A DNA stretch of 31,959 bases from an uncultured Bacilli bacterium (GTDB taxonomy: Bacteria; Bacillota_I; Bacilli_A; RF39; UBA660): NCBI GenBank assembly GCA_947631345.1, contig CANRKW010000004.1, positions 1-31,959 on the forward strand. The letters are read 5' to 3'. The notes below the pieces were generated by a model. That model did no database searches. It worked only from the letters and a program-made list of their open reading frames with translations, and was not told the DNA's origin. Below, in pieces: positions 1 through 31,959 of the stretch; the stretch's first letter is position 1; each line of letters opens with the position of its first letter. A program made the position numbers and the translations under genes.

Positions 1-282
1 GAAGTATGGTTCTAGTAACTCAAGTGCCTACTATTATAGAAATGCGAATGGTGGACAGCCTCTCCTGGCCACTGGAGTGGCTCCAGCGCGTTCGCCTTCG
101 GCGTGCTCGGTTCCTACGGCCCGGGCAAATTGAACGACAACTACGTCAATATCATCTACGCCGTTCGCCCCGTCGTTTCTCTGAAGTCTTGTGTGACCGT
201 GAAAAGCGGAAATGGGGCAAGTGATTCTCCATATGAATTTAGCATAGACTCTAGCTGTGCATCTCCAACGACAGTAAACTAA
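1..282 (+). pseudogene. 3' end of a surface lectin-like protein, frameshifted, cut by the window edge
   Basis: This is the C-terminal end of a protein of the same family as the one at 9590-11260. Bases 2-46 read SSNSSAYYYRNA in frame 2, matching the other copy (NSSAYYYRNA). From about 46 the homology continues in frame 1 as WWTASPGHW, then VRPVVSLKSC, ending at TAA 280-282. About ten codons present in the other copy between RNA and the Trp are missing, and the loss is out of frame. A repeated AATG at 41-44 and 47-50 would explain a short slippage deletion. Bases 61-180 are about 60% G+C by my count, far above the genome. The rest of the gene lies outside the window. It could be a silent cassette, an off-phase copy or an assembly-edge error. 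Confidence 0.65.
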
Positions 283-293
283 AGGAGTAATAT

Positions 294-527
294 ATGACAG
301 AAATAGAATTAAATAAAACAATAGGCAAAAATGTAAAGAAATATAGACTTCTATATAATGTAAATATATCTAAAATGACACAAAAAGATTTAGCCAAAAA
401 AATAAATGTTGGAATATCTACTATAGGTAATTTAGAAAGTCCTAATGTTACTCAAGGTATAAGTATATATAATTTATATAAAATAAGTAAAACATTAGAT
501 ATTCCTATAAATAAATTCTTTGAATAG
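294..527 (+). CDS. XRE/Cro-type helix-turn-helix regulator, 77 aa
   Basis: A small single-domain DNA-binding protein of the Cro/C1 (HTH_3) family. The core is visible as TQKDLAKKINVGISTIGNLE (about residues 29-48), with the recognition helix around ISTIGNLE and the fourth and fifth helices in ISIYNLYKISKTLDIPINKFF. It has no extra ligand-binding or membrane domain. The ribosome binding site AAAGGAG (281-287) overlaps the TAA of the preceding surface-protein gene, so the two are probably translationally coupled and co-transcribed. This makes it a candidate regulator of that surface family or of its own promoter. A strong terminator overlaps its stop codon. The homologous gene at 9590 has no such partner downstream. 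Targets are unknown. Confidence 0.85.
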   Translation: MTEIELNKTIGKNVKKYRLLYNVNISKMTQKDLAKKINVGISTIGNLESPNVTQGISIYNLYKISKTLDIPINKFFE

Positions 528-549
528 CAATTATTTGCTATTTTTTTTC
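523..549 (+). terminator. Intrinsic terminator after the XRE gene
   Basis: Perfect 8-bp stem (AATAGCAA 523-530 / TTGCTATT 535-542) with a 4-nt loop, running into a run of eight T. The 5' arm overlaps the stop codon. Confidence 0.85.
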
Positions 550-570
550 TGTAAAATTTAATAAATTTAG

Positions 571-599
571 TACTATTATTAATAATAGTATGATATAAT
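571..599 (+). promoter_or_regulatory. cdsA promoter with a 20-bp perfect palindrome over the -35/spacer
   Basis: TATAAT lies at 594-599, preceded by TGA (591-593), giving an extended -10. Immediately upstream, 571-590 is a perfect 20-bp palindrome (arms TACTATTATT / AATAATAGTA) that covers the -35 position. The layout is that of an operator. The repressor is unknown; the XRE protein just upstream is one candidate. Confidence 0.55.
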
Positions 600-629
600 C
601 TAAATATAATAGAAAGTGATGTGAAATAA

Positions 630-1430
630 ATGAAAGTAAGAGTTATAAGTGCTATTATAGTTTTATTAGTTTGTATACCTATAATAATAGTAGGTGGTAA
701 TCTATTTTATATAGCTGCTTCAATAGTGGGTTTAATAGGTTTTTTAGAAATGCTTAATGTTAAATGTAAAAAAGATGATATTCCTTATCCTATGAAAGTA
801 ATAGGTGTAGTAAGTTTTCTTTTAATAATGATTAGTAATTGGGATTTAATGTATAGTACATATACACTAGATTATGGAAGAATTACTACTGTAATACTTT
901 TAGTTTTAATACCTTTAATATTTTATAATAAAAGTAAAAAATATACTACTGAAGACGCAATGTTTTTATTAGGTATGGTATTCTTTTTAGGAATTTCATT
1001 TAATCAATTAGTTAATATTAGAATATCTAGTTTAAGTTATTTCTTATTTTTAATATTAATTACTATTATTACAGATTCATTTGCATTTATAATAGGTAAA
1101 TTTGTTGGTAAACACAAAATGTGCCCTACAGTAAGTCCTAATAAAACTTGGGAAGGTTTTGTAGGAGGTTTAGTATTTGCCACTGCAATTTGTTCAATAT
1201 TGTATGCTAGTATATTTGATTTTACTGGTAACATATTACTTTTAGTTTTAGTAATTATGATACTTAGTGTATTAGCCCAAATGGGGGATTTAGTATTTAG
1301 CAGTATAAAAAGATACTTTGGCATAAAAGATTACAGTAATTTAATTCCAGGACATGGTGGTATTTTAGATAGATTAGATAGTATACTATTTGTTATGTTA
1401 GCATTTAGTTATATAAAGATGTTCTTATAA
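630..1430 (+). CDS. cdsA: Phosphatidate cytidylyltransferase
   Basis: Integral membrane enzyme that makes CDP-diacylglycerol from phosphatidic acid and CTP, the precursor of phosphatidylglycerol and cardiolipin. The 266-residue length is normal for the family. Most of the chain is hydrophobic with about seven to eight membrane segments. SPNKTWEG is at about 169-176, and the family signature (K-R-x4-K-D ... H-G-G-x-x-D-R-x-D) is intact at about 226-252 as KRYFGIKDYSN and HGGILDRLD. The start has only a weak Shine-Dalgarno (AAAGTGATG). It is 11 nt upstream of the RseP-type protease gene, the order usual in Firmicutes, and the two form an operon. proS and polC, which often follow, are not adjacent here. 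Confidence 0.95.
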   Translation: MKVRVISAIIVLLVCIPIIIVGGNLFYIAASIVGLIGFLEMLNVKCKKDDIPYPMKVIGVVSFLLIMISNWDLMYSTYTLDYGRITTVILLVLIPLIFYNKSKKYTTEDAMFLLGMVFFLGISFNQLVNIRISSLSYFLFLILITIITDSFAFIIGKFVGKHKMCPTVSPNKTWEGFVGGLVFATAICSILYASIFDFTGNILLLVLVIMILSVLAQMGDLVFSSIKRYFGIKDYSNLIPGHGGILDRLDSILFVMLAFSYIKMFL

Positions 1431-1441
1431 AAGAGGTGCAT

Positions 1442-2686
1442 ATGAAAAGTAAAATATTATCAATAATAGGTTTTATTCTTGCAGTAATAGGTTTATTTGT
1501 ATTTCCATATATATCTATAATATCTATATTAATAGGTGCATCTATATTATATATAAATAAAGATAAAAATGAGAAAAATGTATTTGCATATCTTTCATTA
1601 ATATTAGGTGTTTTTGATATAATATGGACTATAAATAATTCATTTCTAACAACTTTGATTATTTTAATATTAATGTTAAGTTTAATTGTATTTATTCACG
1701 AATTTGGACATTTCATATCTGCTAAAAAAAATGGTGTTTATGTTTATGAATTTGCTATTGGTATGGGGCCTAAATTATTTAGTTTCAAAAGAAAAAATGA
1801 TGAAACTTTATATAGTTTAAGATTATTTCCACTAGGTGGATATAATAGTTTAGCAAATGATAATGAAAATAACAAAGATTTAAAGAAAGAACAAATATTA
1901 GAAAATAAAACAACATTACAAAAGTTTATTGTATTAATAATGGGTATTGTATTTAATATAGTACTTGCAATGATATTGTTTTTTATAAATGGTCTTATAT
2001 ATGGAAGTCCTATAAATAAGCCTTATGTGGGAGAAGTTGAAATAGGAAGCCCTAGTGAAGAAGCAGGATTAAAAACAGGTGACTTAATTGTAGAAGTAGA
2101 TGGTGTTAGTATTTCAAATTGGGATGACTTACTTTTAGAAATAAAATTTGATAAAAAAGAAACAACACATAATTTTATAGTAGAAAGAGATGGAGAAAAA
2201 GTAAGTTTAAATATTAGACCAAATTATATAGAAAATGAAGATGGAGAAAAAGAAGCATCTTATGGTTTTGGACAAACAATAAAAAAGGAAAAAGGTTTAG
2301 TTAATGCTTTTAAGTATAGTTTTAGAACTTCTTTTGAAAGTATAGGAGGAATATTTAAAATTCTAAAAAGACTATTTACAGGAAAAATAGGTGTATCTAA
2401 CTTAAGTGGTCCAATTGGTGTTTATTCAGTAGTTGATCAAATAAAAAGCCAAGGATTTGAAACTCTTATATATTTAACTGCTTATTTAAGCATAAATGTT
2501 GGTATAATTAACTTAATACCTATACCAGTATTTGATGGAGGAAGGATCTTACTTATCTTAATAGAAAAAATAATAAATAGAAAACTTAATCCAAAAGTAG
2601 AAACTACATTAAATAATATAGGTGCTTTAATATTAATGATATTAATAGTATATGTAGCTATAAATGATATACTAAAATTATTCTAA
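1442..2686 (+). CDS. rseP: RseP/RasP-type site-2 membrane metalloprotease with extra N-terminal membrane domain
   Basis: Zinc metalloprotease that cuts transmembrane substrates such as anti-sigma factors and signal-peptide remnants. HEFGH, with the zinc ligands and catalytic Glu, is at residues 86-90. A single PDZ domain is at about 195-280 (GSPSEEAGLKTGD). The third metal ligand lies in NLIPIPVFDGGR at about 357-370. I place the start at ATG 1442, with GAGG at 1433-1436 as ribosome binding site; an in-frame GTG at 1436 lies inside that site. Standard members begin with the helix that carries HExxH, so this one has about 70 additional residues with two or three membrane segments. It overlaps no neighbour and follows cdsA at 11 nt. 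Confidence 0.92.
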   Translation: MKSKILSIIGFILAVIGLFVFPYISIISILIGASILYINKDKNEKNVFAYLSLILGVFDIIWTINNSFLTTLIILILMLSLIVFIHEFGHFISAKKNGVYVYEFAIGMGPKLFSFKRKNDETLYSLRLFPLGGYNSLANDNENNKDLKKEQILENKTTLQKFIVLIMGIVFNIVLAMILFFINGLIYGSPINKPYVGEVEIGSPSEEAGLKTGDLIVEVDGVSISNWDDLLLEIKFDKKETTHNFIVERDGEKVSLNIRPNYIENEDGEKEASYGFGQTIKKEKGLVNAFKYSFRTSFESIGGIFKILKRLFTGKIGVSNLSGPIGVYSVVDQIKSQGFETLIYLTAYLSINVGIINLIPIPVFDGGRILLILIEKIINRKLNPKVETTLNNIGALILMILIVYVAINDILKLF

Positions 2687-2724
2687 AAAATGTATTTAAA
2701 AAAATAGCAAACAAAATTTGAATC

Positions 2725-2753
2725 TTGAATATACCTATAATAATTTATATAAT
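2725..2753 (+). promoter_or_regulatory. Sigma-A-type promoter for the 2777 gene
   Basis: TTGAAT (2725-2730), 17-bp spacer, TATAAT (2748-2753). Transcription would start about 17 nt before the ATG at 2777. Confidence 0.5.
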
Positions 2754-2776
2754 TGATATATAATAAGGAGTAGGTA

Positions 2777-3139
2777 ATGAATAGATATAGTAAAAATAAA
2801 GAAGTTGTTAAAATATGTAAAAATTATTATGAAATTATAAATACAGAAACTGATGAAAAAGTAATAAATAAAATAATAAGACTTTATAGCGATTATATAT
2901 TTAGTGTAGAATATATTAGTGAAGCACAAAAAAATAAGTTAGAAAAAATTGATAATATTATGTTTAAGTTTGTAAATGACATTAAGTTTAAAAAAGAAAT
3001 GTGTAAGTATTTCTTAAATATAAGAATTGGAGAAAAAATAACTGATATAAAAGAATATATAATAAATAAAATGATCGAATTTTCAGAAGAATATATAGAT
3101 ATATATACAAGAAACATTTATATACCTAGATGGATATAA
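2777..3139 (+). CDS. Hypothetical protein, 120 aa
   Basis: I do not recognise this protein. It has a good ribosome binding site (AAGGAG 2764-2769) and its own promoter and terminator, so it is probably a real monocistronic gene. The sequence is rich in Lys, Ile, Asn and Tyr, has no signal peptide or membrane segment, and looks largely alpha-helical: charged heptad-like stretches run through residues 1-60, and EYIINKMIEFSEEYIDIY lies near the C-terminus. It has no cysteines in a metal-binding arrangement and no recognisable catalytic motif. It lies between the cdsA-rseP operon and a tRNA gene. Confidence 0.7.
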   Translation: MNRYSKNKEVVKICKNYYEIINTETDEKVINKIIRLYSDYIFSVEYISEAQKNKLEKIDNIMFKFVNDIKFKKEMCKYFLNIRIGEKITDIKEYIINKMIEFSEEYIDIYTRNIYIPRWI

Positions 3140-3140
3140 G

Positions 3141-3178
3141 AAAAAGGACTTTAGAATAACTAAAGCCTTTATTTTTTT
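3141..3178. terminator. Bidirectional terminator between the 2777 gene and tRNA-Arg
   Basis: Stem AAGG-A-CTTTAG / CTAAAG-C-CTTT with one mismatch. T-run at 3172-3178 on the plus strand and A-run before the stem (3140-3145), so it can end both the hypothetical gene and the opposing tRNA transcript. Confidence 0.75.
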
Positions 3179-3181
3179 ATA

Positions 3182-3257
3182 TGGCGTCCCCGAGTGGACT
3201 TGAACCACCGACACCCACCTTAGGAGGGTGGTGCTCTTCCAACTGAGCTACGAGGAC
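3182..3257 (-). tRNA. tRNA-Arg(CCT)
   Basis: Complete 76-nt cloverleaf including an encoded CCA. Acceptor stem GTCCTCG/CGGGGAC (one G-T pair), D-arm GCTC/GAGC, anticodon stem CCACC/GGTGG around loop CTCCTAA, T-arm GGTGG-TTCAAGT-CCACT. Anticodon CCT (plus-strand 3222-3224) reads AGG, a rare codon in this AT-rich genome. A TATAAT is present upstream on the minus strand (plus 3266-3271). Confidence 0.95.
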
Positions 3258-3301
3258 ATACATAAATTATAGCATAAAATATTTTCAAATACTACTACTA
3301 T

Positions 3302-3356
3302 ATTTTTACATAATGCCAGGTATTTTCTTGATTTTTACCAAACATTATGTAAAAAT
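3302..3356. repeat. 14-bp perfect inverted repeat upstream of the AbiEi-like gene
   Basis: Arms 3302-3315 (ATTTTTACATAATG) and 3343-3356 (its exact reverse complement), separated by 27 bp. It ends 7 bp before the ribosome binding site of the AbiEi-like gene. AbiEi antitoxins are known to repress their own operon by binding inverted repeats upstream, so this is the likely autoregulatory operator. Confidence 0.75.
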
Positions 3357-3374
3357 GTTATTGAGGTGAGAAAA

Positions 3375-3917
3375 ATGCTATATACTTATAAAGAACTTTT
3401 AGAAAAATATGGTACAAGATATAATATTAAAAAAGCAATAGATAATAATGAAATATATAAAGTTGAAAATGGTATTTATTCAAATAAAAAAGTAATTGAT
3501 CCGATTATTCTTTATTCTAAAAAATATCCTTCAGGTGTTATAACAATGGATTCAGCCTTTTACTTTTATGATTTAACTGATGTAATACCAAATAAAGTGT
3601 ATCTTGCTACATCAAGTAAGTATCGTACTATCAAAAATGAAAAAATAGTTCAAATATTTAATGATAAGAAAATTTTAAATGCAGGAAAAGAAAAAGTTAA
3701 TATAAATGACTCTATAATAAATATTTATAATAAAGAAAGATTACTTGTAGAACTTATAAGAAAAAGAAAACAAATACCTTTTGATTATTATAAAGAAATT
3801 ATATCTAATTATAGAGAAATAGCTGATGAATTAGATATGCAAAAAATAGAAGAATATTTATCACTTTTTAAAAATGAGTTTAATTTATTAGATGCATTAC
3901 AAAGAGAGGTATTTTAA
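3375..3917 (+). CDS. AbiEi-like type IV antitoxin / transcriptional regulator, solitary
   Basis: A 180-residue protein resembling the AbiEi antitoxin family: an N-terminal winged-helix region (residues about 1-40, YTYKELLEKYGTRYNIKKAI ... VENGIYS) and the typical middle part with PSGVITMDSAFYFYDLTDVIP and LATSSKYRTIKN. Start at ATG 3375 with GAGGTGAG (3363-3370) as ribosome binding site; the GTG at 3366 is within that site. In type IV systems the partner toxin AbiEii is a nucleotidyltransferase encoded just downstream. None is present here: the next gene is DUF1003 after its own promoter. It may be an orphan antitoxin, a regulator, or a guard against an AbiE system elsewhere. The inverted repeat upstream fits autoregulation. 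Confidence 0.8.
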   Translation: MLYTYKELLEKYGTRYNIKKAIDNNEIYKVENGIYSNKKVIDPIILYSKKYPSGVITMDSAFYFYDLTDVIPNKVYLATSSKYRTIKNEKIVQIFNDKKILNAGKEKVNINDSIINIYNKERLLVELIRKRKQIPFDYYKEIISNYREIADELDMQKIEEYLSLFKNEFNLLDALQREVF

Positions 3918-3946
3918 TTAGAAGTACCAATAAATACTTAAAAATA

Positions 3947-3975
3947 TTTACATTTACTAATAAATAATTTATAAT
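3947..3975 (+). promoter_or_regulatory. Sigma-A-type promoter for the DUF1003 gene
   Basis: TTTACA (3947-3952), 17-bp spacer, TATAAT (3970-3975). Confidence 0.55.
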
Positions 3976-3992
3976 TTACTTGGTGAATAAAA

Positions 3993-4499
3993 ATGGAAAA
4001 GAAGAAAAAAGAAATAGTAAAAATGTTATTAAATCAAGATATAGAAGAAAAAGATGAAGAAGAAATAATTGATTTATTAGTAAATAGTAAAATAACATTA
4101 GATGTAGATAAAGAAAATGACAGTAAAATGACTATTGGAGATAAAATAGCGGATAAAATATCAGAAATAGTAGGTAGCTGGGGATTCATAATATCTTTTA
4201 GTCTATTTTTAATATTTTGGATAGTTTTAAATGGTTTCATTTTAATAAAAGCATTAGATCCATTTCCATTTATACTACTAAATCTACTTTTATCTTGCAT
4301 TGCAGCTCTTCAAGCACCTATAATAATGATGAGTCAAAATAGACAAGCTAAAAAAGATTCAATTAGAAATAAAAATGACTATCACACTGATTTAAAAAGT
4401 GAACTCATATTAGAAGAATTATATGATCAATTAGAAGAAATTCAAAAAAATCAAAAGAAAATACTAAAATATATAAAGAAATTAGAAGAAAAAATGTAA
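3993..4499 (+). CDS. DUF1003 membrane protein, 168 aa
   Basis: A conserved bacterial membrane protein of unknown biochemical role. The DUF1003 core is recognisable: GDKIADKISEIVGSWGFI (about 46-63), two membrane helices (about 60-82 and 91-113) and the loop after the second helix with the very typical PIIMMSQNRQAKKD (about 109-122). An acidic/basic, probably coiled-coil tail follows (SELILEELYDQLEEIQKNQKKILKYIKKLEEK). The N-terminal 45 residues are highly charged and cytoplasmic. Only a weak ribosome binding site (GGTGA) is visible. Monocistronic, between its own promoter and a weak terminator. Confidence 0.88.
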   Translation: MEKKKKEIVKMLLNQDIEEKDEEEIIDLLVNSKITLDVDKENDSKMTIGDKIADKISEIVGSWGFIISFSLFLIFWIVLNGFILIKALDPFPFILLNLLLSCIAALQAPIIMMSQNRQAKKDSIRNKNDYHTDLKSELILEELYDQLEEIQKNQKKILKYIKKLEEKM

Positions 4500-4524
4500 A
4501 AAAGTGTAAAGTAAATATAAAAAA

Positions 4525-4556
4525 GCGAAAATTAAAAAAGCGTTTTTGTTTTTTTT
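4525..4556 (+). terminator. Weak intrinsic terminator before dnaG
   Basis: GCGAAAA (4525-4531) can pair with TTTTTGT (4543-4549) with two G-T pairs, followed by eight T. The stem is weak. Confidence 0.35.
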
Positions 4557-4586
4557 GTCGTATAAAATAATTAGGAGGTGCAAAAA

Positions 4587-6308
4587 GTGGCACCAATAAA
4601 TGAAGAAACAATTAAACGTGTAAGAAGCGAAAATGATATAGTAGATGTAATAGGTGAATACTTAACATTGAAACCAAAAGGCAAAAACTACTTTTGTTTA
4701 TGTCCTTTTCATGATGATCACTCACCATCTATGTCTGTAAGTAGAGAAAAGCAGATTTTTAGTTGTTTTGTATGTGGTGCGACTGGAAATGTAATAACAT
4801 TTATAAAAGATTATCAAAATGTGTCTTTTGTTGAAGCAGTAAAAATATTAGCGGGTAGAATTGGTCTAAAGTTAAACATAAATGAGAAAAAAGAAAATCT
4901 AAAATATAAAGATGAATATGAAATATATGACATAGCCTTAAAATACTACAAAAACAACTTAAATACAAAAAGTGGTGCTTTAGCAAGAGAATATTTAGAA
5001 AAACGAAAGCTAACAAAAGAAATCATAGATAGATTCGATATAGGTCTTAGCCTTAATGGGGGACTTGTAAATAGTTTAGAAAAAAAATATAGTAAAGACA
5101 AACTAATCGATTTAGGACTTAGTAATACTGATGGCACGGATTTATTTAAAAACAGAGTAATGTTCACTATAAAAGATAACTATGGTAATGCAGTTGGTTT
5201 TAGTGGTAGAATCTATCAAAATGAAAACTTACCCAAATACATTAATAGTAAAGAAACTGTAATATTTAAAAAAGGTAAAGTCTTATATAATTATTATCAA
5301 TCTAAAGATGAAATAAAAAAAGATAAAGAAATAATTATAAGTGAAGGTTTTATGGAAGTAATAAGACTTTATTCTATTGGTATTAAAAATGTAGTTGCTT
5401 TAATGGGTACAAGTTTTACAAATGATCACTTAGAAATCATTAAAAATCTAAAAGTAAATGTAGTACTTAACCTAGATCAAGATGAAGCCGGAAAAATAGC
5501 CACGATTAAAATAGGTGAAACATTACTAAATAATGGAATAACGCCAACTGTAATAATATTTAACGGGGCAAAAGATGCAGATGAGTTAATTGTAGAAAAA
5601 GGCGAAGAAGCTTTTCTAAATGCATATAAAAATAAAGTAAGTTTTATAGATTTTAAATTAGATTATCTAAAAAGAAATAAAGACTTATCTAAAGAAGAAA
5701 ATCTTGCTAGTTATTTAAAAGAAGCAGTAAAATCAATAGATGAATTAGATGATGACTTATTAAAAGAAATAAAAATAAAAAACTTAAGTGAAAAATACAA
5801 TATAAATATAGATGTATTAAAATCAAGACTTACTAAAAAAATAAAAAAAGAAGAACCAAAATTAAAAAAAGAAGAGCCAAAATTAAAATATAATGGTTTA
5901 GATAAATGTGAATTAAGACTATTATATTTAATGCTAAATGATATAAGTGTTATCAATTATTATGAAAATCATTTAGGATATATGAATAATCCTAAAAGGA
6001 TGTTACTTGCAAATGAAATAATAAAATACAAAGAAGCAAATAAAACATTTGACTATGCAGACTTTATAAGTTATACTACTTTAAATAGTGAACTCTCACA
6101 AACTTTAAAAGAAGTTATGATGAGTAATCAAAAAGAAGAACATAGTATAGAAGAAATAGAAGAAATGATAACAAAAATAAAAGAGCAGAGAGTAAAAATG
6201 ACTATAAATAAACTAAAAGAAGAACAGAAAAATACATTAGATATAGAAGAAAAAGCAAAAATAGCAGCTAGAATAGAAAATATGAAGAAGGAAGTGTTAA
6301 AATGGTAA
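4587..6308 (+). CDS. dnaG: DNA primase DnaG
   Basis: Makes RNA primers at the replication fork. An N-terminal CHC2 zinc-binding domain (CPFHDD at about 39-44, CFVCG at about 60) is followed by the catalytic core with the TOPRIM motif EGFMEV (about 252-257, Glu instead of the common Asp of EGYMDV), MGTS, and LDQDEAG (about 296). The C-terminal region that contacts the replicative helicase is Lys/Glu-rich and contains a short direct repeat [16 protein letters not shown] choose the GTG at 4587, 8 nt after the excellent site AGGAGG (4573-4578); the upstream in-frame GTG overlaps that site. First gene of a dnaG-rpoD-trmK operon; its stop overlaps the rpoD start by 7 nt. Confidence 0.96.
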
Positions 6309-7396
6309 ATAATGAAGAATTTGAAAAAATATTAGAAGGGTTAATAACTGAAGGAAAAAAGCAAGGATTTTTAACTTATGAATATATAGTTAAGAAAACA
6401 TCTAATTTAGAATTAGATAATAATATGTTAGATGAGTTATATAATAAACTTTCAGATAATCAAATTGAAGTTAGAAGTGAAGATGAAAGTGATACAGATG
6501 TTAATTTATTATTAGAAGAACCTGACTTAAATATTGAAGCATTAGCAAGTGAATCTAAAGATATGTCTGTAAATGATAATGTAAGGATGTATCTAAAAGA
6601 AATAGGTAGAATTAGTTTACTTAGTTTAGAAGAAGAACAAGAAATAAGTAAAAGAATAGCAAGTGGTGATGAAGAAGCAAAGAAGACATTAGCTGAATGT
6701 AATCTTCGTTTAGTAGTTAGTATTGCTAAAAGATATGTAGGGCGAGGACTATTATTTTTAGACCTTATTCAAGAAGGTAATATAGGACTTATGAAAGCAG
6801 TAGAAAAATTTGATTACGACAAAGGTTACAAATTTAGTACATATGCAACTTGGTGGATACGTCAAGCAATAACAAGAGCTTTAGCAGACCAAGCAAGAAC
6901 CATAAGAGTTCCTGTACATATGGTAGAAACAATTAACAAAATGGCAAGAATAGAAAGACAAATGGCACTTGATTTAGATAGAGAACCAACTGATGAAGAA
7001 CTTGCTAAAAAGATGAATCTATCAGTAGATAAAGTAATAGAAATAAGAAAAATAAGTCAAGATCCAGTTAGTTTAGAAACACCTATTGGAGAAGAAGATG
7101 ATTCACATTTAGGAGACTTTTTAGCAGATGAAAGAACAATGAGTCCAGAAGAATATACTACATATGAAATGCTTAAAGAAGAATTAAAAAAAGTACTTGA
7201 AACTTTAACTAAAAGAGAAGAAGAAGTATTAGCACTTCGTTTTGGACTATATGATGGAACAAGTCATACATTAGAAGAAGTAGGTAAAAAATTTGGTGTA
7301 ACAAGAGAAAGAATAAGACAAATAGAAGCAAAAGCCTTAAGAAAACTACGTCATCCATCTCGTGCTAAAAAATTAAAGGATTTCTTAATTGACTAG
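6302..7396 (+). CDS. rpoD: RNA polymerase primary sigma factor SigA/RpoD
   Basis: Housekeeping sigma factor, 364 residues, close to the length of Bacillus SigA. A region 1.1-like N-terminus ([23 protein letters not shown]) leads to region 1.2 ([17 protein letters not shown]), region 2 with the -10-recognition helix ([20 protein letters not shown]), region 3, and region 4.2 with the helix-turn-helix that reads the -35 ([28 protein letters not shown]). Start ATG 6302 lies within the end of dnaG, so the two are translationally coupled. trmK starts inside its last codons. It should read the TTGACA/TATAAT-type promoters listed in this window. Confidence 0.97.
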
Positions 7397-8018
7397 ATTA
7401 GAAACTATTGTAAAATACATTAAAAATGATGAAAAAGTCCTAGATATAGGGTGTGATCATGCTTATCTTTCTGTTATGTTAGCAAAAAAAGGTATTAGAA
7501 GTATTGCAAGTGATATTAAAGAAAACATAATAATAAAAGCAAGTAAAAACATAGATGATAATTTAAAAAAGTATATAACTTTTAGAGTAGGAGATGGAAT
7601 AACTCTAAAAGATAATGAAAAAGACTATACTTTAGTTCTTTCAGGTATGGGTTCATATAATATTATTAATATACTTAAAAATACAAAAAGAACATTTAAT
7701 AAAATAATAACTATATCTAATAATAACCATTATTATTTAAGAAGTTCTATGTTAAAAATGGGATATATTGTAGATTTAGAAGAAATAATAAAAGAGAAAA
7801 ATAAATATTATAATTTAATTATATTTAAAAAAGGAAAGAAAGAATATACTAAAGAAGAAATGATATTAGGAATAAATCATCAAAATATAGAATTATATAA
7901 AGAAAGAAATAAATATTTATTAGATAAATACTCAAAAATAATAAAGAAAATTCCTAAAGAAAAGAAAGAAGAAATAAATAATATAATAGAGTTATTGAAA
8001 AAAAGTGAGAGTATCTAA
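7389..8018 (+). CDS. trmK: tRNA (adenine(22)-N1)-methyltransferase TrmK
   Basis: SAM-dependent methyltransferase that makes m1A22 in tRNA. The N-terminus [34 protein letters not shown] carries the SAM-binding motif I with the family-typical DIGx[16 protein letters not shown] (about 78-88) is the equivalent of the conserved catalytic-site segment. The start is a TTG at 7389 within the last codons of rpoD, supported by AAAGGA at 7375-7380 and by alignment of the RLETI start typical of the family. Third gene of the dnaG-rpoD-trmK operon, as in many Bacilli. Its 3' end overlaps the opposing gene at 7992-8249 by 27 nt. Confidence 0.92.
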
Positions 8019-8249
8019 ATTAAAGTTACCACGATTACTATTATTCTTCTTTAAAACATTTACTGGTCTTTCAAATGATTTTGCCTCTTTAATTATTTCT
8101 TTTTTTGTCTCTTCTTTTATAGAAGTTACTGTACTAAAAGCACTTTTAACATTTTTTATAATTGGACTAACTTGTTTATATATTGGAATTGCTTTATTAA
8201 ACATACCTAAAGTATCACTTACACCACTTATTATTTTAGATAAATTCAT
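7992..8249 (-). CDS. Small hypothetical protein, possibly YqfQ-like, 85 aa
   Basis: Convergent with and overlapping the end of trmK. A proper ribosome binding site (AGGTGA, 7 nt before the ATG) supports it over the plus-strand reading of the same region. It has an amphipathic N-terminus (NLSKIISGVSDTLGMFNKAIPIYKQVSPIIKNVKSAF), a charged helical middle and an Asn-rich tail ending DTLTFFQ; no cysteine and no clear signal peptide. Bacillus subtilis carries yqfQ near trmK (yqfN), and the general build (short, helical N-terminus, low-complexity tail) is similar, but I cannot confirm homology from sequence alone. Function unknown. Confidence 0.65.
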   Translation of the reverse strand: MNLSKIISGVSDTLGMFNKAIPIYKQVSPIIKNVKSAFSTVTSIKEETKKEIIKEAKSFERPVNVLKKNNSNRGNFNLDTLTFFQ

Positions 8250-8298
8250 ATTGAAATCACCTATTAATAGTATATGTAATTAAATGTAAAAAATTTAA

Positions 8299-8327
8299 TT
8301 GACTTTAATAAAAAATGAAACTAAAAT
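8299..8327 (+). promoter_or_regulatory. Promoter for the HD-domain gene
   Basis: TTGACT (8299-8304), 17-bp spacer, TAAAAT (8322-8327). The stretch through 8345 closely resembles the promoter at 9391-9419. It excludes the ATG at 8315, which lies upstream of the expected transcription start. Confidence 0.65.
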
Positions 8328-8356
8328 TAAATTATACTAAAGAAGGGAATAAACAT

Positions 8357-9394
8357 ATGAATTACTATGATAATATAAGTGAAGAATTAAAAGCCTATTT
8401 TAAAATTTTAGAGCCTAATTTTCCAAAATGGTTAAATGAATATATTAATACTAAAGAATTGTTATCACAACAATATATAAGTGTAACTTGTGGAACAATA
8501 TATTCTGATTTATTTGAAAGTGATTTTTTCTTTTCAAGTTTAGATCATTCAGTAGGGGTTGCTTTAATAATCTGGCATTTTACACATGATAAAATACAAA
8601 CTTTATCTGGACTTTTTCATGATATAGCAACACCTACTTTTAAACATTGTGTGGATTTTATTAATGGTGACTATATGAATCAAGAATCAACTGAAGATTT
8701 AACAACAGAAATAATAAAAAATTCTAAAGAAATAATGGAACTATTAAAAAAAGACAATATTGATATAAAACAAATAGATAACTATCATCTTTATCCAATT
8801 GCGGATAATGATACACCTAAATTATCTTCTGATAGATTAGAATATTCTTTATCTAATGCTTTATTTACACATAAATTATCTAATATAAATGATATTAAAG
8901 AAATATATAATGATATAGAAATTCAAAAAAATGAAGAAAATGAAATAGAATTAGGTTTTAAAACTAAAAAAATAGCAAGAGAATTTGTTAAAATTACAAG
9001 TAAATTATCTATTATATATAGAGAAGATAGAACTAGATATTCTATGCAATTTATAGCAGATATATTAAAAAAATTAAATGAAGAAAATATAATATTAAAG
9101 AAAGATTTATATGAAAAGAAAGAAAGTGAAATAATTAATATTATAGAAAATTCTAAATATAAAGATATATTTAATATATGGAAGAAAGCTAAAGTTGTTA
9201 AATTATCTGATACAAAACCAAATGATGTTTATTATGTACATCACGGGGCTAAAATAAGATATATTGATCCTTTATATAATGGAGAAAGAATATCTAAATG
9301 TTGTAAGATAGCTAAAAAGATGATAGATGATAATTTAAGTTATGATATGAATAAATATGTATATTTAGACTTAAAATTTCCAAATAGTGATTGA
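8357..9394 (+). CDS. HD-domain phosphohydrolase-like protein, 345 aa
   Basis: Resembles HD-superfamily metal-dependent phosphohydrolases. Ligand motifs visible near the N-terminus: SSLDHSVGVA (H64), GLFHDIATP (H88-D89), FKHC (about 96-99), and a later Asp in PKLSSDRLEYS, the order H...HD...D typical of the superfamily. No GTPase, sensor or membrane domain is fused. The substrate cannot be told from sequence; dNTP, (p)ppGpp or cyclic nucleotide hydrolysis are possible. I choose ATG 8357 because GAAGGGA (8342-8348) precedes it and the promoter lies over the upstream ATG. The stop codon is embedded in the -35 of the surface-protein leader promoter, and the two promoters look duplicated, which suggests common regulation with that locus. 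Confidence 0.7.
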   Translation: MNYYDNISEELKAYFKILEPNFPKWLNEYINTKELLSQQYISVTCGTIYSDLFESDFFFSSLDHSVGVALIIWHFTHDKIQTLSGLFHDIATPTFKHCVDFINGDYMNQESTEDLTTEIIKNSKEIMELLKKDNIDIKQIDNYHLYPIADNDTPKLSSDRLEYSLSNALFTHKLSNINDIKEIYNDIEIQKNEENEIELGFKTKKIAREFVKITSKLSIIYREDRTRYSMQFIADILKKLNEENIILKKDLYEKKESEIINIIENSKYKDIFNIWKKAKVVKLSDTKPNDVYYVHHGAKIRYIDPLYNGERISKCCKIAKKMIDDNLSYDMNKYVYLDLKFPNSD

Positions 9395-9419
9395 CTTAAA
9401 GTAAATGAAAGTATAAAAT
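9391..9419 (+). promoter_or_regulatory. Promoter of the phase-variable leader and surface gene
   Basis: TTGACT (9391-9396, overlapping the stop of the HD gene), 17-bp spacer, TAAAAT (9414-9419). Expected start of transcription near 9426, about 28 nt before the leader ORF. Confidence 0.7.
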
Positions 9420-9453
9420 TAAAATATAATAAAAGTAAAGGAGAAAGATAGAT

Positions 9454-9507
9454 ATGAAGTTAACTAGAGAATTTGTACAAAATATTGCACCGGGGGGGGT
9501 AGTTTAG
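9454..9507 (+). CDS. Leader peptide ORF interrupted by a G8 tract
   Basis: A 17-codon ORF with a strong ribosome binding site (AAAGGAG 9437-9443): MKLTREFVQNIAPGGVV then TAG 9505-9507. Codons 13-16 are built from the G tract at 9492-9499. With eight G it stops at 9507. With nine G it would read GGGSLEVKK and on to TAA 9543-9545, inside the 5' arm of the terminator-like hairpin. With seven or ten G it stops immediately at 9500-9502. No phase joins it in frame to the surface protein. The window's right edge carries a second leader (MKLTLFGVQFLIPGG), so MKLT, VQ and PGG are conserved. I infer a regulatory leader, not a functional secreted peptide. Confidence 0.6.
   Translation: MKLTREFVQNIAPGGVV
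9492..9499 (+). repeat. Poly-G tract (G8), candidate slippage hotspot
   Basis: Eight consecutive G in DNA of about 25% G+C. The only other G run of this kind that I see in the window is the one at the right edge, in the same leader context. Confidence 0.9.
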
Positions 9508-9535
9508 AGGTTAAAAAAACTTCATATTTTTTGCT

Positions 9536-9565
9536 GTGCACATAATTTTTTATGTGTATTTTTTT
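9536..9565 (+). terminator. Terminator-like attenuator between leader and surface gene
   Basis: A 10-bp stem (9536-9545 / 9550-9559, seven Watson-Crick pairs CACATAA/TTATGTG plus one A-T and two G-T) with a TTTT loop, running into TTTTTTT (9559-9565). The nine-G form of the leader ORF ends inside its 5' arm. It lies 24 nt before the surface-protein start. Confidence 0.6.
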
Positions 9566-9589
9566 ATGTTGGAAAGGAAAGAGAAGTTT

Positions 9590-11260
9590 ATGAATAAAAA
9601 ATATATGATAATAGGAACAGTGTTTATTTTAATAATAGGTATAGGATTAAGTGTAGCATATTTTACTGGAAAAATAATTGGAAATGGTAGTGATATAGTT
9701 ATTAATATAGCTGATAGATTACAAATAATATTTAATGACGAATTAGAGATAAATAATCAAAATTTAACTGCAGGATGGGAAGAATCAAAAACATTTACAG
9801 TAGAAAATAAAACAAATGATACATATTACTTTAATATAATAATAGAAAACTTACTAAATGAATTAGAAAGTAAAACATTACTATATAAAATAACAAGTGA
9901 TAATGGTTATAATATGAAAAATTTTGTTCCACTTCCAATAAGTTTAGAAACTAAAGATACAATATTAGCAAGTAATATACCAATAGAATCACAAACAACA
10001 CAAACATATAAAATAGAACTGAAGTATTTAAAAACAGATGAAATAGACCAAAGTGATGATATGGGGAAAAACTTTAGTGGAAACTTATTTATAACAGAAG
10101 GTGTAAAACCAACACTATGTGAATTTAAAGCGAATGAGGGAGAAACAATATATGAAGCAATGGAAAGAACATGCAAAAATACATTAACAAGAACTAATTT
10201 TGAAAACATTTTACCAAGCAACGGAAATGAAGAAAATTATAGTTTAGAAAATGATACAGAAAGTGGTGTATATAAAGAAGAAATAGGAAGTGGCTTTATA
10301 GAAGACGGAACACAAAATACAGTATATTATTTTGCAGGAAATGTACAAAACAACTGGGTTTATTTTGCTGATACTTACTGGAGAATAATAAGAACTAATG
10401 AGGATGGAGGAATAAGACTATTATATGCAGGAACTTCACCAGAAGCAGAAGATGCCTATATATCGAGTTCAAAAGCTTTTAATGAAAATAGTAATGATCC
10501 AATGTATGTAGGGTATAAATATGGAGAAAGTGGAAGTTTAGAAACCAACAGGTTAAATACACATAATTCAACAATATTAGGAAGTGACGAAGGAACAGAA
10601 GAAGGTTCACTAAATTGGTGGTATGTAAATCAAATATTAAATCAAAATGATGGTACAAATTCATATGACAATTACGTTAGTAAAACAGCAATATATTGTA
10701 ATGATCGTGCTGTTGCTCCAGGGTATGCTTATACGACTTTGACAGGTACTAGTTTCGATTTTGCACCACATCACAGATTAAATAAAAATAAAAGGCCATC
10801 ATTTAAGTGTGGTGTCAATGCAAGTGGAAGTGTAATAGAAGAAACACAAAATGTTGCAGATAAGTTCAGTACCAACAAATCTTCTGGAGGAAATGGACAA
10901 TTAACATACCCAATTAGTCTAATGACAGCAGATGAAATTGTGTTTGCAGGAGGGAAATGGATTACTCAAAATTCAAGTGCCTATTATTATAGAAATGCGG
11001 TTGGTGATTCGTCAACCGGAACTAATTCTTGGTTTACTATGTCTCCTAGCTACTGGGTTGATCGCACTGGTGCGAGCGTCTTCGTGGTAGCGGATTCCGT
11101 CGTACTTGGTGGTTTGGCCAACCTCGACGTGTTCAATTGGAGCTCCGTTCGCCCGGTTATATCAATAAAATCTTGTGCAACAGTAAAAAGTGGAAATGGA
11201 ACAAGTGGTTCTCCATATGAATTTAGCATAGACGAATCTTGTAAATTAGCAGTTAATTAA
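9590..11260 (+). CDS. Membrane-anchored surface protein with hypervariable lectin-like C-terminal domain, 556 aa
   Basis: Residues about 4-24 (YMIIGTVFILIIGIGLSVAYF) form an uncleaved anchor or signal. Residues 30-190 look like a beta-rich stalk. The remainder (about 200-556) is Cys-containing and Trp/Gly/Tyr-rich, with WVYFADTYWRIIRT and a last part (SAYYYRNA ... SWFTMSPSYW ... VRPVISIKSC) that resembles C-type-lectin/FGE-like folds used as variable binding domains. Codons for about residues 481-522 are about 57% G+C, unlike the rest. Start at ATG 9590 after AAGGAAAGAG; in-frame GTG 9536 and ATG 9566 are upstream but overlap the attenuator. Expression is probably controlled by the G-tract leader. 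The window start carries the end of a second family member. Ligand unknown. Confidence 0.8.
   Translation: MNKKYMIIGTVFILIIGIGLSVAYFTGKIIGNGSDIVINIADRLQIIFNDELEINNQNLTAGWEESKTFTVENKTNDTYYFNIIIENLLNELESKTLLYKITSDNGYNMKNFVPLPISLETKDTILASNIPIESQTTQTYKIELKYLKTDEIDQSDDMGKNFSGNLFITEGVKPTLCEFKANEGETIYEAMERTCKNTLTRTNFENILPSNGNEENYSLENDTESGVYKEEIGSGFIEDGTQNTVYYFAGNVQNNWVYFADTYWRIIRTNEDGGIRLLYAGTSPEAEDAYISSSKAFNENSNDPMYVGYKYGESGSLETNRLNTHNSTILGSDEGTEEGSLNWWYVNQILNQNDGTNSYDNYVSKTAIYCNDRAVAPGYAYTTLTGTSFDFAPHHRLNKNKRPSFKCGVNASGSVIEETQNVADKFSTNKSSGGNGQLTYPISLMTADEIVFAGGKWITQNSSAYYYRNAVGDSSTGTNSWFTMSPSYWVDRTGASVFVVADSVVLGGLANLDVFNWSSVRPVISIKSCATVKSGNGTSGSPYEFSIDESCKLAVN
11030..11160 (+). other. GC-rich hypervariable segment of the surface protein
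   Basis: Bases 11041-11160 are about 57% G+C (68 of 120 by my count). Compared with bases 61-180 of the window, constant codons (Trp, TCT-CCT, TTG, GTT-CGC-CC) alternate with codons that differ in the first two positions but keep C third, for example TCC/GCC, AGC/TAC, GCC/AAC, AAC/GAC, GAC/TAC, GTC/TAC. Confidence 0.65.
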
Positions 11261-11273
11261 TATAATATATAAT

Positions 11274-11308
11274 CTAGTGTGTAAATTAAAAAAACATACT
11301 AGATTTTT
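11274..11308 (+). terminator. Intrinsic terminator after the surface gene
   Basis: CTAGTGTGT (11274-11282) pairs with ACATACTAG (11294-11302) with one G-T pair, followed by TTTTT. Confidence 0.8.
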
Positions 11309-11338
11309 AATTTTAAAAGATAAATAAAAATATATAAG

Positions 11339-11374
11339 AATATTTGTTCATAAATGTATTTACAAACAAATATT
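11339..11374. repeat. 36-bp interrupted palindrome upstream of tyrS
   Basis: AATATTTGTT (11339-11348) / AACAAATATT (11365-11374) enclose a second inverted repeat TAAAT/ATTTA (11351-11355 / 11358-11362), all centred on the same point. It lies 35 bp before the tyrS ATG. It could be an operator or an mRNA hairpin; no T-box is visible here. Confidence 0.55.
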
Positions 11375-11408
11375 TATATGATATTATTTAATTGTTGGGA
11401 GGAATATT

Positions 11409-12593
11409 ATGACATTTTATGAAGAATTAAAAGAAAGAGGATTAATAGAAAGTATTACAGATAATGAATTAATAAATGAATTAAATAATGGAAAACTTAA
11501 TTTTTACATTGGAACAGATCCAACTGCTGATAGCTTACATATAGGTCACCTATCAAGTATGCTTATGGCACTTAGACTAAAAAACAAAGGACACCATCCA
11601 TATATATTAGTAGGTGGTGGAACAGGTTTAATTGGAGACCCTAGAAAAACAAGTGAAAGAAGTGTTATAAGTAAAGAAGAATTAAATAAAAACTATGAAG
11701 CACTAAAAACACAAATAGAAAGCCTATTTTCTTGTGATATGGTAAATAACTATGATTGGTATAAAGACATAAATTTCATAGATTATTTAAGAGACTATGG
11801 AAAACTATTTAACATCAATTATATGTTAAATAAAGAAACAGTAAAATCTAGATTAGAAAGTGGTATAAGTTATACAGAATTTTCATATATGATTTTACAA
11901 TCAATAGATTTTTTACATTTATATGAAAACAACAATGTCACTCTTCAAATTGGTGGATCTGATCAATGGGGTAACATTACTAGTGGTTTAGAATTAATTA
12001 GAAAAAAACATGGAGAAAATGTAAAATGCTATGGTCTTACAATGCCTTTAATAACAAAAAAAGATGGTACTAAATTCGGTAAAAGTGAAAGTGGAACTAT
12101 CTGGCTTAGTAAAGATAAAACAACCCCTTATGAAATGTATCAATTCCTTTTAAATAGTGAAGATGAAAAAGTAATAGATTATCTAAAAAAACTAACACTT
12201 TTATCATTAGAAGAAATAAAAGAAATAGAAAAATCCTTAAAAACAGAACCAGAAAAAAGATTAGCTGGTAAAACTTTAGCATATGAAGTAGTAAAATTCC
12301 TTCACGGAGTAGATGTAGCAGAACAAGTAAAAGAAACAAGTGAAAAGTTGTTTTCAGGTGAACTTAGTATAGATATGCCTACAATAAGTTTAGAAGAAAA
12401 TGAATTAAACATACAAGATTTATTAGTAAAAACTAATTTAGCAGTAAGTAAAAGTGAAGCAAAAAGATTAATAGTACAAGGTGGAATCAAAATAAATAAA
12501 GAAAAAATAACTGATGTAGATAAAATAGTAAAAATAGATAATACCATAATAAATAAAGGTAAAAAAATAATAGTAAAGGTTACAAAAAAATAG
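11409..12593 (+). CDS. tyrS: Tyrosyl-tRNA synthetase
   Basis: Class I aminoacyl-tRNA synthetase charging tRNA-Tyr, bacterial TyrRS form of 394 residues. It shows YIGTDPTADSLHIGHL with the HIGH motif at about 44-47, GGGTGLIGDPRKTSER, the tyrosine-pocket segment YTEFSYMILQSIDF, GGSDQWGNITSG, and KFGKS at about 222-226 as the KMSKS loop. An S4-like RNA-binding domain occupies the last 60-70 residues (LLVKTNLAVSKSEAKRLIVQGGIKIN). Ribosome binding site GGGAGGAA, 6 nt before ATG. Monocistronic. Many Firmicute tyrS genes are T-box controlled; the leader here is too short for one, but carries a 36-bp palindrome. Confidence 0.97.
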   Translation: MTFYEELKERGLIESITDNELINELNNGKLNFYIGTDPTADSLHIGHLSSMLMALRLKNKGHHPYILVGGGTGLIGDPRKTSERSVISKEELNKNYEALKTQIESLFSCDMVNNYDWYKDINFIDYLRDYGKLFNINYMLNKETVKSRLESGISYTEFSYMILQSIDFLHLYENNNVTLQIGGSDQWGNITSGLELIRKKHGENVKCYGLTMPLITKKDGTKFGKSESGTIWLSKDKTTPYEMYQFLLNSEDEKVIDYLKKLTLLSLEEIKEIEKSLKTEPEKRLAGKTLAYEVVKFLHGVDVAEQVKETSEKLFSGELSIDMPTISLEENELNIQDLLVKTNLAVSKSEAKRLIVQGGIKINKEKITDVDKIVKIDNTIINKGKKIIVKVTKK

Positions 12594-12648
12594 AATAAAT
12601 GTCTTTAAATATTCTTTGGATTTTTGTATAATAATTATGTGATGTTTT

Positions 12649-13338
12649 ATGATAAATGAATATAAAAATAAATTAGATGCTTTTATGAAAAGATTACTTA
12701 TATATATATTGTTCTTTTTTACTTATATATATGTTCCTAGTATTTTTGCCTCATTTTTTTATTTAAAACTTGGCTTATCTGAAATTACATCATCTCTTAT
12801 AGGAGATTCTATATATTTAGTAATACTTATATTTATATTTAGGAAAATGCTTAAAGAAAAGATAAAAGATTATAAAGATAATTTTAGTAAATATTTTGGT
12901 TATGCTTTAAAATATTGGGGAATAGGATTAATTGTTTTATTTATTAGTAATCTAATTTTAAATACTTTAGTTTTTAATGGAGAGATAGCCCAAAATGAGG
13001 CTTTAAATCGAACTTTGATAAGCTCTAATGTTTTTTCAGGGGCAATATTAGTTGTCTTTGTAGCCCCTTTTATAGAAGAAATGATATTTAGATATGGCTT
13101 AAGAAATGTAGTTGGAAAAAACAAATACTTTCCTTTAATAAGTGCCATAGTTTTTGGTCTTCCTCACGCGCTTACTGGTATAACTTCATATTTAGAACTA
13201 TTATACGTAATTCCATATGGTGCTTTAGGTTATGCATTTGCTTATATTTATAATAAAACTGATAACATTTTAGTTAATATGAGTATGCATATGTTACATA
13301 ACTTTATGTGTATAGTAATAATTTTAATAGGAGTCTAG
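12649..13338 (+). CDS. CPBP-family intramembrane metalloprotease
   Basis: Membrane protein of the CPBP (CAAX protease and bacteriocin-processing/immunity) family, 229 residues with six to eight membrane segments. Motif 1 EEMIFRYGLR (about 143-152), motif 2 FGLPHAL (about 168-174) and motif 3 around MSMHMLHN (about 214-221) keep the Glu-Glu/Arg, His and His/Asn residues of the active site. The substrate is unknown; family members process peptides or protect against bacteriocins. A TATAAT at 12627-12632 lies just upstream; the -35 is poor. The metallophosphoesterase-like gene starts 2 nt after its stop, so the two are an operon. Confidence 0.85.
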   Translation: MINEYKNKLDAFMKRLLIYILFFFTYIYVPSIFASFFYLKLGLSEITSSLIGDSIYLVILIFIFRKMLKEKIKDYKDNFSKYFGYALKYWGIGLIVLFISNLILNTLVFNGEIAQNEALNRTLISSNVFSGAILVVFVAPFIEEMIFRYGLRNVVGKNKYFPLISAIVFGLPHALTGITSYLELLYVIPYGALGYAFAYIYNKTDNILVNMSMHMLHNFMCIVIILIGV

Positions 13339-13340
13339 TT

Positions 13341-14192
13341 ATGGAAGAAGAAAAAGAGGTTGTAGAAGAAAAAAGAAAATCAAACACATTAATAAATATA
13401 CTAATTTGGTTTATAATTATTTTAGTTTCAGTTATAATGTATTCTAAATATATTGCTCCTACAATGCTTTGTGTAAAAGAATACAAAATAGAAAGTAGTA
13501 AAATTCCAGAAAGTTTTAATGGGGTGAAAATAGTCTATTTTGCAGATCTTTTATATAAAAGTACAATAGGTAAAGAAGAACTTTCAAAAATAAAAGAAAA
13601 GATAAATACATTAAAACCAGATATTTTAATATTTGGTGGTAATTTAGTTAGTACAGAGTTAAAATCAAATGATACTAATGAATTAACGGATTTTTTAAAA
13701 AGTATAAATGCTAAAACTAACTATGCTGTTTTAGGAGATAAAGATGATTATAAAATAAAAGAAATACTTGCAAATTCCAATTTTAAAATTTTGGAAAATA
13801 CAAAAGAAACTGTATATAATGAAGATTATACACCAATAGATATTATTGGAATAAGTAGTTATAACTTAAATAATTACAATTTAGATAATATAGAAACTTC
13901 ATCAAATTACACAATATTTTTAACACACGAAGCAGATGTAATAGACACAGTACTTAGTAAATACAATAATATTGATTTAATTTTATCAGCAAACACATTA
14001 GGAGGTTTAATTAATATTCCATATTATGGAGGACTATATAAATTCAAAGGTAGCGAGAAATATTATGAAGAACATATTTTAAAAAACAACACAGATATTT
14101 ATATTTCTAATGGACTTGGAACTAGAAAAGAATTTTTCAGATTAAATAATACCCCTAGTATAACTTTATTTAGGTTAAAAAGCATACACTAA
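13341..14192 (+). CDS. Metallophosphoesterase-fold protein without metal ligands (pseudoenzyme), membrane anchored
   Basis: A 283-residue protein with the layout of YaeI/LpxG-type calcineurin-like phosphoesterases: an N-terminal membrane helix (about 20-40), then the blocks that normally read D-x-H, G-D, G-N-H-D, H and G-H-T-H-G-G. Here they read ADLLY (D69 kept, His replaced by Leu), GGNLVS (Asp to Asn101), LGDKDDY (Asn to Asp133, His to Lys134), LTHEAD (His kept, about 196) and SANTLGGL (both His replaced, N218 and L220). The C-terminal IYISNGLGTRKEFFRLNNTPSITLFRL is well preserved, so the fold is under selection while catalysis is lost. ATG 13341 follows AGGAG. Partner of the CPBP protease upstream; role unknown, perhaps binding or scaffolding. 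Confidence 0.8.
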   Translation: MEEEKEVVEEKRKSNTLINILIWFIIILVSVIMYSKYIAPTMLCVKEYKIESSKIPESFNGVKIVYFADLLYKSTIGKEELSKIKEKINTLKPDILIFGGNLVSTELKSNDTNELTDFLKSINAKTNYAVLGDKDDYKIKEILANSNFKILENTKETVYNEDYTPIDIIGISSYNLNNYNLDNIETSSNYTIFLTHEADVIDTVLSKYNNIDLILSANTLGGLINIPYYGGLYKFKGSEKYYEEHILKNNTDIYISNGLGTRKEFFRLNNTPSITLFRLKSIH

Positions 14193-14214
14193 AAAGAAAA
14201 CACTTCATAAATTA
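14188..14214 (+). promoter_or_regulatory. Possible sigma-K-type promoter for the Tyr-rich small protein
   Basis: AC (14188-14189), 16-bp spacer, CATAAATTA (14206-14214), matching AC-N16-CATANNNTA. The same -10 and spacing occur upstream of the CotZ-like gene at 16112-16138. The predicted start is very close to the ribosome binding site, which weakens the case. Confidence 0.45.
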
Positions 14215-14231
14215 CATTAGAGGTGTTTTTT
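14197..14231 (+). terminator. Terminator of the phosphoesterase operon overlapping the next ribosome binding site
   Basis: 10-bp stem 14197-14206 / 14220-14229 (AAAACAC/GTGTTTT plus three more pairs, one G-T) followed by T through 14231. The 3' arm contains AGAGGTG, the ribosome binding site of the next gene, so read-through RNA would hide it. Confidence 0.65.
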
Positions 14232-14423
14232 ATGTATCAAAATTATTCTAGAGGAGTCACTTATCAAAAAGGTGACAGATACGTTGCTTTTGCCGGACCA
14301 TTTTTGTTAGGTGCTTTAACTGGAGGGGTAGCAGTAGGTGCTTTTACAGGTAGACCAAATTATGGCTATAGACCAAATTACGGACAACCTTACTACCCAT
14401 ATTATCCATATTACAGATTTTAA
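14232..14423 (+). CDS. Small Gly/Tyr-rich protein, possible spore coat component, 63 aa
   Basis: Starts at ATG 14232 after AGAGGTG. It has a short polar N-terminus (MYQNYSRGVTYQKGDRY), a Gly/Ala-rich hydrophobic segment (AGPFLLGALTGGVAVGAF, about 20-37) and a repetitive tail with RPNYGYRPNYGQ and YYPYYPYY. Small proteins of this style occur in spore coats of Bacilli, but I recognise no specific family. The sigma-K-like promoter element just upstream and the neighbouring sporulation-type genes support a late sporulation role. Its stop codon overlaps that of the convergent histidine kinase gene by 4 nt. Confidence 0.65.
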   Translation: MYQNYSRGVTYQKGDRYVAFAGPFLLGALTGGVAVGAFTGRPNYGYRPNYGQPYYPYYPYYRF

Positions 14424-15631
14424 TCATTTAAAGGTAATGTAATTTTACAAATAGTGCCTTTATTAATACTACTAGAATAGGCTATTAAACCTTTATGTGC
14501 ATTAATAATTTCTTTAGATAAACTAACACCAAGTCCTGTACCTTTCTCTTTAGTAGTATAAAAAGGTACTTCTAAATTATCTAGTACTTCTTTAGTCATC
14601 CCACATCCATTATCTTTAACATAAATAAATAAGTTTTCACTATCTTTAAACACAGTAGTTGAAACGTGTCCTTTATTAGGACTACAAGCTTCAACTGCAT
14701 TTTTAATTACATTAATAATAACTTGTTTCATCCTTTTATAATCTAAATTAATATAAATATCTTCTTCTACTTCAAAAAATGAACTTACGTTTTTTGCATT
14801 AAAAAATGGTATTAATACATCTTTAACATCATCAAATAAAACATTTATATCTACTTTTTCTTTAACTACTTTAATCTTACTAAATTCCATAAAATCAGTA
14901 AGTAAATTAAGTGTTCTATCTATTTCTTTACTCATAATATCAATATATCTTTTACTTTTTTCAGAATCATATGGATTAAACATATCAATATAACCTTTAA
15001 TAACCGCGATTGGATTTTTAATTTCGTGAGTTATTTTAAATAAACTTGTCTTTATAGATTTTTCTTTCTCAAATTCCTTTAAATTAGAGTGTAAATTAAT
15101 AATATCTTTACTAATTATAATAGATTTATTAATTATAAATAAAAATACATAAAAAGAAGTACTTGCTATAAATAAATCCATTATATTACTTTTGTATTCA
15201 TTTAAAATATAAACTGTTAAAACTACAAAACTTATTCTATTAACTAAATACATATTATCTTTATTAGTTTTAACAAATTTATAATACATATAAAGAATTG
15301 AAGTAATCAAAATAACTAAAGAAAACACATTATAATTTAAAACTCTTATTAAATACTCACTTGCAATAATAAATATTATAATACTTTCTTTTTCCCTTCT
15401 TAATAAAAGAGAAACTGCAAAAATTAACAAAAGAGTAGTAAAATGATAACTAATAGGAATAAACTCTTTAAAACTATATGATAAATATGATGATACAAAT
15501 AAAGTAATACTTAATAATATAGTTATTTTTTCTTTTTTCATATTTTGAATATGTAAAGTAAAATATTCATGAGTCATAATAGGAGTAAAAACTAAAATAG
15601 TGTTTATAATTAATAATAAAATAATATTCAT
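14420..15631 (-). CDS. Orphan membrane histidine kinase, probably a sporulation kinase
   Basis: 403 residues. The N-terminal half has about six membrane helices and no extracellular sensor or PAS domain, the plan of KinB-type kinases. The transmitter follows: phosphoacceptor His in FKITHEIKNPIAVIKGY, then N-box INVIKNAVEAC, G1 DNGCGM, F-box VPFYTTKEKGTGLGVSLSKEII. No response regulator is adjacent, as expected for kinases that feed Spo0A. Upstream there are three Spo0A-type boxes in exact 10-bp phase. Start at 15631 with GGTGAAG as ribosome binding site. Partner inferred: Spo0A directly or a phosphorelay. Membership in the KinB family itself is not proven. Confidence 0.85.
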   Translation of the reverse strand: MNIILLLIINTILVFTPIMTHEYFTLHIQNMKKEKITILLSITLFVSSYLSYSFKEFIPISYHFTTLLLIFAVSLLLRREKESIIIFIIASEYLIRVLNYNVFSLVILITSILYMYYKFVKTNKDNMYLVNRISFVVLTVYILNEYKSNIMDLFIASTSFYVFLFIINKSIIISKDIINLHSNLKEFEKEKSIKTSLFKITHEIKNPIAVIKGYIDMFNPYDSEKSKRYIDIMSKEIDRTLNLLTDFMEFSKIKVVKEKVDINVLFDDVKDVLIPFFNAKNVSSFFEVEEDIYINLDYKRMKQVIINVIKNAVEACSPNKGHVSTTVFKDSENLFIYVKDNGCGMTKEVLDNLEVPFYTTKEKGTGLGVSLSKEIINAHKGLIAYSSSINKGTICKITLPLND

Positions 15632-15665
15632 TTTTCTTCACCAAAATAAATATATCATATTAAAT

Positions 15666-15692
15666 TGTCTAAAAATGTCGAAAAATGTCTAA
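15666..15692 (-). promoter_or_regulatory. Three phased Spo0A-type boxes upstream of the histidine kinase
   Basis: TGTCTAA (15666-15672), TGTCGAA (15676-15682, the exact Spo0A box core) and TGTCTAA (15686-15692) on the plus strand, spaced exactly 10 bp. They lie 35-61 bp before the kinase start codon, in its promoter region. Direct repeats on one face of the helix are typical of Spo0A-controlled promoters. Confidence 0.7.
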
Positions 15693-15716
15693 ATATAAAA
15701 GAAAAAGTAGAATTAA

Positions 15717-16031
15717 CTACTTTAAATCTTTAATGTATTTTTTTAATTGTCCTGAATTCGGACCTAAAATGATTTTTAGCTGATTATCTATTTCAACAAT
15801 TCCTTTAGCGCCTAATTTTTGAATACCATCTTTATTTACTAAAGAAGTGTCTTTAACTGTAACTTTAAGTCTAGATAAATTACTTTCAACACTTAATATA
15901 TTATCTTTTCCACCTAAATATTGAATTAACTTATTAATTTTAACTGCAAAATCTTTTTTGTTTATTTTAATTATTACTATTGAAATTAAAAGTAAAACTG
16001 CAAAAATAATAATATATTGATAATAATACAT
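15717..16031 (-). CDS. Membrane-anchored PTS EIIB-like protein lacking the phosphorylatable Cys, 104 aa
   Basis: One N-terminal membrane helix (about 3-22) then a domain clearly like EIIB of the glucose/sucrose PTS family: KINKLIQYLGGKDNILSVESNLSRLKVTVKD and LGAKGIVEIDNQLKIILGPNSGQLKKYI. In working EIIB the motif is C-I/L-T/S-R-L with the Cys carrying phosphate; here it is N-L-S-R-L, with Asn at about residue 51, so it cannot be phosphorylated there. No EIIA, EIIC or sugar enzyme is near. The start at 16031 follows AAGGTG; earlier in-frame GTG/ATG codons overlap that site. Located between the Spo0A boxes and the coat gene. A structural or regulatory role is inferred. Confidence 0.75.
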   Translation of the reverse strand: MYYYQYIIIFAVLLLISIVIIKINKKDFAVKINKLIQYLGGKDNILSVESNLSRLKVTVKDTSLVNKDGIQKLGAKGIVEIDNQLKIILGPNSGQLKKYIKDLK

Positions 16032-16111
16032 ACACATCACCTTATAAAAAATTATACACTAAAATATAAAAAAAAGAAATAAAATTTATATAGTTTGTGT
16101 TTTTATCTATC

Positions 16112-16138
16112 ACAAAAATATACACTTAACATAAATTA
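16112..16138 (+). promoter_or_regulatory. Sigma-K-type promoter for the CotZ-like gene
   Basis: AC (16112-16113), 16-bp spacer, CATAAATTA (16130-16138), fitting the sigma-K consensus AC-N16-CATANNNTA. The expected RNA start near 16145 excludes the ATG at 16142 and favours 16169. Confidence 0.6.
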
Positions 16139-16168
16139 TTAATGAATATAAAGAAGGGGTTGATAAAA

Positions 16169-16630
16169 ATGAATAACAATAATTATAATAATTCATGTTG
16201 TAATGATAATGATTGTAACAATTGTATAGCAGAAATTTTACAAGTAATAAATGTGCTTCAATCAAATGCGTGTCCTGATAATTGTCTAAATTCATGTGAT
16301 AGACCTGCTTTAGGTGGTGGAAGCAATTGTGTAGTATGTAATACAAGACCAATAATGCTTTACACTTGTAGTGGTAATGGAACACCATGGACAATGCCAA
16401 CAACAAGAACTAATATAGACTGTTCAGCTTCACCTACAAGCTGTTCTAATGTGTTTAGAATTGAAAAAATAGATGGATGCTGTGCAACATTTAGAGTACT
16501 AGCGACTAATACTGATACAACTAACCCATATCCATATGTTGCAACTGATTCAATATTTACTATGAATATTAATTGTTTATGTTGTATTAGATGTTTAAAT
16601 GATACTTATGTAGAATGCATATGTGGGTAA
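16169..16630 (+). CDS. CotY/CotZ-like spore coat protein, 153 aa
   Basis: Cys-rich protein (about 20 Cys) of the CotY/CotZ family, which self-assembles into the crystalline outer coat/crust or exosporium base of spores. Family features in order: Asn/Cys-rich start with CIAEILQVINVLQ (helix), CPDNCLNSC, RPIMLYTCSGNGTPW, VFRIEKIDGCCATFRVL (the strongly conserved DxCCATLRLL-type block), TDSIFTMNINCLCCIRCL. No signal peptide, in line with mother-cell assembly. Start at ATG 16169 after AGAAGGGG. Monocistronic between a sigma-K-type promoter and a terminator. Best single evidence that this organism forms spores. Confidence 0.9.
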   Translation: MNNNNYNNSCCNDNDCNNCIAEILQVINVLQSNACPDNCLNSCDRPALGGGSNCVVCNTRPIMLYTCSGNGTPWTMPTTRTNIDCSASPTSCSNVFRIEKIDGCCATFRVLATNTDTTNPYPYVATDSIFTMNINCLCCIRCLNDTYVECICG

Positions 16631-16648
16631 GTGTTTTATAGTTTAGCG

Positions 16649-16682
16649 AAAAAAGCAAGGATAAAGTTTTCCTTGTTTTTGT
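16649..16682 (+). terminator. Terminator after the CotZ-like gene
   Basis: AAAAAGCAAGGA / TCCTTGTTTTT stem (CAAGGA 16656-16661 with TCCTTG 16670-16675 at its core), followed by a T-rich tail. Confidence 0.8.
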
Positions 16683-16695
16683 TTAACTTTGAAAT

Positions 16696-16724
16696 TTGAC
16701 AGTAAATCTAAAATGTGATAAAAT
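16696..16724 (+). promoter_or_regulatory. Upstream (P1) promoter before the 16838 gene
   Basis: TTGACA (16696-16701), 17-bp spacer, TAAAAT (16719-16724). Confidence 0.6.
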
Positions 16725-16768
16725 AAACCTCGCTTTATGAAGTAAATAAGCCAAAAGTAGTTATAAAA

Positions 16769-16809
16769 GTACAAAAATTATTGACAATTTGTACAAAATA
16801 TGCTATAAT
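16769..16809 (+). promoter_or_regulatory. Consensus promoter (P2) with inverted repeat around the -35
   Basis: TTGACA (16781-16786), 17-bp spacer, TATAAT (16804-16809): both hexamers are perfect. GTACAAA (16769-16775) and TTTGTAC (16788-16794) form an inverted repeat spanning the -35, a likely operator. Confidence 0.75.
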
Positions 16810-16837
16810 TTTAATCAGTAATGGGGGTTAGATTTAT

Positions 16838-17260
16838 ATGAAAGGTAGATATTTATTAGATTATTTAGATGAAAATACATTTAAAAAACTAGAAAGAAGT
16901 TTAAAAAAATATAATATGATGGCTTATAAAAAGTTAATGTTTGATTTTTATCCAAGTTTAAGAAAAGGGGAGTTTTTAGGAGAATTGGTTTCAATAGATA
17001 AACATGAAAAAACTGAAACTTATGATTTACAACTTCCAACAGATAATCTATTTGTAAAAGTATATGGTAAAGTAAAACTTAATTACACTGTATACAAAAA
17101 TCAAAATGTAGTAATGCTTAATACTTTAGAACCTAAAGGAATATTAATGGATGGACATAAATCAGAATTAACTGCATATAAAGGTATAATGATATCTAAA
17201 GCAAATGCTCAAAAAGAGATGTTTAAAATAGACTTACTATCAAGATTAGAAGATAAATAA
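16838..17260 (+). CDS. Hypothetical protein, 140 aa
   Basis: Not recognised. Driven by a perfect sigma-A promoter (plus a second one upstream) and ended by its own terminator, so probably abundant or tightly repressed. The N-terminus is charged and helical (LLDYLDENTFKKLERSLKKYNMMAYKKLMFDFYPSLRKGEF, about 6-46). The middle looks beta-rich (GELVSIDKHEKTETYDLQLPTDNLFVKVYGKVKLNYTVYKNQNVVMLNTLEPKGI, about 49-103), and a short helical C-terminus ends LLSRLEDK. No signal peptide, membrane helix or Cys. Ribosome binding site GGGGGTTAG. Confidence 0.75.
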   Translation: MKGRYLLDYLDENTFKKLERSLKKYNMMAYKKLMFDFYPSLRKGEFLGELVSIDKHEKTETYDLQLPTDNLFVKVYGKVKLNYTVYKNQNVVMLNTLEPKGILMDGHKSELTAYKGIMISKANAQKEMFKIDLLSRLEDK

Positions 17261-17287
17261 GATGAAAAGAGATCATCTTATTTTTTT
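17259..17287 (+). terminator. Terminator after the 16838 gene
   Basis: AAGATGA (17259-17265) / TCATCTT (17273-17279) stem with a T-run 17281-17287. The 5' arm overlaps the stop codon. Confidence 0.85.
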
Positions 17288-17311
17288 GACTAAAAATTTT
17301 TTAAAAATGTA

Positions 17312-17340
17312 TTGCTTTTTTGGCAAATATGATGTAATAT
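17312..17340 (+). promoter_or_regulatory. tRNA promoter
   Basis: TTGCTT (17312-17317), 17-bp spacer, TAATAT (17335-17340), 13 nt before the tRNA 5' end. Confidence 0.5.
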
Positions 17341-17353
17341 TATAAATGTTGTT

Positions 17354-17430
17354 GGACCTTTAGCTCAGTTGGTTAGAGCATCCGGCTCATAACCGGGCGG
17401 TCGCAGGTTCGAGTCCTGCAAGGTCCACCA
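17354..17430 (+). tRNA. tRNA with CAT anticodon (elongator Met or Ile2)
   Basis: 77 nt including encoded CCA. Acceptor GGACCTT/AAGGTCC, D-arm GCTC/GAGC, anticodon loop CTCATAA with CAT at 17388-17390, T-arm GCAGG/CCTGC. The body (GGACCTTTAGCTCAGTTGGT start) resembles Bacilli CAT tRNAs that are often labelled Met, some of which are the TilS-modified Ile2. Sequence alone does not settle which. Confidence 0.93.
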
Positions 17431-17441
17431 AAATTGTAAAG

Positions 17442-17472
17442 AAACTCGGGTTTAATTAATTCGAGTTTTTTG
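17442..17472 (+). terminator. tRNA terminator
   Basis: AAACTCG (17442-17448) / CGAGTTT (17462-17468), followed by T to 17471. Confidence 0.75.
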
Positions 17473-17535
17473 TTTTAGGCATTTATTTATAACAAAAACT
17501 CTATTTTTGATTAAAATAAAATAGGGGAGGTAAAT

Positions 17536-18165
17536 ATGGAGTACACTGCAAGATTAACTGCGCCTTTAAAAAACGATTACCATTATTATAGTAATGCTAA
17601 TCCATTTGTAAATGCTGGGTTTGGACTACCTAACTGTACTTGTTATGCTTGGGGAAGATTTTGGGAAAATCTAGAAAAACTTGGTATAAATGAAAAGCCA
17701 AGACTTCAAACAAGTAATGCAGAAAATTGGTATTATGATGAAAATTATTACACAAAAGGTAAAACACCTAAATTAGGTTCAGTTGCCGTATGGAAACAGG
17801 GAAATTACCATAATGACACTGATGGTGCAGGACACGTATCTATTGTAGAAAAAATAAATGAAGATGGCAGTATTGTATGTTCAGGAAGTTCATATAATAA
17901 TGAAGTTTTCAGAATAGAAAACTATAACAAAAATTACGAAAAACCAGGTTTTACTTTTGATGGATTCATATATTTACCAAAAGATTTTAGTAATAAAACA
18001 GATGAAAAACAAGATGATTCTTTACAAAAAGAGTTAGAAAATTTAAAAAGTGAAAACGAATTATTAAAAAAAGAACTAGATAATTATAAATTCAAATATG
18101 TTGTAACTGAAGATTCTTTATATGAAATAAAATTATATAATGGAGAAACTCTATATATAAAATAG
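17536..18165 (+). CDS. CHAP-domain amidase/endopeptidase, phage-lysin-like, 209 aa
   Basis: Cysteine peptidoglycan hydrolase of the CHAP family. The N-terminal domain (about 1-145) shows NPFVNAGFGLPNCTCYAWGR with catalytic Cys34, then GSVAVWKQGN and GAGHVSIVEKI with catalytic His100, and IVCSGSSYNN. The NPxxNxGxGxPNCTxYAWGR start is the form seen in bacteriophage lysins. The tail (about 155-190) is a coiled coil (DDSLQKELENLKSENELLKKELDNYKF), and the last 20 residues may be a small binding strand. No signal peptide is present, so release needs lysis, a holin or mother-cell/forespore context. Ribosome binding site GGGGAGG. Possible prophage relic or sporulation-related hydrolase. Confidence 0.85.
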   Translation: MEYTARLTAPLKNDYHYYSNANPFVNAGFGLPNCTCYAWGRFWENLEKLGINEKPRLQTSNAENWYYDENYYTKGKTPKLGSVAVWKQGNYHNDTDGAGHVSIVEKINEDGSIVCSGSSYNNEVFRIENYNKNYEKPGFTFDGFIYLPKDFSNKTDEKQDDSLQKELENLKSENELLKKELDNYKFKYVVTEDSLYEIKLYNGETLYIK

Positions 18166-18192
18166 TTGTGAAGCAAGTATCACAACTATTTT
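18161..18192. terminator. Terminator shared by the CHAP gene and argS
   Basis: 11-bp perfect stem (AATAGTTGTGA 18161-18171 / TCACAACTATT 18180-18190). It lies between the convergent stops at 18165 and 18194. Confidence 0.75.
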
Positions 18193-18193
18193 G

Positions 18194-19861
18194 TTATAAC
18201 TTTTCTAATGTTTTTATACCTAATATATTTAAAGCACTTGTAACTACTTTAGATATACATTTTATTAGTCTTATTCTAGAAGACTTTAATATAAGATCTT
18301 TTTCATTTGTTATGTTAACTTGTTCATATAATTTAGAAAATAACACAGCTATATTATAAATATATTTAGTTAAATGTGCAGGTTCATTAGATTTTAATAA
18401 TTCATTAATTACAGAAGGGTATAAAGATAATTCTTTAATTATTTTGTTTTCAATTTCTTCATTATACGTAATTTCTTCACTTAACTCTATATTATTATTC
18501 TTTAAAATAGAATTGATTCTAGCAATACAATATAAAATATACATACCAGATTCTCCAGTGAAACTAGTCGCACTTTCTAAATCAAAGTTGACAATTTTAT
18601 GTTTAGATACATTTAACATAGTAAATTTAATACAAGCATTAACTAAAATATTTAGTTTTTCTTCTGTTATTTCGCTATTTCTTTCTTTAAATTCTTTTAT
18701 TAAAGTATTTCTAACTGATTCCATAAAATCAGTAATTAAAACAACACTTCCTTCTGAAGTTGACATTTTACCACCATTTAATAAAACATAAGAATAAGAA
18801 ATAAGAGAAGGGGACTTATATCCTAAAATATCCATAACTGCACTTATTTGCTTCATATAAACTTCTTGATCTTCACCTAAAACAATATAGTTGTTTTTTG
18901 AATTTAAGTTAATTTTATAAATAGTATACATTATATCTCTCATAGGATAAAGTGAAGTTTTATTTGAACGAGTTAAAACCAATACAGGTGCTTTAGTTGG
19001 AATATCATAACCAGATAAATCAACATATAATCTACCTAATTCATCTTCGTGTAATTTATTTGTTTTTTCTAATTTATTTAAAATATCACTAATATAATTA
19101 TTATAAACAAAATCTGATTCGTGAGTGAACACATCAAAATGAATATCTAACTTGTCAAATATTTTAAGTTGACCATCAACACATTTATCTGTAATTTCTT
19201 TAAACTTGCGAACCATTTCAGTATCTCCAGTTTCAACTTTCTTTAAATAATCAAAAGCTTTTTTGTTTATTTCTTCATTAGTTTTAGCTTCATTACTAAT
19301 TTTGACATAAACATCTAAAATTGAAGAGAAACTATCATTTTTTAGTCCATATGTTTCTATACCAATAATCAGTAAAGCAATTTTTAGACCAATATCATTT
19401 ATAAAATAGTGTCTTTCAACTTTATATCCAGTAAATTTATATAAATTACTCATAAAGTCACCAATTAAACTATTTCTGCATCTTCCAATATGTGGTTCAG
19501 CATTAGGGTTTATTGATGTATGTTCTATTAAAAGGGCTTCTCCTTTTCCTTGATTTAATGAACCAAAGGTATCATTTGATTCTATTTCTTTTATTATTTT
19601 TTCATTAAATTTACTATAATTTATATAGAAGTTTACATAAGGACCAACTACTTTAATTTCTTTAAAGTTATTCATATCATCTATAAATTTTTCTTTAATT
19701 AAATTAGCAATTATAATTGGATTATTATATTCTTCATTTCTTAAACTGGCACATTGAATAGAGTAGTCACCCATATCATACATAGGTGGTATCTCAATTT
19801 TAATTTTTTCTTTTTCAATTTTAATAATTTGAAGTATTTTTTCTGTTATATAATCTTTCAT
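18194..19861 (-). CDS. argS: Arginyl-tRNA synthetase
   Basis: Class I synthetase charging tRNA-Arg, 555 residues. An N-terminal Add-1 domain (about 1-80, GDYSIQCASLR ... VVGPYVNFYIN) is followed by the HIGH region HTSINPNAEPHIGRCRNSLIGD (about 113-134). The catalytic core has VLTRSNKTSLYPMRDIMYTIYKI and GEDQEVYMKQISAVMDILGY, the loop after the KMSKS position reads KMSTSEGSVVLITDFM, and a DALR anticodon-binding domain forms the C-terminus with its typical end (SRIRLIKCISKVVTSALNILGI). Strong ribosome binding site AAAGGAGG. The gene is preceded by a T-box riboswitch, so it is induced when uncharged tRNA-Arg builds up. Confidence 0.96.
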   Translation of the reverse strand: MKDYITEKILQIIKIEKEKIKIEIPPMYDMGDYSIQCASLRNEEYNNPIIIANLIKEKFIDDMNNFKEIKVVGPYVNFYINYSKFNEKIIKEIESNDTFGSLNQGKGEALLIEHTSINPNAEPHIGRCRNSLIGDFMSNLYKFTGYKVERHYFINDIGLKIALLIIGIETYGLKNDSFSSILDVYVKISNEAKTNEEINKKAFDYLKKVETGDTEMVRKFKEITDKCVDGQLKIFDKLDIHFDVFTHESDFVYNNYISDILNKLEKTNKLHEDELGRLYVDLSGYDIPTKAPVLVLTRSNKTSLYPMRDIMYTIYKINLNSKNNYIVLGEDQEVYMKQISAVMDILGYKSPSLISYSYVLLNGGKMSTSEGSVVLITDFMESVRNTLIKEFKERNSEITEEKLNILVNACIKFTMLNVSKHKIVNFDLESATSFTGESGMYILYCIARINSILKNNNIELSEEITYNEEIENKIIKELSLYPSVINELLKSNEPAHLTKYIYNIAVLFSKLYEQVNITNEKDLILKSSRIRLIKCISKVVTSALNILGIKTLEKL

Positions 19862-19871
19862 TTTTTCCTCC

Positions 19872-20078
19872 TTTAAAAAGAAATTCTATAAAATAAGGAC
19901 GAATATATATCGTGGTACCACCTTAATTCATAGAATTCTCTATCTTAAATCTTTAACGCAGATATACGATTGACTAAAAGGCTCGTTCATATAACATTAC
20001 CATTTCTTTTCACTAACCAGAAACATCACTAAGATAAGAGGTTATATTACTATTTCTTTTTCTTGCATCATTTTTTAT
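19872..20078 (-). promoter_or_regulatory. T-box riboswitch of argS
   Basis: The transcript contains the T-box core AAGGTGGTACCACG (plus 19911-19924), which pairs with the free CCA end of uncharged tRNA as antiterminator. The competing terminator pairs AATTCTAT...AAGG (plus 19921-19937) with CCTTATTTTATAGAATT (plus 19881-19897 region) and ends in T-rich sequence at 19875-19879. The 5' half (plus 19985-20055) forms a long stem I with base ATATAAC/GTTATAT. AGA and CGA triplets are present as possible Arg specifiers, but I could not fix which is used. Confidence 0.85.
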
Positions 20079-20084
20079 GAATTG

Positions 20085-20113
20085 ATTATAGCACTTTTGA
20101 TAATTTTTGTAAA
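20085..20113 (-). promoter_or_regulatory. argS promoter
   Basis: On the minus strand: TTTACA (plus 20108-20113), 17-bp spacer, TATAAT (plus 20085-20090). Confidence 0.75.
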
Positions 20114-20153
20114 GTTAGTTATGTTCGGGAGATTTGTGAAAAAAATGAACTTA

Positions 20154-20162
20154 TGTTATAAT
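20154..20162 (+). promoter_or_regulatory. Extended -10 promoter for the 20186 gene
   Basis: TGT followed by TATAAT (20157-20162) forms an extended -10; the -35 is weak. Divergent from the argS promoter. Confidence 0.5.
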
Positions 20163-20185
20163 ACCCATTATGGAGGGAAGAGACT

Positions 20186-20665
20186 ATGGCAATAAAACAA
20201 ATAAAAATCAGTGGACATATTGTAACATATGATGATGAAAGAAATGATTTGTTAGATTTTGATATGGATGATGAAAATAAAATAACTAAGGCAAAAGCGA
20301 CTATTGAAATTTTATCAAAAAAAGAAGAATTTAAACAAAGAGGAACAAAAGTTGTTAAACCAGAATTTATTGATAGTTGGAAGACTCTTGTTGATAGTGC
20401 ATTAACTATTATGGAAAATGTTTGGTATAATGGGGTAATTTTAGAAGTTTCATTACAATGTATGGAAAAATTGAGTGAAGGACTTTCAGTTCAAGAAGTA
20501 TATGCTTTGTTAGATGTTCCGAGTGTACAATTTAATATGGAATTATCGGGTTGGCAAAATTACAGTGCGATTAATATAGTTACTACTTATCACGAAAGAG
20601 GACAAGAATTTTGTAACTACCGAAATAAATATGTTAGCGAAAACATTAGAAAAAAACGTATATAA
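20186..20665 (+). CDS. Hypothetical protein, 159 aa
   Basis: Not recognised. Good ribosome binding site (GGAGGGAAG) 8 nt before the ATG, own promoter and terminator. It begins with a short beta-like start (IKQIKISGHIVTYDDERNDLLDFDMDDENKITKAKATIEIL), followed by a predominantly helical middle (FIDSWKTLVDSALTIMENVWYNGVILEVSLQCMEKLSEGLSVQEVYALLDV) and a C-terminus rich in aromatic and basic residues (GWQNYSAINIVTTYHERGQEFCNYRNKYVSENIRKKR). No membrane segment or signal peptide. Divergent from argS. Confidence 0.75.
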   Translation: MAIKQIKISGHIVTYDDERNDLLDFDMDDENKITKAKATIEILSKKEEFKQRGTKVVKPEFIDSWKTLVDSALTIMENVWYNGVILEVSLQCMEKLSEGLSVQEVYALLDVPSVQFNMELSGWQNYSAINIVTTYHERGQEFCNYRNKYVSENIRKKRI

Positions 20666-20673
20666 ATATATAG

Positions 20674-20698
20674 AAGACTTGAAGAAAAGTCTTTTTTT
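20674..20698 (+). terminator. Terminator after the 20186 gene
   Basis: AAGACTT (20674-20680) / AAGTCTT (20687-20693) with T to 20698. Confidence 0.8.
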
Positions 20699-20701
20699 AG
20701 T

Positions 20702-20731
20702 AAAAAAGCACTAATCAAAAAGACTAGTACT
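20702..20731 (-). terminator. Minus-strand terminator
   Basis: On the minus strand AGTACTA (plus 20725-20731) pairs with TAGTGCT (plus 20707-20713, one G-T), followed by six T (plus 20702-20707). It implies a minus-strand transcript ending here, with no ORF upstream of it until the toxin. Confidence 0.55.
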
Positions 20732-20799
20732 ATAACTGTTCCACTTAAAGAACTTAATTGTTGTCAAATTTTTATTGAAATTTTATATGTTTTTCGGTC

Positions 20800-20815
20800 A
20801 CTTTTAATTAAAAGT
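20800..20815. repeat. 16-bp perfect palindrome
   Basis: ACTTTTAATTAAAAGT, its own reverse complement, in non-coding DNA between two minus-strand terminators. Possible operator or RNA hairpin. No clear promoter hexamers beside it. Confidence 0.5.
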
Positions 20816-20842
20816 CCCATTTTTATTATTTAAAATACTAAT

Positions 20843-20906
20843 AAAAAAGCAAGTTAGACACATCCAACTTGCCTAGATGGTATCCGAAGATACACCATCG
20901 CTAATC
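20843..20906 (-). ncRNA. Candidate small RNA with two hairpins and an intrinsic terminator
   Basis: Reads on the minus strand from a promoter at 20913-20941. First hairpin: GATGG...CCATC with inner stem GTATC-TTCG-GATAC (a UUCG tetraloop closed by C-G). Second hairpin: GCAAGTT/AACTTGC (plus 20849-20855 / 20866-20872) running into six T (plus 20843-20848), a textbook terminator. No ORF with a ribosome binding site. Length about 64 nt. No known family recognised. Confidence 0.6.
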
Positions 20907-20912
20907 GCACCT

Positions 20913-20941
20913 ATAATAACATAATTGTAAAAAATATGCAA
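20913..20941 (-). promoter_or_regulatory. Promoter of the candidate small RNA
   Basis: Minus strand: TTGCAT (plus 20936-20941), 17-bp spacer, TATTAT (plus 20913-20918). Confidence 0.55.
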
Positions 20942-20963
20942 TAATTTCAGCACTTTTGTTCAT

Positions 20964-21022
20964 AAGAGATAAAGTTTTTCTAAAGAGATTTATATCTCTT
21001 GCTCCTTACTGTTGGCGCAGTA
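20964..21022 (-). other. Structured region after the toxin gene with competing hairpins
   Basis: On the minus strand a hairpin TACTG/CAGTA is followed by AAGAGAT (plus 20994-21000), which can pair either with ATCTCTT at plus 20983-20989 or with a second ATCTCTT at plus 20964-20970. No T-run follows. Function unknown. Confidence 0.4.
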
Positions 21023-21036
21023 GGGATTTTATTTTG

Positions 21037-21405
21037 TTATTCTTTTATAACATTATTAATATATTTATTAACTTTACTGATAATTAAATTAATGTGTTCA
21101 CTATCTAAAACAACTTTATAAGATTTAATTAACCTTTGAACAGAAATCGTTCTTATTTGGTCAAGTAATGCTATAGAGTCAGTAGTATCAATATATATCA
21201 AAGTTTGATACTTTAATTCATTATGATTCCGTTCATTATAAGCTTCAATATTTTTAAAATGTTTTTCTCTGGGACTTGTTAGAGGTATACAAAATAGCAT
21301 ATTTTTAACTTTGGGAATTTTAAATATTATACCTAAATGTTTATCATTAATCTCTGAACCTTTATTACCTTTAAAATTAATATAAAATATTTCTCCGTTT
21401 TTCAT
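21037..21405 (-). CDS. MazF/PemK-fold toxin of a type III-like toxin-antitoxin locus, 122 aa
   Basis: Small single-domain protein with the beta-barrel pattern of MazF/ToxN-fold endoribonucleases: MKNGEIFYINF start, KHLGIIFKIPKVKNMLFCIPLTSP, EKHFKN, then DSIALLDQIRTISVQRL and a helical C-terminus. CIPLTSPREKHFKN recalls the PLTSPK-KH block of ToxN/AbiQ-type toxins; DQIRTIS is MazF-like. No antitoxin protein is encoded beside it. Instead two RNA repeats and an intrinsic terminator lie directly upstream, the architecture of type III systems (ToxIN, CptIN, TenpIN). At 122 residues it is short for ToxN-type toxins. Strong ribosome binding site AGGAGGT. Expected to cut RNA and be held inactive by the repeat RNA. 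Confidence 0.75.
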   Translation of the reverse strand: MKNGEIFYINFKGNKGSEINDKHLGIIFKIPKVKNMLFCIPLTSPREKHFKNIEAYNERNHNELKYQTLIYIDTTDSIALLDQIRTISVQRLIKSYKVVLDSEHINLIISKVNKYINNVIKE

Positions 21406-21424
21406 ATATTACCTCCTAATAAAT

Positions 21425-21454
21425 AAAAAAGGAACCCTATAAATAGAGTTCCTT
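21425..21454 (-). terminator. Terminator between antitoxin RNA repeats and toxin gene
   Basis: Minus strand AAGGAAC...GTTCCTT (plus 21429-21435 / 21448-21454, with an extra CTA/TAG inside) ending in six T. In type III loci a leaky terminator here sets the antitoxin-to-toxin ratio. Confidence 0.85.
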
Positions 21455-21583
21455 AAGCAACGAATAGACTTATATGTTCCTCGAGATAAAACTCTTCACA
21501 ACGCTATTCATGATGTCATAATTTAGACTGACTAATATGTTCCTCGAGATAAACTCTTCACAACGCAGTCAATTACGACTTGT
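21455..21583 (-). ncRNA. Type III-like antitoxin RNA with two tandem repeats
   Basis: First repeat at plus 21526-21570 (45 nt), second at plus 21462-21509 (48 nt), period about 63 nt. The cores GCGTTGTGAAGAGTTT and ATCTCGAGGAACATAT are shared almost identically. The closing helix differs but stays paired: GACTG/CAGTC in the first, GAATAG/CTATTC in the second. Inside, GAG/CTC and GTT/AAC can pair in a pseudoknot-like order. A promoter lies just upstream and a terminator just downstream, before the toxin. Confidence 0.8.
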
Positions 21584-21618
21584 GGTAATATAATACCACA
21601 TTTTTTTTGGAAAATCAA
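21581..21618 (-). promoter_or_regulatory. Promoter and operator-like palindrome of the toxin-antitoxin locus
   Basis: Minus strand TTGATT (plus 21613-21618), 17-bp spacer, TATTAT (plus 21590-21595). Inverted repeat TGTGGTA-N6-TACCACA (21581-21600) covers the -10 and start. Transcription would begin about 13 nt before the first repeat. Confidence 0.7.
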
Positions 21619-21785
21619 ATAAAATTTGCTTTTCCTAACTCTATTATATGTAATTTTATCAAAATATTGCATATTTTTTTATTTAGTTTTTTGATTTTAT
21701 TTGTTTTTTATTGTAATTTGAATTTGATTTATATAACTACCCGCTTCATCTTCATAATCTTGAATATGAAATGCAAAATTATTTA

Positions 21786-21953
21786 TTATGTTTTTTTGTC
21801 TATTTTATCTTTAGCGTTTATATTTAGGTCATTTAAATAATGTTCAATCATTTTTAATCTTAATTTTTCGTCTTTTATTTTTTCATTTTTCTTATTTGTT
21901 ATTTTAAATATATTCCTTTTATCTAATTCTTTTAAGATATCTGTCTTATTATT
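21786..21953 (-). pseudogene. Possible 3' coding remnant without start codon
   Basis: An open minus-strand reading frame of about 55 codons with protein-like composition (for example TDILKELDKRNIFKITNKK and LRLKMIEHYLNDLNINAKD) ending in TAA TAA. It lacks a start codon and ribosome binding site, and begins right after the tRNA-Leu terminator. Not recognised; it may be the tail of a gene lost by deletion, or chance. The rest of 21619-21785 is T-rich on the plus strand and shows nothing else. Confidence 0.35.
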
Positions 21954-21979
21954 AAAAAAAACCTTATTTTAAAGGCTTT
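21954..21979 (-). terminator. tRNA-Leu terminator
   Basis: Minus strand AAAGCCTT/AAGGTTTT stem (plus 21972-21979 / 21958-21965, one G-T) ending in eight T. Confidence 0.75.
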
Positions 21980-21990
21980 ATAGTCATATA

Positions 21991-22075
21991 TGGTGCAGGT
22001 GAAGGGACTTGAACCCCCATGGATTGCTCCGCTAGATCCTAAGTCTAGTGCGTCTGCCAATTTCGCCACACCTGC
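21991..22075 (-). tRNA. tRNA-Leu(TAG)
   Basis: 85-nt class II tRNA with long variable arm and encoded CCA. Acceptor GCAGGTG/CACCTGC, anticodon stem CTAGA/TCTAG around CTTAGGA, anticodon TAG at plus 22039-22041 reading CTA, T-arm GGGGG-TTCAAGT-CCCTT. Confidence 0.96.
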
Positions 22076-22110
22076 TTATTAAGTGGCAATAATAATTACC
22101 ACTACTAAAC

Positions 22111-22139
22111 ATTTTAGCACAATATTTTTATATGTGCAA
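22111..22139 (-). promoter_or_regulatory. tRNA-Leu promoter
   Basis: Minus strand TTGCAC (plus 22134-22139), 17-bp spacer, TAAAAT (plus 22111-22116). A 9-nt-arm hairpin (plus 22082-22090 / 22095-22103, one mismatch) lies between it and the tRNA. Confidence 0.65.
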
Positions 22140-22147
22140 TAAAAAAT

Positions 22148-22594
22148 TTACATATTTGCTTGAAAACTATTAATTCCACTTTCTTTTAATCTAGTTTTAA
22201 AATTATCGTGTTGTATATTTGAATATTCTATAAATTTCTCATCTGTTAAATGTAAACTTAACTTATAATCTTGAAAACCTTCTAATTTAATATTATCATT
22301 TATAAAATTTAAAGGAACTTCTTGTTCTAAATTACTGATAATTTCATTTCTTTCATAATTACCATTTTCTAATATAAAAGTATTTTTATATAAGTTATAT
22401 ATATCTGCTAAACAAATTGTATCATAGAATTTTATAAGAAGACTTCCAGTTATTCCTTTTTCTAATAGAATACCTAACATATCTTCATATACATCATTAC
22501 CAATATTATTTTCAATTAACCAATTTTCTAAATCATCTAATATATTAGTAGCAGAAAAATTATTATTAGCTACAACTGTTTTAAGTAAAATCAT
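22148..22594 (-). CDS. Hypothetical protein, 148 aa
   Basis: Not recognised. Start at ATG 22594 (MILLKTVVANN) after GAGG; a longer reading frame upstream would place a hydrophobic tail over the promoter region (extended -10 TGATATAAT on the minus strand at about plus 22616-22624). The protein is acidic, with SATNILDDLENWLIENNIGNDVYEDMLGILLEKGITGSLLIKFYDTICLADIYNLY forming probable helices, and ends LKESGINSFQANM. No signal peptide or membrane helix. Divergent from polC, with about 130 bp between starts. Confidence 0.7.
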   Translation of the reverse strand: MILLKTVVANNNFSATNILDDLENWLIENNIGNDVYEDMLGILLEKGITGSLLIKFYDTICLADIYNLYKNTFILENGNYERNEIISNLEQEVPLNFINDNIKLEGFQDYKLSLHLTDEKFIEYSNIQHDNFKTRLKESGINSFQANM

Positions 22595-22726
22595 TATAAA
22601 CCTCGCTTTCCTAGTCATTATATCATACATAAAATAAAATATAAATAAAAAATTAAATGTCAAGTCTTTAAAGAATAAAATCTTTAAGTTATAATATAGA
22701 TAAATTTATAAGAGTAGGTGGGTAGT

Positions 22727-25700
22727 ATGGATAGTAAATTAGTAAGATTTTTTGAAAAAATAGGTTTTAATAATTATGATGCTTTTTTAAATGCAAAACT
22801 AGAAAATGTAGTAGTAGATACTAAAGAAGAATCTTGGACTTTATACATTATTTTAGAGAAAATGATACCTTTAGATGTATTTAAAACATTATGTAGTTTA
22901 TCTAAAACATTAATAGTTGTAAAGAAAGTCTATTTTGTTTTTAAACATAATAGTTTAGATTTATTAAGTGATTATGTTATTTATATTTTTAAGTGTTATC
23001 AAGAAAAATGTCCAATGTTAAATAGTATAAAAGAAGAAAATATAATAATAAATGAAAATACTATAAGAATAGAAGTATCTAATAATATAGAGAAAAACAA
23101 AGTAGATAGTGTTTTACCTAAAATGAAAGAGTTTCTAATTAATATGGGTTATTTAAATTTAAATATTTTAAGTGAAATAAATGAAGAAATGTCTTTAGAA
23201 AGTAAAGAGTTAATTAAACCAAAAGAAATAACTAAAGAAGATATAATACCAAGAAAAGAAGAAAACAAGTTAATATTTGGTAATGAAATTAAGACTAATA
23301 AAACATCTATAAAAAACATAATATCAGAAATGCCTGATGTAACACTAGAAGTTTTTGTATTTGGAAGTGAAGTAAAAGAGACTTCTTCTGGTTATACTAT
23401 TATAACTTATAAGATAAGTGATTATACAGATTCAATTCTTGCTAAAATATTTACAAAAGATAAAGAAATAGCAAAAATGTTAGAAAAAAGAGTTACAGAA
23501 GGTTCTTGGTATAAAATTAAGGGTTATGTAAAACATGATGGTTTTGCTAATGATTTAGTACTTAATATAAGAGATATTGAAACATTTGATAAAGAACAAT
23601 TAAAAAGAACTGATAATAGTGAAGTAAAAAGAGTAGAATTACACGCGCATACTACAATGAGTCAAATGGATGGTTTAATTGAACCTAAAAAATTACTTGC
23701 AAGAGTTAAAGAACTAGGACATCGTGGTGTTGGTATTACTGATAAAAATGGTATACAATGTTTTCCTAAAGTTTATAAAAATAAGGGAGATTTGGAAGTT
23801 TATTTTGGAGTTGAATTATTTGCTGTAAATGATGAGATTTTGATCATTAATAAAGATAGTGATTTACCTCTTTTTGAAAGTGAATATGTTGTTTTTGATA
23901 CAGAGACAACTGGTTTTAATGCAACTGCTGGAGATCAAATGATAGAAATTGGTGCAGTAAAAATTAAAAATGGGACTATTACTGATAGATTTGATGAATT
24001 AATAAATCCTCATGCACCTTTAAGAAGTGAAATAACACTTTTAACACATATAACAGATGAAATGTTAAAAGACAAAAGAGATGAAATAGATGTAGTAAAA
24101 AGTTTTAAAGAGTGGATAAAAGATGCTCCAATGGTAGCTCAAAATGCAAGATTCGACATTTCATTTATGGAAAGTGCATATAAAAAATACGATTTAGGAG
24201 AATTTAACAATGTAGTAGTAGATACAATGGAGATAAGTAAAGCAATGAATCCTGATCAAAAAAGACATAATTTGAGTGTACTAACAAAAAGATACAACAT
24301 TTCTTTTGACGAAGAAGGACATCACCGTGCTGACTATGATGCAGAAGCAACAGCTTTAGTTTTTAATAAAATGATATCTAATTTATCTAGTTCTTTTAAA
24401 ACTATAAGTGATTTAAGAAATTTAGTTGATGAAGAACAAGCATATAAAAATAATAGACCTTTTCATATGACTGTATATGCTATTAATAATGTTGGACTTA
24501 AAAATATGTTTAAGCTTGTAAGTTATGCAAATACTAAATATTTTTATAAGACACCAAGAATACCTAAAAGTGTTTTATCTACAATGCGTGAAGGGTTAAT
24601 ATTTGGTTCTGGATGTGTAAATGGAGAGATTTTTGATGGGGCTAAAAGATTAAGTGATGAAGAATTAATGGCTTTGATGAAATTTTACGATTTTATTGAA
24701 GTAAATCCACCAAGTATTATGGATTATTTAGTTGAATCTAGTGAAGTTTCTAGTAAGAGTGACATTTATAATATAATAAATAAAATAGTAAAATGTGCAG
24801 ATAAAGTAGGAAAAATGGTAGTTGCAACAGGAGACGTACATACACTTGAACCAATTGACAATATTTATAGAGAAATATTAGTAACTCAAAAGCAACCTGG
24901 GGGAGGATTTCATCCTTTATATAAACCTAGTATTAAAACAATTCCTAATGCTTATTTAATGACTACTGAAGAAATGTTACACGAATTTGAATTTTTAGGA
25001 AGTGAAAAAGCATATGAAATAGTTGTAACAAACTCAAATAAAGTTGCTGATATGTTTGAAACTGTTGAAGTAGTAAAACCTGGACTTAATCCACCTAGAA
25101 TGGAAAATTCAGTTCAAATAGTTAAAGATACTGTATATGGAAATGCTACTAAAATATATGGTGATCCTCTACCAGAGATAATTGCAGAAAGACTTGATAA
25201 AGAACTTACTGGTATAATTAATGGAGGATATGACGTTATATACTTAATTGCCCAAAGGTTAGTTGAAGACTCAAATGCACACGGGTATATTGTAGGTTCT
25301 CGTGGAAGTGTCGGTTCTAGTTTAGTTGCAACATTTTGTGGAATAACTGAAGTTAACCCTCTTCCTCCTCATTATGTTTGTCCAAATTGTAAAAAAAGCA
25401 TATTTAATGATGAAGAAGGAAACCCATATAACTTAAAATATGGAAGTGGATTTGATATGCCAGAAAGAACTTGTGAATGCGGTACACTTATGAAAAGACA
25501 AGGACAAGATATTCCATTTGAAACTTTCCTAGGTTTTAATGCTGATAAAACACCAGATATCGATTTAAACTTTTCAGGAGAATATCAATCTAAAGCACAC
25601 GACTACACAAAAGTTTTATTTGGAGAACACAATGTATATCGTGCTGGAACTGTATCAACTATTGCTGATAAAACTGCATATGGATTTGTAAAAATATACG

Positions 25701-27004
25701 CTGAAGAAAAAGGCATAACTTTAAGACGTCCTGAAATAGAAAGACTTGCATTAGGAATAACTGGCATAAAAAGGACAAGTGGACAACACCCTGGTGGAAT
25801 AATAGTAATACCAGATTACAAAGACGTATTTGATTTTACACCTTACCAATATCCAGCTGAAAACACAGAAGCTTCTTGGTATACAAGTCACTTTGAATAT
25901 CATGATATAGAAGAAAACGTACTAAAACTTGACATATTAGGACACGATGATCCAACTGTTTTAAAATACCTAAGCGATGACGTAAAAGTTGACATAAATG
26001 ATATACCACTAGATGACAGGGGTGTGATTAGCCTATTTAATAGCCCTAAAGCATTAGGTGTTACAGAAGAAGACATAAAATGCACGACTGGAACTTTGGG
26101 CGTACCTGAATTTGGTACAAACTTTGTTATAAAAATGCTAGAAGAAGTAAGACCCACTAAATTTGCTGACCTTATTAAAATATCTGGTTTATCACATGGT
26201 ACTGATGTTTGGAACGGAAATGCAAGAGATTTAATATTAGATGGAACTTGTAAATTCGAAGAAGTAATAGGTTGTCGTGATGACATAATGCTTTATTTAA
26301 TAAAGTCTGGTATAGAAAAAGGTAAATCATTTAAAATAAGTGAATTTATACGTAAAGGAAAAACAATAAAAGAACCAGACACTTGGATAGAACACAAACA
26401 AACTTTGAAAGAACATAATGTACCAGAATGGTATATAAAATCTTGTGAAAAAATAAAGTATATGTTCCCAAAAGCTCACGCGGCAGCATATGTTATAAAT
26501 GGTTTTCGTGTTGCTTGGTTTAAATTATATCATCCACTTAATTATTACAGAGTTTACTTAAGTATTAGAGAAAGTGACTTTGATATAGAAGCAATGGTAA
26601 AAGGAAAAGAAGCAGTAAAAGAAGCAATTGAAAACTTAGAAGCAAAAGGTTTTGATAGAACAAATAAAGAAGAATCTACTTTATCATCTTTAATGATTTC
26701 TAATGAAATGTTATGTAGGGGCTTTCATTTTGAAAATATAAGTATAAAAGAAAGTGATGCAACAATGTTTAAAATAAGTAAAGATGGTAAAGGACTAATC
26801 CCACCATTTACAGTTTTAGATGGTATGGGAGATATAGCTGCTAAAAAAATTGTCGAAGAAAGAAATGATAGACCTTATGTTAGTATAGAAGATTTACAAA
26901 TAAGAGGTAAAGTATCTCAAACATTAATAGATAAAATGAGAGGTTTAAAAGTATTAGATGAACTTCCAGAAAGTAGCCAATTAAGTTTAGATTTATTCAT
27001 ATAA
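22727..27004 (+). CDS. polC: DNA polymerase III alpha subunit, PolC type
   Basis: Replicative polymerase of low-G+C Gram-positives with built-in proofreading, 1425 residues. Order: N-terminal domain, OB fold (about 200-300), PHP domain first half (ELHAHTTMSQMDG, about 304), DnaQ-like exonuclease inserted in the PHP (YVVFDTETTGFN from about 388; HHRADYDAEAT), PHP second half (ATGDVHTLEP), polymerase core with zinc-binding CPNCKKS...CECG, the catalytic PDIDLNFSG (about 943), SGQHPGG, HAAAYVING, and C-terminal helix-hairpin-helix and clamp-binding end QLSLDLF. The usual TDH of the PHP domain reads TDK, so PHP metal binding may be weakened. ATG 22727 chosen over GTG 22718, which lies in the GTAGGTGG site. 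Confidence 0.97.
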   Translation: MDSKLVRFFEKIGFNNYDAFLNAKLENVVVDTKEESWTLYIILEKMIPLDVFKTLCSLSKTLIVVKKVYFVFKHNSLDLLSDYVIYIFKCYQEKCPMLNSIKEENIIINENTIRIEVSNNIEKNKVDSVLPKMKEFLINMGYLNLNILSEINEEMSLESKELIKPKEITKEDIIPRKEENKLIFGNEIKTNKTSIKNIISEMPDVTLEVFVFGSEVKETSSGYTIITYKISDYTDSILAKIFTKDKEIAKMLEKRVTEGSWYKIKGYVKHDGFANDLVLNIRDIETFDKEQLKRTDNSEVKRVELHAHTTMSQMDGLIEPKKLLARVKELGHRGVGITDKNGIQCFPKVYKNKGDLEVYFGVELFAVNDEILIINKDSDLPLFESEYVVFDTETTGFNATAGDQMIEIGAVKIKNGTITDRFDELINPHAPLRSEITLLTHITDEMLKDKRDEIDVVKSFKEWIKDAPMVAQNARFDISFMESAYKKYDLGEFNNVVVDTMEISKAMNPDQKRHNLSVLTKRYNISFDEEGHHRADYDAEATALVFNKMISNLSSSFKTISDLRNLVDEEQAYKNNRPFHMTVYAINNVGLKNMFKLVSYANTKYFYKTPRIPKSVLSTMREGLIFGSGCVNGEIFDGAKRLSDEELMALMKFYDFIEVNPPSIMDYLVESSEVSSKSDIYNIINKIVKCADKVGKMVVATGDVHTLEPIDNIYREILVTQKQPGGGFHPLYKPSIKTIPNAYLMTTEEMLHEFEFLGSEKAYEIVVTNSNKVADMFETVEVVKPGLNPPRMENSVQIVKDTVYGNATKIYGDPLPEIIAERLDKELTGIINGGYDVIYLIAQRLVEDSNAHGYIVGSRGSVGSSLVATFCGITEVNPLPPHYVCPNCKKSIFNDEEGNPYNLKYGSGFDMPERTCECGTLMKRQGQDIPFETFLGFNADKTPDIDLNFSGEYQSKAHDYTKVLFGEHNVYRAGTVSTIADKTAYGFVKIYAEEKGITLRRPEIERLALGITGIKRTSGQHPGGIIVIPDYKDVFDFTPYQYPAENTEASWYTSHFEYHDIEENVLKLDILGHDDPTVLKYLSDDVKVDINDIPLDDRGVISLFNSPKALGVTEEDIKCTTGTLGVPEFGTNFVIKMLEEVRPTKFADLIKISGLSHGTDVWNGNARDLILDGTCKFEEVIGCRDDIMLYLIKSGIEKGKSFKISEFIRKGKTIKEPDTWIEHKQTLKEHNVPEWYIKSCEKIKYMFPKAHAAAYVINGFRVAWFKLYHPLNYYRVYLSIRESDFDIEAMVKGKEAVKEAIENLEAKGFDRTNKEESTLSSLMISNEMLCRGFHFENISIKESDATMFKISKDGKGLIPPFTVLDGMGDIAAKKIVEERNDRPYVSIEDLQIRGKVSQTLIDKMRGLKVLDELPESSQLSLDLFI

Positions 27005-27060
27005 ATATAAGTCATTTATATAGTGACTTTAAAGACATAAAAATTCGTTACTTTTTTAAC

Positions 27061-27089
27061 TTTATTAATAACACTTGCTGTGTTATACT
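27061..27089 (+). promoter_or_regulatory. polA promoter with small palindrome in the spacer
   Basis: TATACT (27084-27089) with TTTATT 17 bp upstream. TAACAC-N5-GTGTTA (27069-27085) sits in the spacer. A weak hairpin AAGTCA/TGACTT (27009-27029) after polC may be its terminator. Confidence 0.4.
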
Positions 27090-27111
27090 TTAAATATGGA
27101 TGGTGTTTAAA

Positions 27112-29682
27112 ATGAAAAGAGCAATTTTAATAGATGGAAATAATTTACTATTTAGAAGTTACTATGCAACAGCATATAATGGTAATTTAATGAAAAACTC
27201 TAAAGATTTTCCTACAAATGCTTTATTTGGATTTATTAGTATGATAAATAAAATATTATTAGAAGAAAAACCAGAATATATAATGGTAGCTTTTGATAAA
27301 GGAAAAAACTTTAGAAGTAGATTATATGATAGTTATAAAGCTGGAAGAATTGAAACACCAAAAGATTTACTAATGCAATTTCCAAAAGCTTATGAAATAC
27401 TAGATGCTTTAGGTATTACTGCTCTTAGTATTGACGACTATGAAGCTGACGATATTATAGGAACGTTTGCAAAAATGGCAGATGAAGATAAACTATATGA
27501 TGCAACAATCATAAGTAGTGATAAAGATTTACTTCAATTAATAACAAGTGATGTTAATGTAAAACTATTAAAACAAAAAGACTATATTTTAATGGATGAA
27601 AACACATTTAAAGAAACATATAATGTTGAACCAATTAAAATGATAGATTTGAAAGCGCTTATGGGAGACGCGAGTGATAACATACCTGGGGTAAAAGGAA
27701 TAGGTGAAAAAACAGCAATAAACCTAATAAGTACATATGGATCATTAGAAGGTGTATACAACAATTTAGATAAAATAAGTGGAAAATTAAGAGAAAAACT
27801 AGAAACAGATAAAGAAAATGCTTTCTTTTCCTATAAATTAGCAACTATATATAAAAGTGTTCCTATTAATATGACTTTTAATGATATACATATAAAACCA
27901 AAAGATGAACAAAAATTAATGAGTATCTATGAAGATTTAGAATTTTATTCTTTAATAAAAAAAGAGACAAAACAAGTAAAAGAAGAAATAAATGTAAAAA
28001 GAGTAAAAGGTAAGTTAAATATAAATAAAGAGTTTGCCTTTTATTTAGAAGTTAATTATGAAAATTACCATCAAAGCTCTCTTATAGGTATAAGTATATA
28101 TGATGGAGAAAACTTTTATTATTTAAATGAAGAAAACATACTTGAAAATAAAGACATCTTTAAATATGCTACTATGACTTATGACTTAAAAAAAGCAATT
28201 GTAGTTTTAAATAGATATAATATAGATTTATCAAATTGTAAGTATGATGCAATGATTAGTACTTATTTATTAAATTACAATGTAAAAGAAGACATTAGTT
28301 ATGTAGCAAATACTAAAGGATATAATATTGAATTTTACGAAAACTTAATAAAAAAAGGAGAAGTAATAGATCAAGAATTACTTATAAATTCATTAGCGAA
28401 AAAAGTTCTTTATATATATAATACTAAAGATGATTATATAAAAGAATTACAAAAAGAAGAAATGTATGATTTATTTACTAATATAGAAATGCCTCTTATA
28501 AATGTACTAGCTAAAATGGAAATAACAGGTGTAAGAGTAAGTAGTGAAGTAATTGATGAAATGAAAGAGGAAATAGCTAAAAGAATAGATGAAATAAGTG
28601 AAGAAATATATAAAGAAGCTGGAATTCGTTTTAATATATCTAGTCCTAAACAAATGGGAGAAGTTTTATTTGAAAAGTTAAATCTTCCACATGGAAAAAA
28701 GAAAGGCAGAAATGGTTATCCAACTAATCATGATACTCTTACTAAATTAGTGGGTTACCATAATATTATTCCTCTTATATTAGAACATAGAAATCTTACA
28801 AAACTTATGAATACTTATGTAGATAGTCTAAATAAATTTATAATGCCTGATGGAAAAATTCACACTATATTTAAACAAGCTATAACAAGAACTGGACGTC
28901 TTTCATCAGCTGAACCTAATTTACAAAATATACCTATTAGAACTTTAGAAGGAAAACGTATTAGAAAAGCCTTTTTACCAGAAAGTGGAAGTGTTATTTT
29001 AACTAGTGATTATAGTCAAGTAGAATTAAGATTACTTGCTCATATTTCTAAAGATGAAGCTTTAATAAATGCCTTTAAAAATCAAGATGACATACATAAA
29101 AAAGTAGCAAGTGATATATTTGGTGTAAAAGTAGAAGAAGTAACAAAAGATATGAGAAGAACAGCAAAAGCAGTTATATTTGGTATAGTTTATGGAATAA
29201 GTGGTTTTGGATTAGGAGAAAACTTAAGTCTTTCACCAACTGAAGCAAAAAAATTCATTGATAAATACTTAAATATGTATCCTAATGTAAAAAAATATAT
29301 GGATAATGTAGTAAAAATAGCTAAAGAAAAAGGTTATGTAAGAACAATAATGAATAGAAAAAGAGAAATAGATGAATTAAAAAATACAAATTACATAATA
29401 AAAAAATCAGGAGAAAGAATGGCTTTAAATACACCAATTCAAGGTTCAAGTGCTGACATAATTAAAAAAGCTATGATAGAAGTAGATAAAGAAATAACAA
29501 AAAGAAACCTAAAAAGTAAGCTAATTATTCAAGTACATGATGAATTAGTATTTACTGTTCCTATAGAAGAAATAGAAATAATGAAAAAACTAGTAGCAGA
29601 AATAATGGAAAATACATATAAATTATTAGTACCTTTAAAAGTAGAAATTGATTATGGAAATAATTGGTACGATGTAAAGTAG
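27112..29682 (+). CDS. polA: DNA polymerase I
   Basis: Repair and Okazaki-fragment processing polymerase, 856 residues. The N-terminal 5'-nuclease domain (about 1-290) has AILIDGNNLLFRSYYA, VAFDKGKNFRSR, DDYEADDIIG, SSDKDLLQL and the helix-hairpin-helix DASDNIPGVKGIGEKTA. The middle 3'-exonuclease-like domain (about 300-460) lacks the Asp-x-Glu proofreading site (FYLEVNYENY), as in Bacillus. The C-terminal polymerase domain has TGRLSSAEPNLQNIPIRT, SDYSQVELRLLAH, RRTAKAVIFGIVYGISGFGL and VHDEL. ATG 27112 preferred over GTG 27100. The CDF transporter starts 6 nt after its stop. Confidence 0.97.
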   Translation: MKRAILIDGNNLLFRSYYATAYNGNLMKNSKDFPTNALFGFISMINKILLEEKPEYIMVAFDKGKNFRSRLYDSYKAGRIETPKDLLMQFPKAYEILDALGITALSIDDYEADDIIGTFAKMADEDKLYDATIISSDKDLLQLITSDVNVKLLKQKDYILMDENTFKETYNVEPIKMIDLKALMGDASDNIPGVKGIGEKTAINLISTYGSLEGVYNNLDKISGKLREKLETDKENAFFSYKLATIYKSVPINMTFNDIHIKPKDEQKLMSIYEDLEFYSLIKKETKQVKEEINVKRVKGKLNINKEFAFYLEVNYENYHQSSLIGISIYDGENFYYLNEENILENKDIFKYATMTYDLKKAIVVLNRYNIDLSNCKYDAMISTYLLNYNVKEDISYVANTKGYNIEFYENLIKKGEVIDQELLINSLAKKVLYIYNTKDDYIKELQKEEMYDLFTNIEMPLINVLAKMEITGVRVSSEVIDEMKEEIAKRIDEISEEIYKEAGIRFNISSPKQMGEVLFEKLNLPHGKKKGRNGYPTNHDTLTKLVGYHNIIPLILEHRNLTKLMNTYVDSLNKFIMPDGKIHTIFKQAITRTGRLSSAEPNLQNIPIRTLEGKRIRKAFLPESGSVILTSDYSQVELRLLAHISKDEALINAFKNQDDIHKKVASDIFGVKVEEVTKDMRRTAKAVIFGIVYGISGFGLGENLSLSPTEAKKFIDKYLNMYPNVKKYMDNVVKIAKEKGYVRTIMNRKREIDELKNTNYIIKKSGERMALNTPIQGSSADIIKKAMIEVDKEITKRNLKSKLIIQVHDELVFTVPIEEIEIMKKLVAEIMENTYKLLVPLKVEIDYGNNWYDVK

Positions 29683-29688
29683 GTGTAT

Positions 29689-30552
29689 ATGGTAACATTA
29701 TGTTTATTTAAAAGTTTTCTAGTTAATTTAAGTTTAAGTCTTATTAAATTACTAGGAGCTTTTTTAACTAAATCGAAAACTCTAATGTCAGATGCAGTTC
29801 ATTCATTAAGTGATATGACAACAGATATAGTAGGATTAATTGGAAGTAAATTATCAAGTAAAAAACCTGATATAAATCATCCTTTTGGACACGGTAGAAT
29901 TGAATACTTAACTAGTATAATTATGAGTATACTAATAATTATTTTAGGTTTTGGTGTACTTATAAATTCCTTTAATGGAAAAATAAAAGAATTAACTATT
30001 TATTCAATAATAACTTTAGTAATAAGTATAATAACTAAACTAATATTAAGTACATATTTAATTAAAAAAGGAAAAACTTTAAATAGCAATATACTAAAAT
30101 CTAATGGAATAGAAAGTAGGTGTGATGCATATAGTTCAAGTTTAGCTTTAGTTTTTGTATTACTTGCGATTTATAATAAAAAAGTACCTATATTAAAATA
30201 TGCTGATTTAGTAGGTGGGGTTATTATGAGTATATTCACTATAAGAATAGGTATAAAATTACTAAGTGAAAACATAAGTAGTATAATAGGAGAAGTAGAA
30301 GTAGATCCAAATAAAATAGAAGAAATAAGAAATATTCTAATTAAAAATAAAAACATTAAAATAAGAAGAATATCTCTATTAAAATATGGAATATATGTAA
30401 GTGCTATAATAGATATATATATGGACGCATCTTTAACATTAAAAGAAGTATATGAAACAGAGAGAAAAATAAAAAAAGACTTAAAAACTAGTGATAAAGG
30501 TATTAGATATGTTACAGTAAATATAAAACCAAGACATACTACATTAAAATAG
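29689..30552 (+). CDS. Cation diffusion facilitator family transporter
   Basis: Membrane antiporter exporting a divalent metal (Zn, Mn, Fe or Co) for protons, 287 residues with six membrane helices and a cytoplasmic ferredoxin-like C-terminal domain (about 205-285). Metal-site motif in helix 2: SDAVHSLSDMTTD (about 34-46); the following conserved loop HPFGHGRIEYL (about 64-74). Helix 5 carries ESRCDAYSSS. The SDAVHSLSDM...D arrangement fits Mn/Fe-type or broad CDFs, but specificity cannot be fixed. Start ATG 29689 with AGTAGGTG as ribosome binding site, co-transcribed with polA. The 3' end overlaps tmcAL by 14 nt. Confidence 0.93.
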   Translation: MVTLCLFKSFLVNLSLSLIKLLGAFLTKSKTLMSDAVHSLSDMTTDIVGLIGSKLSSKKPDINHPFGHGRIEYLTSIIMSILIIILGFGVLINSFNGKIKELTIYSIITLVISIITKLILSTYLIKKGKTLNSNILKSNGIESRCDAYSSSLALVFVLLAIYNKKVPILKYADLVGGVIMSIFTIRIGIKLLSENISSIIGEVEVDPNKIEEIRNILIKNKNIKIRRISLLKYGIYVSAIIDIYMDASLTLKEVYETERKIKKDLKTSDKGIRYVTVNIKPRHTTLK

Positions 30553-30563
30553 TATGTCTTTTT
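30531..30563 (+). terminator. Terminator encoded within both convergent genes
   Basis: AAGACATACTA (30531-30541) / TAGTATGTCTT (30550-30560), a perfect 11-bp stem followed by TTT. It lies in the last codons of the transporter gene and of tmcAL. Confidence 0.8.
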
Positions 30564-31663
30564 GTTTCATTAGTATTTTCTTTTGTAATAATAGAATAAA
30601 TTAAACTTACTTTGTATTCTATATCTAATATATCATTTTTCTCAAATTTAACATATATAGGTAATTTAGTTTTATCTTTAATCTTTTTATAATAAATTCT
30701 TCCATTTTTACTTAAACCAAGTATTCTAATATATTGAACACTTTTATATTTTTTTGCTTCTTTTTTAGTAAATCCTACTAATATATTAATAAGAATTCTA
30801 TTTATTTTGTTAGTTGTTACTCTTTTAGATTTAATATTATTAATAAATTCTTGCATATTTTGAGAAGTTAAAATACTTTTGTAAATTCTGTTATTTATGC
30901 CTTCAGTTACTAGGTGATACTCTTCTAAATTATCTTTTTCACTAATTATTTTGTATTTAAGAAGATTAAATATAAAAGAATAATCTATGTCTTTTATATA
31001 ATTTAGAGTTTCTTTTGGAACATACTTACTTATATTTATTTTATTATTTAGTTTATTTCTTATATTAGAAGCACTTACTATACTATTAGAAGATTCTATA
31101 TCTAAATAGTTGTTAGTTCTTTTTATAGGTAAAATATCTATATTATAGTTGTTCTTTATAATTTCTTTTATATAACTTACTGCTAATAAATCATTGCTTT
31201 TTATTATGTTTATATTTGTTAAATCATAAATAGATTTACCAACACTAGTAGGGTAATTATAGCCTTTATTTAGATATTCTTTAACTAAAATGTCAAAGTC
31301 TTTGTTTTCTATTTGTGTTTTTGCTATTTTAATAAGACTTTCTTTTTCTAATTCTTCATAACCAAATACTAGAGTATCTATATTAAACTCATTTAACATT
31401 TTAATAGAAGCATAACTAAAAGTATCTGCAGATTGATTTGAGAATATAAAAGGTATTTCTAAAACAATATCAACATTATATTTAAGTGCTAAAAAGGCTT
31501 TATCCCATTTATCAATTATACTGATTTCACCTCTTTCAGTAAAATAGCCACTTAAAGCAACAATAATGATGCTTTCTGGAAACATTTCCTTTACTTTTTT
31601 AATTTGATAAATATGTCCATTATGAAATGGATTATATTCTACTACTATACCTATAACTTTCAT
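30539..31663 (-). CDS. tmcAL: tRNA(Met) cytidine acetate ligase TmcAL
   Basis: Makes N4-acetylcytidine at the wobble position (C34) of elongator tRNA-Met using acetate and ATP; formerly YlbM. 374 residues, normal length. The N-terminal nucleotidyltransferase-like domain shows GIVVEYNPFHNGHIYQIKK (about 4-22, HxGH motif), ALSGYFTERGEISIIDKWDKAFLAL, VLEIPFIFSNQSADTFS and VFGYE, with SASNIRNKL at about 190. The C-terminal part is helical. Ribosome binding site GAGG upstream of ATG 31663. Convergent with the CDF transporter. Confidence 0.94.
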   Translation of the reverse strand: MKVIGIVVEYNPFHNGHIYQIKKVKEMFPESIIIVALSGYFTERGEISIIDKWDKAFLALKYNVDIVLEIPFIFSNQSADTFSYASIKMLNEFNIDTLVFGYEELEKESLIKIAKTQIENKDFDILVKEYLNKGYNYPTSVGKSIYDLTNINIIKSNDLLAVSYIKEIIKNNYNIDILPIKRTNNYLDIESSNSIVSASNIRNKLNNKINISKYVPKETLNYIKDIDYSFIFNLLKYKIISEKDNLEEYHLVTEGINNRIYKSILTSQNMQEFINNIKSKRVTTNKINRILINILVGFTKKEAKKYKSVQYIRILGLSKNGRIYYKKIKDKTKLPIYVKFEKNDILDIEYKVSLIYSIITKENTNETKRHTILM

Positions 31664-31796
31664 ATGATTTTTTTCCTCGTATATATATTATCAAATTTAT
31701 TAAGAAATGTCTTTAAAAAATAGTTGTTTTATTTAAAATTTTGAATAGTATTTTTTGTATAAAATTAGCAAAGTGAAAAATATGACTTAAAATGAC

Positions 31797-31825
31797 TTGA
31801 AAAAGATAAAAAAATATAGTAATAT
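31797..31825 (+). promoter_or_regulatory. Promoter of the right-edge leader
   Basis: TTGAAA (31797-31802), 17-bp spacer, TAATAT (31820-31825). A direct repeat ATGACTT (31782-31788, 31792-31798) lies at the -35. Confidence 0.5.
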
Positions 31826-31827
31826 AA

Positions 31828-31897
31828 ATATGTAGATAGAAGATATAGCAAAAATATATCTCAAATAAAAAGCAAATAAATAAAAAAATCTACATAT
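31828..31897 (+). other. Hairpin in the 5' leader next to the ribosome binding site
   Basis: ATATGTAGAT (31828-31837) pairs exactly with ATCTACATAT (31888-31897), enclosing GATATA/TATATC. The 3' arm abuts the AAGGAG (31898-31903) of the leader ORF. Confidence 0.5.
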
Positions 31898-31914
31898 AAG
31901 GAGAATATGAAAGT

Positions 31915-31959
31915 ATGAAATTAACTCTTTTCGGTGTACAATTTTTGATACCCGGGGGG
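31915..31959 (+). CDS. Second G-tract leader peptide ORF, cut by the window edge
   Basis: MKLTLFGVQFLIPGG, preceded by AAGGAG (31898-31903), running into at least six G (31954-31959) where the window ends. It matches the leader at 9454 in MKLT, VQ and PGG and in distance from ATG to the G tract (39 versus 38 nt). By analogy another surface-protein gene should follow. Confidence 0.55.
   Translation, partial: MKLTLFGVQFLIPGG

Follow-up and report, generated by a model that had tools for sequence, protein, structure and literature searches.

We found that a short leader ahead of a surface protein gene, in the 31,959-nt stretch of DNA analysed here (hereafter the window), carries a run of eight G that is probably a slip-prone on/off switch for that gene. 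The arrangement is best explained as a phase-variable, ribosome-controlled transcription attenuator, a reading in which we have considerable confidence, mainly because the whole module recurs in related genomes. In this proposed mechanism, transcription of the leader would start constitutively, and a ribosome would translate the short leader and cross the G tract. If the tract has 8 G (or 7 or 10), the ribosome would stop just past it and leave; the leader start region could then pair with a segment ahead of the terminator (a pairing here called the lock), the terminator hairpin would form, and RNA polymerase would terminate (OFF). Were DNA slippage in living cells to yield 9 G, the ribosome would cross the 3' arm of the lock and halt in the 5' arm of the terminator, neither lock nor hairpin could form, and the surface gene would be transcribed (ON).

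Anatomy of the locus

The initial annotation described a promoter, a ribosome binding site (RBS), a leader ORF with G8, a 10-bp hairpin followed by T7, and a surface gene. All of these parts can be read directly in the sequence (Table 1), and the anatomy holds as it was given, except that a second stem closing over the leader start had been missed. The coordinates and the three-frame arithmetic were also correct: on recomputing the stops, leaders with 7 or 10 G end 3 nt past the tract, those with 8 G end 8 nt past it (at 9507, 28 nt ahead of the hairpin), and those with 9 G end 46 nt past it, inside the hairpin. By itself this arithmetic proves little: shuffling the spacer gave the same one-open-frame layout 416 times in 1000 (42%).

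Table 1. Features of the leader locus and of a second leader at the end of the window.
Feature	Position	Strand	Remarks
Leader promoter, TTGACT-17-TAAAAT	9391-9419	+	-35 at 9391-9396, -10 at 9414-9419; 10/12 match
Leader RBS, AAAGGAG	9437-9443	+	Read directly
Leader ORF with 8 G, MKLTREFVQNIAPGGVV	9454-9507	+	ATG 9454, TAG 9505-9507; OFF form
G8 tract, proposed slippage site	9492-9499	+	Read directly
Lock stem, 5' arm, covering the leader start codon	9452-9461	+	
Lock stem, 3' arm	9518-9527	+	10 bp, perfect with 9452-9461; between OFF stops and terminator
TAA reached by the 9-G frame only (ON)	9543-9545	+	Inside terminator 5' arm
Terminator hairpin	9536-9559	+	10 pairs, loop of 4, then T7 at 9559-9565
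Surface gene RBS region	9571-9584	+	Read directly
Putatively controlled gene, 556 aa, membrane-anchored	9590-11260	+	ATG 9590; large paralogous family
Second leader of the same kind	31898-31959	+	RBS, ATG 31915, MKLTLFGVQFLIPGG..., at least 6 G; truncated where the window stops

The window has a GC content of 25%. The locus is preceded by dnaG, rpoD, and trmK and followed by a tyrosyl-tRNA synthetase gene; a 359-aa protein encoded between the housekeeping genes and the leader locus has no Pfam or NCBIfam match. A tRNA-like reading of GGGTAGTTTAGAGG was rejected, as ARAGORN finds no tRNA there.

No other complete G or C run in the window is longer than 6 nt; the end of the window clips a 6-G run at 31954-31959. 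By folding, the hairpin has an energy of -9.7 kcal/mol, with two G-C and two G-U pairs. Its hairpin-plus-T score was matched by 1 of 400 shuffles of positions 9500-9590 and by none of 8 shuffles of the whole window (one strand); four other plus-strand sites reach it, one behind a tRNA gene, two between convergent genes, and one in another intergenic stretch. A strict terminator scan of 8500-11000, which requires 3 G-C pairs, returned no terminator and misses this hairpin because it has only two such pairs. The promoter is one of 23 matches, within expectation from shuffles (20.9). The minimum-energy fold of 9425-9600 contains both the lock stem and the hairpin (z -1.47), and the fold of 9446-9545 alone is unremarkable (z -0.22). 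The frequency of the frame layout among shuffled spacers would speak for a mere chance arrangement, to which we nonetheless give next to no credence, because 43 distinct sequences, as well as the window end, carry the same module; the locus is thus more than chance.

A family of leaders in related genomes

Leaders of this kind are present in six of nine genomes of one related genus. A pattern search recovered 32 of them in five genomes, with no matches to the reversed control pattern. A looser pattern, whose control also matches in G001, G005, G006, G007, and G009, adds the leaders of G002, all of which lie at contig ends. Three of the nine genomes yielded no leader in these pattern searches, and the G-runs of G008 and G009 were counted and left out of the reading. 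Based on RpoD, the window belongs to this genus or a close one, since its RpoD shares 87-90% identity with the full-length proteins of G005-G008 and 97% with a fragment in G001; the same search returned only distant sigma factors from G002, G003, and G004, and a 70-residue piece (73%) from G009.

After merging sequences identical around the tract, we counted 43 distinct uncut leaders, including that of the window, of which 40 have 8 G, two have 9 G, and one has 7 G, all tract lengths being assembly consensus values. Dropped before this count were loci judged to be coding or otherwise not leaders (L107 with 10 G, L108 with 7 G, and the 6-G runs in L080, L097, L098, and L146), along with three further tracts cut at a sequence end. 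Both 9-G leaders are in G007, where one of them (L054) is the same as an 8-G leader (L145) from the ATG to the tract and over the first 17 nt past the tract; the 7-G leader is in G001, at two contig ends. Tract length therefore does vary among paralogous copies. These copies with 7, 8, and 9 G, along with the recurring frame layout described below, support the phase-variable attenuator of the initial annotation, in which slippage would alter termination and so switch the gene. Two leader-like relics, L105 and L124, have a stop codon ahead of the G tract and are probably decayed switches.

At least ten contigs of the relatives, as well as the window, terminate in or shortly behind a leader tract (within about 40 nt), so our leader counts are lower bounds. 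Such contig ends, like the near-identical leaders before many paralogs of one genome, might also be expected if the leader were a homology box, conserved for recombination between paralogous surface genes, with the G tract marking or promoting exchange. As the explanation of the module this is improbable, since it would not account for a frame that stays open into the hairpin, for the T runs, for lock pairing specific to each lineage, or for leaders before proteins with clearly different N-termini; a homology-box role may exist in addition to the attenuator.

Beyond the genus, the family-wide pattern that includes the hairpin matched in 4 of 386 genomes, with G189 the only one outside the genus and judged a chance match. 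The pattern without the hairpin, with exactly 8 G, matched in 29 of the 386 genomes vs. 34 for the reversed control, so that this search is at background level outside the genus. We read 29 loci from it (L159-L187, three of them from the genus itself), and for seven more places outside the genus the matched string alone. Of the loci read, those outside the genus were coding tracts, promoter spacers, or unclear, the sole leader-like one being L161 in G056, whose contig ends 3 nt past the tract. Among phage records, 53 had a match, all at 80-90% identity, with the 20 listed spanning 37-50 nt; the best of those listed (Bacillus phage G, E 9e-4) was discounted, as it covers the end of the upstream gene and not the leader.

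Frame layout and predicted ON/OFF states

For the analysis of reading frames, we hand-picked 35 leaders that have downstream sequence, and did so ahead of counting the frames; the set leaves out 8 of the 43 leaders (short downstream sequence), the decayed L105 and L124, and L132 (start missing). Most of the leaders have 12-16 codons ahead of the tract. The best upstream promoter match is 11-12 of 12 positions in 27 of the 35 (a count with no shuffle control), and the assigned hairpins, including that of the window, start 29-42 nt past the tract, with folding energies of -8.3 to -18.9 kcal/mol.

We scored the layout as present if one tract-length class stops in or beyond the hairpin and both others stop at least 12 nt ahead of it. 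This layout is present in 33 of the 35 leaders (null mean 0.30), and the OFF stops end 18-34 nt ahead of the hairpin. Grouped automatically, seven of nine clusters have the layout (P=0.0008). This grouping spreads related G007 leaders over three clusters; with the G007 leaders joined to the G001/G003/G005 type, five of seven merged lineages have it (P=0.006). Both p values are optimistic because the lineages share ancestry.

The claim of the initial annotation that 9 G alone reads into the terminator is borne out as a recurring layout, 9 G being the ON class in 29 of the 35 leaders. The ON class is 7/10 G in three others (L037, L041, and L049) and 8 G in L045, and in L040 and L079 two classes reach the hairpin. 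By this frame rule, five leaders are ON as assembled (L045, L046, L054, L040, and L079) and 30 are OFF, including that of the window. The downstream ON peptide is conserved in G006 even as different classes reach it (7 in L037, 8 in L045, and 9 in L053), a pattern to be expected where read-through is what counts and the phase of entry drifts.

The near invariance of G8 could also reflect slippage that is not genetic, with a fixed run of 8 G on which a fraction of the ribosomes shift by -1 or which RNA polymerase lengthens by one G, so that read-through would leak at a set level with no heritable phases. The sequence G GGG GGT is a -1 slippery sequence, and a -1 shift on 8 G would yield the 9-G peptide wherever the ON class is 9. 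An extended product of this kind fits the 8-G leaders among those 29 and does not extend to all members, as L037, L041, and L049 would need the other shift and L045 none. Given also the existing copies with 7 and 9 G, and the frequency of 8 G (16 of 19) in promoter spacers that are not translated, we consider this explanation unlikely. Several observations weigh against the phase-variable attenuator itself. For a contingency locus, the tract varies strikingly little in length (40 of 43 at 8 G); L040 and L079 each have two classes that reach the hairpin; the lock pairing stays within the shuffle range in four leaders and is only moderately specific; three of the nine genomes yielded no leader; and the terminator stems are AT-rich, that of the window with its two G-C pairs included.

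A predicted lock stem over the leader start

In the window, the start codon falls within ATATGAAGTT, which pairs with AACTTCATAT at every position. The duplex of the start region and the spacer has a predicted energy of -15.1 kcal/mol, equalled in 1.5% of 200 shuffles. In relatives these two sites have different sequences that again pair with each other (AACTATGA with TCATAGTT, and TGAAAAAGATAA with TTATCTTTTTCA), and in G006 the stem involves the RBS itself. The pairing is better than 95% of shuffles in 31 of the 35 leaders; in L034, L045, L079, and L139 it falls within the shuffle range (p above 0.05), and for L139 an upstream in-frame ATG was used, which leaves the stops unchanged and may have weakened the lock result.

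Among 11 representatives, start regions pair with their own spacers at -12.7 kcal/mol vs. -9.9 kcal/mol with foreign ones (permutation p 0.0001; p 0.0002 and 0.0009 in two reduced sets of nine). The specificity is moderate, because the exchange matrix seldom puts the own partner first (rows, 4 of 11; columns, 2 of 11). Ribosomes in the ON frame alone would open the stem, as its 3' arm comes after the OFF stops and before the terminator; in many leaders this arm joins a T run, and in the window it runs into one. The lock may shut leader translation in OFF transcripts, or may act as an early terminator or pause. As far as our literature search shows, such pairing between a leader start region and the RNA ahead of the terminator is new here.

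Surface genes downstream of the leaders

The 556-aa protein has an N-terminal membrane anchor and no Pfam or NCBIfam match, and is probably a surface protein. Its homologues number 4,440 among 7,998 scored candidates, with 43, 45, and 49 matches in three genomes of 1.0-1.4 Mb (some of them pieces of one gene), and several of these paralogs are preceded by a leader with exactly eight G. Most of the 120 homologues listed are 810-870 aa long and are aligned over 98-100% of the 556-aa query, and therefore carry extra segments. The search of viral contigs with the surface protein gave no match. Upstream of the paralogs at L004, L007, L013, and L017 there is no leader; a divergent stretch that reads, at the DNA level, like an XRE-type regulator lies there.

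The 3' part of the gene (about 11031-11180) has a GC content of 0.45-0.58 in a genome of 25% GC and looks like a variable region. On contig 9 of G001 (L201, G001:C9:3500-8700), a G8 leader is followed by a paralog in two overlapping frames, a bAvd-like protein of 134 aa (30.9 bits, short of the curated 40-bit cut-off), and a reverse transcriptase (68.1 bits against a cut-off of 29.6). This set under a leader is a probable diversity-generating retroelement, for which no template repeat was found near the reverse transcriptase. Reverse transcriptase domains of any kind are present in eight of the nine genomes of the genus.

Downstream of the leaders, the readable genes encode membrane-anchored, surface-type proteins, some with clearly different N-termini; no gene was read in 6 of the 35 cases, and the product in L040 is unclear. 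This bears on the possibility of an ordinary leader attenuator that senses a metabolite or stress, through glycine or ribosome stalling, with a tract that merely encodes Gly. The short leader forms do end with two or more Gly codons, and in trp-type attenuation (summarised in PMC3894217) a leader ORF and the ribosome position decide whether the terminator forms, as proposed here. Here, however, none of the genes read downstream is biosynthetic or for transport, we recognised no alternative antiterminator, and the variable would be DNA length rather than amino-acid supply. Further, G tracts of equal length are found in untranslated promoter spacers, and Rfam covariance models gave no match in 9300-9700 at E up to 5. 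We consider a sensing attenuator highly improbable.

G tracts elsewhere in the genus

Besides the leaders, 19 G tracts in the genus lie between TTGACA or TTGACT and TATAAT-like hexamers, 16 of them with 8 G, two with 7 and one with 9; a 20th (L176) is from outside the genus and was left out. The -35/-10 spacing is 18 nt in 12 of the 19 and 15-19 nt in all, and we regard these spacer tracts as candidate phase-variable promoters. They include L103, L110, L111, L116, L118, L120, L131, L133-L135, L138, and L140-L143. The prevalence of eight in promoters as well as in leaders makes it less likely that the leader peptide specifically requires glycines, or that the tract exists chiefly for ribosomal frameshifting. 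A conserved motif of fixed length was dropped in view of the promoter-spacer tracts and the leaders with 7 and 9 G.

G tracts are also present in coding sequence, in genes whose products, named by our reading of the sequence, are glycosyltransferase-like (L040), prepilin-like with GFTLIELL and 10 G (L107), a repeat-type surface protein (L123), and membrane proteins (L109 and L121). Spacer and coding tracts together suggest a general use of G tracts in the genus. We are evenly divided over a wider reading, in which the G-tract leader, the lock over its own start, and the terminator would form a portable module, dispersed as a genome-wide phasome in uncultured gut Bacilli. In the OFF frames the lock would stop leader translation and so render the switch digital; the surface proteins, a hypervariable and partly retroelement-associated set, would each be turned on independently, in combination with phase-variable promoters.

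Comparison with known switches

The initial annotation regarded the joining of phase variation and attenuation in one leader as unusual, which is fair, although it is not new in kind. Danne et al. (2014; PMC3894217) showed a phase-variable leader attenuator with GCAGA repeats at pil1 of Streptococcus gallolyticus and presented it as an original mechanism in that one streptococcus. The pil1 mechanism was shown via variants, chloramphenicol, and mutants, and the attenuator of pil3 is supported by variants (PMC3894217, PMC5891635). Both pil1 and pil3 share with the window leader a slippage-prone repeat in a translated leader ORF, a premature terminator ahead of surface genes, and a frame that sets the ribosome stop either well before or inside/beyond the hairpin (PMC3894217). 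Likewise, a simple repeat here lies inside what reads as a leader ORF with an RBS, sequence and folding predict, after the leader and ahead of the surface gene, an intrinsic terminator that would end transcription early, and the number of repeat units would shift the stop into or beyond that terminator, with one such class in 33 of 35 leaders.

The OFF stop of pil1 is 39 or 49 bp upstream of the terminator (PMC3894217 gives both figures), compared to 18-34 nt here. The present leaders also differ in having a homopolymeric G tract instead of GCAGA repeats, a short leader, AT-rich terminators, many copies per genome, accompanying promoter and coding G tracts, and a second stem over the leader start, of which the passages of PMC3894217 consulted make no mention. 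In open-licence literature, at the level of titles and the starts of abstracts, we found no homopolymeric case and no second organism with a pil1-type attenuator. The kind of mechanism is thus already known, and what appears to be new, as far as our literature search shows, is that the repeat is homopolymeric, that many copies are spread across the genus ahead of several surface families, that there is a lock stem, and that promoter and coding tracts occur alongside. The logic of pil1 would then recur in a different bacterial lineage, in a module present in many copies and based on a repeat of one nucleotide. Dozens of natural variants would make the rules of ribosome-blocked termination readable, and for uncultured gut bacteria the set of surface proteins that is ON in a particular cell would be predictable from DNA alone.

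Poly-G and poly-C contingency tracts of Neisseria, Campylobacter, and Helicobacter usually lie within a gene or its promoter, whereas the leader class described here would act through an attenuator. Short G tracts are likewise reported to switch surface genes at the contingency loci of these three genera (PMC6321876, PMC5320596).
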